A DNA stretch of 64,000 nucleotides from Chloroflexus sp. Y-396-1 (GTDB taxonomy: Bacteria > Chloroflexota > Chloroflexia > Chloroflexales > Chloroflexaceae): contig NZ_KI911784.1 of NCBI RefSeq assembly GCF_000516515.1, positions 1,240,001 through 1,304,000 of the forward strand, read 5' to 3'. This document shows positions 1 through 64,000 of the stretch, in pieces. Made by a program: the position numbers and the translations under genes. Every line of letters starts with the position of its first letter. Within the stretch, counting starts at the first letter, position 1. The notes under the pieces are model-generated. The model had not been told where the DNA came from. It worked only from the letters and a program-made list of their open reading frames with translations, and did not search any database.

Positions 1-1606
1 ACTGGTGCATCGTCTCAATTGCCTGCTGGGCCTGTGACTGGAAGAGCAGCTCTTCTCCCATGCGACGGGCCGGATCACCGGTACAACATTCCTCTTCACC
101 GAGAATTGCAAAATCTACCCCAGCCTGGCGGAGGAGTTGCACCATTGCCCGTGCGACCTTGCGCGAACGTTCATCGTAGCTCGGTGCACAACCAACCCAA
201 TACAGGACCTCAACCTGCTCCTTCTCGGCTAATACCGGTACATCAAGTCCTTCCGTCCAGGCAGTACGCTCACGGGCCGGTAATCGCCATGGATTGCTCT
301 GGCGTTCAATCCCCTCTAATACCCGCTTCACACCCTGTGGTACTTCACTAGCGATCATCGTGAGGTGACGACGCATGTCAACAATATCGTCCACATGTTC
401 GATCATTGCCGGACACTCATGCACGCAGGCATTACAGGTCGTACAGGCCCACAGCTCTTCGGCCTGAATCACGGTACCAACCAGCGGGAGTGTCTCAGCA
501 GTAGCTCCGTTACCGTTCAACTCAGCCAGCGTGCGAACGGTTCCGTCTTTGAAGTGGATCGGATCACCCCGCTGCAAATCAGCCATTTTGGTTATCAGAT
601 ACTTGGGTGAAAGCAGCGCACCACTGGTATGCGCCGGGCAGACACTCTGACAGCGGCCACAGCGCATACAGGCGTCGAGATCCATCCGCCGCTTCCAGGT
701 CAGATCGGCCAGTGTCGTAACCCCAAGCCGTGGTTCATCCTTTTCAATTTCGGCTTCGAGATTGGGGATAGGATCGAGTGCGCCCTTTGGCTGAAGATCG
801 CGGAAGAACGTATTGAGCGGCGTATACAGAATATGGCGAAACTTGCTGAACGGCAGCGAGGCCATAAACAGACCAGTAGCTGCTGCATGCGTATACCAGA
901 GCACCGGATGAATGGCTAATGCAACTGGGCTCCCATCGCCTAACCCAATCGCCCGAAAGATCGTAGCCAAAGCAAAACCAACATACGCCAGCCTGGCCCA
1001 ATCTTGCTCGTACACCGCTACGCCACCGATCGTCTGATTGGCAATGCGCAGTCCTTCGATTAAGAAACCGCCGATACCGAGGAAGAGCATAATGCCGAGC
1101 ACCCAGGCATCGGTGCGCCGATTATCGAGCCGATCAGGACGTGTGCGGTAGCGTCGCCACGTTGCCCAGAGCAAACCGGCCACAAAGGCCAACCCGAGCG
1201 TATCGAGAATGAATTCGTAGCTCTTGTAGAAATCGCCGACCAGAATTTTTCCGGCCTGTTCACCCATTAATGGCACGGTAAAATCTTCTTCGACAGCAAT
1301 GATGTCGGTACCAATAAACAAAGCCAGGAAGCCGAAGAAGATAAGGGCGTGCATCACTCCGGCTCGGCGGTCGCGTAGCACCTTTTTCTGTCCCAAACTT
1401 TGACGGGTGAACTCAAGGAGACGGTTTAGCGGGTTTCCGATCCGATTTGCCGGTTTCCCCCTTCGCCAGCGTGCAATATCACGTAAGATACCCCATGCCA
1501 TCACCGCAGTGGTAATCAGGGCCGTCAGGTAGAGAAACGTTGAGCCGATGGTATGGTCGATGTTCCAGTAGATCTCGCGGATTGCAATAATTTGCTCTTG
1601 CTCCAT
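1..1606 (-). CDS. Membrane-bound (Fe-S) reductase, HdrD/GlpC-like, 3' end outside window
   Basis: Reads without a stop from ATG at 1606 (AAGGA and GGAG just upstream) to the window edge, so the C-terminus is missing. The first ~280 residues hold about six hydrophobic segments resembling a nitrate-reductase-gamma-type membrane domain. Two ferredoxin-type motifs follow, CMRCGRCQSVCP (near residue 310) and CTTCNACVHECP (near 386), as in two-[4Fe-4S] HdrC/GlpC modules. The visible end enters a cysteine-rich CCG domain (GCAP..., then EEECCTGDPARR). Members of this family pass electrons between the quinone pool and a soluble partner; the partner here is unknown. No neighbouring dehydrogenase is visible in the window. 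Confidence 0.85.
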   Translation of the reverse strand, partial: MEQEQIIAIREIYWNIDHTIGSTFLYLTALITTAVMAWGILRDIARWRRGKPANRIGNPLNRLLEFTRQSLGQKKVLRDRRAGVMHALIFFGFLALFIGTDIIAVEEDFTVPLMGEQAGKILVGDFYKSYEFILDTLGLAFVAGLLWATWRRYRTRPDRLDNRRTDAWVLGIMLFLGIGGFLIEGLRIANQTIGGVAVYEQDWARLAYVGFALATIFRAIGLGDGSPVALAIHPVLWYTHAAATGLFMASLPFSKFRHILYTPLNTFFRDLQPKGALDPIPNLEAEIEKDEPRLGVTTLADLTWKRRMDLDACMRCGRCQSVCPAHTSGALLSPKYLITKMADLQRGDPIHFKDGTVRTLAELNGNGATAETLPLVGTVIQAEELWACTTCNACVHECPAMIEHVDDIVDMRRHLTMIASEVPQGVKRVLEGIERQSNPWRLPARERTAWTEGLDVPVLAEKEQVEVLYWVGCAPSYDERSRKVARAMVQLLRQAGVDFAILGEEECCTGDPARRMGEELLFQSQAQQAIETMHQ

Positions 1607-2109
1607 TCCTTTTTCTCCGCTCCAATACCAGCACCCGGAACTTTGCTGATCTTATCATTCGTACTGCATTGCGTCAATGCGACAGGAATAGCAGAGAATG
1701 GGTTTGCGATGTGTCTACCCTACCTGTCAGTAGAGTGGAGGTAAGAGGAATCGAGGACACAGCTAGCCCTCGCACCTTCCCCCGGCCTTCTGCCTCGCTC
1801 ATCAGCGGAGCCGAGGGGGAGGGCGTTGCTCTTTGCCGGCATATTTGTCAGGGTACAGGAGGGACGGGTTGGGAACCTGTACGTCCCGGTGGCCTTCTGC
1901 AAGATGACCGCACAGCGCGGGCCAGCGGCCTACGCACCCAGGTGACCGTGTGGGTCAGGAGGCATCGGCAGCGGGTGTATAATGTTCGTTGGTGTCACCG
2001 CTTTTGAATCGTCCGGTCATCGAAGGATTCGCGAAGCTGAAGACTCTGCCTCCTCACCACAGACAAACCTACGATCCCTCGGCGAACGCTACCAGCGGCC
2101 CACGGACCG
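1607..2109. other. Intergenic stretch with degenerate GC-rich repeats
   Basis: No convincing gene. From about 1770 to 1960 it contains decayed copies of the intergenic repeats seen elsewhere in this window: a cccccggcc...ccgaggggg palindromic piece, a 'gggttgggaacctg' block also found near 51440, and 'cgggccagcggcc...cacccaggtgac', a relative of the palindromic units near 50.2 and 55.4 kb. A TATAAT at 1978-1983 lacks a recognisable -35 box. Confidence 0.5.
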
Positions 2110-3111
2110 TCACCTGTACGTGTGCGTACCAATCGGCAGATCGTACCACGAGTAGAGACGCGCCATCAGGATTGTGCCATCGCTCAAGCGTATATCAAAC
2201 CGTACATCGGCACCGAAGTAGTTGCGTTCGATAATGTAATGTGGCGCGTCTTCATCGGGAGTCAAGTTCACAGATTCTGGTCGGATCATAACACTTACCG
2301 GCCCGGAGTGCGACGTAAGTAACGGTAAGGGGCCAAGGACACTCTGTGCCACTTCACCGTGGGCTTCAGCCGGAATAAAATTCGCAGCACCGACAAAGGT
2401 CGCCACTGCGCGCGTGGCCGGTCGTTCGTACAGTTCACAGGGTGGCGCCAGTTGAACAATCCGTCCGTTGATCATCACACCAACCAGATCGGCAATGCTC
2501 AGCGCCTCCTCCTGATCGTGGGTCACAAAGAGGGCAGTTGCACCTTCACGCCGCAAAATCTGGCGTACCTCGTTGCGCACGGTCAACCGTAGTCCGGCAT
2601 CAAGGTTCGAGAAGGGTTCATCGAGCAAGATGAGGGCCGGGCGTGGCGCCAGAGCCCGTGCCAGAGCGACTCGCTGCTGCTGACCACCCGATAATTCGTG
2701 TGGCATCCGCCGTCCAGCATCGGCCAGGCCTACCAGCGCGAGGAGTTCCTGCACACGCCCTTCCCGTTCCGAGCCACGCGGTAGACCATACGCCACGTTC
2801 TACGCCACATTCAGATGAGGAAAGAGCGCATAATCCTGAAATACCATCCCGACCCGTCGCTGTTCAGGTGGGATGCCTGAGCCACAAGGCCCCACCACAG
2901 TACGTCCACCAATCATAATAATGCCACTGTTGGGTTGCTCAAAGCCGGCAATCAAACGCAACAATGTCGTCTTGCCGCATCCCGAAGGGCCGAGGAGTGC
3001 CATAAACTTACCGGCTGCTAAATCCAGGTTGACTTCATCAACCGCTTTGAGCGATCCGTAACGGCGCGTAAGTTGTTGAATAGACAGGGCTGACGTCTCA
3101 AGAGTGATCAT
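2110..3111 (-). pseudogene. ABC transporter ATPase (Fe3+/polyamine type) interrupted by an amber codon
   Basis: One continuous frame of 333 codons reads as a complete ATP-binding subunit except for a TAG at 2800-2802. Walker A GPSGCGKTT, Q-loop FQDYALFPHL, signature LSGGQQQR, Walker [13 protein letters not shown] and switch histidine VTHDQEEAL are all intact, followed by a TOBE-like C-terminal domain, as in FbpC/PotA importers. The stop falls in HLNVA-stop-NVAYGLP; family members usually have Glu there, so a single GAG-to-TAG change explains it. No permease or binding-protein gene is adjacent. ATG 3111 is the likely start since homology begins at once; its Shine-Dalgarno is poor. It is either a recent pseudogene or a sequencing error. 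TAG ends other genes here, so recoding is unlikely. Confidence 0.85.
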
Positions 3112-3338
3112 GGAAAGAAGATAGAGTAGTAAACACCAACATATCGTGCCGATTGATTGTAACATAACGTGTGGACAGAAACGCGATACCTTTTTCCCTA
3201 TTACAGTAAACGCAGAGATGGTGATACCCGTGAACGTTGTTACTCATTTACTTTCGTTTGCGTGAAGACGTGGTATAGTTGATGGTAGAGAGCAGCGAAG
3301 GTGCTGCTCACGAGACGAGGCATCAGGGAGGTGTCTTT

Positions 3339-3986
3339 ATGTTTGTTGGCGAGCGGATGTCGCATCCCCCGATCACGGTTACCCCCGATACGTCGATTCA
3401 CGATGCAATGCACCTTATGCGCACCGAGCACATTCGGCGCGCACCGGTTGTTTCTCACGGGCATCTGGTTGGTATCGTCTCCCTCAAAGACCTGATCAAC
3501 GCCTCGCCTTCGCCAGCAACGACGCTGAGCGTTTGGGAATTGAACTACTTGCTAAGCAAGTTAACGGTTGAACGGGTAATGACCAGGGAGGTCTATACGG
3601 TTACAGTCGATACGCCTATCGAAGAAGCAGCGCGTATCATGGCCGACCGCCGGATCGGTGGTTTGCCGGTTATGAAGGGAAATGAGCTAGTTGGTATCAT
3701 TACCGAGACCGATCTGTTTAAAGTCTTTCTTGAGCTGATGGGCGCCCGTTCAGCCGGCATTCGGGTTACAGTGGCAATGGCCGATGAACCGGGTGCACTA
3801 GCGAAGCTGACTGCCGCAATTGCCAACAGTGGTGGGAATATCATCGCCCTCGGCACCTTTGTTGGTGAAACAGCGTCGATGTCGGAAGTCACCTTCAAGG
3901 TGAGCGGAATGACGATTGAGCAGGTACGTGAAGTGATTACACCGGTGGTCGCAAAGGTTATCGATGTGCGCGAGAGCCATCCGTAA
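3339..3986 (+). CDS. Tandem CBS domain protein with C-terminal ACT domain (AcuB-like)
   Basis: 215 residues. Two CBS motifs, roughly residues 1-60 (MSHPPITVTPDTSIHDAM) and 70-125 (VMTREVYTVTVDTPIEEAA), form a Bateman module that usually binds adenine nucleotides. Residues about 140-210 (GIRVTVAMADEPGALAKL) form an ACT-like ligand-binding domain. This CBS-CBS-ACT order is that of AcuB-type regulatory proteins. The start at 3339 is chosen over an upstream in-frame ATG (3279) because GGGAGG at 3326-3332 sits correctly before it. The regulated partner is not evident from the neighbours. Confidence 0.85.
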   Translation: MFVGERMSHPPITVTPDTSIHDAMHLMRTEHIRRAPVVSHGHLVGIVSLKDLINASPSPATTLSVWELNYLLSKLTVERVMTREVYTVTVDTPIEEAARIMADRRIGGLPVMKGNELVGIITETDLFKVFLELMGARSAGIRVTVAMADEPGALAKLTAAIANSGGNIIALGTFVGETASMSEVTFKVSGMTIEQVREVITPVVAKVIDVRESHP

Positions 3987-4102
3987 GCCCTAACGTTGCC
4001 GTAAGGGGAGAGGAACGAGAGGTGAGGATATCGGCTCATCCCTTTTGGGATAAGTTTCCATTCTTGGCCCTACACCCTCTTCCTCTCCCCACTGAGGAAA
4101 AT

Positions 4103-5114
<1,012 letters not shown>

Positions 5115-5192
5115 CTGGAGAAAAATGAACTGAGCTTTTCCCGAGCATTGCTGTCTACCTCGAGCGAAACGGAACCCCAAACGAGAGTTGCA

Positions 5193-6368
5193 TTATCCCA
5201 TCTCCAACGCACGTCGCCCTAATCCGCTCATACGTCCCCAGGCCACTGCCAGCGCTGCAATGACAAATGGCGCGAGTTCAACCGTTGACATCAGGGCCAT
5301 ATCCTCGGCAATCGTTGTCTCTTCGTCGAGGAAGCGTAAGACGCGCTGAATTGGATTATGACGAAAGAGATTGGCAAAGAAGCGATGCCCCGGCGTGCGT
5401 CCTGCATCGAGGACATTGAGCAGGATACTATCCATAAGTGCGTGCCGGTTGAACGTTGGTTGTGGGTAGAATGGATGCCCCTCTTTAACCAGGCTCGCGA
5501 TAATCTGCCGGGTCTGGCGTTGGATACGCTGAAAGGTGTAGCCGGTTGATGGTTTACTCATCCCGCCAGCAGTGCCAATGTTAAGCACATGCGGACTAGG
5601 ACGAAGTGGTAAGGGCACATCGCTCATCGGGATGATCCCATACTCGATATGGGTAATGTCGTATTGGTCAATACCGAGCTGACCGGAAATGTAGCGTTGT
5701 AAACCAATCTCGTATTCAGACTGGCTAACCAGTTGTGGCGAAAAGATGGTGTACTCGACCAGCGCCGTATGCGCATCGAAGGGCAAAACATAGCCAAATC
5801 GCACATCACCGGCTTGCGGAATCCGAAAATCCATGAACGTCGCGGCTTCAGCATCAAATACAGGCTGGCGGGTAGTAATCACCCAACCCTTGAAATGTTG
5901 CAGCCAGGTATGATAACCAGGAGGCGTCGGCGTTGGACGATACACGCTGTTGAAGGCAAAGCGTGCAGTGTACTGCTTCCCACCAACAATTGCGGCTACC
6001 CCGTCGGGTAGTTCGACCAGCCGATCAACACTGCCGTACAGGCGGGTAATGTTTGGCCGTTGCGCGATCCACTCATCGACAAAGCGGTAGAAGTCAATGC
6101 CTTGGATCAACTTGTACTGGTACGGGGCAATTGCTAACCGAGCCGACCATTGATTGTCATAAAGCCAGAGATACTCCCAACGTCGGGAGACAACTGCTTC
6201 AAAAGGACCATTCCCAATCTCCCAGAAACACCAGGTGCGGTCGTTGCGCCGAGTTGCGTTGGGATCGATTAACAGGATGGTCTGGTGAGCTAATGGACTC
6301 TGGCCGAGCTGATAGGCCAGACTAAGACCTGCTGCTCCTGCACCAACAATAATGTAGTCGTAGTCCAT
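5193..6368 (-). CDS. crtY: Lycopene cyclase, CrtY type
   Basis: 391 residues. An N-terminal FAD/NAD-binding Rossmann motif (YIIVGAGAAGLSLAYQL) is followed by DRTWCFWE, a hallmark of CrtY-type lycopene beta-cyclases. Length matches the family (about 380-400). The enzyme cyclises one or both psi ends of lycopene, giving gamma- or beta-carotene at the membrane; gamma-carotene is a main pigment in Chloroflexus. The gene stands alone with no other carotenoid gene nearby. A TATAAT-like -10 at 6410-6415 on this strand may serve it, without a clear -35. Confidence 0.85.
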   Translation of the reverse strand: MDYDYIIVGAGAAGLSLAYQLGQSPLAHQTILLIDPNATRRNDRTWCFWEIGNGPFEAVVSRRWEYLWLYDNQWSARLAIAPYQYKLIQGIDFYRFVDEWIAQRPNITRLYGSVDRLVELPDGVAAIVGGKQYTARFAFNSVYRPTPTPPGYHTWLQHFKGWVITTRQPVFDAEAATFMDFRIPQAGDVRFGYVLPFDAHTALVEYTIFSPQLVSQSEYEIGLQRYISGQLGIDQYDITHIEYGIIPMSDVPLPLRPSPHVLNIGTAGGMSKPSTGYTFQRIQRQTRQIIASLVKEGHPFYPQPTFNRHALMDSILLNVLDAGRTPGHRFFANLFRHNPIQRVLRFLDEETTIAEDMALMSTVELAPFVIAALAVAWGRMSGLGRRALEMG

Positions 6369-6498
6369 AGGTTCTCTTCTGCTACGGCCATTTGGCCTAC
6401 TCTTCTTACATTATAACCTGGAGTGCTATACTACATGGTAAAGTCAATAACAATATTGACTGACTATCTCTTTCGCCGCTTACATCGAGAGGATTTGT

Positions 6499-6930
6499 AT
6501 GGGAGCAGTTATTAATGCCAGTGTACGTCTGCGTGAAGGTCTGCACTTTACGGCAGTTGCAAATTCTGGTCGTCCAATAGAACTTGACAGCCCACACGAG
6601 GGAAATGCCGAACTGGCCGGACCTTCACCGATGGAGACGGTGCTGATGGCGTTGGCCGGCTGTACGGCGATGGATGTCATCAGCATTCTGCGAAAGAAGC
6701 GGCAGCCAGTAGCTGGGCTTGAAGTACGGGCACAGGGTGTACGAGGCGATGAGTATCCGAAACCGTACACTGAAATAGAGCTGGTATACCGGTGCGCAGG
6801 TGAAGTTGAGCCGGCTGCACTCGAACGGGCGATTGAACTCTCGCGTGAACGCTACTGCCCGGTTTGGCGTATGCTAGGCGCAACGGTCAATATTCGCTAT
6901 CGCTACGAAATTGTACCAGCACTCGATTAG
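6499..6930 (+). CDS. OsmC/Ohr family peroxiredoxin-like protein
   Basis: 143 residues. The family's two redox cysteines are present, in LMALAGCTAMDVISIL (around residue 55) and ERYCPVWRML (around residue 118), with the conserved SPMETVLMALAGC context. OsmC-fold proteins reduce organic hydroperoxides as cytoplasmic dimers. This sequence is closer to the general OsmC/YhfA branch than to Ohr. GAGAGGA lies 6 bases before the ATG. It is transcribed divergently from the lycopene cyclase gene across about 130 bp, so both promoters must lie there. Confidence 0.9.
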   Translation: MGAVINASVRLREGLHFTAVANSGRPIELDSPHEGNAELAGPSPMETVLMALAGCTAMDVISILRKKRQPVAGLEVRAQGVRGDEYPKPYTEIELVYRCAGEVEPAALERAIELSRERYCPVWRMLGATVNIRYRYEIVPALD

Positions 6931-7284
6931 TTGTTGGCCAGTTGCAAGAACAACAGCATGGGAAGCTGTCAGGATTGGTGCGTGTAACTTCCCTACCATC
7001 GCACGCGGTTGCTGATCGAGAACAACAGACCGTTGATGTCTATACACGACACCAGCCACAGTCAGGCAGCGGGTGGTCTTCTATTCCACCTGCTGCCCCT
7101 TTGAACACATCCCTCTATTCACTTCGCATTCTGCCGGTAGTTTTCAGAGTGGTGGTGGATGAAAAGGAAGTGATGGTAAGATAGTCGGTATGATCCAGAA
7201 AACTATTACCGACATCTGTCGAGGGGGCGGAAGCGCCAACATTGTCAACAATGGCCCAAACCGTCTCAAGCAACAACCGTTCTA
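6931..7284. other. Intergenic stretch, nothing recognised
   Basis: No protein, RNA or repeat was recognised here. It separates the OsmC gene from the transposase graveyard that begins near 7285. Confidence 0.4.
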
Positions 7285-7934
7285 TTGCAACGACGGTGGT
7301 GCACGGCTCGTGCTGGAGCCAAAGCGAGAGGAAAAAAAACGCAGCGACCATTCATGCTCAAGGCGTCTCAAGAGTGCCTGAGCTTGCGAGGCTTATCGCG
7401 GGTCTTCGGAATTCACCGCCCAAGCATGTCCCGATGGATCGTCAATCACGTGAAACGCCTGCCCAACCTCAAGGACACCTTCCTGCCTGCCAATCAAGAT
7501 GACGTTTTGGCGGATGATGCAGCTTGGAGCTTCGTGCTCAAAACAAAACGGTCAACTAACGCTGGCGTTGGACGGTGATGTGCCGTCGAACGCGACACAT
7601 CAGCGCCGTTGGAATCGGTGATCGCAGGGAACCCACCAGTCGCCGCTAGTGGAACAGGTTTCTCAGGGCGTATCGCAACGGTATTTCCTAGAGCGATGTC
7701 CGGGCAGCCTCTCAGAACGTCCTGCCCCAGGAGACTCATCATGCGGTGGTCAAAGCGAGTGGGCAGGAAGCGCACGCAGAGCGCTGGTATGGTACCTTAC
7801 GGCAACGGCAAGAGCGCTCTGTACGCAAGACGCTTTTATGTTCAACGTCCGATGCTGTTCATCTCATGGTTACCAAGTGGTTCATTGTCGACCACAATCT
7901 GGCGATGAGACAACTCGTATCACTTACTTTGTGA
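7285..7934 (+). pseudogene. IS1-family transposase remnant
   Basis: A first part (to 7578) reads ...SRVFGIHRPSMSRWIV, then LPANQDDVLADDAAWSFVL, matching the helix-turn-helix and the start of the catalytic domain of IS1 transposases. The frame then shifts near 7560-7578 and continues as CRRTRHISAVGIGDR with in-frame TAG codons, then HAERWYGTLRQRQERSVRKT and MVTKWFIVDHN, the usual C-terminus. At least one frameshift and two stops make it non-functional. No terminal inverted repeats were identified. Confidence 0.75.
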
Positions 7935-8251
7935 CCACCACCGAGTTTTTCAAGTAGCAACATTACCTTTATTGCATTTTCCCGTCCAGCGAGCATACAA
8001 CACCAGCGAGGTCGCTGCACAAATTGCGCCGTTTTTGAAGGACCCTGTAGCTACCGCTAGTGCGTCTGAGCCAGCGTTAATGACTGCTGTGCCATTGGAT
8101 AACGCTTGTGTCCAAAGTGTGGTATGCCAATGGTATTGAGAACAGTAACATAAGGAGAACATAAAGGCAAACAGTTTTGTGGCTGCGCAAATTACCCGCG
8201 ATGCCGAGCGATAAAACCTGTTCCAACCCAAAAGGCAGGCTAACACCGTTT
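7935..8251. other. Intergenic stretch between two transposase remnants
   Basis: Short open frames exist but none resembles a known protein. The stretch lies between the IS1 and IS110 remnants and is probably debris of former insertions. Confidence 0.35.
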
Positions 8252-8951
8252 CTAGGAACCAGCACCTACGCTGGTGTGAGCTGAAGCCCAAGGCGGATGG
8301 CTTTTTTTCTGAAAATAGCGCACTTGCTGTCGGCGGTAGCGCGTTTCGTATTCTTCCACACTCAACGGTTGGTACTCCACCTTGTCCTTAATAACCTGCG
8401 GTAATAGACGCGGGCTATGAGATGCGCCGTGGCCACCGCTGCCTAAGCCGGGCTCATGGGGGCTTTCATCCGCCGACAAAAGACGCCAAAGACACAATCC
8501 GAGCGTATGACTGAAGCAGCCGCTTTGCGAAAGACCTGTCCGGTGCGGTTGCGGGTCTTGAGCGTGGCGCTGCGCAGAACCTTGCCCCAGCGATTTCGTT
8601 CTTCGGTGCCAGTCCCAACCAGGAACAGAAGTGTTTTTCGTTGGGAAATTTCGTCATATCTGTGCCGGTCTCTATGACGATTTCCTGAGCCAACACTTCG
8701 CCCAGGCCGTGAATGGCGGTCACGTCCACGCCGCAGATACGCTTGAGATGCTGGCGGATGGCGCTAATGGACTGCCTGTATGAATGGTGGGCCGTGTACC
8801 CCCTCACTGATGTCGCCAGCGCCATTGACGCGCTCACCCACCCGCTTGTTCGCTGGTGTCTCCTCAATGTTGCCGACCATCCGCCGTGCGCTGAAACGCT
8901 CGCGCACCTGCACGCTGCGCTGTGACCAGAGCAGCAGGTGATCGTTGCCAT
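8252..8951 (-). pseudogene. IS110-family transposase remnant (C-terminal half)
   Basis: The upstream part contains GVDVTAIHGLGEVLAQEI and DMTKFPNEKHFCSWLGL, typical of the C-terminal transposase_20 domain of IS110/IS116/IS902 enzymes. After a frameshift near 8480 the frame continues as PRLLPQVIKDKVEYQPLS and EYETRYRRQQVRYFQKK, the usual C-terminal tail. The N-terminal DEDD catalytic domain is missing or unrecognisable. A dead element. Confidence 0.7.
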
Positions 8952-9453
8952 TTCCGGCGATCAGGCAGGCTCGTGCTCGGAACCTTCATTACCCCAGATG
9001 CGCTGGGTTGCTGCACCCTTGACCCGTACCGTGCTCGAACAGATGCTCCAACCGTGCAGCCGACTAGCATCTGATCAGGTGGATGATCGAGAGGAACAGA
9101 ATGCTGGGCCACGGTTAACGATTGATGTGACAAGGCGCCGTGCGTAGATTGGTCAGCGTGCGATCCGGCTCGGTCGCCTAGAAGCTCAGCTCCTGTCGTA
9201 TCTCTCCCGGTACAACGGGATGGTGTGCAGTTATAGCGATCTCGCGGAACACCTGTACCAGTGGCTTGACCCTGATCTCAGACGCCTGGTGCAATCGCGG
9301 ATGCAATATCTACGACAGAAACTGGAGCCGGATCCGCTGCAGACGCGCTATCTGCATACCATTCGCGGGATTGGCTATCGGCTGACGATGCAACCGATCG
9401 CAATACGGCTCGCCGGCCGGAGGTGCGGCGGAAGCTGCAACGGGCCGTTCTGA
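8938..9453 (+). pseudogene. OmpR-type winged-helix DNA-binding domain remnant
   Basis: The frame reads PRLTIDVTRRRA, then TAG at 9145-9147, then IGQRAIRLGRLEAQLLSYLS and, downstream, RYLHTIRGIGYRLTMQP. This is the effector domain of OmpR/PhoB response regulators, with the 'L-x-ID' entry strand and the closing 'TIRGIGYRL' hairpin. Trp is usual at the stop position, so a single TGG-to-TAG change is likely. No receiver domain is recognisable upstream. Probably a fragment of a lost regulator. Confidence 0.6.
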
Positions 9454-9959
9454 TCGGGGGGGTGTTGATGTGTTTGGGACGCCGCGAGGGCGTGTTGAGC
9501 GGCAACCTGCTGCCGATCCAGAGACAGATGCGCGTGGTTCACGCATGAGGCCACTGAGCATACCGGTGCGGCACATCGTGCGTAAATACCTGAACACTAT
9601 GGTTTGTGGGTATTGGACGGGTTGAGGACCCGCTTCTAGCGGCTACGACGGGGTGCTCTGTTCGTGGATCACCACTGCTGGGCAGGAAGAAACGCTGAAA
9701 TGTCCCGTCTCCTGCTACGATAGTGACGTTCCGTGTGCTCAGATCATCGTTCTTGCCTTACCTCGTGACGATCAACACCACCTGTCCGACCCTGCTCGTG
9801 CGTCCGGCAGGGTCGGGCTGACGATGCATCCCGGCGTTCCTATCTGAAGAATCGTCGCACGGTCCAACGAATAACTCGTGCCGACGGCGGGAACCCGCTA
9901 GACAGGGGCGGTGTGCGCACCGCCCCTCGCGTTCTGCGACCGGATCTGTTGAACCGGCG
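9454..9959. other. Intergenic stretch downstream of the sigma factor gene
   Basis: No recognisable gene. The only clear structure is the hairpin at 9904-9927, listed separately. Confidence 0.4.
9904..9927 (-). terminator. Terminator-like hairpin after the ECF sigma gene
   Basis: A perfect 10-bp stem, AGGGGCGGTG / CACCGCCCCT, with a 4-base loop, lies 33 bp past the stop of the sigma factor gene. There is no clear T tract on the minus strand, so it may be a weak or factor-assisted terminator. Confidence 0.5.
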
Positions 9960-10538
9960 CTACGCCATCGGTGGAGACGGGATCCGCTCACCGGCCTGGT
10001 CATCGCTGCCCATCCGTTCGCGGAGGAGCTGCACGGCGCGTGTTTGGAGGGCTTTGGTGGCACCCAGCGTGCGTCCAAGCTGGCGGGCGGTCTCCGGCAG
10101 CGAAAGATGGTACACAAAGCGCAAGAGCAGCACCTGGCGGTAGGTCGGCGGCAGGCTCGCCAGCGCCATCCGCAGCGCCTGGCTCTCGGCCAAGAGGGTG
10201 AGATGGGACTGGCCGTCGTCAGCGCTGTAATCGGCCAGGGCCATTGCACTGAACGGAATGGTACGCCCACAGCGCCGACGCACATCGATAGCGAGGTTGC
10301 GGGCGAGACGGAAGAGCCAGGCGATGAGCGGCACGCCACGGTCTTCGAAGGTATCGGCCCGTTCCAAAAAGCGGACAAACACATCGTGGGAGGCATCGCG
10401 GGCGAGGTCGGGGTCGCCGAGGCGACGCAGCAGATAGTGGAACAGGCGTGGGCCGTAGGTGTCGTAGACCCAGCTCAGCACGTGGGGGTCACGGCTCCGG
10501 ATGCCAGCGACCAGGTCGTGAGGGGGCAGGGATGACAT
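9960..10538 (-). CDS. ECF-type RNA polymerase sigma factor
   Basis: 192 residues. Sigma-70 region 2 covers about residues 12-85 (YDTYGPRLFHYLLRRLGD, then the region 2.4-like WLFRLARNLAIDVRRR). Region 4 covers about 120-175 (LASLPPTYRQVLLLRFV, then the helix-turn-helix LSLPETARQLGRTLGATKA). ATG 10538 is preferred over 10550 because GGAG lies 8 bases upstream. No anti-sigma factor gene is adjacent; the neighbours are decayed transposons, so it may be an orphan. Its targets cannot be read from the sequence. Confidence 0.85.
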   Translation of the reverse strand: MSSLPPHDLVAGIRSRDPHVLSWVYDTYGPRLFHYLLRRLGDPDLARDASHDVFVRFLERADTFEDRGVPLIAWLFRLARNLAIDVRRRCGRTIPFSAMALADYSADDGQSHLTLLAESQALRMALASLPPTYRQVLLLRFVYHLSLPETARQLGRTLGATKALQTRAVQLLRERMGSDDQAGERIPSPPMA

Positions 10539-10819
10539 TGTGTGCTCCAATCAGTGCTCAAGAGGCGAATCCTGATACGACCTACTATAGCAAGGATGAG
10601 CGGGGAAAACGGTAACAGTTTGGCGATAATTTTGGCGCGCAAGGAGAGACGGGGTAACAGAAGTGTTGGGGTAAGAGCGATGGTGGACGTGCAGGATGCG
10701 AGGTAATGGAGGAGGGGCAGAGGTATTAGGGAGATGTTGATGCGGATATCGTTTACGTTTGCACCAACGGCTTCCGTTGAAGAGCCGTGGAGGTGAAGGA
10801 TTGGGTGGTGTACCGATTG

Positions 10820-12325
10820 TACCGGTATTAAGGTTCAACGCCTGCTGCTGAACTCCTGCCGAGGTACCGATCACCAGCAGGCCAATCCCTTTGAACCGCT
10901 GAAAGATGCGACGCATCGTCGGGCGCCGGGTCAGTTTTCCGCCCTGGTTGGGCGCGCTCTCCCTGTGCGCTTGCAACGCGGTGCGCATCTTGTGCTCCGT
11001 CAACGCATCGACCAGCAATGTCAGCCCCATCACCATGCCCAGCGCGACGATGCGCCGGGTACTGTTCACGAACAGACTGTCGGCGCAGAACAGCAGGGCC
11101 TACAGGAAACGACATCCCCGTTCCGGACCGACGGCTTGCCCCTTGTAGACCCCAAGCATCCACTCGATCGGCAACCGCTTAGCATCCGGTTCATCGGTCG
11201 CCCAGATGCACTTCCCCAACCACCGTTCCGCCTAGGCAATCACCTCCGGCCGCTCTACCACCTCCCCTTCCAGGCGCCGGCCGACCCGCCGGAGCGCTGC
11301 GTCAGGGGTCGGACGCCCCTCGCGACCGCAGGGGGCCACGTCCCGTTAGCAGACCACTACCTGGTGAGAGGCCCGTGTTCCTCGCAGCCACCCCACGGCC
11401 TCCTCGGTAGTCTCCCGCGAGGTACCGTCGTGGCACATCAAGCGCTTCCAGGCGTGCTCGGTTTGCATTCGTTCCCGACCCACCTGTGTCTTGAGCGTCA
11501 CGCGCTCCCGCTGCTCGGCCTTGGCGACCAGATGACCGGCCAACGCCGGCGCACTCCGTCATCGGCAGTGCACAATGCTAGCGCGCGATGTCCTTCCTGT
11601 GCGGCGGGGGGCATGTCGGCGGCAGCAACGGCTTCGATCAGCGCCCGCGCCAGACCGATCCGTTCCGGCACGCACGTCAGCCAACGCACCCTTGCTAGCC
11701 GCTGCAGGTTGTCCGTGCGGGAGAGCGCACTATCGGCGACCAGGAAGGGCATTTCCCCTTCCTGCAGGTGGGCGATATACGCTTCGATCACGTGGGAGAT
11801 CGACGGCGGCAGCGCCGAGCGGTCACCGGTCATCACAGCCACTCAGACTTGCTTCAGGTTGGGGCGCTTGGATCGCGAAGAGGTGGGGGTGATGCGCACC
11901 ACTTCCGGCTTCTCCGGCTTCGCGTCCTCCCCTCGCCACCGAGCGAGGGGGGTCCAGGTGGACGAAACGATGGTGGATGCCCCAAAGACGCAGGGCACGA
12001 GAAGCCGCCTGCGAAAAGATGTCGGTGAGTCCAGCCTCGTACAGTCTGTCCAGAGCGCGCCCCAGACTGTCGTCGTTGAGCATCTCTGCGGTCAATCCTG
12101 GACGCAACAGGCGCTCCACGGGTTTGTTCGCGAAAAACACAGGGGTCAGGTAGAGGGGGCGACCGACAACGCCCAACGCATGAATACCATCGCCTGCACG
12201 GCGTTGCCCACGCTGAGCTGGCGGTCGGTCGGCCCGGTCATGCGGTCAATCTATCCGCCCTGGTCGAATCTCCCGGCAGAGGCCAGCCACAATGCCCAGA
12301 TGATCCAACCGTTGTGTTGCATAGA
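10820..12325 (-). pseudogene. IS1634-family transposase remnant, multiply frameshifted
   Basis: Read from high to low coordinates, pieces in different frames reconstruct an IS1634 transposase: TGPTDRQLSVGNAVQAMVF, then GRPLYLTPVFFANKPVERLL and LGRALDRLYEAGLTDIFSQ (the N-terminal domain near 12180-11990), EGEMPFLVADSALSRTDNL (near 11740), and the C-terminal MRTALQAHRESAPNQGGKL, RRPTMRRIFQRFKGIGLLVI (near 10900). At least three frame changes and a stop mark it as dead. Between it and the sigma gene lie about 280 bp without recognised features. Confidence 0.75.
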
Positions 12326-12574
12326 TTGTCTCTACCATAGGTATCCACCATCCCATGAGGATACTACACCATCCGCTTTTACATTATCAAGGTGCGGCAT
12401 ATGAGTTCCACACATAATGTGGATGGATTGGGAACTCACTCGCTCTTCTCCCTATGTTGCTCTTTGAAAAGCTCTGGCATTCTGCTCACGCTCCTGCTTA
12501 CGCTCCTGTCTACGGTAGGCAAGTATGCTCTATCACGTGAGGTATATCTGTAATCTGACAGGAGCACATGCGCT

Positions 12575-13123
12575 ATGACGTGGATCATTGACACTTCCCA
12601 TTCAACCATAACCTTCTCGGTACGCCACATGATGATTTCCAAGGTACGTGGCCGCTTTTCGCGATTTGATGGCACGGTTGATTTCGACGAACTCAACCCG
12701 GTGAATTCATCAGTAAAAGTGAACATTGATGCGAGCAGCATCGATACTCGCGATGAACGCCGTGATGCTCATCTGATGTCACCCGACTTTCTGGATGTCG
12801 CCAATTACCCAACGCTCACGTTTGTCAGCAAGCAGATTGAGGTGATTGATGACAATCACGGACGAATAATCGGTGATCTGACGATACGCGGCGTTACCCG
12901 CGAGGTCGTGCTTGATGTAGAGTACAACGGACAATCAAAGTCACCGTGGGGAACAGTCAGCGCCGGTTTCAGCGCTACGACGAAGATCAACCGCAAAGAC
13001 TGGGGGTTAACCTGGAACGTGGCCCTCGAAACGGGTGGGGTACTAGTTGGTGAAGAGGTTGCTATCGACATCGAACTTGAAATTGTCAAGCAGGTACCCC
13101 AAGAAACTTCAGTTGCAGTGTAG
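12575..13123 (+). CDS. YceI family protein
   Basis: 182 residues. Begins MTWIIDTSHSTITFSVRHMM and contains the family hallmarks of a lipocalin-like beta-barrel (DAHLMSPDFLDVANYPTLTF; VTREVVLDVEYNG; the family-typical W-G-x-V-S-A-G-F block). YceI proteins bind polyisoprenoid or amphiphilic ligands; many are periplasmic, but no signal peptide is visible here, so this one is probably cytoplasmic. AGGAG lies about 10 bases before the ATG. It is an intact gene surrounded by debris of mobile elements. Confidence 0.9.
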   Translation: MTWIIDTSHSTITFSVRHMMISKVRGRFSRFDGTVDFDELNPVNSSVKVNIDASSIDTRDERRDAHLMSPDFLDVANYPTLTFVSKQIEVIDDNHGRIIGDLTIRGVTREVVLDVEYNGQSKSPWGTVSAGFSATTKINRKDWGLTWNVALETGGVLVGEEVAIDIELEIVKQVPQETSVAV

Positions 13124-13333
13124 CTTATACGCTGTTGGGCATTCGTCTACGACGCTTTTCTGACATCTTGTGAATGTCCCATCACGCATATTGGGAGGGG
13201 CAGGTTCACAACTTCTGCGTGTTACCATCTGCCACCTCCCCATTCCCGTGCCATCGTGGGCAGGTCAGCTTGCTAGGGGTGCTTCACAGCCAGGCACTGC
13301 AAAGGATCACCGGCCACCAGCTCATACCAGTTT

Positions 13334-13795
13334 TTACTTACTCACATATATCATCAGCCAAAACGTATCTACTAAATCATGCCTGATGAGAGTCTGAATA
13401 AGTTCACTACTTCCCCAAACGTGCAAATCTGAACCGTGCTGCTGCTTAAGATTAGCGATTTTTTCTGGAATATTTCCACTTAAAAACACGGACGGCTGCC
13501 AATTGCTAGAAGTTCTGGTATTTGATACAACGTATTTAACAGCCACATTGACATGATGCCATATGTCTGCATGTTGAGGCTAGTATTGCTCCCAAATTTC
13601 AAAGGTTGTACGTCCTAACAACGAGTCAAACGGCAAGTGCATTTGCCTTCTTATAAGCGCTCCGAGAGTCTCATCAGAATATGAGCGTATCCAACCACCG
13701 TACACAAAGCCACCACTGGTATCTTCTTCCGGTCCGTCCGGGGCTTGTATGATTCCGTCAAGGGAAATATGTTCAAGCACGATAATTTTTCTCAT
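13334..13795 (-). pseudogene. RibD C-terminal/DHFR-like protein, nonsense and truncated
   Basis: The start MRKIIVLEHISLDGIIQAP is that of the dihydrofolate-reductase-fold (RibD_C, YyaP-type) family. The frame stops at TAG 13580-13582 inside FEIWEQY-stop-PQHADIW, where family members have Trp (TGG to TAG). It then reads on in the same frame through YVVSNTRTSSNWQP and LHVWGSSELIQTLIRHDLVD to WLMIYVSK-stop. The usual final third (P-x-LGxGxRLF and beyond) is missing. Both the nonsense codon and the lost C-terminus argue for a pseudogene. Confidence 0.8.
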
Positions 13796-14125
13796 TCCTA
13801 TTTGGCCCTCTTACGAAGAATACTATCAGTGAAACCAGCCGACGGCTTGCTATTCACCGACGCCGAGCGAACGTCGTGGAGCGGTATCAGATGTAATACT
13901 AATCTTGGCGTTGAAACCTATATACCTATATTTCGTCCCATTATACATCAGCGCGATGAGGTAGGGAACGGATGGCATCGGTGCGCTTATCCTCTTGCCA
14001 CTGCACTCGGCATTTTTCGATGGTAAGATATGGTAAAACAGAAACAGCACGCTGAGAGCGGCTCTAGTGTAGCATATTTGTTCCAACGGACAGATGTCCG
14101 TCTACTTGTAGGTTAGCCGCCCTTA
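13796..14125. other. Intergenic stretch before the IS5-family element
   Basis: No recognised gene or repeat. It ends with TTA at 14123-14125, the left target duplication of the adjacent element. Confidence 0.4.
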
Positions 14126-15035
14126 GAGCCTATCCGAATAACCCGGCAGCACGCAAGGCAATCAAGCCACAGGCGAAGTGGAGGAAGGCAAGATAGTGCT
14201 CAGGCTTTTTCTCCCAGCGTATCAGCAAACGACGGAACCGATTGAGCCAGCTGTGGCTGCGCTCAACCACCCAGCGCCGCGCACGCCTGCCCGCTTCACG
14301 TGCGTTCTCCTTCGCTTCCGCGCCGCGACTGCGAATGTGCGCCGTGAAGCCAAAGGCGCGCAAGGTCGCGCGCACTTCTGCATCATCATAGCCTTTATCC
14401 AGGCACATGCCGTGCGGTCGCTCCTCCGTCGGCTCCGGTCGCGCCACGACGATGCGCTCGATCGTCTCACGCACCGGTTTCATATCGTGGCGATTGGCTC
14501 CATCAATCGCCACGCCGATGGGGACGCCATGCCCCTCGGTCAGCAACGACCGCTTGACGCCCGCTTGCCCGCGATCGGTTGGATGGGGGCCGGTTGTTTC
14601 CCCCCCCTAGCGGCGCCGTGGTCATCGCCCCGTCCATCCTCAGCCAGTCCCAATCAATGCCTTTCAGTTCATCAAACCGTTCGACGCCGACCTGCCAGCG
14701 TTTCAGAAACACGCCAGCGGCGACCCACTCCCGAAAGCGATCATACGCCGTGGATTTGGGGCACAGGTCCGTCGCGTTTAACGCCGCCCACTGACAGCCG
14801 GTGCGGAGGACGTAAAAGATGGCGTCGGCGCAGCGGCGATCGGACACGCGGGGACGACCGCCGCCACACCGATGGGTGTTCACGCGGACCGGCAGGAGCG
14901 GTTCCAGCACGGCCCACAGGTCGTCCGAGATGCGAAAGTCGGTCGTGGTCTTGTTGTTTGGTGTGCGCGCACGCGTGCGCTTGGGTGTTGGTTCAGTGCT
15001 CATACGATAAGTATACCAGTTTTTCGGATAGGCTC
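14126..15035 (-). mobile_element. IS5-family insertion sequence, copy A (910 bp)
   Basis: Bounded by GAGCCTATCCGAA (14126) and its inverted copy TTCGGATAGGCTC (ending 15035), with the direct repeat TTA on both sides (14123-14125 and 15036-15038). Nearly identical to the 909-bp copy at 24881-25789. The three-base duplication, short inverted ends and transposase type fit the IS427/IS1031-like groups of IS5. Confidence 0.9.
14130..15003 (-). pseudogene. IS5-family transposase, frameshifted copy
   Basis: Starts at ATG 15003 (MSTEPTPKRTRA) and matches the intact 290-residue copy near 25 kb until about 14607. There the plus strand has TTT plus eight C (14597-14607) where the intact copy has TTTT plus six C. 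The extra base shifts the frame after PLGGG; the rest of the protein (TEGHGVPIGVAIDGANRHDM onward) continues in another frame to 14130. A run of G in the coding strand at this point is a plausible slippage site, but the intact copy needs no frameshift, so this copy is probably inactive. Confidence 0.85.
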
Positions 15036-15544
15036 TTATTACCGAAGATGCAAAGGGGATCATCATTCCGCAGGGAGTAATGCAGCAATATCTTCTGGAG
15101 GAGACAGGCAAATATCAGACATCGTAGGAGTGCATAACCATAGTACGGCAGACTAACCTCGCGCTAGAGCCCACGTTGCTCCGCTGACGCGCCGCAACGC
15201 GGCTGAACCGCAAGCCGTTATGCGGCGCGTCATAACGTGAAAGCGTGCACGATTGATTGCAAGGGTGCGCGTGGCTTAAGGAGGGGATGCGCACGCAGCG
15301 TCGTGTTTACGGATGCGTGGATTTGCGCGGCAGGGTGCGTGTGGCGGGTGTGTGCGGCAGGGTGCGTTGGCTTTGCCCAATCCGCACGCCGCATAACATG
15401 CGCATCCAGTCGAACGCCTTCGGCTCGATCCCGCGTGTCATCTTGTTTGCGAGCTTGGTGGTGTGGGATGCGGTACCTTGCGCGGGGCGGCTGATGCACA
15501 GGCCGTTGGACGGCTGTATCTGAACAGTACAGGAGTATTCTGTA
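15036..15544. other. G-rich intergenic stretch with a cassette-like hairpin
   Basis: From 15240 to 15500 the sequence is rich in GTGCG/GTGTGCGG runs and open in several frames, but no frame has recognisable protein character. A compound hairpin at 15186-15231 is listed separately. Confidence 0.4.
15186..15231 (+). repeat. Compound hairpin, attC-like
   Basis: An 11-bp outer stem (GACGCGCCGCA / TGCGGCGCGTC) encloses an inner stem (CGGCT / AGCCG), giving two paired arms around a small loop. This resembles the folded shape of integron attC sites or cassette-associated hairpins. The canonical RYYYAAC/GTTRRRY core pair is not clearly present, so it is only a candidate. Confidence 0.35.
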
Positions 15545-16021
15545 GTGGCAGAGTCACGTGGATCAAGCATTCAACAAGTTGCGCGAGCGGGCGAGTATTT
15601 TGTCGCGGCTGAACTAAACAAACGCGGCGCATTTGCCGTGACTGTTGCTAGAAATATGCCCAAGATCGACATCATTGCGTCCAACTGCGATGGCAGCCGC
15701 ACCGTTTACATTCAAGTGAAGACGAAGCGTGGTGGGAAAAACTGGCATTCAAGTATCGTTGGTAGTCAGCCAATGTCTCCAAAGGCCGATGAAACTCACT
15801 TTTGGGTGTTTGTCAATTTGGGTGATACCAACACACCCCCACGCTACTGGATTGTGCCAGAATGGTGGATAAAAGATAATATCTACAAAACACACCAGGC
15901 GTATCTAAACAAACACGGTGGAATACGTCCTGGGAATCCCGATTCAACGCACCACTCGATTGATGAGAGCAGACTGGAACAGTGGAAAGACCGTTGGGAC
16001 ATTCTCGGCATCTTTGGTTAA
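15545..16021 (+). CDS. PD-(D/E)XK-fold nuclease-like protein
   Basis: 158 residues, GTG start with AGGAG 9 bases upstream. The N-terminal half carries the spacing of a PD-(D/E)XK core: Glu in GEYFVAAELNKRG, Asp in MPKIDIIASN, and a QxK pair in VYIQVKTKRGG, as in Mrr- or Holliday-resolvase-like folds with Q replacing the second acidic residue. The C-terminal half (HFWVFVNLGDTNTPPRYWIV) is typical of small uncharacterised proteins of this group. It is flanked by attC-like hairpins, which suggests arrival as a gene cassette. The substrate is unknown. Confidence 0.65.
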   Translation: MAESRGSSIQQVARAGEYFVAAELNKRGAFAVTVARNMPKIDIIASNCDGSRTVYIQVKTKRGGKNWHSSIVGSQPMSPKADETHFWVFVNLGDTNTPPRYWIVPEWWIKDNIYKTHQAYLNKHGGIRPGNPDSTHHSIDESRLEQWKDRWDILGIFG

Positions 16022-16065
16022 GCAGGAAGATTGTAGGTCCAGAAAAGCCGCAATTGCAAGGGTTT

Positions 16066-16133
16066 GCCCAACACGCGCATCCGGCCAACAGCGCTTCGCT
16101 CGCTCGCGACGGCTAATGCGCGAGCCGTTAGCC
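16066..16133 (+). repeat. attC-like imperfect inverted repeat after the nuclease-like gene
   Basis: Begins GCCCAAC (fits the RYYYAAC core of attC sites), then GCGCA...GGCC paired with GGCT...TGCGC around a TTCGCT loop region, and ends GAGCCGTTAGCC. It lies 45 bp past the preceding stop codon, where a cassette attC would sit. The right core GTTAGCC does not fit GTTRRRY exactly and no integrase gene is in the window. Confidence 0.4.
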
Positions 16134-16208
16134 ATCTTCTTGAATTCAAGAGAGCAAGTAGGCATTGTTCGATTAGCATGACTGAGTAACGAACCGGGAG
16201 AATTGACA

Positions 16209-16628
16209 ATGGGCTATATCCAAGACAATCTAATGCCGAACGAAAAGGTCCTTTTTACTGCCAATGTGCATCCTGCTGTGTTTCTACCTTCAGTGTTTTC
16301 TTTCGTAGTGAGTATCGGCTTCGTTGTTTACGCCCTTATGACAGGTGGTAAAGGTGATATGACATCGGGGTTACTTGCGGGGTTCTTGTTGCTAACCGCC
16401 GGATGGTTTTTCCTATTCTCGATTTTTCTAGGAGTTCAGGCGTTGATCATTCTCCTTACAACCGAATTTGCTGTCACGAACAAGCGTGTGATTGCCAACC
16501 TGCAATCATCTCATAGCAAAGAGAGGTTTCAAACCGTCGAAATGAAACGCCGACTGCGCCACCTCCGAAGGTACAGAACACTTTACGCCTGCCCTATGGT
16601 CATGGCTCACAGAAAGGCAGCATCGTGA
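16209..16628 (+). CDS. bPH_2-type membrane protein, probably truncated
   Basis: 139 residues. ATG 16209 has GGGAG upstream. Two hydrophobic segments (about residues 25-45 and 55-85) are followed by LTTEFAVTNKRVIANLQ, the start of a bacterial pleckstrin-homology (DUF304-like) domain. The usual domain continues about 50-60 more residues with an S-x-V-x-V-x-Q core. Here the sequence after VIANLQ turns into unrelated basic residues, so the gene was probably cut by a deletion or frameshift and its end is non-native. Confidence 0.6.
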   Translation: MGYIQDNLMPNEKVLFTANVHPAVFLPSVFSFVVSIGFVVYALMTGGKGDMTSGLLAGFLLLTAGWFFLFSIFLGVQALIILLTTEFAVTNKRVIANLQSSHSKERFQTVEMKRRLRHLRRYRTLYACPMVMAHRKAAS

Positions 16629-17097
16629 TAAGCTAATGGTGGAAGCAGGAACGGTCGGGTTGCGCTGAGATAATGTGTCAATGACCCGCGCAGGATTTGA
16701 GACAATCCGTGGCAACATCTTGCTAGCTGCTGAGTTGGCTGAATACCTTGACTTTCAGACGACAGGCGAATCTATTCCTTGCTGGAGTCCACCCTGATGA
16801 AGTATCGATCCCCGATGCGAGGGCTCGAAGACGCACATAGATGTTGCTGCGGGCGTTGCTCTGCGCGAAGCTCTATCACTGTCTCGGTCGGAGCTTAACA
16901 TGCTGACAGCACAGAGTTCGTCGCACATAGACGGTCTATGAGTAGTTGGCTCAACCTCTATCGGTTCATATCAGCACGCCGACGAGGGCAGGTTTGAAAC
17001 CTGCCCCTATCGGTATAACGGACACGATCAGCATCCCCTGTCCAGGTCAGTGGCAAGTTTCTCTCGTTCGTATGCAAAACGAGAGCATACCTTGCAG
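16629..17097. other. Intergenic stretch with possible gene debris
   Basis: A short open stretch from 16681 (MTRAGFETIRGNILLAAELA...) ends at about 16797 and looks protein-like, but matches nothing I recognise. Around 16985-17010 there is a 'gggcaggtttgaaacctgccc' inverted repeat (GGGCAGGTTT / AAACCTGCCC), related to blocks near 1870 and 51440. Confidence 0.4.
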
Positions 17098-19263
17098 CTA
17101 AACCAGCGGCCATTCGCGGCGTCGTTCACCGGTGAGAGCGGCTAACGCATTAGCGACGGCGGCGGCAATCGGCCCCATCGGTGGTTCGCCGCCACCAAAC
17201 GGTTGATCACCGCTGCGGAGAATCTGCACGAACACCTCTGGCGCATCGGCAATGGTGAGCAGCGGATAACGATCAAAGTTGCCGGCTTCGATTCTGCCAT
17301 CGCTAATTGTGATCCGCTCAAGCAATGCAGCACTCAACCCCATCATAATCCCGCCCTCGGTTTGAGCTGCTAGGCCGTCGGGGTTAATCGCCACCCCCGG
17401 ATCAACAGCCGCCCACACTCGATAGACCCGTGGCCGATTATCAACCAGACCGACTTCGGCAACGTGAGCCGCTATCGTCCCGGCATCGATACTACAGGCG
17501 ATCCCACGAGCGCGACCGGGAGGCGGCGCCTCTCGCCAGCCGGACATGGTCGCCACGGTTTCGAGTGCTGTACGGAAGCGTTGGCCCAGCTCGTTTTCCG
17601 GCAAATGACGGAGCCGAAAATCAAGCGGATCAATCCCCGCTGCTGTAGCTAACTCGTCGATGAAACTCTCGACGGCAAAGACGTTTGCCAGTAGACCTAG
17701 CCCACGCCATGGGCCGGTTGGTAATGGTAATTCAACAGTCTGCGCAGTGACCAGCAGGTTAGGGATCGCATAAACGAGACGGGCGCCGCGCCACCCACCA
17801 AAGTCGCTACCAAACAGCCAGCGCAGCGGGGCCGGAAAGAGATCGAACAACACATTGCCGCTTACGTGGCGCTGTTCAAGAGCAATAATCTGGCCACTCG
17901 CGTCAAGGGCCGCGCGAAATGTAGCATAGGTTGGTGGACGCAGATACCCGTAGCGAAACTCCTCGGTGCGAGTCCAACCGACGTGTACCGGTCGTCCAAC
18001 CGCCGCCGACAGCAACGCTGCTTCGGTGGCAACCGTTGTGGTTACTTTGCGCCCGAAACCACCGCCCAGATAGGTTGGGGTTACTTCGACAGTTTCGGGC
18101 TTGCGTCCGAGCACTTGCGCCAATGTGCGGGCAACCTGTACCGGTGATTGGGTACTGACCCAGGCCCGCACCCGGTCTGGTTGAACGTCAACTAATGCAG
18201 CTTGTGGTTCGAGGTTGGCGTGCGCTGCCAGCGGTGTACGGTACGCCGCCTCAATGACCTGCCCGCCACGCAACATAGCCGGTGCATCACCCTGACGTTG
18301 AATCACCGTCCCCGATCCGGCCTGGGCGACCAATCGTTGCTCAATATCTTGCAGATCAAACGGTGGTGGTAACTCCCAGTCAAGCTCTAAATCATTGAGT
18401 GCAGCATAGGCGGTCAGACGCGATTCGGCGACAACCCCGGCAAAACCGTCGCGGATCACAACCTCAACCACACCCGGTCGATTACGCGCTGTTCCTGGAG
18501 CTGCCCGGCGGAGCTTAGCACCGAGACGGGGCGGACGAGCCACTGCGCCGTACAACATTCCATCGACGCGAACATCATAGCCGTACACTGCCGATCCCCG
18601 AATCTTGGCCGGCAGATCGAGCCGGGGGAGCGGCTGACCGATCATCTGCCAGCGTTCGGGTGGGGTGAGCGGCGCCGCTTCAGATGGTGGTTGCCAATCG
18701 CGCTCTTGAGCAACAAGTTCACCGAACGTTATTCGGCGTTCAGGCCGTTCGGCATCGATGACAACCCCCCGCTCAACACGAGCCTGAGCCAGGGGAATGC
18801 CGAGCTGATCGGCTCCCGCAGCACGGATCATCTCGCGTAACGTCGCCGCTGCTTCCCGCAACACGGGGAAAAGCGAGATCACCGAATATGAAGCACTGGT
18901 ACCGGCGCCATCAGCTATCGGGCCATGCGAACTGCTCTGCACAACCTGCATCTGCTCCCAGGCCACACCCAACTCTTCGGCTGCAATCTGGGCCAGCGCC
19001 GTATGTACTCCCTGCCCCATCTCCACCTTCGGCATGGTCATCAGCACATGACCGTCTGGTCGGATCGTGAACCAGAGATCGGGTTCGCGAGGCATCGTAG
19101 ACGGAATCTCTATCACATCACCAAACATATCGGCCAACATCAAACGCGCTGCTGGTAAGCCGAACACAGCGCCAAGCGCCAGACCACCACCAACGACTCC
19201 CAAGCCAATGAGAAAGCCCCGCCGCGACATTCGCCAGCGTTGTGGACGTGTATCTTTCTTCAT
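17098..19263 (-). CDS. Molybdenum hydroxylase large subunit (IorB/xanthine dehydrogenase family)
   Basis: 721 residues. The N-terminus MKKDTRPQRWRMSRRGFLIG has a twin-arginine motif followed by a hydrophobic stretch, indicating Tat export. The rest matches molybdopterin-binding subunits of the isoquinoline 1-oxidoreductase/aldehyde dehydrogenase type (KVEMGQGVHTALAQIAAEEL, LGGGFGRKV, GEPPMGPIAAAVANAL). ATG 19263 overlaps the stop of the upstream 2Fe-2S gene (ATGA), implying translational coupling. No FAD subunit or XdhC-like maturation gene is present, as in two-subunit IorAB-type enzymes that use a membrane or periplasmic electron acceptor. The substrate cannot be assigned. Confidence 0.9.
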   Translation of the reverse strand: MKKDTRPQRWRMSRRGFLIGLGVVGGGLALGAVFGLPAARLMLADMFGDVIEIPSTMPREPDLWFTIRPDGHVLMTMPKVEMGQGVHTALAQIAAEELGVAWEQMQVVQSSSHGPIADGAGTSASYSVISLFPVLREAAATLREMIRAAGADQLGIPLAQARVERGVVIDAERPERRITFGELVAQERDWQPPSEAAPLTPPERWQMIGQPLPRLDLPAKIRGSAVYGYDVRVDGMLYGAVARPPRLGAKLRRAAPGTARNRPGVVEVVIRDGFAGVVAESRLTAYAALNDLELDWELPPPFDLQDIEQRLVAQAGSGTVIQRQGDAPAMLRGGQVIEAAYRTPLAAHANLEPQAALVDVQPDRVRAWVSTQSPVQVARTLAQVLGRKPETVEVTPTYLGGGFGRKVTTTVATEAALLSAAVGRPVHVGWTRTEEFRYGYLRPPTYATFRAALDASGQIIALEQRHVSGNVLFDLFPAPLRWLFGSDFGGWRGARLVYAIPNLLVTAQTVELPLPTGPWRGLGLLANVFAVESFIDELATAAGIDPLDFRLRHLPENELGQRFRTALETVATMSGWREAPPPGRARGIACSIDAGTIAAHVAEVGLVDNRPRVYRVWAAVDPGVAINPDGLAAQTEGGIMMGLSAALLERITISDGRIEAGNFDRYPLLTIADAPEVFVQILRSGDQPFGGGEPPMGPIAAAVANALAALTGERRREWPLV

Positions 19264-19727
19264 ACCTTTTGCCCTTTCATCAGCTCGGCTGCCCGCATAA
19301 TGGCCCGTCCGATCCGTGCATACGTTCCACATCGACAGTAGTTGTAGCGCATCGCGGCGATCATCTCTTCATAAGTTGGATTAGGGTTCGCTGCCAGCAG
19401 TGCCGCAGCAGTCATCATCTGACCGCTCATACACCAGCCACATTGGGGAACCTGAAGTTCGAGAAAGGCCTGTTGCACTGGATGTAGTTGCTCACCATTG
19501 GCTAACCCCTCGATGGTTGTAATCTGGGCGTCGGCAAGCGTTGTGACCATCGTCTGGCAACTGCGCGTCGCCTTGCCATTCACATGAACGGTACAGGCGC
19601 CGCAGATACCGGCGCCACAACCGAATTTAGTTCCTGTTAACCCCAGTTCATCGCGCAATACGTAGAGCAGTGGACGGGCCGGTTCATCGGCAATGGTGTA
19701 ACGTTGGCCGTTGATGTTTAATTCCAT
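19260..19727 (-). CDS. Molybdenum hydroxylase 2Fe-2S subunit (IorA/CoxS type)
   Basis: 155 residues. The N-terminal plant-type ferredoxin domain has CGAGICGACTVHVNGK with a later cysteine in RSCQT. The C-terminal helical domain has CGWCMSGQ and NYCRCGTY for the second 2Fe-2S cluster. Length and cysteine pattern are those of the small subunit of xanthine-dehydrogenase-family enzymes. ATG 19727 has AAGAGG 6 bases upstream. It has no Tat signal, so it probably rides out with the large subunit. First gene of a two-gene operon. Confidence 0.93.
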   Translation of the reverse strand: MELNINGQRYTIADEPARPLLYVLRDELGLTGTKFGCGAGICGACTVHVNGKATRSCQTMVTTLADAQITTIEGLANGEQLHPVQQAFLELQVPQCGWCMSGQMMTAAALLAANPNPTYEEMIAAMRYNYCRCGTYARIGRAIMRAAELMKGQKV

Positions 19728-19958
19728 AATTGACCTCTTGTACAATTGCTGTGCAATCTCTGTTCATAGTATACTACCAGTGCGAATGTATTCAAAGCGG
19801 ATAGTCTTCACTATACCGAAAAACATGCTGCGGCCAACGGGCATATTGTGCGTGTGAGCTGAACAAGCGGGCAGATCTAAAATCTGCTTATCACGGAGGG
19901 AGCTACGCCAGGGTTGTAGATGATTGGCAATGCTCTCTTGATTAACAGGGATATGCCA

Positions 19959-20762
19959 ATGACAACATCGTTCACAAAACAAACACCTATTCTTATTGTG
20001 GGCGGCTTTGGGAGCAATCCATCACTCTACGAGCCGCTCCGTAACTATCTGGCCGAACTCAGTGATCAACCGGTGTTCATCACCCCTATCAACCGTTGGG
20101 ATTGGGCGCAGGTTGTAGTATTTGACAGCTATGCTGGCTTACTCGACAAACTGGATCGAGCGGTCAATCAAATCTTGAGCACAACCGGTAGTAACCAGGT
20201 AACTCTCGTCGCCCATAGTGCTGGCGGTGTGCTGGCTCGAATTTTTCTGGGTGATCAGCCGTATCGACAGCGAGCCTACGCTGGGTATCGCCGGGTTAAT
20301 ATGTTGATCACGTTAGGCACACCGCAGCGAGCGGTGCGGGATGGACGAATTGGCGGGTTAAGCCAGATTCGCTGGGCCGAACAGCATTATCCAGGGGCTT
20401 ACTGGTCGAGCGTTCGATATGTGAGTGTTATCGGGCGTGGTATCTTCGGCGATCCTGATGGTCCCCCGCCAGAACGCGGCGCCTACCAGAGTTATCGCCT
20501 GATTAGCGGTGAAGGAGCACAGTGGGGTGATGGGGTCGTTCCACTGGAATACGGCCTCTTGCCCGGATCATTGCAAATCGTTATCCCCGGTCTGCGCCAC
20601 GACCCTAGGCCAGATCGTCTCTGGTACGGTTCGAGTCGGGCAACAGTTGCGATCTGGTGGCAGGCTGCGGCGGCATTTGCTGTGACACCACTGGCTGGGA
20701 TCGGCTATAATCAAGCAGAAGCGCAGGTCACAGTAGCTTCTGCTGTCGACCAGCGCGACTGA
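19959..20762 (+). CDS. Lipase-like alpha/beta hydrolase
   Basis: 267 residues. The nucleophile elbow AHSAGG (in VTLVAHSAGGVLARIFLGD) and the N-terminal PILIVGGFGSNPSLYEPL with a GG oxyanion region mark a triacylglycerol-lipase-like fold. Catalytic Asp and His are likely in WGDGVVPLEYG and IPGLRHD. There is no signal peptide. ATG 19959 is preferred to 19953 since AGGG lies 8 bases ahead. The natural ester is unknown. It precedes ftsY by 90 bp on the same strand. Confidence 0.8.
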   Translation: MTTSFTKQTPILIVGGFGSNPSLYEPLRNYLAELSDQPVFITPINRWDWAQVVVFDSYAGLLDKLDRAVNQILSTTGSNQVTLVAHSAGGVLARIFLGDQPYRQRAYAGYRRVNMLITLGTPQRAVRDGRIGGLSQIRWAEQHYPGAYWSSVRYVSVIGRGIFGDPDGPPPERGAYQSYRLISGEGAQWGDGVVPLEYGLLPGSLQIVIPGLRHDPRPDRLWYGSSRATVAIWWQAAAAFAVTPLAGIGYNQAEAQVTVASAVDQRD

Positions 20763-20852
20763 AACCATGCATGTGTCGTACAGCAAAGAACAATTCTGTC
20801 ATTAACCGGAGTTGTTCACGCCTTCAGCGATATTTACGAAGGGGAATTCGGT

Positions 20853-21833
20853 ATGTTTCGCCGTCTTTTCGGGCGCGCCCAGGATGCACCGCGCAGTGAG
20901 GAAGAGGCTGCGCGTGAAGAAGCGCAAGTCGCCGCTTCACTAGAAAAATCACGCAAAGGAATCTTTGGCCGTATCGCCCAGCTCTTCGCCAATGATGACC
21001 CAATCACCGATCAGCTTTGGGATGAACTGGAAGAGGCATTGATCCAGGCTGATGTCGGTTTGGAAACGACACAATATCTGGTGAATCGAACCATTGACCG
21101 GGTGAACCGCTACGGGGTCAAAAAAGCCCGAGAAGCCCGCGACATGCTCAAGGCCGAGATGGTACGCACGTTTGCCGAGTATGCAGGTCAGAAACGGCCT
21201 GATGCTAAACCGTATGTGATCCTCGTGGTGGGGGTGAATGGAGCCGGCAAAACTACTCTGATTGCCAAGCTGGCCCATCGGTACAAGAACCGCTTCGGCA
21301 AGAAGGTGCTGTTAGCCGCCGGTGACACCTTCCGAGCTGCGGCGACTGAGCAGCTTGAAACTTGGGCCGAGCGTGCTGGAGTGCCGTGTGTGAGCCTTGG
21401 TCAGGGCGCTGATGCTGCCGCCGTGGTGTACAAGGCGATTGATGCTGCCCTAGAACAGGACGTTGACATCCTGATCGTCGATACGGCTGGTCGCCTGCAC
21501 GCGAAGTATAACTTGATGCAAGAGCTAGAAAAAATTCGTAACATTATTGGGCGCAAACTTCCCGGTGCACCCCACGAAACGATCCTGGTGATCGATGCAA
21601 CAACCGGCCAAAATGGTGTTTTGCAGGCCAAAGCCTTTCTCAAGGCTGCTGGTGTCACCGACGTAGCTATCACCAAGATGGATGGAACGGCCAAAGGCGG
21701 TATTGCGTTTGCCATTGCCCAGGACATCGAGCGCCCGATTCGGTATATCGGTACCGGCGAGAAGCTCGATGATCTGGCTCTCTTCGATGCTCAAACCTTT
21801 GTCGATGCGCTTTTTGCCGAATCGAAACCATAG
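20853..21833 (+). CDS. ftsY: Signal recognition particle receptor FtsY
   Basis: 326 residues. After a short charged N-terminal segment, the N domain (about 25-110) and GTPase G domain (about 115-320) show the SRP-GTPase motifs: G1 GVNGAGKTTLIAKLA, DTFRAAATEQL (insertion box), G3 DTAGRLHAKYNLM, G4 TKMDGTAKGG. It binds the SRP-ribosome complex at the inner membrane and guides co-translational insertion. The acidic A domain is short, as in many non-proteobacterial FtsY. GGGG precedes the ATG. The downstream small genes follow on the same strand. Confidence 0.97.
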   Translation: MFRRLFGRAQDAPRSEEEAAREEAQVAASLEKSRKGIFGRIAQLFANDDPITDQLWDELEEALIQADVGLETTQYLVNRTIDRVNRYGVKKAREARDMLKAEMVRTFAEYAGQKRPDAKPYVILVVGVNGAGKTTLIAKLAHRYKNRFGKKVLLAAGDTFRAAATEQLETWAERAGVPCVSLGQGADAAAVVYKAIDAALEQDVDILIVDTAGRLHAKYNLMQELEKIRNIIGRKLPGAPHETILVIDATTGQNGVLQAKAFLKAAGVTDVAITKMDGTAKGGIAFAIAQDIERPIRYIGTGEKLDDLALFDAQTFVDALFAESKP

Positions 21834-21936
21834 ATTGTCGGCAGTCTGCCAACAACGCGAGTACCACCATGGGTACGCTATGTACCGCAACCTACCTTTT
21901 CGTGCCACTGCGATAGCTTTGTTCACAGGTGCCACT

Positions 21937-22140
21937 ATGTCTGTTGAGATCGTCAAATGCCCATCGTGCAAACAGAAACTGGCTATCTTTCCTTACGTTC
22001 CAGTTGGTGGACAGGTCGTGTGTGCGAATCGCAATTGTGGCGCCAGCATTCGCCTGGTTTCACGCCGGCCGTTGCGGGTCGAGCTGGTTCCTGAAGAAGC
22101 GACGTATACCGTCGATTATCGTCCGGAGTCGTATGGTTAG
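21937..22140 (+). CDS. Small zinc-ribbon protein
   Basis: 67 residues. A four-cysteine ribbon (VKCPSCKQKLAIFPYVPVGG, then VVCANRNCGASIRL) resembles the N-terminal zinc ribbon of LysW-type carrier proteins, but the C-terminus (YRPESYG) lacks the terminal EDWGE attachment motif. It is therefore not called LysW. AGGTG lies 6 bases before ATG 21937. Its stop overlaps the start of the lipoprotein gene by 8 bases, so the two are co-translated. Confidence 0.7.
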   Translation: MSVEIVKCPSCKQKLAIFPYVPVGGQVVCANRNCGASIRLVSRRPLRVELVPEEATYTVDYRPESYG

Positions 22141-22576
22141 TCGGAACGGAGGGTTCATCGTTGCTCCAGAAGCCTTCCGGTGGGCAGGTTTAGCGATTTG
22201 TTTTATCGGCTGCACCCTTCTGCTCACCGGTTGTCTTCTCATCAGCGGCGAACAGACAACCATTGCTCAGGAGGGTGGAACTGCCAGCATTCTCACCACA
22301 TTTGTGAGCGCTGAAGGCAGCGACGAATACCGACTCCCGGCACTACCAGCCAACACCGAGGTACAGGCGATTGTGATGGTCACTGTCGAGTCGGGTGATC
22401 TCCAGATTGCGCTCATCCAACCTGATGGATCAGTTTCATTCGTACTTGCTGCGCGTCCAGGTACGCAGGTTACTCGGAGTGGCCCGCTGCGCAGCGATGC
22501 GCAGGGACAAATCCGATATCGAATCACAGCGCGCAATGCGCGAAATGGCGAGATACAGATGTTTTTATTGCCGTAA
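22133..22576 (+). CDS. Putative lipoprotein of unknown function
   Basis: 147 residues. A charged start, a hydrophobic stretch (about 17-35) and the lipobox LLTGC predict a lipid-anchored exported protein. The mature part (TFVSAEGSDEYRLPALPANT to the RNGEIQMFLLP end) looks like a small all-beta domain of the PPC (bacterial pre-peptidase C-terminal) kind. The overlap with the preceding zinc-ribbon gene fixes the start at ATG 22133. No function assigned. Confidence 0.65.
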   Translation: MVSRNGGFIVAPEAFRWAGLAICFIGCTLLLTGCLLISGEQTTIAQEGGTASILTTFVSAEGSDEYRLPALPANTEVQAIVMVTVESGDLQIALIQPDGSVSFVLAARPGTQVTRSGPLRSDAQGQIRYRITARNARNGEIQMFLLP

Positions 22577-22597
22577 GTATTTCAGGTCAGGCAGATC

Positions 22598-24013
22598 ATG
22601 ATGGATAAGCCAGCAGATGCCGTTGACAATCCCACAACCATAGCCGCATCACCGGCAGCGGCATCCGTCGTAAAAAATCAACTACAACCGGAAGATGCAG
22701 CAATTCATGGTTGGTATCGTTTTGTTCTCGGATATCCGCCACACCTTGTGCGCGAATATGTACAACGTCTCGGTGCCGATCCTGAGCGCGATTGGGTCTG
22801 TGATCCGTTCTGTGGAACAGCAACAACACCGGTCGAAGCACGCCTGCACGGATTTACAACGATCAGTACTGATGCTAATCCCATCGCGCTGCTGGCAACG
22901 CACGTGAAACTAGCGTGGGATATTGATCTGGAAGTGGTACGTTGCCGACTCGACGATGTGCTTGAGCTTGCCGAGGCATGCCTTGATCACGTTGGTCTCG
23001 CGAATCGATCAGACAATCTCCAACAACTGACCTTATTCTCTCCACAACGTGTTCGCCGAACGACGCCGACAATACAGCGGTACGTCGAACAGTTCAATCC
23101 AGACGAGCTGCTCCCACCTACAATGGCTGCCCTTATTCCCAAAGGGTTCATCAGTCCCAAACCACTCCTTCGCGTGCTTGCCCTTCGCTTTGCCATTGAA
23201 ACGATGGGTGGCGATGCGATCATCACCGACTTCATGCGCCTCGCTCTCGCCAACGTCATCGTAACCACTGCTGGCAATGTCGGATTTGGGCCAGAGGTTT
23301 ACCGTCTTCCACCACGTGATGATGCGGATGTCTTGGGGGCGTTTGCCCGCATGATTCAGCGCATGATCGACGATGTGAACACGATTCGGGGCAGACACCG
23401 TGCACCATTTCCGCCAGCGCATGTCTATCATGACGATGCACGTCTGCTCTCATCATTAGCGCAATGCCCCCCAATTGGAATTGTGATCACCTCACCACCG
23501 TATCCAAATGAAAAAGACTACACGCGCAGTACCCGGCTCGAAAGCGTGCTGCTCGGCTTGCTGAAAACCGGGCATGATGTCCGTGCGCTCAAAGAACATC
23601 TCCTGCGCAGCAACTCACGAAATGTGTTTGCCGGTGATGATGATGATAAATACATTGCCGACATTCCGACGATCAGGCAAGTAGCAGAAGAGATAGAAAC
23701 CCAACGAGTAAAACTCGGGAAGACATCTGGATTTGAACGTCTCTATCATCGAGTGACCAGATTATATTTTGGTGGCATGTATCGGCACTTTGCCGCGTTA
23801 TTTCCGAAATTACGTCCCGGCGCCAGATGTGCATACGTGGTTGGCGATCAAATGTCATTCTTCCGTGTGCATATTCGTACTGCCCATCTGCTCGCTGATG
23901 TTGCACACAAGGTCGGATATACGGTAGAAGGCATTGAACTGTGGCGTACTCGACGTTCGACCGTAACCGGGAACGACTTAGCAGAATATGTATTGATCCT
24001 TAGACGACCGTAG
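22598..24013 (+). CDS. Type II DNA methyltransferase (TSPPY class)
   Basis: 471 residues. Motif I DPFCGTATTPVEA (about residue 68) binds S-adenosylmethionine. The catalytic motif IV is ITSPPYPNEKDY (near 300); TSPPY/SPPY forms are usual for N4-cytosine methyltransferases, so this base is likely but not certain. The region between would hold the target-recognition part. The gene is followed after about 65 bp by a nuclease-like gene in the same direction, making a type II restriction-modification pair. A second ATG one codon later is an equally good start. Confidence 0.85.
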   Translation: MMDKPADAVDNPTTIAASPAAASVVKNQLQPEDAAIHGWYRFVLGYPPHLVREYVQRLGADPERDWVCDPFCGTATTPVEARLHGFTTISTDANPIALLATHVKLAWDIDLEVVRCRLDDVLELAEACLDHVGLANRSDNLQQLTLFSPQRVRRTTPTIQRYVEQFNPDELLPPTMAALIPKGFISPKPLLRVLALRFAIETMGGDAIITDFMRLALANVIVTTAGNVGFGPEVYRLPPRDDADVLGAFARMIQRMIDDVNTIRGRHRAPFPPAHVYHDDARLLSSLAQCPPIGIVITSPPYPNEKDYTRSTRLESVLLGLLKTGHDVRALKEHLLRSNSRNVFAGDDDDKYIADIPTIRQVAEEIETQRVKLGKTSGFERLYHRVTRLYFGGMYRHFAALFPKLRPGARCAYVVGDQMSFFRVHIRTAHLLADVAHKVGYTVEGIELWRTRRSTVTGNDLAEYVLILRRP

Positions 24014-24077
24014 CATCGAGAGGGCATCATGGCATTGAGAAAGAAGCGGCTCTCTGCTATTCGATCAAGACGCCAGA

Positions 24078-24860
24078 GTGGTAGTTCTGAAAGCCCAGGA
24101 CTTATCTCTCTACGATAAAGTCCTTTTGAAGGTCTTTCATCAACATTACAACCAAGGAGCCGAGTATCTTAAATTTTCGAAGGATGAATTAGCAGAGGCC
24201 TGCGAGCAGTATGGGGTTACTATAAAAAATATTCCGGATATTATTTATACATATCGTACACGAAGAGTACTACCTGACGACATTAGAAAGACCGGACATT
24301 GGGCAATTGAACCAGCAGGTCGTGGTTTTTATGCATTTCGCCTGTTACAAAACTCACCTCACTTTAATATCCCCTTTTATGACTACGCTCCAATAGATAT
24401 ACACAACGCCATTCCCGAACTGGTCGAAAAACTTTTACGATATGACGAGCAATCTCTTCTTACAAGAGTGCTCTATAATCGCCTGATCGACATCTTTACC
24501 GGTCTGACCTGTTTTCACATACAGAATCATTACCGTAGCTTTGTTGAAGGTATGGGTGAAGTCGAGCTAGATGCTCTTTATGTCGGTATCGATAAAACCG
24601 GTAAGTTATATATCCTCCCAATCGAGGCCAAAAGTCAGGCAGAGAATGATATGATTGGCCGCATTCAGATCAGTCAGATGGCAAAATTGGTGCGCCAGGA
24701 CTTTGCCAATTTAGATCGACGGATTCTAGCTATCAAGTATCTGAAAGATGGCACAATTGTGATAATTGAATTTGACGATCAAGTAGAGCCAGATGATTTC
24801 AAAATTGTTTCTGTCAGTCGCTTCCGCCTCATCAGGCAGGAACAGTTACGCTCTAGGTAA
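24078..24860 (+). CDS. Putative type II restriction endonuclease
   Basis: 260 residues from GTG 24078. A PD-(D/E)XK core is visible: Glu in MGEVELDALYVG with Asp in ELDAL, then PIEAKSQ, i.e. E-D...ExK, near residues 168-195. The N-terminal half is helical and may read DNA. AT-richer codon use than its neighbours suggests acquisition. The start is uncertain: an ATG at 24029 with GAGAGGG upstream opens a 30-codon reading frame in another phase (MALRKKRLSAIRSRRQ...) that would need a frameshift to enter this one. Position next to the methyltransferase supports the call; no close family recognised. Confidence 0.75.
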   Translation: MVVLKAQDLSLYDKVLLKVFHQHYNQGAEYLKFSKDELAEACEQYGVTIKNIPDIIYTYRTRRVLPDDIRKTGHWAIEPAGRGFYAFRLLQNSPHFNIPFYDYAPIDIHNAIPELVEKLLRYDEQSLLTRVLYNRLIDIFTGLTCFHIQNHYRSFVEGMGEVELDALYVGIDKTGKLYILPIEAKSQAENDMIGRIQISQMAKLVRQDFANLDRRILAIKYLKDGTIVIIEFDDQVEPDDFKIVSVSRFRLIRQEQLRSR

Positions 24861-24880
24861 AAAAACGTTGTTGTGATTTA

Positions 24881-25789
24881 GAGCCTATCCGAATAACCCG
24901 GCAGCACGCAAGGCAATCAAGCCACAGGCGAAGTGGAGGAAGGCAAGATAATGCTCAGGCTTTTTCTCCCAGCGTATCAGCAAACGACGGAACCGATTGA
25001 GCCAGCTGTGGCTGCGCTCAACCACCCAGCGCCGCGCACGCCTGCCCGCTTCACGTGCGTTCTCCTTCGCTTCCGCGCCGCGACTGCGAATGTGCGCCGT
25101 GAAGCCAAAGGCGCGCAAGGTCGCGCGCACTTCTGCATCATCATAGCCTTTATCCAGGCACATGCCGTGCGGTCGCTCCTCCGTCGGCTCCGGTCGCGCC
25201 ACGACGATGCGCTCGATCGTCTCACGCACCGGTTTCATATCGTGGCGATTGGCTCCATCAATCGCCACGCCGATGGGGACGCCATGCCCCTCGGTCAGCA
25301 ACGACCGCTTGACGCCCGCTTGCCCGTGATCGGTTGGATGGGGGCCGGTTGTTTTCCCCCCTAGCGGCGCCGTGGTCATCGCCCCGTCCATCCTCAGCCG
25401 GTCCCAATCAATGCCTTTCAGTTCATCAAACCGTTCGACGCCGACCTGCCAGCGTTTCAGGAACCCGCCAGCGGCGACCCACTCCCGAAAGCGATCATAC
25501 GCCGTGGATTTGGGGCACCGGTCCGTCGCGTTTAACGCCGCCCACTGACAGCCGGTGCGGAGGACGTAAAAGATGGCGTCGGCGCAGCGGCGATCAGACA
25601 CGCGGGGACGACCGCCGCCACACCGATGGGTGTTCACGCGGACCGGCAGGAGCGGTTCCAGCACGGCCCACAGGTCGTCCGAGATGCGAAAGTCGGTCGT
25701 GGTCTTGTTGTTTGGTGGGCGCGCACGCGTGCGCTTGGGTGTTGGTTCAGTGCTCATACGATAAGTATACCAGTTTTTCGGATAGGCTC
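24881..25789 (-). mobile_element. IS5-family insertion sequence, copy B (909 bp)
   Basis: Inverted ends GAGCCTATCCGAA (24881) and TTCGGATAGGCTC (ending 25789), with TTA duplicated at 24878-24880 and 25790-25792. Nearly identical to copy A. It inserted 18 bp past the stop of the restriction enzyme gene, without breaking it. Confidence 0.95.
24885..25757 (-). CDS. IS5-family transposase, intact
   Basis: 290 residues from ATG 25757. The N-terminal part (DLWAVLEPLLPVRVNTH; GCQWAALNATDRCPKSTAYD) is the DUF4096-like DNA-binding region. The DDE catalytic core has Asp in LRMDGAMTT, Asp in VAIDGANRHDM and Glu in WVVERSHSWLNRFRRLLIR. It fills nearly the whole element and stops 4 bp from its end. It is probably the source enzyme for the damaged copy near 14.5 kb and for the short element at 36906-37016. 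Confidence 0.93.
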   Translation of the reverse strand: MSTEPTPKRTRARPPNNKTTTDFRISDDLWAVLEPLLPVRVNTHRCGGGRPRVSDRRCADAIFYVLRTGCQWAALNATDRCPKSTAYDRFREWVAAGGFLKRWQVGVERFDELKGIDWDRLRMDGAMTTAPLGGKTTGPHPTDHGQAGVKRSLLTEGHGVPIGVAIDGANRHDMKPVRETIERIVVARPEPTEERPHGMCLDKGYDDAEVRATLRAFGFTAHIRSRGAEAKENAREAGRRARRWVVERSHSWLNRFRRLLIRWEKKPEHYLAFLHFACGLIALRAAGLFG

Positions 25790-25806
25790 TTAGCGTGCAC
25801 TCCCCT

Positions 25807-26718
25807 TCACTCACCCCTTACCTCCAGCAACCGCATCACTTCAAACCGACTTGGAAGCGAGGGCTGAGCTCCTGATCGGGTAACAGCCAGCGCACCGGCG
25901 GCATTGCCCCAGCGCACGGCTTCGAGCGGTGATTTACCTTCGGCGAGAGCAACGCAGAATGCGGCAGCAAACGCATCACCGGCGGCCACTGTGTCAACCA
26001 CCGGCACATGAAAAGCTGGCACGTGCGTCATTTGATCACCCATTGCCAGCAGCGCACCCTCTTCCCCTAACGTTACCAGCACATTACGAACACCCTGTTG
26101 TTGTACCCGACCAATCGCCGTCAGCAGATCAGTCTCACCATCGGCTAGTACTTGCAACTCAAGCTGATTAGGCAGCAAATAATCAATCTGAGACAGGAGT
26201 TCGGTTGGCAGCGGACAGGCGGGCGCCGGATTGAGCACAACCCTTACTCCCGATTGACGCGCCAGATGGGTTGCCGCTACAACTGCTTCGAGTGGGCATT
26301 CTAGTTGCATAAGCAGCACATCTGCGCTGCGAAACATCGCCTCAGCTCGGATGACATCGGCTTCACCGACCTGCATATTCGCGCCGGGTGCAACAACAAT
26401 GGTATTTTGGCCGTGTGCATCGATCGTGATCAGCGCTACTCCGGTAGCAGCATTGGGATCACGTTGGACGAAGGTCGTATCAACGCCATCGTGCTGCACG
26501 GATTCCAACAGGGTATCGCCGAAAGAATCAATCCCCACGCGACCGATCATACATACCCGCGCCCCTAGCCGCGCTGCGGCAACGGCTTGATTGGCCCCCT
26601 TACCTCCTGGAAAGGTTTGAAAATGACTGCCGATTAGGGTTTCACCCGGTAAGGGGTGACGCGGTGCATGGACGACCAGGTCCATATTTAAACTGCCAAC
26701 GACCATGATGGTAGTCAT
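25807..26718 (-). CDS. rbsK: Ribokinase (PfkB family)
   Basis: 303 residues from ATG 26718 (AGGAG 6 bases upstream). The N-terminal VVGSLNMDLVVHAPRHPLPG and FPGGKGANQAVAAARLG are the sugar-binding signature; the catalytic Asp is in VDTVAAGDAFAAAF with the anion hole. These are the two PfkB motifs, and the first is specific for ribokinases. It phosphorylates ribose to ribose 5-phosphate in the cytoplasm. It starts 20 bp after the stop of the large membrane protease gene and is likely co-transcribed. No ribose transporter is adjacent. Confidence 0.9.
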   Translation of the reverse strand: MTTIMVVGSLNMDLVVHAPRHPLPGETLIGSHFQTFPGGKGANQAVAAARLGARVCMIGRVGIDSFGDTLLESVQHDGVDTTFVQRDPNAATGVALITIDAHGQNTIVVAPGANMQVGEADVIRAEAMFRSADVLLMQLECPLEAVVAATHLARQSGVRVVLNPAPACPLPTELLSQIDYLLPNQLELQVLADGETDLLTAIGRVQQQGVRNVLVTLGEEGALLAMGDQMTHVPAFHVPVVDTVAAGDAFAAAFCVALAEGKSPLEAVRWGNAAGALAVTRSGAQPSLPSRFEVMRLLEVRGE

Positions 26719-26738
26719 AAGCATCTCCTGCAACCTAC

Positions 26739-29700
26739 TCATCCTTGGGCACGTAGCTCGAGCAAACGACCACTGCTGATCTGCTCAAGCCGACTGGTAA
26801 CGTGGTCACCGCCCAGGATAAACTGTTTCACAACGTGATGCGGAATCGCAATCACCTCCAACGGAGTGATGGCGACAACCGTTGCCACCGGTAACGTTCC
26901 GCGTAATAATTCCATCTCGCCAAAAAACTCGGCTACCCCCAAACGGGCCACCAGTCGGGCAGGACCGCGTGGCCCTTGTGCGGTCTCTTCCTGCCGCAAG
27001 ACTGCCGCTTGACCACTGGCGATCACGTACAGATAGCCACTTGGACGACCCTGGCGGACGATGATCTGGCGAGCAGCTACGGTTTTGCGTTCGGCATGAC
27101 GAGCCAGTTCACGTAATTGGATACGTGGTACGTCGGCGAGAAGATGAGTGCGTTCCAGAAGCCGCATGCGGGCGAGTAATTCGGCACCTTCAGCGGTATG
27201 AGGTGCAGCTTCACGTAGCATTCGTTGCAATTCACCTGGCGGCAGGTAGAGTAACTCACTCTCGATACTGGCGCGGTATTCGCAGTCGGTGACTTCCGGC
27301 CCTTGCAATTCACCAAAATAGTCACCCCGGTGCAATTCTTGTACCGTATCACCGTTGCGAGCAAGGATTTCGCCCGTCTCGATCACCCAAATGCCGCTTG
27401 GTGGCTCACCAGCACGCAAAATGACTTCGCCAGCGGCAACTCGCTGGGACACAAATGCGGCTGCCAGTGCTTGCAACTCGTGATCCTCACAGGTCGCGAA
27501 GAGTTCAATCTGACGCAGAAGGCGAATGCGCGCTTCACGGGCATCGCCAAAGGCTCGTGAAATCTCATGCGCCCACGGCAAGCGGGCCAGACAATGTCGG
27601 TCGAGCGCTTCACGTTCCGGCCATGGGAGCGCATCGTATGCCGCCAGAAACGCCCGCCGGGCAAAGGTTCGACCAGCCAACGTTTCAAGGATTGTCACCG
27701 CATAGCGTAAAATCTCAGCATACCGCGCCCCTTGCTCATCGAGTGGCAGTGCTTGTACGGTAGGGCCAATCCGCACTTGATCGCGGTCAAAGGTCACTTC
27801 CCAATTCGCCGTGGCAGCCAGTACGTCCATCCGGTTATCGAGCGTGCGTGTGCGCTGCACACCATAATTACCTCGTAACAGGCGGTACAAACCGACATAC
27901 ATATGTCTGAAGGCATCTTGCAATCGCGTGATCTCACCGAGGGCAGGCTGGAGTGGCCAGCTCAATCCGATCAGGCTAATACTACGCAGTGTAACAAGAT
28001 GTGAGCCCCATGCCGCAGCCCATAAACCGGCCGCAATGACGAGCAGCGCCAACGTTGGTGGCGTATTGCGCCAGGCCGGTAACAATTCGAGCAGATAACT
28101 GCCGATCTGGAAGAGAATACCCGTCCAGAGTAGCAGCCAGCTCCAGAAGTGGCGGGCATCGTACAGACTGATCAGCAATGGCAAAAGAAGGGCCTGGGCA
28201 ATAACGCCACTGTAGATGGGCACCGCAGCAATCAACGCCCATAACGCACTATACTCCGGGTGAGCAATCCGTATCAGCTCAGCAGCAATAGTACCGGCTG
28301 GAAACGCCAGCGTCAACAAAACCGCACTCGCAATTAGTTGACTGCTGCGCTGCTGCTGCAAATCAACGTCGAGCAGAGCAACAAATCCGGCAAACAAGAG
28401 CAGGGCGTAACCGGCAATCTCCATCCCCGACCAGAGACGCGCCGCATCTGGAATCATCAAGTAGCCAGCCTGGGCGATCAATTCAATTACACTAATTAGA
28501 AAAAAACTGACCAGAGCGCGTCCAATCCACGCACCTTCATAATCGCGTTGCAGGTACCACTGCGTGACGACCGCCGCGATCCACAAGCCCATCAGCAAGA
28601 TGCCGGTTTCGACACGTAACCCAACTTGAAGTGGTAACCATCCCAGCGTCATCGCCAACACACCAAATCCACTTGCCACAAACCGCGGATCTCGCGTGTA
28701 GCCCCGCTGCGTCAGCCAACCGGTGATGGCCCGCACCGCCCCCCAGCCCGCCAGGACCACACCGATCAACAGGGGAGCGATTACCAACCCGAAGAGCGCA
28801 ATTGCGACCAGTCGTCCGATCAATCCGCCTGACCAGAGTTCCGCGACCATGCTGGCGAACTGGCGTTGCCAGAAGAGTATCGCCATCACAACTGCCACAC
28901 CGGTATACAGCGTGCTCAAGAGGCCATATCCAGCAAAAATGCGTTCCTCCCGGTTTAGCGCAGTCCTGGCACGCACCTTTTGCCACAACGGCCCGCCAAT
29001 GAATGCCAGCGCTCGATTGCGAAGGTTCGGTAGGCGTAAGGCATCGACCAGGATAAAATAGCCATCGAGTTCGAGCAGCGGGTTAAAGTTAAACAGTGCG
29101 GTTAGATACGACGCCGTTGCAATCCGCCGCATCCAAACACCGACCACCGTCTCCGGAACAGCCCATGCGATGATTGCAGCCAGCGAACCGATCAGCAGAT
29201 CGCACAATGGACCTGCCAGCGAGACGAGTATGCGTGCATGGCGTGGAGCCAGCCAGATGTCACTGGTATCGACAAAGGCGGCAGGCATACCAAAGTAGAG
29301 CATGATCCCAGCCCGTGGTACCTGTTTACCAAAATGTTTGACAGCCAATCCATGGGCGAGTTCATGCAACGTGAGGGTTAGAAACAACGCCACGCCTAAC
29401 ATGAGAACATCGAACGCGAATTGGTCGCTGCTCATCAGCTCGCTACCGCTTACTCCTGGCAGGAAGTAACAAATCACACCAACGACTGTTAGCAGACCAA
29501 GGATGACCGCAGAGAGGCGGGTAAATAGCCAGCGCCCGATCCAGCGGTAAAGAAGATCGAAGAATTGATCTACATTCGGTATTACGAAACTGCGGCCATG
29601 GGTCAGGCTCAACAGACGCTGCCCCAACCCTTCAGCAGTACGCTGTTCAAGATGACGACGAAGATGGTGATAGATACCAAGCGGTTTGTCGGTTAGAAAG

Positions 29701-30113
29701 CCCTGAGAGCGCAGCGACTCAACCAATCCGGCTACCGGCAATAATTGTTTGAAGCGCACAAAACCCATCGTTGCCAGTTGGGCAACGGTCTTTGTGCCAT
29801 CCATCGCATGCCAGAGTTCACGTTCGGCAGGACTAAGACGGAGATAATGACCACTGGGGCTACGTAAGACCGTGATCTGCTGATTACCTTCATGCAGCGT
29901 TTCCTCAATGACGCCTTCAATCCGCTGAGGGCGGTATTGCGTCGGATCGGCCCGCTGACGGAGGATACTCCATACACCACCTTCGCCAGCCGGATGGCTT
30001 TGCAGGCGACGTTGAATGCTCTGGTAGAGCAAATTGCGTGGTGCAAATGGCACGGCTACCTGCTCAGCCAGTTTTGTCCAGAGATGGTGATGAGAGGGTA
30101 ACAACTGCATCAT
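26739..30113 (-). CDS. Large M50-type membrane metalloprotease with two cyclic-nucleotide-binding domains
   Basis: 1124 residues. Residues about 60-145 resemble a PqqD-like domain (YLRLSPAERELWHAMDGTKT). A membrane region with 12 or more hydrophobic segments follows; it carries HELAHG (250-255) and FNPLLELDGYF (about 345), the two zinc and aspartate motifs of M50/site-2 proteases. The C-terminal quarter holds two cNMP-binding-like domains (GEVILRAGEPPSGIWVIETG...; RQIIVRQGRPSGYLYVIASG, then FFGEMELLRG). It may cleave a membrane substrate under control of a cytoplasmic ligand. Similar PqqD-M50 proteins accompany peptide maturation systems, but no precursor or radical-SAM gene is nearby. No strong ribosome site before ATG 30113. 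Confidence 0.85.
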   Translation of the reverse strand: MMQLLPSHHHLWTKLAEQVAVPFAPRNLLYQSIQRRLQSHPAGEGGVWSILRQRADPTQYRPQRIEGVIEETLHEGNQQITVLRSPSGHYLRLSPAERELWHAMDGTKTVAQLATMGFVRFKQLLPVAGLVESLRSQGFLTDKPLGIYHHLRRHLEQRTAEGLGQRLLSLTHGRSFVIPNVDQFFDLLYRWIGRWLFTRLSAVILGLLTVVGVICYFLPGVSGSELMSSDQFAFDVLMLGVALFLTLTLHELAHGLAVKHFGKQVPRAGIMLYFGMPAAFVDTSDIWLAPRHARILVSLAGPLCDLLIGSLAAIIAWAVPETVVGVWMRRIATASYLTALFNFNPLLELDGYFILVDALRLPNLRNRALAFIGGPLWQKVRARTALNREERIFAGYGLLSTLYTGVAVVMAILFWQRQFASMVAELWSGGLIGRLVAIALFGLVIAPLLIGVVLAGWGAVRAITGWLTQRGYTRDPRFVASGFGVLAMTLGWLPLQVGLRVETGILLMGLWIAAVVTQWYLQRDYEGAWIGRALVSFFLISVIELIAQAGYLMIPDAARLWSGMEIAGYALLLFAGFVALLDVDLQQQRSSQLIASAVLLTLAFPAGTIAAELIRIAHPEYSALWALIAAVPIYSGVIAQALLLPLLISLYDARHFWSWLLLWTGILFQIGSYLLELLPAWRNTPPTLALLVIAAGLWAAAWGSHLVTLRSISLIGLSWPLQPALGEITRLQDAFRHMYVGLYRLLRGNYGVQRTRTLDNRMDVLAATANWEVTFDRDQVRIGPTVQALPLDEQGARYAEILRYAVTILETLAGRTFARRAFLAAYDALPWPEREALDRHCLARLPWAHEISRAFGDAREARIRLLRQIELFATCEDHELQALAAAFVSQRVAAGEVILRAGEPPSGIWVIETGEILARNGDTVQELHRGDYFGELQGPEVTDCEYRASIESELLYLPPGELQRMLREAAPHTAEGAELLARMRLLERTHLLADVPRIQLRELARHAERKTVAARQIIVRQGRPSGYLYVIASGQAAVLRQEETAQGPRGPARLVARLGVAEFFGEMELLRGTLPVATVVAITPLEVIAIPHHVVKQFILGGDHVTSRLEQISSGRLLELRAQG

Positions 30114-30526
30114 AGATTAGGCTCACGGTTGCATCTCATCGCCATGAACGAAAGGCGCGATGTTATTTTCATCATAGCAGGTCTGTCCAGGTGTCAAAGT
30201 GCATTTGAAAGTGCATTTGACCGTGCTCCTTCATTCCTGAATGCAAGACGATTTCCGACACCTACGCGGTCACCCAGGTATAGGCAAGCCATCGGTTGGT
30301 GCATTACCCTCTTAGCCCCCCGCTTGCGGTGGGTGACGCTTGCGGCTTAAGGGAACATGGAGTTGAACTCGTCCCGACAATACGGTGACGCGCATGACTA
30401 GCGGGTTGACCGCAGACATTCATCAGAACAGGGAGCTGCGCCTCTGCACGCGCTACAGACGGGTTGATCTCCTCCATCCCTCCTTTCTCACTCCTGTCTC
30501 CTCATCTCTCCCAAAGCGTTGCCCTC
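30114..30526. other. Intergenic stretch, nothing recognised
   Basis: No recognised gene. The only structure is a run of GC-rich short repeats around 30310-30350 (cttgcggtgggtgacgcttgcgg). Confidence 0.4.
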
Positions 30527-30529
30527 TCA

Positions 30530-31549
30530 GAGGATGATCAAAAACCCGGATTGCTTATTGGGAATGTACCGTGCCCGAGCAACCACTGCGTTGGAGGGCC
30601 AACGTTCTGTTCCGCCATCCGCCGCACGTTCCCGCTGCCGAGCGGGCAGCGCCAGGCGCTGCGCGTGACGGGTTAGGTGAGCTTCGCTCACCCCGCCCCC
30701 CTCACCCCCGGCCCCGCTCCCGCGCTGCGGGAATCCCTCACCCCCGGCCCCGCTCCCGCGCTGCGGGACCCTCACCCCCAGCCCCTCTCCCGCGCTGCGG
30801 GAGAGGGGGGGATCGTGAACGCGGTATCGTTGACAGCTCCCGCGCTGCGGGAATCCCTCACCCTCGGCTCCGCTCCCGCGCTGCGGGAATCCCTCACCCT
30901 CGGCTCCGCTCCCGCGCTGCGGGAATCCCTCACCCTCGGCTCCGCTCCCGCGCTGCGGGAATCCCTCACCCCCAGCCCCTCTCCCGCGCTGCGGGGCACC
31001 CTCACCCCCGGCCCCGCTCCCGCGCTGCGGGAGCGGGGTGGTGCGTGAACGCGGTATCGTTAACAGCCGCAAAATCGCTGCTGCTACGCTCATCCCCCCT
31101 TCCACTCCCGCAGCGCGGGGCACCCTCACCCCCGGCCCCGCTCCCGCGCTGCGGGGCACCCTCACCCCCGGCCCCGCTCCCGCGCTGCGGGAGCGGGGTG
31201 GTGCGTGAACGCGGTATCGTTGACAGCCGCAAAATCGCTGCTGCTACGCTCATCCCCCCTTTCTTTTCCCCGTGAGGGAGAGAAAGGAGACCGAGGGGAA
31301 GGTGAGGGAGTATAATCCCCCCTTCCTCTCCCGCGCTGCGGGAGAGGGGTGATTCGTGAACGCGGTATCGTTGACAGCCGCAGGATCGCTACTGCTACGC
31401 TCATCCCCCCTTTCTTTTCCCCGTGAGGGAGAGAAAGGAGACCGAGGGGAAGGTGAGGGAGTATAATCCCCCCCTTCCTCTCCCGCGCTGCGGGAGAGGA
31501 AGGGGGTTGGGGGAAAGGTGAGGGCCGCCACAAGTTTTCGATCACGCTC
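30530..31549. repeat. MITE-like repeat expanded by internal tandem duplication (~1.0 kb)
   Basis: The left end GAGGATGATCAAAAACCCGG and right end TTTTCGATCACGCTC match the ends of the 385-bp element at 58622-59006, and the first ~140 bp are a clear copy of one end of it. The interior has grown by nested tandem repeats: 36-bp units around the palindrome CTCCCGCGCTGCGGGAG (about 30720-31020), and ~150-bp units with 'gaacgcggtatcgttgacagccgc' at 31047, 31208, 31358. Flanks are TCA and TCG, an imperfect target duplication. All frames inside are open by composition and are not genes. Confidence 0.7.
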
Positions 31550-31568
31550 TCGCACCCCTCGCATCGGC

Positions 31569-31598
31569 TTGACGCTCGTTCTACACGTCGGCTACAAT
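31569..31598 (+). promoter_or_regulatory. Sigma-70-type promoter of the aminotransferase gene
   Basis: TTGACG (31569-31574), an 18-bp spacer and TACAAT (31593-31598) lie about 40 bp ahead of the start codon. Close to consensus and just outside the repeat element. Confidence 0.6.
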
Positions 31599-31639
31599 AG
31601 TTACCCTGACAACTAGTGTATCTGCAAGGGAGCACATCA

Positions 31640-32992
31640 ATGACGACTCAAACTGATACGGCGCGGTTGCCGAGCGATTACATGCCCGAAGCAGTGCCTG
31701 GCCCACGTGCCCAGGCCATTGTTACCCGTGACAATGAAGTAATTGCTCCGCTAGGGCGGGTATACCCTCTGGTCATCGATCACGCCCAAGGTTGTGAAGT
31801 ATGGGACGTTGACGGGAATCGCTTTCTCGATATGAACGCCGGGATTGCCGTCCTAGCTGCGGGTCATTGCCATCCACGCCTTATCCGCGTCGCCCAAGAG
31901 CAACTCCAACGGTTTACGCACATGGCCGGCACTGATTTCTACAATGAACCAATGGTACGTGCCGCCGAAAAGTTGGTTTCGCTCATGCCCGGTGGCAAGG
32001 GCTGGCAGGTTTTCTTTACCAACAGCGGGACGGAAGCAGTTGAAGCGAGCATCAAACTCGCACGCTACGTCACCGGTCGGCAGAATATTATTGCTTTCTA
32101 CAACGCTTTTCATGGACGCAGCTATGGCAGCCTCTCACTCACTGCCTCTAAACCGCGCCAGCGCATCGGTTTCTTCCCGTTATTACCCGGCGTAAGTCAT
32201 ACGTACTACCCGAATTGTTACCGCTGCCCGATCAACCTCCAATTTCCAACGTGTGATATTGCCTGTATTGATCTGATCGAACGCACCCTGTTTAAAACCA
32301 CAACTCCCCCCGAAGAAGTAGCGGCAATTATTATTGAACCAATTCAGGGCGAAGGTGGGTACATCGTCCCGCCACCCGGTACCCTCGCACGCCTGCGTTC
32401 GATCTGTGATCGTTACGGTATCTTGCTCATCGTTGATGAGGTGCAGAGTGGTGTCGGGCGTACCGGCAAGATGTGGGCTTTTGAACACGAGGACATTGTG
32501 CCTGATATTGTGGCCTCGGCCAAGGGGTTAGGTGGCGGTTTGCCGCTAGGGGCAATGATCGCCCGTAGTGAACTAACCCGCCAGTGGCAGCCCGGTTCAC
32601 ACGGAAATACGTATGGTGGCAACGGTCTGACGTGTGCAGTTGCCTACGAGCTGCTCACAATGGTCGAAGAGGAATTAATGGCGAATGCCGCCACCGTTGG
32701 CGCCTACCTGCTTGAGCAACTACAGGCGCTTCAACAGCGCTTCCCTCAAATCGGCGCCGTCCGCGGACGTGGGCTGATGATCGGGGTCGAATTTGTTGAT
32801 GAACACGGACATCCTGCTTCGGCGTTAGCCGATGCGGTGATGGTCGAGAGTTTTCGTAAGGGATTACTGGTTCTTACCTGTGGTACATCCACGATCCGTT
32901 TTTGTCCGCCGCTCATTCTCACCAAAGCACAGGCCGATGAAGCAGTCGCTCGCTTTGCATTGGCAATTGAAGCATGCGTGAATATGAAATAG
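31640..32992 (+). CDS. Class III PLP aminotransferase (4-aminobutyrate/acetylornithine type)
   Basis: 450 residues. ATG 31640 has GGGAG 8 bases ahead. Family motifs are present: FFTNSGTEAVEASIKLAR, FYNAFHGRSYGSLSLT, IIIEPIQGEGG, LLIVDEVQSGVGRTG, and the PLP lysine in SAKGLGGGLPLGA (about residue 295). A PNCYRCPINLQFPTC insertion after the first third is typical of archaeal-like 4-aminobutyrate transaminases. It transfers an omega-amino group to 2-oxoglutarate or pyruvate. The substrate, GABA, ornithine or another omega-amino acid, cannot be fixed from sequence alone. It has its own promoter. Confidence 0.88.
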   Translation: MTTQTDTARLPSDYMPEAVPGPRAQAIVTRDNEVIAPLGRVYPLVIDHAQGCEVWDVDGNRFLDMNAGIAVLAAGHCHPRLIRVAQEQLQRFTHMAGTDFYNEPMVRAAEKLVSLMPGGKGWQVFFTNSGTEAVEASIKLARYVTGRQNIIAFYNAFHGRSYGSLSLTASKPRQRIGFFPLLPGVSHTYYPNCYRCPINLQFPTCDIACIDLIERTLFKTTTPPEEVAAIIIEPIQGEGGYIVPPPGTLARLRSICDRYGILLIVDEVQSGVGRTGKMWAFEHEDIVPDIVASAKGLGGGLPLGAMIARSELTRQWQPGSHGNTYGGNGLTCAVAYELLTMVEEELMANAATVGAYLLEQLQALQQRFPQIGAVRGRGLMIGVEFVDEHGHPASALADAVMVESFRKGLLVLTCGTSTIRFCPPLILTKAQADEAVARFALAIEACVNMK

Positions 32993-33073
32993 CTACCAAA
33001 CGGACAGTGCACATTTTGGGCGACGGCGTTATACTAAAGAGTAGGGAATCGTTGTTTGCCATATCTTTCCCGA

Positions 33074-33106
33074 CGCCAGCTCATATCTGACCAGTCTGAG
33101 CTGGCG
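33074..33106 (+). terminator. Hairpin between the aminotransferase and pseudokinase genes
   Basis: CGCCAGCTCA and TGAGCTGGCG form a perfect 10-bp stem with a 13-base loop. No T tract follows, so it is either a weak terminator for the upstream gene or a regulatory site for the downstream one. Confidence 0.4.
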
Positions 33107-33142
33107 CCAGGTAAGTGATAATAGTATTGACCGGTCTGACTC

Positions 33143-34558
33143 ATGACCTCTCCGGGAACAACCAAGCCACCGGTCATCTTTGGCCGTTATCAGGTGCACG
33201 AAGCACTCGGTGAGTCACGTCTTGCAGTCGTTTACAAGGCGACCGATCTGCGTCTTCAGCGCCCGGTACTAGTGCATCTCCTCCGCAAAGCGTTGCTTAA
33301 TAACGAGCAGAAGCGCAAGCAATTTCTCAGCGAAGCCGCCCAAAGCGCTCGACGCTCGCATCCCGTATTTCTGGAAGTGTTTGATAGCGGCGAAAGTAAC
33401 GGGCGCCCCTTCTTGATAACGGAGGCCGTCGATGGTCGGCCCCTCTACGGGATTGGCGCTCTCAGTGTGGCACAGGCACTCAGTATTGTGCGACAGGTGG
33501 CCGAGGCGGTTGCGCTTTGTCAACGTCAACGATCCGCGGAATTACCGGTTGGACTTTACCATCCTCCGATTAGTAGCGCCAACCTGCTGCTGGTTGGCGA
33601 CGGCCAGGTTAAGCTTGTGGAAAGTTGGCTGTTACCACTACAGCTTGTTCCTGCCGATCTCGCCCACTATCGCGCACCTGAGCTAAGCACTGGTCAGGGA
33701 CTACAACCGGCAAGCGTCGTATATGCGCTTGGCATTCTGCTCTTCGAGCTGATCACCGGTCAACGTCCAATACACGGTGATGACGCCCAAACAACGGCAC
33801 TGGCTCATCTCACCCAGACCGTACCATCCCTGGTTCGGGTACGGCCAACCGTATACCTGCCCTCAGTTGACCGGCTCATCGCACGTGCTACGGCTCGTGA
33901 TCCCAATCAACGCTTCGCCGATGCTCAGACGTTTATGCTGGCGATAAATGAGCTATGGCATGAATTAACTGTTCCAACCCGGAGGTTAGTGATGAAGCCG
34001 GTCGAGATTCCTCGTGCGGCAGAGGCAGTACAGACCAATAATCGCGCACCAGTTCCCACAGTGCAGCCTTCAGCCGTTGCCCTGCCCCAAAAGAGCCTTC
34101 GTGCTCGTGTGGAACGGGCGTTGACGACTTCGTTCGACATTGATCAATTTCGGCGCCAAAATTGGCAACGCGGGTTGGTCGGTTGGCTTATCATGATGTT
34201 ACTATTGCTGGCTGTAGCCGCCGGATCGTTCTGGATGGTCAATTTGGCTATCAACCGACTGAATCTCAACGTGCCCCAGCTTGAACTACCCTCATGGCAA
34301 CTCCCTGATCTAAACCTGCCGGGTCGTGCCGGTACTGAACTCTACATCGTGAATATCAGCGAGGGCTTAAATCTGCGTGCGGCGCCAAATGCACAACCTG
34401 ATAACATCTTGATGGTAGTACCCAACGGCACCGTTGTCCGTCGTCTTGAAGGCCCGGTGGTGGCCGATAATATTCCATGGTTAAAAGTGCAGTTTGAATT
34501 GAACGGTCAGGTCTTTGAGGGTTGGATGTCGCTGAATTATCTTCGTCGGCAGGAGTGA
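33143..34558 (+). CDS. Protein kinase-like (probable pseudokinase) with membrane segment and SH3b domain
   Basis: 471 residues. The Ser/Thr kinase fold is clear (FGRYQVHEALGESRLAVVYKATD; YRAPELSTGQG; VYALGILLFELITGQRP), but the catalytic residues are gone. The ATP-anchoring lysine position reads VLVHLL, the HRDxKPxN loop reads LYHPPISSANLLL, and DFG reads KLVESWL. It probably does not phosphorylate. Residues about 345-372 form one transmembrane helix. The exported C-terminus is an SH3b-like domain (VNISEGLNLRAAPNAQ; WMSLNYLRRQE). It may sense the cell wall outside and bind a partner inside. Family PASTA/SH3b kinases usually keep catalysis. Confidence 0.85.
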   Translation: MTSPGTTKPPVIFGRYQVHEALGESRLAVVYKATDLRLQRPVLVHLLRKALLNNEQKRKQFLSEAAQSARRSHPVFLEVFDSGESNGRPFLITEAVDGRPLYGIGALSVAQALSIVRQVAEAVALCQRQRSAELPVGLYHPPISSANLLLVGDGQVKLVESWLLPLQLVPADLAHYRAPELSTGQGLQPASVVYALGILLFELITGQRPIHGDDAQTTALAHLTQTVPSLVRVRPTVYLPSVDRLIARATARDPNQRFADAQTFMLAINELWHELTVPTRRLVMKPVEIPRAAEAVQTNNRAPVPTVQPSAVALPQKSLRARVERALTTSFDIDQFRRQNWQRGLVGWLIMMLLLLAVAAGSFWMVNLAINRLNLNVPQLELPSWQLPDLNLPGRAGTELYIVNISEGLNLRAAPNAQPDNILMVVPNGTVVRRLEGPVVADNIPWLKVQFELNGQVFEGWMSLNYLRRQE

Positions 34559-34645
34559 GTGGGCAAGTGCAACAGTTCAGACATGTCTGCTGGAGCCTAT
34601 CTCATCTTACTGCACCCTCATAACGCTGACAGTAAGGGAGGGTAT

Positions 34646-35263
34646 GTGAAGCAAGAAGCGGAGATGCGCGAATTGCTCGGCGAGCGAGTACGTATTCGCC
34701 CATGGCGACGAGCCGATACGCTGATGCAAGAGCGCTGGCCGCGCTACAGTGAACCGTTTAGCTCGTTGTGGAACATTCCGCGTCCGTACCAGCCTAGTTA
34801 TGACGACCAGTTCTGGACAGGAGCAACTGAAGCATGGGCGATTGAACTCAGGTCGGGGCAACTCATCGGTCGGCTCTCGCTCCGCGAGATCGACCGCAAG
34901 CAGCAATCGGCGCGGCTGGGCATTTCGCTCGCTCAACCATACGTTGGTCAGGGGCTGGGCGGCGAAGCATTACGGCTCTTTCTGGCCTACTACTTTGGAT
35001 CGCTCGGGTTTCAGCGCATGGTGCTTGACGTGGCGGCGTTTAATCAACGGGCGGTTCGCTGCTATCAACGGCTGGGATTTGTTGAGTTGAGGAGCGAATG
35101 GCGCCACACGGGTAATGATCCTGTGCTACGATTACTAGATGAAGAGCAGTATCAGCACTTGCGCCCATACTTCCGCCGCAATCGCTTTGATACGCAGGTT
35201 GAGTTTTACGAGATGGAATTAACGCGCGAGGCATGGCTGGCTGCCGGTGGCGCATTGATTTAA
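34646..35263 (+). CDS. GNAT family N-acetyltransferase
   Basis: 205 residues from GTG 34646, chosen because GGGAGGG lies just ahead; an upstream GTG (34559) and an ATG (34664) are alternatives. The acetyl-CoA site is AQPYVGQGLGGEALRLFL, followed by VLDVAAFNQRAVRCYQRLGF, as in RimJ/RimL-like enzymes. It transfers acetyl to an amine, perhaps a protein N-terminus or an amino sugar; the target is unknown. The next gene begins 12 bp later, so the two are probably an operon. Confidence 0.85.
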   Translation: MKQEAEMRELLGERVRIRPWRRADTLMQERWPRYSEPFSSLWNIPRPYQPSYDDQFWTGATEAWAIELRSGQLIGRLSLREIDRKQQSARLGISLAQPYVGQGLGGEALRLFLAYYFGSLGFQRMVLDVAAFNQRAVRCYQRLGFVELRSEWRHTGNDPVLRLLDEEQYQHLRPYFRRNRFDTQVEFYEMELTREAWLAAGGALI

Positions 35264-35275
35264 GAGGAAAAACCC

Positions 35276-35827
35276 ATGTCACTCATCGCCGGAAATCTTG
35301 CTATCGTCCAACACTTGTTAGACGGCGACCAGATACCGTGGGTGGTTATTGGCGGTGCGGCTGCCCATTTGTACGGTGATCGTCGCCCACTCAACGACAT
35401 TGACATTCTGATAGAGCGTCGCGCATTACCACGAGTTGTCACTCTGTTGCAACAATCTCACAAGGCGGTGCAGTCTGATGGGACACGGGTGATCTGGCGG
35501 GGGATCAAGGTGTTTGCCGATCTCACCGTGCGGCAGAGTGGAACAAGCCATCCATTTTGGCTTGACGAGCCGATGCAGCAACGACGACGACGAATGACAT
35601 TGCTAGGTTCACAAGTATTTCTCGCCGCACCTGAAGACATCGTTGCGCATAAGTTACTACTGCGACGTGGGCCAGAACAGGGGAAAAACGACGTCAACGA
35701 TGCGGCCGGCATTATTCGCCGTCATCAGCTTGATGTAGACTATCTGATGATGCGATTGCAGATGATGAATGCCCTCAATATCGTGCGGCCCCGGCTGAGC
35801 GAACTGGGAGTCGTCTTACCGTCATAG
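35276..35827 (+). CDS. Nucleotidyltransferase-fold protein (AbiEii/MNT-like)
   Basis: 183 residues. VVIGGAAAHLYGDRRPLNDIDILIE carries the GG...DxD core of the pol-beta nucleotidyltransferase fold, and LAAPEDIVAHKLLLRRGPEQ matches the C-terminal lysine-containing motif of stand-alone AbiEii/DUF1814-like enzymes. AAGAGG precedes the ATG. No antitoxin-like partner such as AbiEi or HEPN is adjacent, so a toxin role is not supported. It probably modifies a protein or RNA with a nucleotide. It follows the GNAT gene by 12 bp. Confidence 0.75.
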   Translation: MSLIAGNLAIVQHLLDGDQIPWVVIGGAAAHLYGDRRPLNDIDILIERRALPRVVTLLQQSHKAVQSDGTRVIWRGIKVFADLTVRQSGTSHPFWLDEPMQQRRRRMTLLGSQVFLAAPEDIVAHKLLLRRGPEQGKNDVNDAAGIIRRHQLDVDYLMMRLQMMNALNIVRPRLSELGVVLPS

Positions 35828-35883
35828 GAATCCAGCCGGGCGAACAAACTCCCACCAACGAGAGAGCAAAAACAGTTTAGCCT

Positions 35884-36354
35884 TCAATGCGCCCGGCAGC
35901 GGGCACAACGCCCAAACAACTGTAAGAGATGACCTTCAATGCTAAAACCGGTTGCCGCAGCAACTCGGTTCAGCAGGCTATCAAGATCACACCCTTCAAA
36001 ACTGGTAACAGCACCACATTGTGTACAAACGAGGTGGTGAAGATGACCAGGCTGACAGGGCACATATCCCTCTTCGCCTACCGGCCCATGAATACGAGCC
36101 AGCCAGCCACTAGCGTGAAGCTGCTCAATGGTACGGTAAACAGTTGCTCGCCCCGGCGCTTCACTGTGTGTACAGAGATCGGCGTAGAGTTGTTCAGCGC
36201 TGAACGGTGCCTGATACGAAACAATCGTTTCAATCACGCGCAAACGAGGGGCTGTAATCCGCAACCCAGAGCGCTGCCAGGCTGCCCGAACACCGTTCAG
36301 CCAGGCCTGCGTATCAAGAGGAGCTTGGGGTGATGGTGAACTATTTGTCGTCAT
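35884..36354 (-). CDS. Fur family metal-dependent repressor
   Basis: 156 residues. The winged helix (GLRITAPRLRVIETIVSY; APGRATVYRTIEQLH) is followed by the metal-binding dimerisation domain with HLHHLVCTQCG and a second CxxC in FGRCARC. The four cysteines form the structural zinc site of Fur/Zur proteins. Which metal it senses (Fe, Zn, Mn) is not decided by the sequence. The gene lies 59 bp downstream of a lone rpsR on the same strand. That pairing suggests a zinc regulator, since Zur commonly controls ribosomal paralogues; this is inference. Confidence 0.9.
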   Translation of the reverse strand: MTTNSSPSPQAPLDTQAWLNGVRAAWQRSGLRITAPRLRVIETIVSYQAPFSAEQLYADLCTHSEAPGRATVYRTIEQLHASGWLARIHGPVGEEGYVPCQPGHLHHLVCTQCGAVTSFEGCDLDSLLNRVAAATGFSIEGHLLQLFGRCARCRAH

Positions 36355-36413
36355 ACGATCTTACGAAAGAAGATGCGACCCACCCGTAGGTGTGCCGCAT
36401 CTTCCAGCCTCAT

Positions 36414-36659
36414 TTAGCGTGTATGCGCCGGAGCTATCGGCAACATCGCAAGGTGGCGTGCACGCTTGATCGCAACTGCTAGCCGACGTTGCATTTTGGC
36501 CGAGACGCCAGTACGACGACGGGGCAGAATTTTGCCCTGCGCTGTCAGGTACTTCTGCAGGCGCTTTATATCTTTGTAGTCCGGCTCGATACCGAGTTTC
36601 GTGAACTCACATTCGCGACGGCGCGAACGTGGCTTCCCTGAACTTTTTGAACGACCCAT
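36414..36659 (-). CDS. rpsR: Ribosomal protein bS18
   Basis: 81 residues. The family core [22 protein letters not shown] and [20 protein letters not shown] is complete; AAGGAG precedes the ATG. Only one cysteine remains (RRECEF), so it lacks the zinc-ribbon cysteines of the C+ form of S18. It is not in the usual rpsF-ssb-rpsR-rplI cluster but sits alone before a fur-type gene. It is either the relocated single copy or a zinc-independent paralogue. Confidence 0.93.
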
Positions 36660-36905
36660 TGATGTGTTCTCTCCTTACCCATACCAACTGTTCGCTCTTT
36701 GTTTAAAGCCGTTTAACAGTATACCATATTCTGGCAGAATCCGTTTCACATCCTCTTGCCCGTAGTCTGTTGCCCCACTCCAGAACCATCGGGGGTATAA
36801 GCCGGCGGGCCTTTTCGATTGCCGAATAGTTAACGTGGTTCCTATCAGCACCCAAACGTAGTCACGGCCTAGACACAACTGGCTGCGGCTTGAAAACGCG
36901 ACTAA

Positions 36906-37016
36906 GAGCCTATCCGAATAATTGTCCCATTGTCTCACGGTACAGCGGACGAAACCTGATAATAGATGTACGTGCACAGCGGCACTGCGCCTCAACAAGG
37001 TACTTCGGATAAGCAC
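36906..37016. mobile_element. 111-bp MITE derived from the IS5-family element
   Basis: Left end GAGCCTATCCGAA and right end TTCGGATAAGCAC match the inverted ends of the full IS at 11-13 of 13 positions, and both sides carry the TAA duplication (36903-36905; 37017-37019). The interior has no coding sequence. It lies about 90 bp upstream of the pheT promoter. It was probably moved by the transposase of the 909-bp element. Confidence 0.8.
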
Positions 37017-37105
37017 TAACCCTCGTCAATCACGTGGATACATTGCGCGAATCACACTTACGCGATGGTATTATGAGCACAATGAGAAACCCGGTTTTTT
37101 CCTTC

Positions 37106-37134
37106 TTGACAGTAAGCAAAGCCATCGCTACAAT
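37106..37134 (+). promoter_or_regulatory. Consensus sigma-70-type promoter of pheT
   Basis: TTGACA (37106-37111), 17-bp spacer, TACAAT (37129-37134), about 32 bp ahead of the start codon. The strongest forward promoter in the window; the short leader leaves no room for a T-box or attenuator. Confidence 0.8.
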
Positions 37135-37166
37135 CGCAACAGCCAGATTGCCATATTGAGGATCGT

Positions 37167-39749
37167 ATGAGAGTTCCGTTATCCTGGTTACGCGAATTTG
37201 TTCGCATCGACCTGCCGGTTGAAGAGTTGGCCCGTCGCCTTACGTTCGGCGGGATGGAAGTAGCGCAGATTCATCGGATCGGCGTTGAAGGCGCACCGCT
37301 GCCCTGGGACCCTGAGCTGATTGTCGTTGCTAATGTGCTTGAGGTGCGTTCGCATCCGAACGCCGACCGGCTGGTTCTGGCCGATGTCGATTACGGCGCC
37401 GATCAGCCGCATACAGTGGTGACCGGTGCTCCGAATCTCTTCCCGTACCGCGATCAAGGACGGTTGCCGCATCCGTTGAAAGCCGTTTTTGCTCGCGAAG
37501 GTGCGCAGTTGTACGACGGCCACGCCGAGGGATGGGTCATTACCAGATTGAAGGGTCGCCCGGTACGTGGGGTGATGAGTGATGCGATGCTCTGTTCTGA
37601 AAAAGAGCTTGGCCTGAGTGAAGATCACGAGGGTATTTTGATCCTGCCCGACGATGCACCGGTTGGCATGCCGTTGCGCGATTACTTGGGTGAGGTGGTG
37701 CTAGAAATCGATCTCACTCCCAATTTTGCCCGCTGCCTTTCGATTGTTGGTGTGGCCCGCGAGGTTGCTGCTCTGACCGGCGCCCCACTGACACTGCCTG
37801 ACCCACAAGTCATTGCTACCGGCCCATCGATTATTGGGCGAGCAAATGTGACAGTGCACGAACCCGATCTCTGCCCGCGCTTCATGGTCGGCCTGGCCGA
37901 AGGCGTCAAGATCGGCCCCTCTCCCTTCTGGATGCAGCGCCGTCTGATCAACGCCGGAATGCGTCCAATTAATAACATTGTTGATATTTCCAACTACGTG
38001 ATGATCGAATGGGGACAGCCGACGCATGCATTTGACGCTGATCGGGTTGTCAATCGCCATCTGATCGTGCGGCTGGCCCAGCCCGGCGAGCGACTAACCA
38101 CGCTCGATGATCGTGATCGCGATCTGACCCCTGGCCCCGAAAGTGGTCTGACCCATCCGCCACTCATGGTCTGTGATGAGACCGGCCCACTGGCAATCGC
38201 CGGGGTGATGGGTGGGGCAAGTTCAGAAGTACGCGAGACGACCACAAATGTGTTGTTAGAGGCGGCGATCTGGGAGCCGGTACAGATCCGTCGCACGGCG
38301 CGAGGTTTCAAGTTGCCAAGCGAAGCATCACGACGCTTTGAACGCGGGGTTGATTACGAATTGCCACCGATCGCGCTCCGTCGTTGTCTGGAACTGATGC
38401 GGCTCTACGCTGGCGCAACGATTGCCGCCGACTTTATTGATGTCTACTCACGGCCGTGGCAACCCATTACTATTGATTTACCGCCCGCCGAGGTTCGCCG
38501 GTTGCTCGGTCTTCACCTCGACAGTCACACGATTGCCGATATTCTACGCCGACTCGGTTTTAAGTGTACGATTATCGGGAATACGACTGTTGGTGATTTT
38601 GCTATGCTGGCAACCGAGCCGATCGTGCGGGTTGAGGTGCCTTCATTCCGGCAAGATGTGACGATGATTGCCGATTTGTGCGAAGAGATCGCCCGTGTGT
38701 ACGGCTATGACCGCATTCCGATGACCCGTCTGGCCGATGAATTACCGCCACCGGCCCCCCCCCGCGCTATCGAGCTAGAAGAGCAGGTGCGTGACCTGAT
38801 GGTTGGGGCCGGTCTTACCGAACTGATTACCTATTCGCTCATCGATATGGCATTAGTGGCCAAGGTGCAGCCATCTGAAGCGGTTGCTGAGCGTTACCTC
38901 AAGCTGAGCAACCCCAGTACCCCCGAACACGTCTACATGCGCCGCTCGCTGTTGCCCTCGCTCGCCGCAGCACTAGCAATGAATCTTCGTGAACGAGAGC
39001 GTTCAACTGTTTTCGAGATTGGACGTGTTTATCTCCCATTGGCGCAGCCAGGAAAAGATGATCGCTGGCTGCCCGACGAACCTCGGCGGCTGGCAATCGC
39101 CATGGCCGGCCCTCGCCAGGTAGAAAGCTGGTTAAATACCGACCGCGATTGGCTCGATTTCTACGACCTGAAGGGCATTGTCGAACTCCTTGGTGAGCGG
39201 TTGGGATTGGCCGATCGTCTGAGTTTTGCGCCGCTGACCGACGATGAGCGTTTTCATCCCGGACGTTCGGCGACGCTATTACTGACGGTCAAACAGGATG
39301 AACGTGGTCGAGCGCTTGAACAGCAACCTGTAGGAGTCCTCGGCGAAGCGCATCCCCAGGTACGCGCTCGCCTAGAGGTGAACGTCCCACGCATTCTGTT
39401 GGCCGAAATCGACCTGGAAACGCTCTTTGTTCACGCCGGTCAGGCAGTGTATCGTCCCATTTCACGGTTCCCGGCCAGTACCCAAGACCTCTCGATTGTG
39501 GCCGATGAAACCATTCCCGAGGCCCAGATTCGAGCGGTCATCCAACGGAGTGCCGGTGAATACCTTGAGAGTCTGATCCTGTTCGACCGGTACAGTGGGC
39601 CGCAAGTTGGCGTCGGGAAACGTAGTCTGACTTATCACCTTACCTTCCGGGCGCCCGACCGCACCCTGCTCGATGAGACGCTGGCGAAGATTCGCAAGAA
39701 GATTATTTCCAGTCTCGAGCGCGAATTGGGCGCTACCATTCGCAGTTGA
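37167..39749 (+). CDS. pheT: Phenylalanyl-tRNA synthetase beta subunit
   Basis: 860 residues, slightly longer than the usual ~800. The order is N-terminal B1 (MRVPLSWLREFVRIDLPVEE), tRNA-binding OB fold (VANVLEVRSHPNADRLVLAD; VVTGAPNL), B3/B4, B5 (NNIVDISNYVMIEWGQPTHAFD region earlier; DVTMIADLCEEIARVYGYDR later), and C-terminal FDX-ACB anticodon-binding domain (PISRFPASTQDLSIVADETI). It forms the alpha2-beta2 enzyme with PheS, which is not adjacent here. GAGGA precedes the ATG and a consensus promoter lies just upstream. It is followed by mevalonate kinase after 3 bp, an unusual pairing. Confidence 0.97.
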   Translation: MRVPLSWLREFVRIDLPVEELARRLTFGGMEVAQIHRIGVEGAPLPWDPELIVVANVLEVRSHPNADRLVLADVDYGADQPHTVVTGAPNLFPYRDQGRLPHPLKAVFAREGAQLYDGHAEGWVITRLKGRPVRGVMSDAMLCSEKELGLSEDHEGILILPDDAPVGMPLRDYLGEVVLEIDLTPNFARCLSIVGVAREVAALTGAPLTLPDPQVIATGPSIIGRANVTVHEPDLCPRFMVGLAEGVKIGPSPFWMQRRLINAGMRPINNIVDISNYVMIEWGQPTHAFDADRVVNRHLIVRLAQPGERLTTLDDRDRDLTPGPESGLTHPPLMVCDETGPLAIAGVMGGASSEVRETTTNVLLEAAIWEPVQIRRTARGFKLPSEASRRFERGVDYELPPIALRRCLELMRLYAGATIAADFIDVYSRPWQPITIDLPPAEVRRLLGLHLDSHTIADILRRLGFKCTIIGNTTVGDFAMLATEPIVRVEVPSFRQDVTMIADLCEEIARVYGYDRIPMTRLADELPPPAPPRAIELEEQVRDLMVGAGLTELITYSLIDMALVAKVQPSEAVAERYLKLSNPSTPEHVYMRRSLLPSLAAALAMNLRERERSTVFEIGRVYLPLAQPGKDDRWLPDEPRRLAIAMAGPRQVESWLNTDRDWLDFYDLKGIVELLGERLGLADRLSFAPLTDDERFHPGRSATLLLTVKQDERGRALEQQPVGVLGEAHPQVRARLEVNVPRILLAEIDLETLFVHAGQAVYRPISRFPASTQDLSIVADETIPEAQIRAVIQRSAGEYLESLILFDRYSGPQVGVGKRSLTYHLTFRAPDRTLLDETLAKIRKKIISSLERELGATIRS

Positions 39750-39752
39750 TCT

Positions 39753-40706
39753 ATGGCAACAGCGCCAGCCAAGCTCATTCTCTGTGGAGAACATGCGGTC
39801 GTCTATGGTCGGCCGGCGATTGCCTTGCCGCTGGCCGACATTCGGGCGACAGCAACAGTAACCTCGAACCCTGCTGTGAACGGGCCGATGATTAACGCGC
39901 CTGATCTCGGTGGGCGGTGGTCGATTGCTGAGCGACCAGATGAACCATTGAGCGGTCTGGTCAAGACATTGATTGAACGGTTTGGTATCTCGCCACAGAT
40001 TGAGATTACCATCCGCTCGGCGATCCCTATCGCCAGCGGGATGGGAAGTGGTGCGGCGATTGCCACTGCAATTGTGCGAGAGCTACTGGCCTTGCGAGGG
40101 CAGACACTCTCGCCAGCGATGATCGCCGAGCTGGTTTACGAGAGTGAACGCGGCTATCATGGGACACCCAGCGGTATTGACAATACGGTAGTTGCATTTG
40201 AACAACCAATCTGGTTTCAACGTCGTCCTGACCTGCCACCGCTGATCGAGCCAGTCTTCATTAGTGTACCACTGACACTAGTCGTAGGTGATACCGGTAT
40301 CCGTAGCCCAACCCGCTTGCCTGTCGGCGCCGTCCGCGAGCGTTGGCAAGCCGATCCGGCACGTTACGAAGCCCTCTTTGATCGGGTTGCCAATCTGGTT
40401 GTTGCTGCACGCGCTGCGTTAGCCCAGGGTGATGTTCCTACATTGGGTCACTTACTCAATACGAACCACGAATTACTGCGCGAGATTGGGGTCTCTTCGA
40501 CTGAGCTAGATCGACTGACAGCGGCGGCGCGAGCGGCCGGCGCCTTGGGCGCCAAGCTAGCCGGTGGCGGTTGGGGTGGTGTGATGATCGCCCTCACCAC
40601 ACCTGACCGTGCACCAGACATTGCAGCAGCGTTACGGGCTGCCGGAGCAACCAATGCGCTCGTTACGACGATTGCACCTGCCGCAGCGTTTTTCCCTGAC
40701 CGATAA
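39753..40706 (+). CDS. mvk: Mevalonate kinase (GHMP family)
   Basis: 317 residues. N-terminal PAKLILCGEHAVVYGRPAIA, ATP loop IPIASGMGSGAAIATAIVRE, the ESERGYHGTPSGIDN catalytic region and C-terminal GAKLAGGGWGGVMIAL are the diagnostic motifs of mevalonate kinase. It phosphorylates mevalonate to 5-phosphomevalonate, feeding isopentenyl diphosphate and hence carotenoid, quinone and chlorophyll tails. Use of the mevalonate route is established for Chloroflexus. Co-transcribed with pheT (3-bp gap); no other mevalonate gene is in the window. Confidence 0.93.
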   Translation: MATAPAKLILCGEHAVVYGRPAIALPLADIRATATVTSNPAVNGPMINAPDLGGRWSIAERPDEPLSGLVKTLIERFGISPQIEITIRSAIPIASGMGSGAAIATAIVRELLALRGQTLSPAMIAELVYESERGYHGTPSGIDNTVVAFEQPIWFQRRPDLPPLIEPVFISVPLTLVVGDTGIRSPTRLPVGAVRERWQADPARYEALFDRVANLVVAARAALAQGDVPTLGHLLNTNHELLREIGVSSTELDRLTAAARAAGALGAKLAGGGWGGVMIALTTPDRAPDIAAALRAAGATNALVTTIAPAAAFFPDR

Positions 40707-41027
40707 GAAGGTGGGGAATGGGGATGTACGGACGCAGCGGCGCTGCACCCCGACCTGCAACAGGAGATGTCTGATCGGCGCTCCGTGACCATCGTCGCGG
40801 ACACCGGTAGGGACGAGGCTGCGCCTCGCCCTTCCTCGTGAATTGCATTGCATCCATCGACGAGGTTCATCGGTAGTAATGGAATGATGGATTGTTCGGA
40901 ACATGTTGATGGAGAACCGGTGGGGTTCGCCGTAACTCCGTCGGGGAGTTCATCGGTGGTAACGTCATGAAAGATTGTTCGGATAGGCTCTTAGCGCCCC
41001 CCCTGCTGCCGCTACCGGAATAATCGA
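40707..41027. repeat. Intergenic stretch with direct repeats and a solo IS5-type end
   Basis: Two ~38-bp direct repeats (40862-40900 and 40946-40983, each containing 'ttcatcggt-gtaa' and ending 'gattgttcgga') precede TTCGGATAGGCTC (40978-40990) and TTA. This is one end of the IS5 element without a partner nearby. A short CGAGGC/GCCTCG hairpin lies near 40815. Confidence 0.6.
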
Positions 41028-41804
41028 TTACGACAACTCTTCCGCCAATAGCGACGCAATGTACGTCAGTGTTGCCCGTCGCCCTTGCGGGTTAAGCCGA
41101 CGCCACAGATTCAATAACCGCTGCTCACTGTAAGCCGTGATGATTGCATCGTGACTGATACCGTCGGCAGTCGGTGTTGCAGGTGCTTCAGCAACCGTCG
41201 TAGGTGTGCTCACTTTCGCTTCAACTGGCTGGGCAGGTGCGGCTGAAACTTCTTCAGCGACCGCAGTCGGAGGTGGTGGTGGCAACGTCACACCTCGCTG
41301 GCTCAATTCGGTGGCCACAATCAAACGAGCCATTTCCAGCGGATCGGCACCGAGAACCTCGGCCAGCTTCATCGCATTATCAGGATCGGGCGTGGTGTGA
41401 CCATTCAGATAGTTTTTCATAGCACTATCACTAATTTTGGTCTCTGCGCACAACCTTGCCCGTGTAAAACGCCCTTGCATTTGCTGTTTTAGCCATTCAC
41501 TAAACACCTGCCCTGCATAAGGTAACAGCTCTGCCCGCTCCCGTACTTCTTCAGGCGACATATCCAACACTTTAGCCATTTGCTCGACGGTTTTGTTACG
41601 AATTCGCGAACGTTTTCCTGTTTCAAACAGGTATGAGCGGAGGGTCGCAACACTGAGGTGTAAGTTCGCTGCAAAATCGGCCAATGACATACGGCGCTGC
41701 ATTGCAGCGTGGAAGAGGAGCACCGCAAGCGGCATCTTTTGATCTGGCGTGCTCACAGGGGTAATCCTTTCGTTATCAACAGGTTCTGTTCCAATTGCTA
41801 CCAT
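41028..41804 (-). CDS. Double helix-turn-helix (XRE-like) regulator
   Basis: 258 residues. Two XRE-type HTH motifs lie at about 39-85 (MSLADFAANLHLSVATLRSY) and 112-160 (RFTRARLCAETKISDSAMKN). A proline/alanine-rich linker (about 175-215) leads to a short helical tail (EQRLLNLWRRLNPQGRRATL) that could mediate oligomerisation. It is transcribed divergently from the S9 peptidase gene, and a perfect consensus promoter drives it. Its target sites are unknown; self-control is plausible because the promoters are back to back. Confidence 0.8.
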   Translation of the reverse strand: MVAIGTEPVDNERITPVSTPDQKMPLAVLLFHAAMQRRMSLADFAANLHLSVATLRSYLFETGKRSRIRNKTVEQMAKVLDMSPEEVRERAELLPYAGQVFSEWLKQQMQGRFTRARLCAETKISDSAMKNYLNGHTTPDPDNAMKLAEVLGADPLEMARLIVATELSQRGVTLPPPPPTAVAEEVSAAPAQPVEAKVSTPTTVAEAPATPTADGISHDAIITAYSEQRLLNLWRRLNPQGRRATLTYIASLLAEELS

Positions 41805-41848
41805 GATAAATTGTGAATAGTTAATTTAATGTCTCTTGCTATCGTAGA

Positions 41849-41877
41849 ATTATAATTGAGATTCAGTAAAGTGTCAA
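41849..41877 (-). promoter_or_regulatory. Perfect consensus promoter of the double-HTH regulator
   Basis: On the minus strand: TTGACA (41877-41872), exactly 17 bp, TATAAT (41854-41849). Leader about 40 nt. The surrounding AT-rich sequence contrasts with the rest of the window. Confidence 0.85.
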
Positions 41878-41918
41878 GGTTTAGAACGTTACGTCACACT
41901 TTCTAGCAAAAAACGCAA

Positions 41919-41947
41919 GTGACGATCCACGAGAAGTATGCTACAAT
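41919..41947 (+). promoter_or_regulatory. Probable promoter of the S9 peptidase gene
   Basis: GTGACG (41919-41924), 17 bp, TACAAT (41942-41947), about 45 bp before the start. The -35 is weaker than that of the divergent regulator, which may depend on or repress it. Confidence 0.45.
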
Positions 41948-41991
41948 AGCAAGAGATCATAGACCCGCCGAGTAATTTACAGGACCATGCC

Positions 41992-44046
41992 ATGACAAAT
42001 CCAACCCCTCAGCCCTTTACAATTGACGATCTCTATGAATTGGGCTGGCTCGAAGACCCACGACTCAGCCCTGACGGACGTTATGTAGCGGTCGTTTGGG
42101 TAACGGTTGATCGGGTAGGCAACAGCTATCACCGCCATATTGCCCTGGTACCAACCGATGGCAGCAAACCATTACGTCGCTTCACACGTGGCAAACAGGA
42201 TCAGCAACCACGCTGGAGTCCTGATGGGCAGTGGCTGGCATTTGTTTCAAACCGCGATGATGAACGCGGACAGATTTATCTCATCTCAGTCAATGGTGGT
42301 GAGGCACGTCAGTTGACTAACCATCCGAACGGGGCTAGCGATCCGGCCTGGAGCCCGGATGGTCGGTACATTGCCTTTCTTGCGCCGGTGAATGCCGACG
42401 AGCAGGCCCGCGAAGACGCCGGTGACACGCCACCACCACCTGCCGATGCCTGGGAAGCACGGCGAGCGCGTGAGCAGCGTCAGCACGAAGAAGAGTTGCG
42501 CACCGATCCGCGGGTGATTACCAGATTGCCATACCGTAGCGGTACCAGCTATTTTGATGATCGCCGACGCCATATCTACGTCGTTGAAGTCAATGATGAT
42601 GACACGCCGGCAACGCCGCGTCGGTTGACATCCGGTGATCTGCACTACAGCGCACCGGTCTGGATGCCCGATGGTCTTGCGCTGCTCAGTACGGCCACTC
42701 GTGATCCTGAAGCCGATTCGCTCTTCGCCTATTACGATGTTATGCGGATTCCGCTCGATGGCTCACGCCCACAGCTATTAACCAGTGCCGGTTTTTCGTA
42801 TTTCGATCCTAGACCATCGCCTGACGGTCGCCAGATCGCATTTTTGCGTCTTAACGAGGCCCGCCTGCTTGGCGAAGGCCGTCGCGTAGCGATTATTCCG
42901 GCTACAGGTGGTGAACCGCACGATCTGACGGCCCATACCGATCTGAACGTTGAGCAGTTTCACTGGCAACCTGATGGACAGGGGGTATTGTTTAGTGCCG
43001 ATTGGCGCGGTCATGCGCATGTGTATCAGATCGGCCTGCCCGGTACACCAACGTACCGTAATGGCATGACCCTGGTTGGCGGGATGCGAATCGTCAGCGA
43101 ATTTGATGTCGGGCGCGACGGCAGCATTGCCTTTATCGCCGGCAGTGCCGACAATCCGTGCGATCTCTTTTGGCGCAGCGCCGATGGTCAAGAGCATCGT
43201 TTAACCCGCATCAACGAACGTCTGCTAAGCCAGCGCATCATCGTCCCAATTGAGGAGATGTTGTATCTCGCCCCTGATGGAAGTGAAGTACAGGGATGGA
43301 CCCTGCATCCACCCGATTTCGATCCCGCTCGTCGTTACCCGCTGGCCGTCTACATTCACGGTGGCCCGCACATCATGTGGGGACCGGGCTTTCGTTCGAT
43401 GTGGCACGAATGGCAGGTTGCGGCAGCACGCGGCTATGTGGTCTTCTTCTGCAACCCTCGTGGCAGTGAAGGGTATGGCGAATTATGGCGAGATGCAATT
43501 CGAGGAAATTGGGGCGAAGCCGACGCACCTGATATTCTGGCCGGGATCGATGCGCTGGTCGCTCGCGGCTACATCGACCCCAATCGAATCGGGGTGACCG
43601 GTGGTTCATATGGCGGCTACATGACTGCCTGGCTTATCGGCCACGACGACCGCTTTGCCTGTGCCGTTGCTGCACGCGGGGTCTATAATTTGCTGACGCA
43701 GCATAGCACTAGTGACGCCCACGAGCTGATTGAGATCGAGTTTGGTGGTTTTCCCTGGGAATTGTACGAAGAGTTGTGGGATCACTCGCCGTTGGCCCAT
43801 GCCCACAAAATCAAAACGCCGCTCCTGCTCCTGCACAGCGAGTTAGACTACCGCGTACCGATCAGCGAGGCTGAACAACTTTTCGCTATCCTCCGTCGGC
43901 AGAAGAAGGTAGTTGAACTGGTGCGCTACCCGCGTGAAGGGCATGAACTGACGCGCAGCGGCGAACCGCGGCACCGAGCCGATCACATGCGGCGAACCCT
44001 AGAGTGGTTTGATCGGTATTTGCGTCGCGAGCAGGGTGATGCCTGA
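41992..44046 (+). CDS. Prolyl oligopeptidase family (S9) peptidase
   Basis: 684 residues. Residues about 15-420 form a WD40/PD40-like beta-propeller (LSPDGRYVAVVWV; PRWSPDGQWLAFVSN; DPAWSPDGRYIAFL). The C-terminal alpha/beta hydrolase holds the triad: Ser in VTGGSYGGYMTAWL, Asp in LHSELDYRVP, His in REGHELTRSG. This matches acylaminoacyl-peptidase or dipeptidyl-peptidase branches of S9. There is no signal peptide, so it acts in the cytoplasm on short peptides. Divergent from the double-HTH gene. No downstream partner on this strand. Confidence 0.93.
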   Translation: MTNPTPQPFTIDDLYELGWLEDPRLSPDGRYVAVVWVTVDRVGNSYHRHIALVPTDGSKPLRRFTRGKQDQQPRWSPDGQWLAFVSNRDDERGQIYLISVNGGEARQLTNHPNGASDPAWSPDGRYIAFLAPVNADEQAREDAGDTPPPPADAWEARRAREQRQHEEELRTDPRVITRLPYRSGTSYFDDRRRHIYVVEVNDDDTPATPRRLTSGDLHYSAPVWMPDGLALLSTATRDPEADSLFAYYDVMRIPLDGSRPQLLTSAGFSYFDPRPSPDGRQIAFLRLNEARLLGEGRRVAIIPATGGEPHDLTAHTDLNVEQFHWQPDGQGVLFSADWRGHAHVYQIGLPGTPTYRNGMTLVGGMRIVSEFDVGRDGSIAFIAGSADNPCDLFWRSADGQEHRLTRINERLLSQRIIVPIEEMLYLAPDGSEVQGWTLHPPDFDPARRYPLAVYIHGGPHIMWGPGFRSMWHEWQVAAARGYVVFFCNPRGSEGYGELWRDAIRGNWGEADAPDILAGIDALVARGYIDPNRIGVTGGSYGGYMTAWLIGHDDRFACAVAARGVYNLLTQHSTSDAHELIEIEFGGFPWELYEELWDHSPLAHAHKIKTPLLLLHSELDYRVPISEAEQLFAILRRQKKVVELVRYPREGHELTRSGEPRHRADHMRRTLEWFDRYLRREQGDA

Positions 44047-44141
44047 TCAACATGAGGGCCCGGCAGCGTTGCGGGCTGGACGGGGCGCAGCATCGCGGCG
44101 CCGTGTCCGTTCTGCGGCGTTGCCGCTGGATCCCCCCCTTC

Positions 44142-44157
44142 CCTCCGCCGGCGGAGG
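44142..44157. terminator. Palindrome between convergent genes
   Basis: CCTCCGCCGGCGGAGG is a perfect 16-base palindrome embedded in a larger CCCCC...GGGGG stem. It lies between the convergent S9 peptidase and NACHT genes and could terminate either. It is also a member of the CCCCTTCC...GGAAGGGG palindromic repeats found elsewhere here. Confidence 0.5.
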
Positions 44158-44217
44158 AATTGGGGGTATCAGCGGCGCCGGCAGGATGATACACGGCTTG
44201 CCCAGACAGGATTGGTA

Positions 44218-47200
44218 TCAGAACCCTGCCACCCGCAGCAGCGCCTGGTAGAGGTCCTGGTCGAGCGTACCGTCGGATTTTTCCGCCGAGACCCATACAT
44301 ACCGGCGGCTATTGGGGTCTTGCAGCGCGGCGGCCAGCGCCGCGACGATCTGCCGGCGCAGGCCGGGCGCGGATGAGGTCGCCGGTGACGTACCCAGCGC
44401 CTCGAGCAAGCGGACGGCTGCCCGCGCCCGCAGCGCGCTGGGATCGGTCAGGGCAGCAACGAGTTCCTGCGGCAGGGCCTGGCCCAACGAGGGATGCAGC
44501 CGGTTGAAGCGCTCCGCTGCCGCCAGGGCGTCGTCTTGCACCTCCTGCGTGTCGCCGACCAGCCGCAGCAGCGCTGCCAGCACGTCTGACGTGATCACCC
44601 GCAGGTAGGAGAGGGCGGTGATAGCGAAGCGCCGAGTATTGAAACTGCCGGCATTGGCGCTGGCCCGCAGCAGCAGCGGCTCCAGATCGGCAGCGCTGCG
44701 GTTGAAGCGGGCGGGCATCGCCTCGGCGCTGCGCGCCAGACCGGCCAGAGCGATACGATGGCACTGCCAGTCGCCGTCGTCCAGCGCTGCGCGCAGATCA
44801 GCCAGCAGCAGTGACCACAACCCTTCGTGCTGCGCCAGCAACTCACGGATGGCCAGTGCGATACGGCCGTGGTAGAAGTCGTTCCACATATCATCGTCGG
44901 TGCCGGCCGCCAGCAGTGCCCGCAACTGTCGCGCCGGGTCGGGTTGCCGTTGCGCCAGGGCCGCCAGCAGCGCCGCCGGGTCGAATTGATCGCGTTCCTT
45001 GAAGGATGAAGGTTTTGGTTGTCGATTCACCAGCCGCCTGACCAGAGCGGCGTCAGCCTCTGGCCAAGCAGCGGCGGCGGCGAGCACGCGGTCGACCCGC
45101 TCCTGATCTCCTGCTGCCAGATGGGACGCCAGGCAAGCCAGCGCGGGTAGCGCCGCCGGTTGATCCTGAGCCGCTACCAGCAGCGCATCAACCACCGCCG
45201 GCGGCGGTTGGCGGAAACAACCCAGCGCGAAGAGCGCGGCCTGCGCCATTGCCGTCTCCGGCGCATGCGCATGCGCTAGCTTCAGCAACACATCAGCCAG
45301 GGCCTGGCTATGCTCAGCGGGTATCTGATTCTCACGCAGCAGCCAGGAGAGCGAATCGAGCAGCGCTGCCCGGCTGCGCGGGCCGGCCGTGGTCAGCAGC
45401 GCCAGAAATACCGGCCAGCAAGCGGGATCGAGGCGGTGAATGTGGCTCAGCAGCTTCCGCAGCGGCGGCGCGGGCGCGGCGTCTAATTGGTTAGCCCACT
45501 CCTGCAACCAATCGGCGCGATCGTGGATGACGTGGTTGAGCGCCCACCCGCAGTAGGTGGCGATCAGCATCGGCCCATCGGTGGGCAGGTCGGCGGCGGC
45601 CGCCAGCGCGATAAGCAGGTCAGTACCGCAGGCGCTGGCGCGGCGCTCCTGGAGCAGGGCGGTGCGGGCGCGGTGGCGCAGCAGGTCGGCGGCGGCTGCC
45701 AGCAGTGGCAGCAGCTCTGGTAGGGCAGTCGCGGTCAGTTCCCCCAGTTCGGCCAGCAGCAGCGCGGCATAGCCACGACGCAGGGGATCGTCTACCTCCA
45801 ACCAGTTGCGGGCCAGGTTGCGCAGTTCATCGTGCAGATCCGGGTCGTCGTCCTTGGCTGGGGGTTGCAGGCGGGCCAGGCGCTCGGGCGGCAGATCGGC
45901 AGCGGTCCGCAGATCCTCCCGCCGCCAGGGCATGCGCTTGCCGGGTTGCGGGGCAGGCATCTCTGCCAGCGCCGGCGCCTCATCAGCCACAATCAGCGCC
46001 CGCCAGGTTGGCTTTTCAACCATCTGGCGTAGCGCCGTGAGGTCTGCGGATACCTCATCCAGCGCTTCCAGCACGTATTTAGCTCCTGTTGTGGCGTCCC
46101 ACTGCGCACGTGCATCTGCCACCACGTTGGCAATCTCATCAGAGTAGGCGCGGGCGCGGGCGCGGGCGAGGTCGAGGGCGCGGGCGCGGTCGCTGGCGCG
46201 GTCGAGGGCACGGTCGAGGGCGCTGGCGCGGTCGAGGGCGCGGTCGAGGGCGCGGGCGCGGGCGAGGGCGAGGGCGAGGTCGAGGGCGAGGGCGCGGTCG
46301 AGGGCGCGGGCGAGGGCGCGGTCGAGGGCGCGGGCGCGGGCGAGGGCGCGGGCGAGGGCGCGGTCGCGGGCGAGGGCGAGGTAGCGGGCGAGGGCGAGGT
46401 CGAGGGCGAGGTCGAGGGCGAGGTCGAGGTCGAGGTCGAGGGCGCGGGCGAAGGCGAGGTCGAGGGCGCGGGCGAGGGCGCGGGCGAGGTCGAGGGCGCG
46501 GTCGAGGGCGCTCCATGTTACGCCGGCGAGGGTCGCGTGAATCTGCGGTGTGATCGTACCGCTGCCGGCAGCCATCAGCCATTGGCGCCAGCGCGCCTCA
46601 TCACTGACGGCCAGCGCCCAGGCCGCATCGCGGGCCAGGGCCGCGTCGGTCGCGTTCTGCGCCAGTTCCAGCAATCTGGCGCAGAGCTGATCGTCTGACC
46701 ACCCCTCCTGCCAGGCCTGTCGCAGCCAGGGGGTGAGGCGCGAGTCGAAGCAGACCACGTCCGGTTGCAACGGCCGGTTGGGTATCCAATCGGGTCGCAG
46801 GTAGAGGGCCTGCAGGATAGCACGCCACACCGAGCGCTGGGTCAGCACCGCAGCCTGCGCCGGGTTATCCAGCAGCGCGCGCAGCGGCAGGTTCTGGCCC
46901 CTCAGCGCCTCTGGATGGTGCTCGACCTGACGCCAGAGCGCTCCGCGTATGGCGGCGACAGGCTCGGCGTAGTCACGGGCGGCGGCCAGCAGGGGCGGGA
47001 TCAGGTTAGGATGGCGCCAGTCGAACTCCAGGATTAGTTCGGCAGCCGCCAGTCGGCGGGCCGGATCGGCGCCGGTCAGGGCGGCGGCGAAAGCGGCGCG
47101 GGTAGCGGCCAGCGCGCCCAGGGGCCGCAGCGCCCGTTCGATGGCGTTGCGCAAGGGCGGCGGTGGGAGCGTCGTCTCGTCGTCGGGGGGCCAACCGCGG

Positions 47201-49755
47201 TCGGCGTAGGCGGCCAGAAGTTGGGTCACGGCATTGACAATCAGGTCATCCGGCGGCAGGCGCGGCATTTCCGGCAGGCAGACGGCCAGAAAGAGGGCGT
47301 TGCGCGGCAGCAGGCCGGGCGCCGGCTCCGGCGCCGCCAGGATGGAACCGGCCAGGTTGCGCAGGTCGGCGGGCCGACGGCGCGCCAGGTCGGCCACTGC
47401 CAGGCGCAGCGGCTCGTGCCAGGCCGGTTCGTCCAGGCGGCTACATACCTCATTCAATACCCGTTTGGGACGCCAGGCCAGGAAGAGAGCGGCAAAATAC
47501 TCCTGGAAGGTACGGTGGATGAAGCCGTAGGCGCCGTCGCCGCGCGCCAGCAGGAAGCCGCCCAGGTCGGCGGCGCTGCGGAAGAGCGCCCCGGCCTGCT
47601 CGCGGTGGGCCGGACGATAGCCGTCGTCGTGCTCTTCCAGTGCATCCTCCAGCCATGATTGCACCACAGCCTCCTCGGCCAGGCTGGTAGGGTATTCCGG
47701 GCTGGCATGCAGCTTCACGGCCACGTAGCCCATCGCATAGCGGAAGCGCTTCGCACTCAGTCCCAGGCTGTCCCAGGCCTCCTGGCGCTGGCGAATGAAG
47801 GCTTCAACTACCTGATCGTACAGTTCAATGCGGCGCTCGGGCAGGCTGCCGTTCAGGTCGTAAAACAGGCTTGCCAGGATCGTCAGCAGGAGGGGGTTGG
47901 CAGCGATCTCACGCAGTGCGGGCCGCTCAGGATCGAGCACGGCTGCGCGCAGCGCCTTCGCATCGGCCGCAGGGTCGCCCCGCACAGTGCGACCGGTCTG
48001 AGCGTGAACAGACGCCGTCCAGGTCCGGCAGAAACGGGCAATAGCCGGTTCGCTCATCTCCTCGACGGTGTAATGGGGCAACGGTGCAGGCAAGGGGGCC
48101 TGGTAGTAGCCGATGGGTCGGCTGGTGATCAGCACCTGGTTGCCGCCACGCTGTCGGGGCTGTTCCTGGTGTCGTTCCGGTGCAGCGCGATAGTGCGGGT
48201 CGGCTGCGCACAGGTTGGTATCGGGCGTGCGCACCCAGTCGCGCACAAACTCAACAATGGCGTCTACCAACTCCCAGCGGCGGTGGCGCTCGGCGATCTC
48301 GTCCAGGCCGTCCAGCATAATGAGTGCCCGCCCCTGGCGGATGGCATCCTGCGCGATGGCGCGGCCTACAGCAGGGTCGGGGTGGAGCAGGCGCCCCTGC
48401 CAGCGATGGCCGCCCAGGTAGTCGAAGAGGCTCAGGCCGGTGTCGCGATTCTCGATCCAACGTGCAGCAGCATAGTCGGCCAGGCGCACGGGTACCGGTA
48501 GTCGCGGCGGTCCCAGCACGACCGGCGTCGTCTCGTCTTCCTCCAGGTCAGCGCGCACTTGGTCGGCGGGGGCGGTCACCTGGGCAGCGCCGTCGAGCAT
48601 CGCCTGGGCGAAGCGCAGGGCCAGCCAGCGGATCAGGGTAGTCTTACCGGCGCCGGGGTCGCCGAGCAGCACCGTCCAGCGTTCCTGACCGATCAGTTCA
48701 CCCAGGTCGATGCGACGTGCGGCCAGGGCCAGGTAATCGCCCCGTTCGGCGCGGGCGCGGTTGCGCAGGGCCAGGGTCAGGCCCATAGGGTCAAGGCCCA
48801 CACAGATGCGACGATAGAGCCGCCAGCGCTCGCGGTCATCCAGCATCAGGCTGGTCAGCTCCTGCTCGTGCGCGGCCAGGTCGGCCAGGAACTGCTGCCA
48901 GTTAGCCCGACGCTCGGCAGCGTTGGAGGCATCGGCCTTGAGCGCCACGTACACGCGCTCCAGCGGCAGGCGATCCACCGGCCCACCGGCGCCGCGCAGG
49001 TCGAGGGTCTGGCAGGACGCGATAACGTTCTCCAGGTAGCGGCGCACGTCTTCAGCAGTGTAGGGCGGTGGTCGCCGGTCGCGAGATAGATCGCGCACCA
49101 GGCGCAGCACCTCGTCTAACGTGGCGCGCACGTCGGCGGGGAGGGCCTGCTCGACCCGTGCGCCATCGCCGATGGCGACACCGGTGGCCTGGGCGATGAT
49201 GACGTTGTAGACGGCGCCCCCCTGGCCTTCGATGCGCTGCAACCGCTGCACAATGGTCGCAAGTGTGGAACCCTGTTGCTGCAACAGGGCTTGGATGGTC
49301 AGCATCCGGCCTAGGTTGACCCGATTGAAGAGCGGGCTGTCCTGACGGGAGGCCTCGGCCACCAGTGCTTCGCTCAGGCCACGGTGGAAGGCAGTCAGCG
49401 CCCGGTCGAAATCCACCGGCAGGGTGGCGCGGTCGAAGTCCAGGGTGTCGAAGGCGGCGCGCAGGGCGGGCAGGTCGGGCATATTCGCGCCATCAAGGGC
49501 CACATCCAGCAGTGTCTGAGCCACACCGGGGGCGGCAACAAACTGGCGCAGGATGGTCTCGACCAACGCCTGACGGTCGCGGTTCAGCCCCGCACAGACA
49601 GAATCTAGCATCGCCTGGAAGCCGGACTCGTAGCACTGGCGCAGGCTGCGTTGTGCGATGTCGCCGAAAGCCAGGGTGCGCAACCGGTCGGCGCCGGCCC
49701 GCAGCAGGTCGTGGGCCAGGTTAACAGCGAGGTTGGCGAGGAAGTCGTCGAGCAT
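44218..49755 (-). CDS. Giant NACHT-type STAND ATPase with HEAT-like C-terminus
   Basis: 1845 residues. Residues 1-180 are helical with no recognised family. At 183-203 lies a motif with core ATGVAIGDGARVEQ shared with the upstream 170-residue protein. The NACHT domain follows: Walker A LLGDPGAGKTTLIRWL (363-378), Walker B ALIMLDGLDEIAE (near 478), sensor VLITSRPIGYY (near 541). Residues about 780-1070 and 1210-1845 contain helical HEAT-like repeats that could sense a ligand. Between them, residues 1083-1206 are a dipeptide repeat (ALDRALDLARALARAL type). AGGTG precedes ATG 49755. Such proteins act as NLR-like immune sensors in bacteria; anti-phage function is inferred, not shown. Confidence 0.88.
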   Translation of the reverse strand: MLDDFLANLAVNLAHDLLRAGADRLRTLAFGDIAQRSLRQCYESGFQAMLDSVCAGLNRDRQALVETILRQFVAAPGVAQTLLDVALDGANMPDLPALRAAFDTLDFDRATLPVDFDRALTAFHRGLSEALVAEASRQDSPLFNRVNLGRMLTIQALLQQQGSTLATIVQRLQRIEGQGGAVYNVIIAQATGVAIGDGARVEQALPADVRATLDEVLRLVRDLSRDRRPPPYTAEDVRRYLENVIASCQTLDLRGAGGPVDRLPLERVYVALKADASNAAERRANWQQFLADLAAHEQELTSLMLDDRERWRLYRRICVGLDPMGLTLALRNRARAERGDYLALAARRIDLGELIGQERWTVLLGDPGAGKTTLIRWLALRFAQAMLDGAAQVTAPADQVRADLEEDETTPVVLGPPRLPVPVRLADYAAARWIENRDTGLSLFDYLGGHRWQGRLLHPDPAVGRAIAQDAIRQGRALIMLDGLDEIAERHRRWELVDAIVEFVRDWVRTPDTNLCAADPHYRAAPERHQEQPRQRGGNQVLITSRPIGYYQAPLPAPLPHYTVEEMSEPAIARFCRTWTASVHAQTGRTVRGDPAADAKALRAAVLDPERPALREIAANPLLLTILASLFYDLNGSLPERRIELYDQVVEAFIRQRQEAWDSLGLSAKRFRYAMGYVAVKLHASPEYPTSLAEEAVVQSWLEDALEEHDDGYRPAHREQAGALFRSAADLGGFLLARGDGAYGFIHRTFQEYFAALFLAWRPKRVLNEVCSRLDEPAWHEPLRLAVADLARRRPADLRNLAGSILAAPEPAPGLLPRNALFLAVCLPEMPRLPPDDLIVNAVTQLLAAYADRGWPPDDETTLPPPPLRNAIERALRPLGALAATRAAFAAALTGADPARRLAAAELILEFDWRHPNLIPPLLAAARDYAEPVAAIRGALWRQVEHHPEALRGQNLPLRALLDNPAQAAVLTQRSVWRAILQALYLRPDWIPNRPLQPDVVCFDSRLTPWLRQAWQEGWSDDQLCARLLELAQNATDAALARDAAWALAVSDEARWRQWLMAAGSGTITPQIHATLAGVTWSALDRALDLARALARALDLAFARALDLDLDLALDLALDLALARYLALARDRALARALARARALDRALARALDRALALDLALALARARALDRALDRASALDRALDRASDRARALDLARARARAYSDEIANVVADARAQWDATTGAKYVLEALDEVSADLTALRQMVEKPTWRALIVADEAPALAEMPAPQPGKRMPWRREDLRTAADLPPERLARLQPPAKDDDPDLHDELRNLARNWLEVDDPLRRGYAALLLAELGELTATALPELLPLLAAAADLLRHRARTALLQERRASACGTDLLIALAAAADLPTDGPMLIATYCGWALNHVIHDRADWLQEWANQLDAAPAPPLRKLLSHIHRLDPACWPVFLALLTTAGPRSRAALLDSLSWLLRENQIPAEHSQALADVLLKLAHAHAPETAMAQAALFALGCFRQPPPAVVDALLVAAQDQPAALPALACLASHLAAGDQERVDRVLAAAAAWPEADAALVRRLVNRQPKPSSFKERDQFDPAALLAALAQRQPDPARQLRALLAAGTDDDMWNDFYHGRIALAIRELLAQHEGLWSLLLADLRAALDDGDWQCHRIALAGLARSAEAMPARFNRSAADLEPLLLRASANAGSFNTRRFAITALSYLRVITSDVLAALLRLVGDTQEVQDDALAAAERFNRLHPSLGQALPQELVAALTDPSALRARAAVRLLEALGTSPATSSAPGLRRQIVAALAAALQDPNSRRYVWVSAEKSDGTLDQDLYQALLRVAGF
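46139..46510 (-). repeat. Hexanucleotide tandem tract inside the NACHT gene
   Basis: On the plus strand almost every hexamer is gGCGCGG, gGCGAGG or gGTCGAG-like, giving alternating Ala/Asp-Leu/Arg dipeptides in the protein (residues 1083-1206). All six frames are open by composition. The repeat number is a multiple of six bases throughout, so expansion or loss keeps the NACHT frame. Confidence 0.9.
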
Positions 49756-50160
49756 GATGCACCTGGTGATGAGTTGCTGGATTCTTTTCTTTGGATAGAC
49801 TAATACCGATTCCTATCTGTGGCAAGTGGGTCATTACTCCCAAATACAAGTATCAGCGAGCGGAACGAGATGAACAAACCTGAACTTGGAACAGGATTGT
49901 AACAGTTTCAGCGCCGGTGCCGCAGAGCACGCCTGGCGCCCTCACCTTCCCCCTGGCCCCCTTCCTCTCCCCCACGGGGAGAGGAAGGGGGAACGTGGCG
50001 GGAGCGAAAGCATATTGGCAATCTCCCACGCAATAGTCGCAGATGCATAGTACGAGCCTTACGAGAAATCCGAGTTTTTGATCAAGCTCTTAGCGTGACC
50101 GTCGGCTGATACACGTCAAGCCGGGCGCAGCCTTCCTAGGAGGAGCCTTGTATTCCATCG
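49756..50160. repeat. Upstream region of the NACHT gene with a decayed MITE copy
   Basis: Positions about 49890-50089 match the 58.6-kb MITE family: 'cagtttcagc...gagcacgcctg', the palindrome at 49957-49991 (CCCCCTTCCTCTCCCC / GGGGAGAGGAAGGGGG), and the right end TTTTTGATCAAGCTC followed by TTA. The left end is not recognisable. No gene is seen here. Confidence 0.6.
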
Positions 50161-50163
50161 CGA

Positions 50164-50583
50164 ATGCGGGCCAGAGGCCCGCGTACCCACACGTGCTCCG
50201 GTTGCGGGCCAGAGGCCCGCGTACCCACATGCGCTCCGATTGCGGCCCGGAGGCCCGCGTACCCACACGTGCTCCGATTGCGGGCTAGAGGCCCGCGTAC
50301 CCACACGTGCTCTGAATGCGGGCCAGAGGCCCGCGTACCCATATGCGCTCTGAATGCGGCCCGGCGGCCCGCGTACCCACACGTGCTCTGAATGCGGGCC
50401 AGAGGCCCGCGTACCCATATGCGCTCTGGATGCGGGCCGGAGGCCCGCCTACCCACACGTGCTCCAATTGCGGGCCGGAGGCCCGCGTACCCACACGTGC
50501 TCTGAATGCGGGCCAGAGGCCCGCGTACCCATATGCGCTCTGGATGCGGTCCGGCGGCCCGCGTACCCACATGCGCATCGAAA
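50164..50583. repeat. Eleven 38-bp palindromic tandem units
   Basis: Units start at 50166 and repeat every 38 bp (50204, 50242 ... 50546). Each has the inverted repeat GCGGGCC-n3-GGCCCGC followed by GTACCCACACGTGCTC-like sequence. Variation between units is limited to a few positions and there are no unique spacers. The array lies between the small helical-protein gene and the NACHT gene. Confidence 0.92.
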
Positions 50584-50635
50584 GCCCGTGCTCTACGGCG
50601 CTGGCCTGCGGACCGCGCCATTGCTGGAAGAGCCT

Positions 50636-51148
50636 TTACTCCGTCTCGCCACCGCCTTGCTCAACCCGCGCATTGTCGCCAATCGCCAGCCCCGAGGCTT
50701 TATCAATCCTGACGTTATACTTGCCGCTCTGTACGGTGTTGTGATCGCCGGTAATAGTGGTACTGCCGATGATATTCTGCGCCGCCACGGATCGTTCGCC
50801 TGACGCGATAATCGTTACTCTGGCGGCCTGCACTGCCGCCAACTGCCGCTCGATCTCATGCGCTAGCTCCTCATTCTCGGTGAGCAGTTTCTTCAGTTGC
50901 AAGCGCAGGGCAGCCTGAGCATCCTCGTCGTGTGGCGCTGCCGCAGCATCGATCACGGCTTCCTGCGCGGTCGGCTTTGCTTCGAGCTGTGGGCGCAGTC
51001 GACTCCACAGACCTTTGGCGCGCTCCCAGGCCTCACTACCCAGTTTTGTACCGGCTTCTTCCGCCGCCTTCTCGCCAGCTTTGAGCAAATACGGCAGGAA
51101 GGGGGTTAGAAACAGCGCCACATCTTTCGCTAATGCTGCAATGTCCAC
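50636..51148 (-). CDS. Small helical protein with C-terminal motif shared with the NACHT protein
   Basis: 170 residues, GTG start with AGGAGG 6 bases upstream. Residues 1-25 (DVALFLTPFLPYLLKAGEKA) are hydrophobic; 25-108 are helical and charged. The tail changes to beta-type repeats with Asn and Gly (NIIGSTTITGDHNTV) and ends in YNVRIDKASGLAIGDNARVEQ-like sequence at 144-164, matching residues 183-203 of the NACHT protein downstream. A helical domain plus a short C-terminal motif copied in an adjacent NLR is the layout of Bell-domain effectors with amyloid signalling motifs. I infer a similar role: a membrane-directed effector nucleated by the NACHT protein. No enzymatic motif is seen. Confidence 0.7.
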   Translation of the reverse strand: MDIAALAKDVALFLTPFLPYLLKAGEKAAEEAGTKLGSEAWERAKGLWSRLRPQLEAKPTAQEAVIDAAAAPHDEDAQAALRLQLKKLLTENEELAHEIERQLAAVQAARVTIIASGERSVAAQNIIGSTTITGDHNTVQSGKYNVRIDKASGLAIGDNARVEQGGGETE

Positions 51149-51632
51149 GATGAACCTCCTGCTAGATCGAACGAACCTATCATACTGCGCTGCACAATGT
51201 CATAACCAGGAAACAAGGGTATGATAGCACAAACGAGCGGAATTTTCAGAATTCGCGGCTTTGCGCCACATGCGATGAACAGATGATGCAGAAGCGAAGT
51301 GGCACCGACGAGCATCACCCCATTCGCTGCTGGCAATCGTCGAGCCGTGTCGTTTCCCTTTGAGCGCGAGCCAACGGCCGGCGTGATGCGACTGTACCAG
51401 GACAACCTACACCCGTCTCAGCGGGATACCGGGCGGGTTGGGAACCTGCCCCTCCCACAGCGGGAACGAGCATGAAAATGCGGCGAGCGAAGAGACAGCA
51501 GGCCACCATCCCCCCTCCCTCGCCCCGTGTGGGAGAGGGAGGAGCCGGAGGTAGGTGAGGGCCACCATCCCCCCTCTCTCGCCCCGTGTGGGAGAGGGAG
51601 GGGGCTAGGGGTGGGTGAGGGGGCATCCACAC
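51149..51632. repeat. Intergenic stretch with GC-rich palindromic repeats
   Basis: At 51502-51621 a ~59-bp unit occurs twice in tandem (gccaccatccccc...gccccgtgtgggagaggga...gtgagg), each with a CCCTC...GAGGG palindrome. Around 51425-51455 is 'gggcgggttgggaacctgcccctcc', a block also present near 1870. No gene recognised. Confidence 0.6.
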
Positions 51633-52904
51633 TTACGGCTGGAGCGCGACTATAAAACTGGCTTCACCAAACGGCTGCTCGATAAGCTTAATGCGGAGCG
51701 TACTAGCATTGGCGGCCAGTTGCCGACGCACAACAGCAATTCCACGCTGCCTGGCACCGGGGAGTACGTTGATGACCGCCGGACGCGAATCGTCGTTTGC
51801 CAGCGGATAATCGTTCCCCAGACCGTCACTAATCTTGATATTGTCGTGGCGCAGCGGTAAATTCACCGGACGACCGGTGTTGTTTTGAACGCTCCACGTG
51901 ATCTCAATCCGGTCACTACAGGCATCGATCTGCTCAAGTGCAACAATAATGTCGGGCGCAGTACCGGTTGTTACTTCTCCGACCGCAACGTTCTGCCAGC
52001 TCTGTGTGCTGCTATCCCAGCGTTTACCGACCAATTGATAGCCGTTCCAACGACAGAAGCTGGTCGTTGTGTTGAAACTCAAAATTGCACTGTCAGTAGA
52101 AGTTCCTAACGTGATGGGAGTAAGCGGGCTGTCCGCTCGAGGCACCGGAGCCGGTGGCCGCAAGAAGAGAATAAGTAGCAGAACAAGAGACAGACTCGCA
52201 AAAATGGCAACTAGCCGACCGGCCGTTGTTTGTAGCGCATTTCGCACCTGCACATGCCATGGCGGAGCTGTAGGTGTCGTGGTGGCAGGCGTAGAATCTT
52301 CCCGCACCACCTCATTCAATTCCGTCCAGGGGGTGCAGTGTAAGAGTTTTGGAATCGCCAGCATCTCCTCTTCACTTAATTCAATCTCAGAGGAGCGCTC
52401 GGTAATCATATACGCGGGCAACTCATCAAGCCCACGTACCTCAACTTTCCAGTCAAGATCGAGTTGCGAACCCTCTTCAATGCGAGGAGCAATAACGATC
52501 AGGCGCTTGCAGGTACGAAAGTCAACATCATTCGCCTTTTGCCCCGAGAGAAATTCCCGTCGATGTTCGTTGAGGAAATTGGTCAGCGCGTGAAAATACG
52601 AAATGACCTGATTGTACGGATTTTTGCGGCCAGGGTTGAGCCGCTTCTGTTCACCATTGCGCCCCTCAACGATCCATGGCCCATTGACACTCCCAATCAC
52701 GCGCCCATCACAATGTTTTAGCTCGATAATGACAATCGCGTCGTGCTTGATAATAACCAGATCGATGTTACGGCCATTTACGTTGAAATTGGCCAGGATC
52801 AGGAACAGACCCTCGAGCTTTTCGAGGGCTTGGGCCACCCCCAGAATAGCCCGTCGTTCTTGCGGATGTTCTGGTTTTTCGCCGATCCAGACCTGAACGG
52901 CCAT
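51633..52904 (-). CDS. NERD-domain membrane protein
   Basis: 423 residues. The N-terminal ~120 residues are a NERD (nuclease-related) domain: FLILANFNVNGRNIDLVIIK and AIVIIELKHCDGRVIG give the D...ExK core. One transmembrane segment lies at about 228-248 (LVAIFASLSLVLLLILFL). The C-terminal ~170 residues are outside the cytoplasm by prediction and look like an all-beta domain (ITWSVQNNTGRPVNLPLRH). The gene begins 3 bp after the uvrB stop, so it is co-transcribed; a link to DNA processing is possible but unproven. Confidence 0.8.
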   Translation of the reverse strand: MAVQVWIGEKPEHPQERRAILGVAQALEKLEGLFLILANFNVNGRNIDLVIIKHDAIVIIELKHCDGRVIGSVNGPWIVEGRNGEQKRLNPGRKNPYNQVISYFHALTNFLNEHRREFLSGQKANDVDFRTCKRLIVIAPRIEEGSQLDLDWKVEVRGLDELPAYMITERSSEIELSEEEMLAIPKLLHCTPWTELNEVVREDSTPATTTPTAPPWHVQVRNALQTTAGRLVAIFASLSLVLLLILFLRPPAPVPRADSPLTPITLGTSTDSAILSFNTTTSFCRWNGYQLVGKRWDSSTQSWQNVAVGEVTTGTAPDIIVALEQIDACSDRIEITWSVQNNTGRPVNLPLRHDNIKISDGLGNDYPLANDDSRPAVINVLPGARQRGIAVVRRQLAANASTLRIKLIEQPFGEASFIVALQP

Positions 52905-52907
52905 AAC

Positions 52908-54902
52908 TCACTCACTTAGTGCTAACGTTTTGCGTAGTTCGACGATCTGGTCACGCAGCGCAGCCGCCTTCTCAAAAGCCAGCTCTTTTGCTGCCTGCTT
53001 CATCTGTTTTTCCAGGTCTTTAATTAACTTCAACACCTCATCACGGGGTAGGTCAACCGGCACCGCTGTGGCCGGAGTAGCGACATACTCACCACGTTCT
53101 TCAGCCAGCTTGCGAATGCGGTCGGTGAGATCACGCACACCTTTAGCGATGCCCTGCGGCGTAATCCCATAGCGTAGGTTATGAGCCATCTGAATATCTC
53201 GCCGACGCTGAGTCTCGCGGATCGCCGCCTCCATTGAACGGGTGATCGTATCGGCATACATAATGACCTTGCCTTCAACGTGGCGGGCCGCCCGCCCGAT
53301 GATCTGGATCAGTGAGGTCTCTGAGCGGAGATAACCCTCTTTATCGGCATCAAGAATTGCAACCAAACTCACTTCAGGCAGGTCAAGCCCTTCGCGCAAC
53401 AAGTTAATGCCAACAACGACGTCGTAGACGCCCAACCGCAAATCACGCAGAATCTCTACCCGTTCAATGGTATCAATATCGGCATGGAGGTACATTGTGC
53501 GCACCCCCATCTCTTTGAGATAGTCGGCCAGGTCTTCGGCCATGCGTTTCGTGAGGGTCGTGACTAATACGCGCTGTTTGCGCTCAACTCGCCGTCGAAT
53601 CTCGCCCAGCAGATCGTCGATCTGGCCGCGGGTTGGGCGAACTTCCACTTCAGGATCGAGCAAACCGGTTGGACGAATAATCTGCTCGACGATCTGTTCG
53701 CTCTTCTCGCGTTCGTAGGGGCCAGGGGTGGCCGAGACGTAGATAACCTGATAGACGTGCTGCTCGAATTCCTCAAACCGCAGTGGTCGGTTGTCAAGAG
53801 CCGAGGGCAGACGGAACCCGTAATCAACCAGCGTCTGCTTGCGTTGCCGGTCACCGTTATACATACCGCGCAACTGCGGGATGGTAATGTGACTCTCATC
53901 GATAAAGATCAGAAAATCATCGGGAAAATAGTCAAGCAGAGTCCACGGTGTCTGACCGGGAGCACGGCCATCGAGATGCCGCGAATAGTTCTCAATCCCG
54001 CTACAATACCCGATCTCGCTCAGCATTTCGAGATCATAGAGTGTACGTTGTTTCAACCGCTGCGCTTCCAGCAGTTTACCGGCCGCTTCGAGTTCGCGAA
54101 CCCGTTCGTTCAGTTCGTCTTGAATACTGGCAATGGCTAACTGCAATTTTTCTTTAGTAGTGACGAAGTGCTTGGCCGGATAAATCTCAACTGCGGTATG
54201 CCGTAGCAGAATCTCGCCGGTCAGTGGATCGAGTTCAACGATGCGTTCGATCTCATCACCCCAGAACTCCACGCGGATGGCCGTCTCGGCGTTGGCGGGA
54301 ATTATATCGAGGGTATCACCGCGCACTCGGAACGTTCCCCGCTGAAAATCCATATCCTTGCGCTCAAACTGCAAATCGATCAACTGGCGCAGGAGCTTAT
54401 CGCGATTCCGCACTTCACCAACACGCAATGTAATCTTCTCTTGCCCGTAATCATGCGGTGAACCGAGACCAAAAATAGCCGAAACCGAAGCAACGATTAG
54501 CACATCACGTCGAGTAAGCAAGGCCTGAGTTGCGGCGTGACGGAGCCGGTCGATCTCCTCGTTGATACTGGCCTCTTTTTCGATGTAGAGGTCTTTCGAG
54601 GGAACGTAGGCTTCTGGCGTGTATTCATCGTAGTACGAGATGAACATTTCAACCGCAGCATCGGGCAGGAATTCGCGGAACTCAGCCCAAAGTTGCGATA
54701 CCAACGTTTTGTTATGCGCCAAAACTAACGTTGGTCGCTGCATCTGCGCGAAGATATGGGCCATGACGAACGTTTTACCGGTGCCGGTAGCGCCAAGCAG
54801 CGTTTGATGGCGATAACCTGCTCGCAGACCGGCAACCAGTTGCTCGATGGCACGCGGTTGATCGCCAGTGGGCTGATAAGGCGCTTCGATCCGGAACGAC
54901 AT
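52908..54902 (-). CDS. uvrB: Excinuclease ABC subunit B
   Basis: 664 residues, normal length. Helicase motifs and UvrB marks are complete: Walker [15 protein letters not shown], beta-hairpin region [20 protein letters not shown], motif [18 protein letters not shown], motif [21 protein letters not shown], and the C-terminal UVR coiled coil ([20 protein letters not shown]). It verifies damage handed over by UvrA and positions UvrC in nucleotide excision repair. An extended -10 (TGATATAAT) lies about 110 bp upstream. Confidence 0.98.
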
Positions 54903-55010
54903 ACAGTGCTCACGTGTGTCTGTGGTATAGAGATCACAAACAGCGCGGGTTGCTGCCGATCGCTCCAGGGCGAAGAGGGCAACAACGCCGCGCCGATGGT
55001 TGGGTTACCT

Positions 55011-55021
55011 GTATTATATCA
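55011..55021 (-). promoter_or_regulatory. Extended -10 promoter element of uvrB
   Basis: On the minus strand TGATATAATAC gives a TGn-TATAAT extended -10 (TATAAT at 55018-55013). No good -35 is present. No LexA-like box was recognised. Confidence 0.5.
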
Positions 55022-55238
55022 GAAGAAAGACGGTTTATGGATGTGAAGATCAATGATTTTTAAAGCTTTCATGCTTCCTGGCACGTTTGCGCGAAGAGGT
55101 GGGCCCCTTCTTGGTGAGGAGAGATGCGGCACGCTCCTTTCCAGGAGAGGATGGCGGAGGGTGAAGGTGAATTCTTCCTCTTTACCGATGTTCGCTCGCA
55201 TCAACGCACCTGTGGGAACGGTTTCTACACCTACTAGG

Positions 55239-55582
55239 TGACAGTGGCGCGGCATAGTGGGTTCCGGGCGCATTATGCCCAATGCGGGCCGGAGGCCCAC
55301 GCTACAGGGTTCGTTGCCCAACGCGGGCCGGAGGCCCGCACGCCCAGGGTTCGTTGCCCAACGCGGGCCGGAGGCCCACGCTACAGGGTTCGTTGCCTAA
55401 CGCGGGCCGGAGGCCCGCACGCCCAGGGTTCGTTGCCCAGCGCGGGCCGGAGGCCCGCACGCCCAGGGTTCGTTGCCCAACGCGGGCCGGAGGCCCGCGC
55501 TCCCAGGTGACATTGGCACGGCATAGTGGGTTCTGGGCGCATTATGCACAATGCGGGCCAGCGGCCCGCGCTCCCAGGTGAC
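55239..55582. repeat. Tandem ~40-bp palindromic units flanked by direct repeats
   Basis: GCGGGCC-n3-GGCCCRC units start at 55284, 55323, 55363, 55402, 55442 and 55482, with one more at 55553. They alternate 39 and 40 bp and share 'cagggttcgttgccc' linkers. The outer blocks 55239-55283 and 55506-55552 are a direct repeat (ggtgaca-tggc-cggcatagtggg...gcgcattatgc). Related to the 38-bp array near 50.2 kb by its palindrome but with different linkers. The rest of 54903-55639 holds no recognised gene. Confidence 0.85.
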
Positions 55583-55639
55583 AGTGTTTCATTGTTTCTC
55601 CGCGCCGATGATGTGGCGCGGAGAGAGAGCAGGCGCGAT

Positions 55640-56377
55640 CTAGCGGAGTTCAAAGGTCACTTGCACCGACGCACTGTAGGTTTGCTGACCTGGTTGGATG
55701 GGCGGGGCTGCATTCCCTACAGCCGCACGGGCTTCAGCCATCATTGGGATCGGGATGGGGCTGGCCCCCAGATTTTCGGTGATAAACAAGACGCGACCCA
55801 ACGATGTGCCACTGGCGCGGGCCATCTGCTCGGCCCGTGCACGAGCATTGGTGATGGCAGCTTCCCTGGCCTGGGCCAGTACACGCTCTGGATCACTAAC
55901 TCCAAAGCTGATACCGTAGATTCGGTTAGCGCCAACCTGTACCACACTATCGATCAGATTCCCAGCCTGCGCCAGATTGCGGATGGTTACCTGAACCGTG
56001 TTATTGACGGTATAACCGGTAATCTCACGTCCTTTCTCATCGTACACCGGGTAGATGTTGATCCCGGTGGTTTGAATGTCGCGGGCTTCAATGCCTAGCT
56101 GTCGAATCTGATCAATAATCGCCTGAGCCTGAGCACTGTTCTGCGCCAACGCCTCCTGGGTCGTTGGCGCAGTCGTCTCTACACCTATCAAAACCGAGGC
56201 CATATCGGGTTCGACCTTCACTTCACCGGTGCCAATCACCACGATCTGCGGCATATTGGCGACACCGGTTTGCGCGGTGACGGTTTGCCCCGGACGAAAT
56301 AGACTCACTGCGGCCAGAGCTAGCACGGCGACAAGCGCCGTCAGTGCAAGAACGATTGAAAGTAGACGGTTTTCCAT
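55640..56377 (-). CDS. SIMPL domain protein (DUF541), exported
   Basis: 245 residues from ATG 56377 (GGAG 9 bases upstream). An N-terminal hydrophobic anchor (LSIVLALTALVAVLALAAVS) precedes the SIMPL domain: IVVIGTGEVKVEPDMASVLI, then the GIEARDIQTTGINIYPVYDE region and ARAEQMARASGTSLGRVLFI. Proteins of this type lie outside the cytoplasm; some are linked to oxidative stress defence, but no defined activity is known. Stand-alone gene between repeats. Confidence 0.88.
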   Translation of the reverse strand: MENRLLSIVLALTALVAVLALAAVSLFRPGQTVTAQTGVANMPQIVVIGTGEVKVEPDMASVLIGVETTAPTTQEALAQNSAQAQAIIDQIRQLGIEARDIQTTGINIYPVYDEKGREITGYTVNNTVQVTIRNLAQAGNLIDSVVQVGANRIYGISFGVSDPERVLAQAREAAITNARARAEQMARASGTSLGRVLFITENLGASPIPIPMMAEARAAVGNAAPPIQPGQQTYSASVQVTFELR

Positions 56378-56985
56378 TACAGTAACTCCTTTAGTCAAAG
56401 GTCATTTGAAAGTCGCATACCAGAGACGTGTTTGCTGTAAGAATCGTTCCGTACAAGTACCTACCGTCAGGGCATGTTCCCAGCTCTCACTGAGTTCCTC
56501 ATCTGACTTGACGGGATTGTTATTGATCCGATGCCAGACGATGACATCCCCCTATCGCGGATGGAGTCTGGCGTCACCATCGGGATCAATCGTCTCACCT
56601 GCATTAACGGGATCGGCGGGGTCGGACGGATGAGCAGGGTCGGCAGTAAGGGCGAAAAATGCTTCGCCCCTACCGCACCGTCCATCACCCTGCCCCGGCA
56701 TCGCCGGAACCATCGCCCCGCTCCGGCGCTATTGCCGAATGGCCTGTAGAACGCCCATCGGCACTCGAACGTGTTGGGGCATTGGGAATAACCGTATACA
56801 GAAATGACACTACGACGAAACTGTATCCGACAATGGTTGGCGAGTCAGCGTATGCCTCACCTCGACACGATGGCGCCATGCCCCCTTTTAGCGTCTGAAT
56901 CAACGACCTGGGCGGGTTGATTGGGCTCTGACGGCAAGGTAATGCGCTGGCCTGCATCTACGCTTGTGAGATTTTTAGATACCCT
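56378..56985. other. Intergenic stretch, nothing recognised
   Basis: No convincing gene or known repeat. Parts near 56570-56700 (ggatcggcggggtcggacgg; ggtcggcagtaagggcg) are repetitive and may be decayed coding sequence. Confidence 0.4.
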
Positions 56986-58374
56986 CTACGAAATCGGCTG
57001 CCAGGAGGTTATACGCTGCTGCCACTTTCGCCAGAAAACGGCTGCCTCAAATGGGCCAACAATTAGGAAAGCTAGCCAGATACCCCACAATGCCGACACC
57101 CACCATAGCACGATGACGAGGGCTAAACCTACACAAATCCAAATCGCCGAGCCGCTAATCACGAGTGGCGAAAAAGTATCTCCTAGACCACGTAATGCGC
57201 CACCTAGAGCAAACGTCATAGCCCATGCTGGCTGTGTGAGGGCAACAATACGCACGGCTGCCGCACCTTCGGCAACCAACTGTGGATCGTTATTAAATAT
57301 GCGCACCAGACCTTCGGCAAATATGACAAAGAGGAAGCCGAGTCCTCCCATCCAGATGATCGCCCAACGGAGAGCAATCTGTGCGACAGCACGGGCCTCG
57401 GCCAGACGCTGTGCACCAACGGCCTGTCCTACCAATGCTGTTGCTGCCAATCCAAAGCCGATACCGGGTAAAAATGAAAGAGAGAGCACGTTGATCGCTA
57501 CCCGATGCGCTGCCAGCGGTACCGTACCAAGCGTTGCTACTACTGGTGTCAGTGAGGCAATGGCGCCGATGATCAATACCTCTTCCACGGCGGCTGGCAT
57601 TCCGATCCGTAAGATGTTGCGCAAAACTTCAATGCGCGGCCACCATAACCCAGATCCCCCAGCCCGTACACCATTGCGGCCACGCCACAGGATACCTGCC
57701 AGCAATATTGCCCCTATTAGACGTGCAATAACTGACCCCCACGCACTGCCAACTGCTCCCATCGCCGGTAAGCCTGCCCAGCCGAAGATGAGTATTGCAC
57801 TGGCAATCACGTTGATGACATTGGCAACGGCGGTAATCAGCATTGGCGTGCGTGAATCACCAACACCACGCAGCACGCCGCCGATCAATAGCATCATTGT
57901 CAGGGTCGTAATGGTGCTCATCGTGACCGCCAGATAATCGATACCAACCTGACTGACGTCAGGTGCTAAACCAAACAGTCCAATAAGTGTAGGCGTGAGC
58001 AGTAAACCGATTACCGTGATTGGCAGCCCGATTAAAATACTCCAGAACAGGCCCTGACGAGCCAGAGCGCCTGCCTCAATCAACCGTCCGGCGCCATACG
58101 CCTGCGCCACCAGGACAGCCACCCCAACGGATAAGGCACTGAGTGCGGCGGTGATAACATAGATCACCTGCAATGCTGCCCCAACCCCGGCTAGGGCCAC
58201 GGCCCCTAGCGAGGCGACCAGGATCGTATCAGCCACACCAAGCATCGTCTGGAGCAGGTTTTCACCGATAACCGGCCAGGCCAGTCGTAAAACCCGTTTT
58301 TCAAGTTGGGATCGCGACAGTGTTGGCTGAGTTATTATTACTTGCGGTTCGGTCGAGACAGTTTCTGGCTGCAT
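56986..58374 (-). CDS. MATE family efflux transporter
   Basis: 462 residues, twelve predicted membrane helices in two homologous halves. VLRLAWPVIGENLLQTMLGV opens the first half, and GIGFGLAATALVGQAVGAQR and VAVLVAQAYGAGR are the paired loop motifs of the MatE domain. It exports cationic drugs or metabolites using a Na+ or proton gradient. Closest in style to the NorM/DinF mixture typical of Chloroflexota. The ribosome site is weak. Single gene. Confidence 0.93.
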   Translation of the reverse strand: MQPETVSTEPQVIITQPTLSRSQLEKRVLRLAWPVIGENLLQTMLGVADTILVASLGAVALAGVGAALQVIYVITAALSALSVGVAVLVAQAYGAGRLIEAGALARQGLFWSILIGLPITVIGLLLTPTLIGLFGLAPDVSQVGIDYLAVTMSTITTLTMMLLIGGVLRGVGDSRTPMLITAVANVINVIASAILIFGWAGLPAMGAVGSAWGSVIARLIGAILLAGILWRGRNGVRAGGSGLWWPRIEVLRNILRIGMPAAVEEVLIIGAIASLTPVVATLGTVPLAAHRVAINVLSLSFLPGIGFGLAATALVGQAVGAQRLAEARAVAQIALRWAIIWMGGLGFLFVIFAEGLVRIFNNDPQLVAEGAAAVRIVALTQPAWAMTFALGGALRGLGDTFSPLVISGSAIWICVGLALVIVLWWVSALWGIWLAFLIVGPFEAAVFWRKWQQRITSWQPIS

Positions 58375-58621
58375 TCTGCTAAGTGTTTGAAAAACTCTTT
58401 CTGACAGTGGTCTGCTCTTCTCCTCCTTTCATCACTCCTTGCCGGAGTGGAAGGGAGCAGGGAAGGCGAGGAACACTGGCCGAGCTTTGCACCATTTCCC
58501 GCTGCTAGAACGTATGGTCAGCCCACAGCTCAGCTAGGATTCAGCTTACGCACCTCAAGAAGATACTGGCCGCTGATCTGAACTCCCAAGTAAGAGGGAG
58601 CATTGTGCAGATAAGTTCTAA

Positions 58622-59006
58622 GAGCGTGATCAAAAACCCGGGCTTTTGCTAAGTCTCGACCATGACAGCGCCAGAATGGTCAGGGAAACAGTGGCGGGCA
58701 ACGCATGCGTTTCCGCGACGCGCTGGAACAGGGTTGCAACGGTTTCAGCACCTGATCTGCGAAGCACGCCTGACGCTCCTCACCTTCCCCCTGGCCCCCT
58801 TCCTCTCCCTGTGTGAGAGAGGAAGGGGGAACGTGGGGCGCGGGGTGAACGTCGCTCACCCAACCCGTCACGTGCAGCGCCTGACGCTGCCCGCTCGGCA
58901 GCGGGAACGTGCGGCGGATGGAGGAACAGAATATTGGTCTCCCAACGCAGTGGTTGCCCGGGCACAGTACGTTCCCAATAAGAAATCCGGGTTTCTGATC
59001 ACCCTC
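58622..59006. mobile_element. 385-bp MITE with GAGCGTGATCA ends
   Basis: Left end GAGCGTGATCAAAAACCCGG and right end GGGTTTCTGATCACCCTC are imperfect inverted repeats, flanked by TAA on both sides (58619-58621; 59007-59009). The interior contains a palindrome at 58795-58829 (CCCCCTTCCTCTC / GAGAGGAAGGGGG) and no coding capacity. Other members: 30530-31549 (expanded) and about 49890-50089 (decayed). The GAG start and TNA duplication resemble the IS5-family element here, so a related transposase may move it. Confidence 0.8.
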
Positions 59007-59099
59007 TAAGTATACCAGACATCGGCATTTCGGTGGATCGCACGCCAGGTAGGTTTCCCGTACAATGTAATGAAGATAGTGGTTGTCAAGGAGGATGGA

Positions 59100-61070
59100 A
59101 TGGAGCATGTTGACACTCTTCTCACCGGCGGCACCGTTGTGACGATGGATGCAGAGTGGCGAATTTTTGCCAACGGCGCTGTCGCGATCCGTGATGGTGT
59201 GATTGTAGCTGTGGGACCCGCAAGCGAACTGAACGAGCGTTACACCGCGACCGAGACGATTGATTGTCGTAATTGTGCGATTATTCCTGGCCTGATCAAT
59301 GGCCACGCCCATGTCCCGATGAGTCTTTTGCGCGGTCTGGTTGCCGATCAACAACTTGATGTCTGGCTCTTCGGCTACATGTTTCCGGTAGAGAGTCAAT
59401 TCGTTGATGCCGAGTTTAGCTTTACCGGTACGCTTTTGAGCTGCGCCGAGATGATCCGTGGCGGAACAACCACGTTCGTCGATATGTACTACTTCGAGGA
59501 AGAAGTAGCACGAGCAGCCGATCAGGCCGGAATGCGGGCAATCTGCGGGCAAACAGTGATGCGACTACCAACCCCCGATGCCGATTCGTTCGACGCCGGG
59601 ATCGAGCGTGCCCGACGCTTCATGACCGAGTGGCGCGGCCATCCGCGCATTATCGCTACGGTCGCCCCGCATGCCCCCTATACCTGCACCGATGACATCT
59701 ACCGACAGGCGGCTGCTCTTTGTGCCGAGTTTGGCGTTCCGCTGATTACCCATCTGTCTGAAACAGCACGGGAAGTCGAAGAGAGTATTCGCGACCGCGA
59801 AGTAACACCTATCCGTTACGCCAAACGAGTCGGTGCGTTTGATGTTCCGTGTATCGCCGCCCACTGCGTCCACGCAACCGAAGACGATCTGCGACTCTTG
59901 CGCGAAGCTCGTGCTGGCGCCGTGCCCTGCCCGACCAGTAATCTCAAATTGGCCAGCGGTGTCGCTCCTTTCCGCCGTATGATCGAGACGGGTGTACGGG
60001 TTGGGCTCGGTACCGATGGACCGGCAAGCAATGACGATCAGGATATGTTTACCGAGATTCAGTTGGCGGCGCTGCTCCCCAAGGGCCTCAGTGGCGATCC
60101 AACCGCCGTCCCGGCCCGTGAGGCATTCGCCCTCGCCACCTGCTGGGGGGCACGGGCCATTCATCTCGATCACCTGATCGGGTCGCTGGAAGTGGGCAAA
60201 CGTGCCGATATTGTCGTAGTTGAACTGGATCGACTACACAGCGCACCACGCTACACCTACGCCCCAGATGCAATCTATTCCCATCTCGTATACAGCAGTC
60301 GGGCCGCCGATGTCCGTGATGTGTTGGTAGATGGCAAACTGTTACTCCGCGATCGCCACTTACTGACCGTTGATGAGGACGAGATTATTGATCGCGCCCA
60401 GGCTATTGCTACGCGCATTAACGAATTCCTTGCAACGCGCGAACGGAACCTACTCGCCAAGATTCTGGCCCTGGGTGGTGTCCAACAGGCCGAAATCTTT
60501 GAGATTCAGGTCAAAGCCCGTCTTGATCCAGGAGAGGTTGAACGGGTTCTAGCCCTTCTCAACCATCCGGCTATCACAGTGACCAAGACCAGCGAGCGGA
60601 CGCAGTACGATACCTACTTTATCTTTGCCAATGGCGAGCGCATTCGGATCCGTGAAGATCATCGTACCGATCCAGGAGCACGACCGCAGCCCAAATACAC
60701 GCTCACGCTGATGGCCGAAGCGCGCCGCTTCGATCATCCTAAAGCAATGATGCTCTCACGCGCACGTTATACTGCTCCGGCAGACCACACTGTGCGCTTC
60801 TACCGCGAGTATTTTCAACCCGACCGCATTGAAGAGTTGGAAAAGCGACGACGACGCTGGCGTATCCTCTACCGTGATCATGATTTTGCGATCAACCTTG
60901 ATACCCTGGTCGGTCAGGCTGATAGCGGGCAATTCCTCGAAATCAAGAGTCGGACCTGGAGCCGTCGCGATGCCGAGCAGCGGGCGCAGTTGATCAGCGA
61001 ATTACTCGAATTGGCCGGCATCACCGATGATGCACTGATATTGCAAGAGTATGTGGAGCTTGTATCATGA
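59100..61070 (+). CDS. Amidohydrolase (TRZ/ATZ/SsnA type) fused to a CYTH-like domain
   Basis: 656 residues from ATG 59100 (AAGGAGG 5 bases upstream; an ATG 30 bp earlier has no such site). Residues 1-440 form a metal-dependent deaminase: INGHAHVPMS, VAPHAPYTC, ITHLSETAREVEES, AAHCVHATEDD, GLGTDGPASNDDQDM, as in S-adenosylhomocysteine/methylthioadenosine deaminases and chlorohydrolases. Residues about 465-656 form a CYTH-like triphosphate tunnel domain: FEIQVKARLD (an ExQxK form of ExExK), ANGERIRIREDH, KYTLTLMAEAR, FLEIKSRTWSRRDAEQ. I know no standard enzyme with this fusion. Its stop overlaps coaE (ATGA), so translation is coupled. Confidence 0.82.
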   Translation: MEHVDTLLTGGTVVTMDAEWRIFANGAVAIRDGVIVAVGPASELNERYTATETIDCRNCAIIPGLINGHAHVPMSLLRGLVADQQLDVWLFGYMFPVESQFVDAEFSFTGTLLSCAEMIRGGTTTFVDMYYFEEEVARAADQAGMRAICGQTVMRLPTPDADSFDAGIERARRFMTEWRGHPRIIATVAPHAPYTCTDDIYRQAAALCAEFGVPLITHLSETAREVEESIRDREVTPIRYAKRVGAFDVPCIAAHCVHATEDDLRLLREARAGAVPCPTSNLKLASGVAPFRRMIETGVRVGLGTDGPASNDDQDMFTEIQLAALLPKGLSGDPTAVPAREAFALATCWGARAIHLDHLIGSLEVGKRADIVVVELDRLHSAPRYTYAPDAIYSHLVYSSRAADVRDVLVDGKLLLRDRHLLTVDEDEIIDRAQAIATRINEFLATRERNLLAKILALGGVQQAEIFEIQVKARLDPGEVERVLALLNHPAITVTKTSERTQYDTYFIFANGERIRIREDHRTDPGARPQPKYTLTLMAEARRFDHPKAMMLSRARYTAPADHTVRFYREYFQPDRIEELEKRRRRWRILYRDHDFAINLDTLVGQADSGQFLEIKSRTWSRRDAEQRAQLISELLELAGITDDALILQEYVELVS

Positions 61071-61723
61071 AACATCCTGGCATCTTCTTGATCGGTCTGA
61101 CCGGAGGTATTGCCTGTGGTAAGAGTACGGTTCTGGCAATGCTGGCCGCACTAGGTGCGCGCACAATTGACGCCGATCGGGTCACACATCGCCTGCAACA
61201 GCCGGGCACACCGGTTTATCAGGCGATTGTCGAGGCTTTTGGGCCAAACATCTTGAGTACGCCCGGTGGAGCCATTGATCGTCGCAAGCTCGGTAATATC
61301 GTCTTCAACGATCCGGCGGCGCTCAAGCGGCTAGAGGCAATCATCCATCCTGCGGTACGGGCCGAGATCAGGCAGTTTCTGGCTGAAGTAGCGAACGCTG
61401 GTGGATACGCGACTCGTCTACGCCCGGTGGAGCGACCGGTGGTGGTGATCGATGCGATTAAGCTCATCGAGTCGGGATGGGCCGACGAGTGCGATCAGGT
61501 GTGGGTCGTTACCTGCTCACCTGAACAGCAGATCGAGCGTTTGATGACGACTCGTGGCATGTCGCTGGCCGAGGCCCAGGCCCGTATCGCAGCTCAACCT
61601 CCTCAAGAAAGTCGGCTGAGTCGGGCCGATGTCATCATCGACAATAGCGGTTCACAGGCCAATACCCGCGCCCAGGTTGAAGCGGCTTGGCAGCAGGCCC
61701 TGCTCGCCAGTCACGGGCGATAG
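61067..61723 (+). CDS. coaE: Dephospho-CoA kinase
   Basis: 218 residues. P-loop GLTGGIACGKSTVLAML, then ARTIDADRVTHRLQQPG and the IHPAVRAEIRQFL lid region are characteristic. It phosphorylates the 3'-OH of the ribose of dephospho-CoA, the last step of CoA synthesis. The start overlaps the amidohydrolase stop by 4 bases (ATGA). Its 3' end overlaps the convergent penicillin-binding protein gene by 13 bp, leaving no space for an intergenic terminator. Confidence 0.95.
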   Translation: MKHPGIFLIGLTGGIACGKSTVLAMLAALGARTIDADRVTHRLQQPGTPVYQAIVEAFGPNILSTPGGAIDRRKLGNIVFNDPAALKRLEAIIHPAVRAEIRQFLAEVANAGGYATRLRPVERPVVVIDAIKLIESGWADECDQVWVVTCSPEQQIERLMTTRGMSLAEAQARIAAQPPQESRLSRADVIIDNSGSQANTRAQVEAAWQQALLASHGR

Positions 61724-64000
61724 GTAATGAGTCGGCGATCCTCGATCACGACACCATCGGCCAGCGTCACGCGCAACCGAATGGTGTAATCGCCTGCCAA
61801 CCAGGAGCTGGCATTCCACATACCGAGTAATCCCTGTTCAACCGGCTGGCTGCTCTGCCCCAGCACTTGCCAGTCGGTTGGATCGGTGCCGCTCCCTACG
61901 TCGAGAATAAATGGGCCGCGGGCCGTGCCTTTGATAAAGATCAACGTGTTCGTGATCACACTCTGCTCGCCAAGATCGAGCAATGCTACTGCACGCTCCG
62001 GTTCACGCGGCGGTGGGCAGTAGCTGGTCGGCGCAACTTTCCCATTGCGCCGTGCCCATTCTGCAACTTCGGTCGGATACACCGGAAACGTCACCAGGCG
62101 CACCTCTTCTGGCGGTGTGTACGTTGTCGCCAAACACGAGCCATCACCACCCACTCGTACCGTTTGAAAGTCGAGTGCACTGACCGGGCCGCTCCCAACC
62201 ACAAAGCGTTCAGTAATCACCTGCGGGCACTCAGGGGTAGGTGGGCCACCGGTTTCAACACACACAGGCTGCTCGACAATGCCCGTCGGTGGCACAAACG
62301 GCCTGGCTACCCGATTGGCGTGATACCGTAACATCAATTCACGCCAGATCAGACCAGCCCCGTTGGCGCCGGCCACTTCAGCCATTGGCTGATTATCATT
62401 ATTCCCAACCCAAACCCCAATGATCACAGCATCGGTATAGCCAATCGCCCATGAATCGCGGTAATCGTTACTGGTTCCGGTCTTAACTGCTGCCGGAATA
62501 CCCGGTAACTCCATCACATTATTGCGCCCAAACACCGGCCAGCGTGCAGCATTATCGCTGAGCATATCACTGATCAGAAAGGCAATTTGCTCACTCTGCG
62601 GGCCAAGCAACGGCTTACCACGAGTCGGCTGCCACGTTTCGAGCACCTCACCGCGACTGTTCGTCACTCGCAAGATAGCAACCGGACGCACCTGACGGCC
62701 ACCAGCCCGCAAACCGGCATACGCACCGGTCAATTCGAGCAACCGCACCTCATTACTACCGAGCGCCATCGCCAATCCATAGCGAGCGGGATCGGTAAAC
62801 GAAGTCACGCCGAACTGCGTCATCAGATCAACAAATGCTTCAATCCCAACAAATTCCAGTGCCCTTACTGCCGGAATATTGAGCGAATTTGCCAGCGCCA
62901 GCCGTAACCGTACCGGCCCTCGAAAACGACCATCATAATTGCGCGGCTCATACACAACACCGTTTATTTGCCAGCGCGAAGGAATATCCCACAATATGGT
63001 TGCCGGTGTCCAACCACGCTGCAACGCAGCCGCGTAGATAAACGGCTTCAGGGTCGAACCGGGTTGACGCAAGGCAAGAGTGACATTCACTTGTCCGTCA
63101 GGCGCGTTATAGTCAACACTCCCCACCATCGCCAGAATCTGCCCATCGGGCGACAGCATGATCACGCCAGCGTTATTTGCTTTCCGTTCGCGCAAAGCAG
63201 CCACCTGCTCGGCAGCCACTTGCTCGGCCTGCATCTGCCACGCCGGGTCAAGCGTGGTAATCACCTGCAACCCACCACGATTGACCATCTCCTCGCCGAA
63301 GCGCTGGACGAGCAGGTCGTGGACGTAAAAGACAAAATGTGGCGCTCTGATCGTTACCGTTGGTCTCACCAGCCGGATCGGTTCAGCGAAGATCGCATCG
63401 GCTTCGGCAGCACTGATCATTCCAACCTCGACCATCCGGTTCAACACGATACGCTGGCGGGCACGAGCCAGCGGCAGATTTTCAAACGGATTGTAAACAG
63501 AAGGAGATTGCGGCAAACCGGCGAGAAGCGTTGCTTCACCACGACTCAATTCCCAGACATGTTTCCCAAAATAACGACGTGCTGCTGCCTCGACCCCATA
63601 CGCCTGCGCACCGTAGTACACCTCGTTGAGATAGAGCGATAAAATCTGGTCTTTACTGTACTCTTGCCCAACACGAATAGCCAGAATTGCCTCACGAATT
63701 TTACGCTCAATCGTTTGCTGTTGGGCTTCTTCAGGAGTCAACAAAATTGTCCGCACCAACTGCATCGTAATCGTACTCGCCCCTGAAACCGTCTCGCCGG
63801 CAGTCAGATTTTGCCAGAAAGCGCGGATGACACTTGGGAGATCAACCCCTGGGTTGGTGTAGAAATTCGCATCTTCAACGGCTACTGTTGCATCGCGCAA
63901 TATCTGAGGAATCCGGTCAAGCGCTACTGGAACACGCACCCCCGGCCCGATAACTTCGTAGAGCAGCGTGATCCCATCACGAGCATAGATCCGCGTATTC
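61711..64000 (-). CDS. Class A penicillin-binding protein (PBP1A/1C-like), 5' end outside window
   Basis: About 763 residues visible; open to the window edge (…RIYARDGITLLYEVIGPG before the first listed GTG codon at 63939). The GT51 glycosyltransferase has ATVAVEDANFYTNPGVD with the catalytic Glu, and GASTITMQLVRTILL. The transpeptidase has SxxK in RQPGSTLKPFIYAAAL, SxN in ANSLNIPAVRAL and KTG in AAVKTGTSNDYRDSWAIG. A C-terminal beta domain (about residues 640-745) ends the protein, as in PBP1C-like forms. It polymerises and cross-links peptidoglycan outside the membrane. The membrane anchor must lie beyond the window. Confidence 0.95.
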   Translation of the reverse strand, partial: NTRIYARDGITLLYEVIGPGVRVPVALDRIPQILRDATVAVEDANFYTNPGVDLPSVIRAFWQNLTAGETVSGASTITMQLVRTILLTPEEAQQQTIERKIREAILAIRVGQEYSKDQILSLYLNEVYYGAQAYGVEAAARRYFGKHVWELSRGEATLLAGLPQSPSVYNPFENLPLARARQRIVLNRMVEVGMISAAEADAIFAEPIRLVRPTVTIRAPHFVFYVHDLLVQRFGEEMVNRGGLQVITTLDPAWQMQAEQVAAEQVAALRERKANNAGVIMLSPDGQILAMVGSVDYNAPDGQVNVTLALRQPGSTLKPFIYAAALQRGWTPATILWDIPSRWQINGVVYEPRNYDGRFRGPVRLRLALANSLNIPAVRALEFVGIEAFVDLMTQFGVTSFTDPARYGLAMALGSNEVRLLELTGAYAGLRAGGRQVRPVAILRVTNSRGEVLETWQPTRGKPLLGPQSEQIAFLISDMLSDNAARWPVFGRNNVMELPGIPAAVKTGTSNDYRDSWAIGYTDAVIIGVWVGNNDNQPMAEVAGANGAGLIWRELMLRYHANRVARPFVPPTGIVEQPVCVETGGPPTPECPQVITERFVVGSGPVSALDFQTVRVGGDGSCLATTYTPPEEVRLVTFPVYPTEVAEWARRNGKVAPTSYCPPPREPERAVALLDLGEQSVITNTLIFIKGTARGPFILDVGSGTDPTDWQVLGQSSQPVEQGLLGMWNASSWLAGDYTIRLRVTLADGVVIEDRRLITYRP

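Follow-up and report, generated by a model that had tools for sequence, protein, structure and literature searches.

In Chloroflexus sp. Y-396-1, a deaminase-type amidohydrolase and a C-terminal CYTH (triphosphate-tunnel) domain are encoded as one protein, and the CYTH domain carries two invariant substitutions at positions that alignment assigns to its catalytic metal site. Our preferred reading, to which we give about an even chance, is that the fused CYTH domain is a polyphosphate- or nucleotide-binding module that regulates a working deaminase. The gene lies in a window of 64,000 nucleotides (contig NZ_KI911784.1, positions 1,240,001 to 1,304,000), the whole stretch of DNA that was analysed. 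Its features and the adjoining coaE gene are given in Table 1.

Table 1. Features of the fusion locus, in window coordinates.
Feature	Position	Strand	Evidence and remarks
Fusion gene, deaminase-type amidohydrolase plus CYTH	59100..61070	+	656 aa; alternative ATG 59070 gives 666 aa
Amidohydrolase domain, MTA/SAH/adenosine-deaminase type	59115..60375	+	PF01979 E 7e-71; 4f0r phmmer 2e-94; fold Z 55 to 4dzh/4f0r; conserved residues
Linker helices between domains	60376..60488	+	model helices 426-449 and 451-458, pLDDT ~82-90; conservation
CYTH / triphosphate-tunnel domain	60489..61061	+	family profile matches, model, structure matches, hhalign, conserved residues
coaE, dephospho-CoA kinase	61067..61723	+	PF01121 E 4e-53; TIGR00152 above cut-off; 4-base overlap with the fusion gene

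One gene for two domains

The fusion gene reads as a single intact open reading frame in the window, ending at the stop at 61070. Residue numbers throughout are counted from ATG 59070, which opens the longer frame. ATG 59100 is the likely start of the gene, since the ribosome-binding-like AAGGAGG stands just 5' of it and the alignments with homologues begin at residue 11-12 of the longer frame. The AlphaFold model of the full-length protein has a pLDDT of 91, and the mutual orientation of the two domains is moderately supported in that model (pTM 0.83). Conservation was read from an alignment of 132 rows, in which 124 sequences are distinct and the least similar pair is 42% identical. The linker is conserved in these rows at F453, R457-E458, K464, A467 and G469, with F453, E458 and K464 conserved at ~100%.

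Two repeats were seen upstream. The gap of ~700 bases from a MATE-type transporter gene to the fusion gene holds a perfect 13-base inverted repeat (CCCCCTTCCTCTC / GAGAGGAAGGGGG, 9-base loop) at window positions 58795-58829. An intergenic tandem array at 55276-55507 consists of 5.8 copies of a 40-base GC-rich unit with 90% matches and can also be read as a 79-base dimer; this array is the likely source of spurious open reading frames with repeated RGPEARTPRVRCPTRAGG peptides.

The deaminase half

Residues ~16-435 match Pfam Amidohydro_1, and the nearest solved structures are MTA/SAH/adenosine deaminase homologues, with the fold of the modelled domain matching 4dzh/4f0r over 435-437 residues. 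H79 and H81 (HxH), E108, H201, H228, E231, H265, D316 and S320 are conserved in 130-131 of the 132 rows, the exceptions being gaps in incomplete rows plus one A at H228. By comparison with TM0936, we take HxH 79/81, H201, H228, E231, H265 and D316 to be the metal and catalytic residues and E108 to be of the ribose-binding type. The deaminase half is thus predicted, from its sequence, to keep the complete catalytic set.

None of the NCBIfam equivalog cut-offs for a named deaminase substrate was reached. The top models for this half were PRK09045 (the best, 450.6 bits against a cut-off of 540), PRK06038 and PRK07228 (5'-deoxyadenosine deaminase), all of them below cut-off. Assignment of a substrate from gaps in the host pathways failed, because the same genome already encodes the covering enzymes: SAH hydrolase, adenosine deaminase, two PNP/MTAP-type phosphorylases (one of which reads as an MTA phosphorylase) and an unfused deaminase. 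For the same reason, 5'-deoxyadenosine or MTA is only a candidate for a substrate used under special conditions. The unfused deaminase, of the MTA/SAH type and 39% identical to the fused one, is found at 1591326-1592549 of this genome.

The C-terminal half is a CYTH domain

A Pfam search with the C-terminal part of the Chloroflexus sequence alone gave no match, so automatic annotation may miss the CYTH half. Its NCBIfam match was a weak one to cyaB (TIGR00318, E 5e-6, below cut-off). Across the family, 15 of 29 diverse members matched PF01928 CYTH (best 1.9e-8), and several genomic copies, aligned over positions ~3-173 of 179, scored above the Pfam curated cut-off (one of them with 34.6 bits vs 23.2). 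Sequence searches of the PDB, started from the CYTH profile or from individual members, returned nothing relevant, and structure comparison was therefore used. The AlphaFold model of the CYTH domain alone (pLDDT 90) has the eight-stranded triphosphate-tunnel fold. It matched 2een (PH1819) with a Z of 17.3 over 165 residues and SaTTM with a Z of 15.8, and Foldseek placed it with 7ns9 (SaTTM) at an E of 2e-8. Its fold matches, with Z from 17 to 13, comprise PH1819, SaTTM, CyaB (Z ~16), AtTTM1, ThTPase, AtTTM3 and ygiF. The preliminary description had proposed a complete amidohydrolase joined to a CYTH-like domain. Pfam on the deaminase side agrees with this; searches of the C-terminal part by family profiles, hhalign and structure all returned CYTH, and the domain is confirmed as a true but non-canonical member of the superfamily. 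The outcome that the preliminary description had named as refuting it, a C-terminal part that does not score as CYTH in profile or structure comparison, thus did not occur.

The match to cyaB, the sole NCBIfam match of the CYTH domain in the window, could be read as a sign of a class IV adenylyl cyclase with a deaminase attached, which would make an adenine signal and then deaminate it. The good fold matches to CyaB structures are consistent with it. Class IV cyclases are, however, said to require an HF motif, and they have a small residue for the first Arg of xRxR and Ala for the second Glu of ExE (PMC8233210). The fusion lacks the CyaB HFxxxxExExK motif: positions 472-473 are Q/E and Q, and neither His nor Phe is common there in the 132 rows. 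Furthermore, the first Arg of xRxR is invariant, and the second ExE Glu is replaced by Lys rather than by the cyclase Ala. A cyclase was rejected on these three motif criteria, and we regard it as very improbable.

Two invariant changes in the metal site

In CYTH triphosphatases such as ygiF, SaTTM and ThTPase, the C-terminal ExE serves both metal sites: its first Glu holds metal 1, and its second joins the two Glu of ExExK in holding metal 2, the activator of the attacking water (PMC4641920, PMC8233210). The fusion family has E478-x-Q480-x-K482 (ExQxK) in place of ExExK and E624-I-K626 (ExK) in place of the C-terminal ExE, each in 132/132 rows. E478, Q480, K482, D514, R526, R528, K592, R594, R596, N609, D611, E624, K626, R628 and W630 are identical in every row, with K626 and R628 as extra basic residues; within DxY, D514 is invariant and Y516 is present in 130 of 132 rows. 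The preliminary description had recorded ExQxK correctly but had overlooked the paired change of ExE to ExK, so that its account of the motifs was incomplete.

When aligned by hhalign with canonical CyaB/SaTTM-type CYTHs, ExExK fell on ExQxK and GxFxExE on GxFxExK (95.6%, E 4.6e-9); with a ygiF-type CYTH set the probability was weak (18.5%). A glutamate-shifted alignment to ygiF-type relatives is possible, and FxE fits the CyaB/SaTTM type. Two of the three catalytic metal-2 ligands, as assigned by alignment, are thus gone, while the metal-1 Glu, the basic tunnel and DxY are kept. Since ExQxK and ExK dismantle the metal-2 site, ordinary triphosphate hydrolysis by the fused CYTH is unlikely, and the invariable loss of two of the three residues suggests that the domain senses or binds rather than cuts.

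A separate canonical CYTH in the same genome has ExExK and ExE intact, so the substitutions do not reflect a general trait of the CYTHs of that genome. Purifying selection acts on both domains, with dN/dS of ~0.02-0.12 and dS near saturation. The invariant residues and low dN/dS rule out the decay of a pseudodomain. The change in the tunnel is therefore fixed and selected.

The absence of site 2 is no proof that a CYTH is inactive, because AC-IV cyclases without the second ExE Glu are still active and plant TTM1/2, without both motifs, are reported to be pyrophosphatases (PMC8233210). The main rival to our reading is residual or altered catalysis, as reported for plant TTM1/2: a bifunctional enzyme in which the CYTH domain still works beside the deaminase with changed chemistry, as a single-metal pyrophosphatase/triphosphatase like TTM1/2 or by Vtc4-like phosphotransfer. 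The retained metal-1 Glu, basic tunnel and DxY would suit such an enzyme, as would the precedents of TTM1/2, pyrophosphatases that lack ExExK and ExE but have xRxR and DxY, and of Vtc4, which has site 1 only (PMC8233210, PMC4641920); 7z67 (AtTTM1) and 3g3r/8i6v (Vtc4) are moreover among the fold matches. Invariant Q480 and K626 would however repel, not bind, a catalytic metal, Vtc4 is a weak match (Z 8.7-8.9), and the aromatic position in the W/YxRxR motif of ThTPase and plant TTM1/2 is mostly Arg in the fusion (RxRxR in 110 of 132 rows, W in 2). We consider a bifunctional enzyme rather unlikely.

The fusion is widespread in Chloroflexota

This CYTH type was found in 61 of 301 sampled Chloroflexota genomes, in exactly one copy each, and no stand-alone copy was found in the 301. 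Sixty of the 61 copies were seen fused to the deaminase and colinear with it; the remaining one (L028/L080) is a fragment that ends at a contig end and includes the rear of the deaminase. Fusion in 61 genomes rules out chance or a gene-end artefact. A scan of GTDB contigs confirmed 549 relatives, and the best 80 of these 549 are nearly all from Chloroflexota, with the classes Chloroflexia, Anaerolineae, Thermoflexia and Ardenticatenia among those 80. Every wide locus was confirmed as fused, apart from the contig-end fragment and from L115, for which the same test did not confirm fusion.

Some records carry names from other phyla. The fusion is present in two MAG contigs, L144 and L148, whose names are Deltaproteobacteria and Bdellovibrio; the two copies are 89% identical to each other and ~50% identical to Chloroflexota copies. 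Taking the hosts by contig name, these suggest that the fusion occurs outside Chloroflexota, with transfer out of the phylum as a possible route. In both the fusion adjoins a PpiC-type lipoprotein gene, and in L148 also RCC1-repeat genes. A contig titled Singulisphaera (Planctomycetota; L122) has a fusion 95% identical to Roseiflexaceae copies, followed by coaE, and is probably a misnamed MAG record.

coaE and other neighbours

The coaE ATG at 61067 overlaps the fusion stop by 4 bases (ATGA, 61067-61070). The preliminary description had noted this overlap correctly and had drawn from it a possible tie to CoA synthesis, a suggestion that the wider comparison did not support. coaE lies directly 3' of the fusion in most Chloroflexaceae/Roseiflexaceae-type loci and in those lineages only; in flanks of ~6 kb it was found neither in Herpetosiphon or any Anaerolineae-type lineage tested nor in other lineages. 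Where coaE adjoins, the ATGA overlap is present in 10 of 42 cases. Elsewhere the flanking genes are cinA upstream and glycogen synthase downstream, comEC, lipoate/biotin ligase, ABC binding protein and PpiC. No operon partner kept across the classes was found and the context names no ligand; since no neighbour is conserved, it gives no hint of CoA either.

Functional coupling to CoA synthesis through coaE would account for the overlap in the window and for the adjacency in Chloroflexaceae/Roseiflexaceae-type loci, but not for the fusion carriers whose flanks lack coaE or whose neighbours are cinA, glycogen synthase, comEC, lipoate/biotin ligase or PpiC. It was rejected as lineage-local, and we hold it to be extremely improbable; coaE is probably a neighbour that is only co-transcribed with the fusion.

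In a group of Anaerolineae-type loci (L036, L048, L062 and relatives), the fusion has a CinA N-terminal-type gene on one side and glycogen synthase on the other, and the gaps to both are very short. The CinA-type neighbour in these loci consists of MoCF and CinA_KH, without the deamidase domain.

A proposed binding module coupled to a deaminase

We favour a regulatory binding module because the tunnel's binding half does not vary, the metal site is broken in every member, the linker residues are invariant and the two domains never separate. The protein would comprise two coupled domains. Its front domain is predicted to work as a deaminase, metal-dependent and of the methylthioadenosine / S-adenosylhomocysteine / 5'-deoxyadenosine type. 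The CYTH domain behind it keeps the half of the tunnel that binds substrate, with the basic residues, DxY and the metal-1 Glu. It would bind a small molecule that bears a polyphosphate group (NTP, PPPi, PPi or polyphosphate) but would not hydrolyse it in the usual way, and via the conserved linker helices it could then adjust how active the deaminase is, how it assembles or where it is placed. Salvage of adenosine-type by-products would thereby track the energy or phosphate state of the cell. A more specific version, which we offer tentatively, is that the dismantled tunnel domain is a built-in sensor of polyphosphate metabolites, gating a purine-nucleoside deaminase that recycles SAM by-products.

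The CYTH domain might instead be a purely structural or docking module that serves assembly, stability or partner binding, as in Mediator Med18/Med20, which share the fold and turn up in the structure search. Such a role would be consistent with the surface-type conserved motifs RFYREYF and SRTWSxxDA, which are peculiar to the fusion family, but it would not require the invariant tunnel-facing basic residues and metal-1 Glu. We regard a structural module as improbable.

CYTH proteins are treated as enzymes, and their routine annotation is adenylate cyclase or triphosphatase. Deaminases and CYTH domains are each well known, and the combined architecture is probably listed automatically in databases; in the literature that we searched, no description of a CYTH-deaminase fusion was found. 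If the regulatory reading is true, a sensor-type tunnel gating a deaminase would be a use of CYTH for which the papers found give no description. An old and large family whose catalytic metal site is invariably broken, and whose CYTH is always tied to a deaminase, would offer a clean natural test of the tunnel as a sensor. The analysis also flags a likely risk of mis-annotation as cyaB, and it points to a possible route by which, in Chloroflexota, the salvage of purines or SAM by-products could be linked to the phosphate or energy state.

Comparison with known deaminases and CYTH proteins

With the MTA/SAH deaminases (4f0r, 4dzh, 4gbd/PA, TM0936; PRK09045, PRK06038, PRK07228) the fusion protein shares the entire amidohydrolase domain, the metal ligands and the catalytic residues at 37-38% identity; unlike them, it adds a C-terminal CYTH domain and scores under every equivalog cut-off. 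PH1819 (2een) and the archaeal-type SaTTM (7ns9) share with its CYTH domain the eight-stranded tunnel, the ExExK Lys, DxY, xRxR, the K/R pair, the FxE metal-1 Glu and the C-terminal Tyr, whereas the fusion has invariant ExQxK for ExExK, invariant ExK for ExE and a deaminase in front.

In a survey of CYTH clusters, the partners named are CHAD and phosphoribulokinase only (PMC8233210). The YgiF-type CYTH-CHAD inorganic triphosphatase is likewise a two-domain CYTH protein, but its CYTH is N-terminal, its metal-2 site is intact and its partner is CHAD. The Vtc4 polyphosphate polymerase resembles the fusion in having a tunnel fold with metal site 1 but without site 2, and basic residues replacing the acidic patch (PMC4641920); it differs in being a weak fold match, in belonging to a membrane complex and in lacking a deaminase. 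Plant TTM1/2 (7z67) are also multi-domain CYTH proteins without both acidic motifs and with xRxR and DxY (PMC8233210), but their partner is a P-loop kinase-type domain, they have the aromatic W/YxRxR, and they are confined to plants and Amoebozoa.
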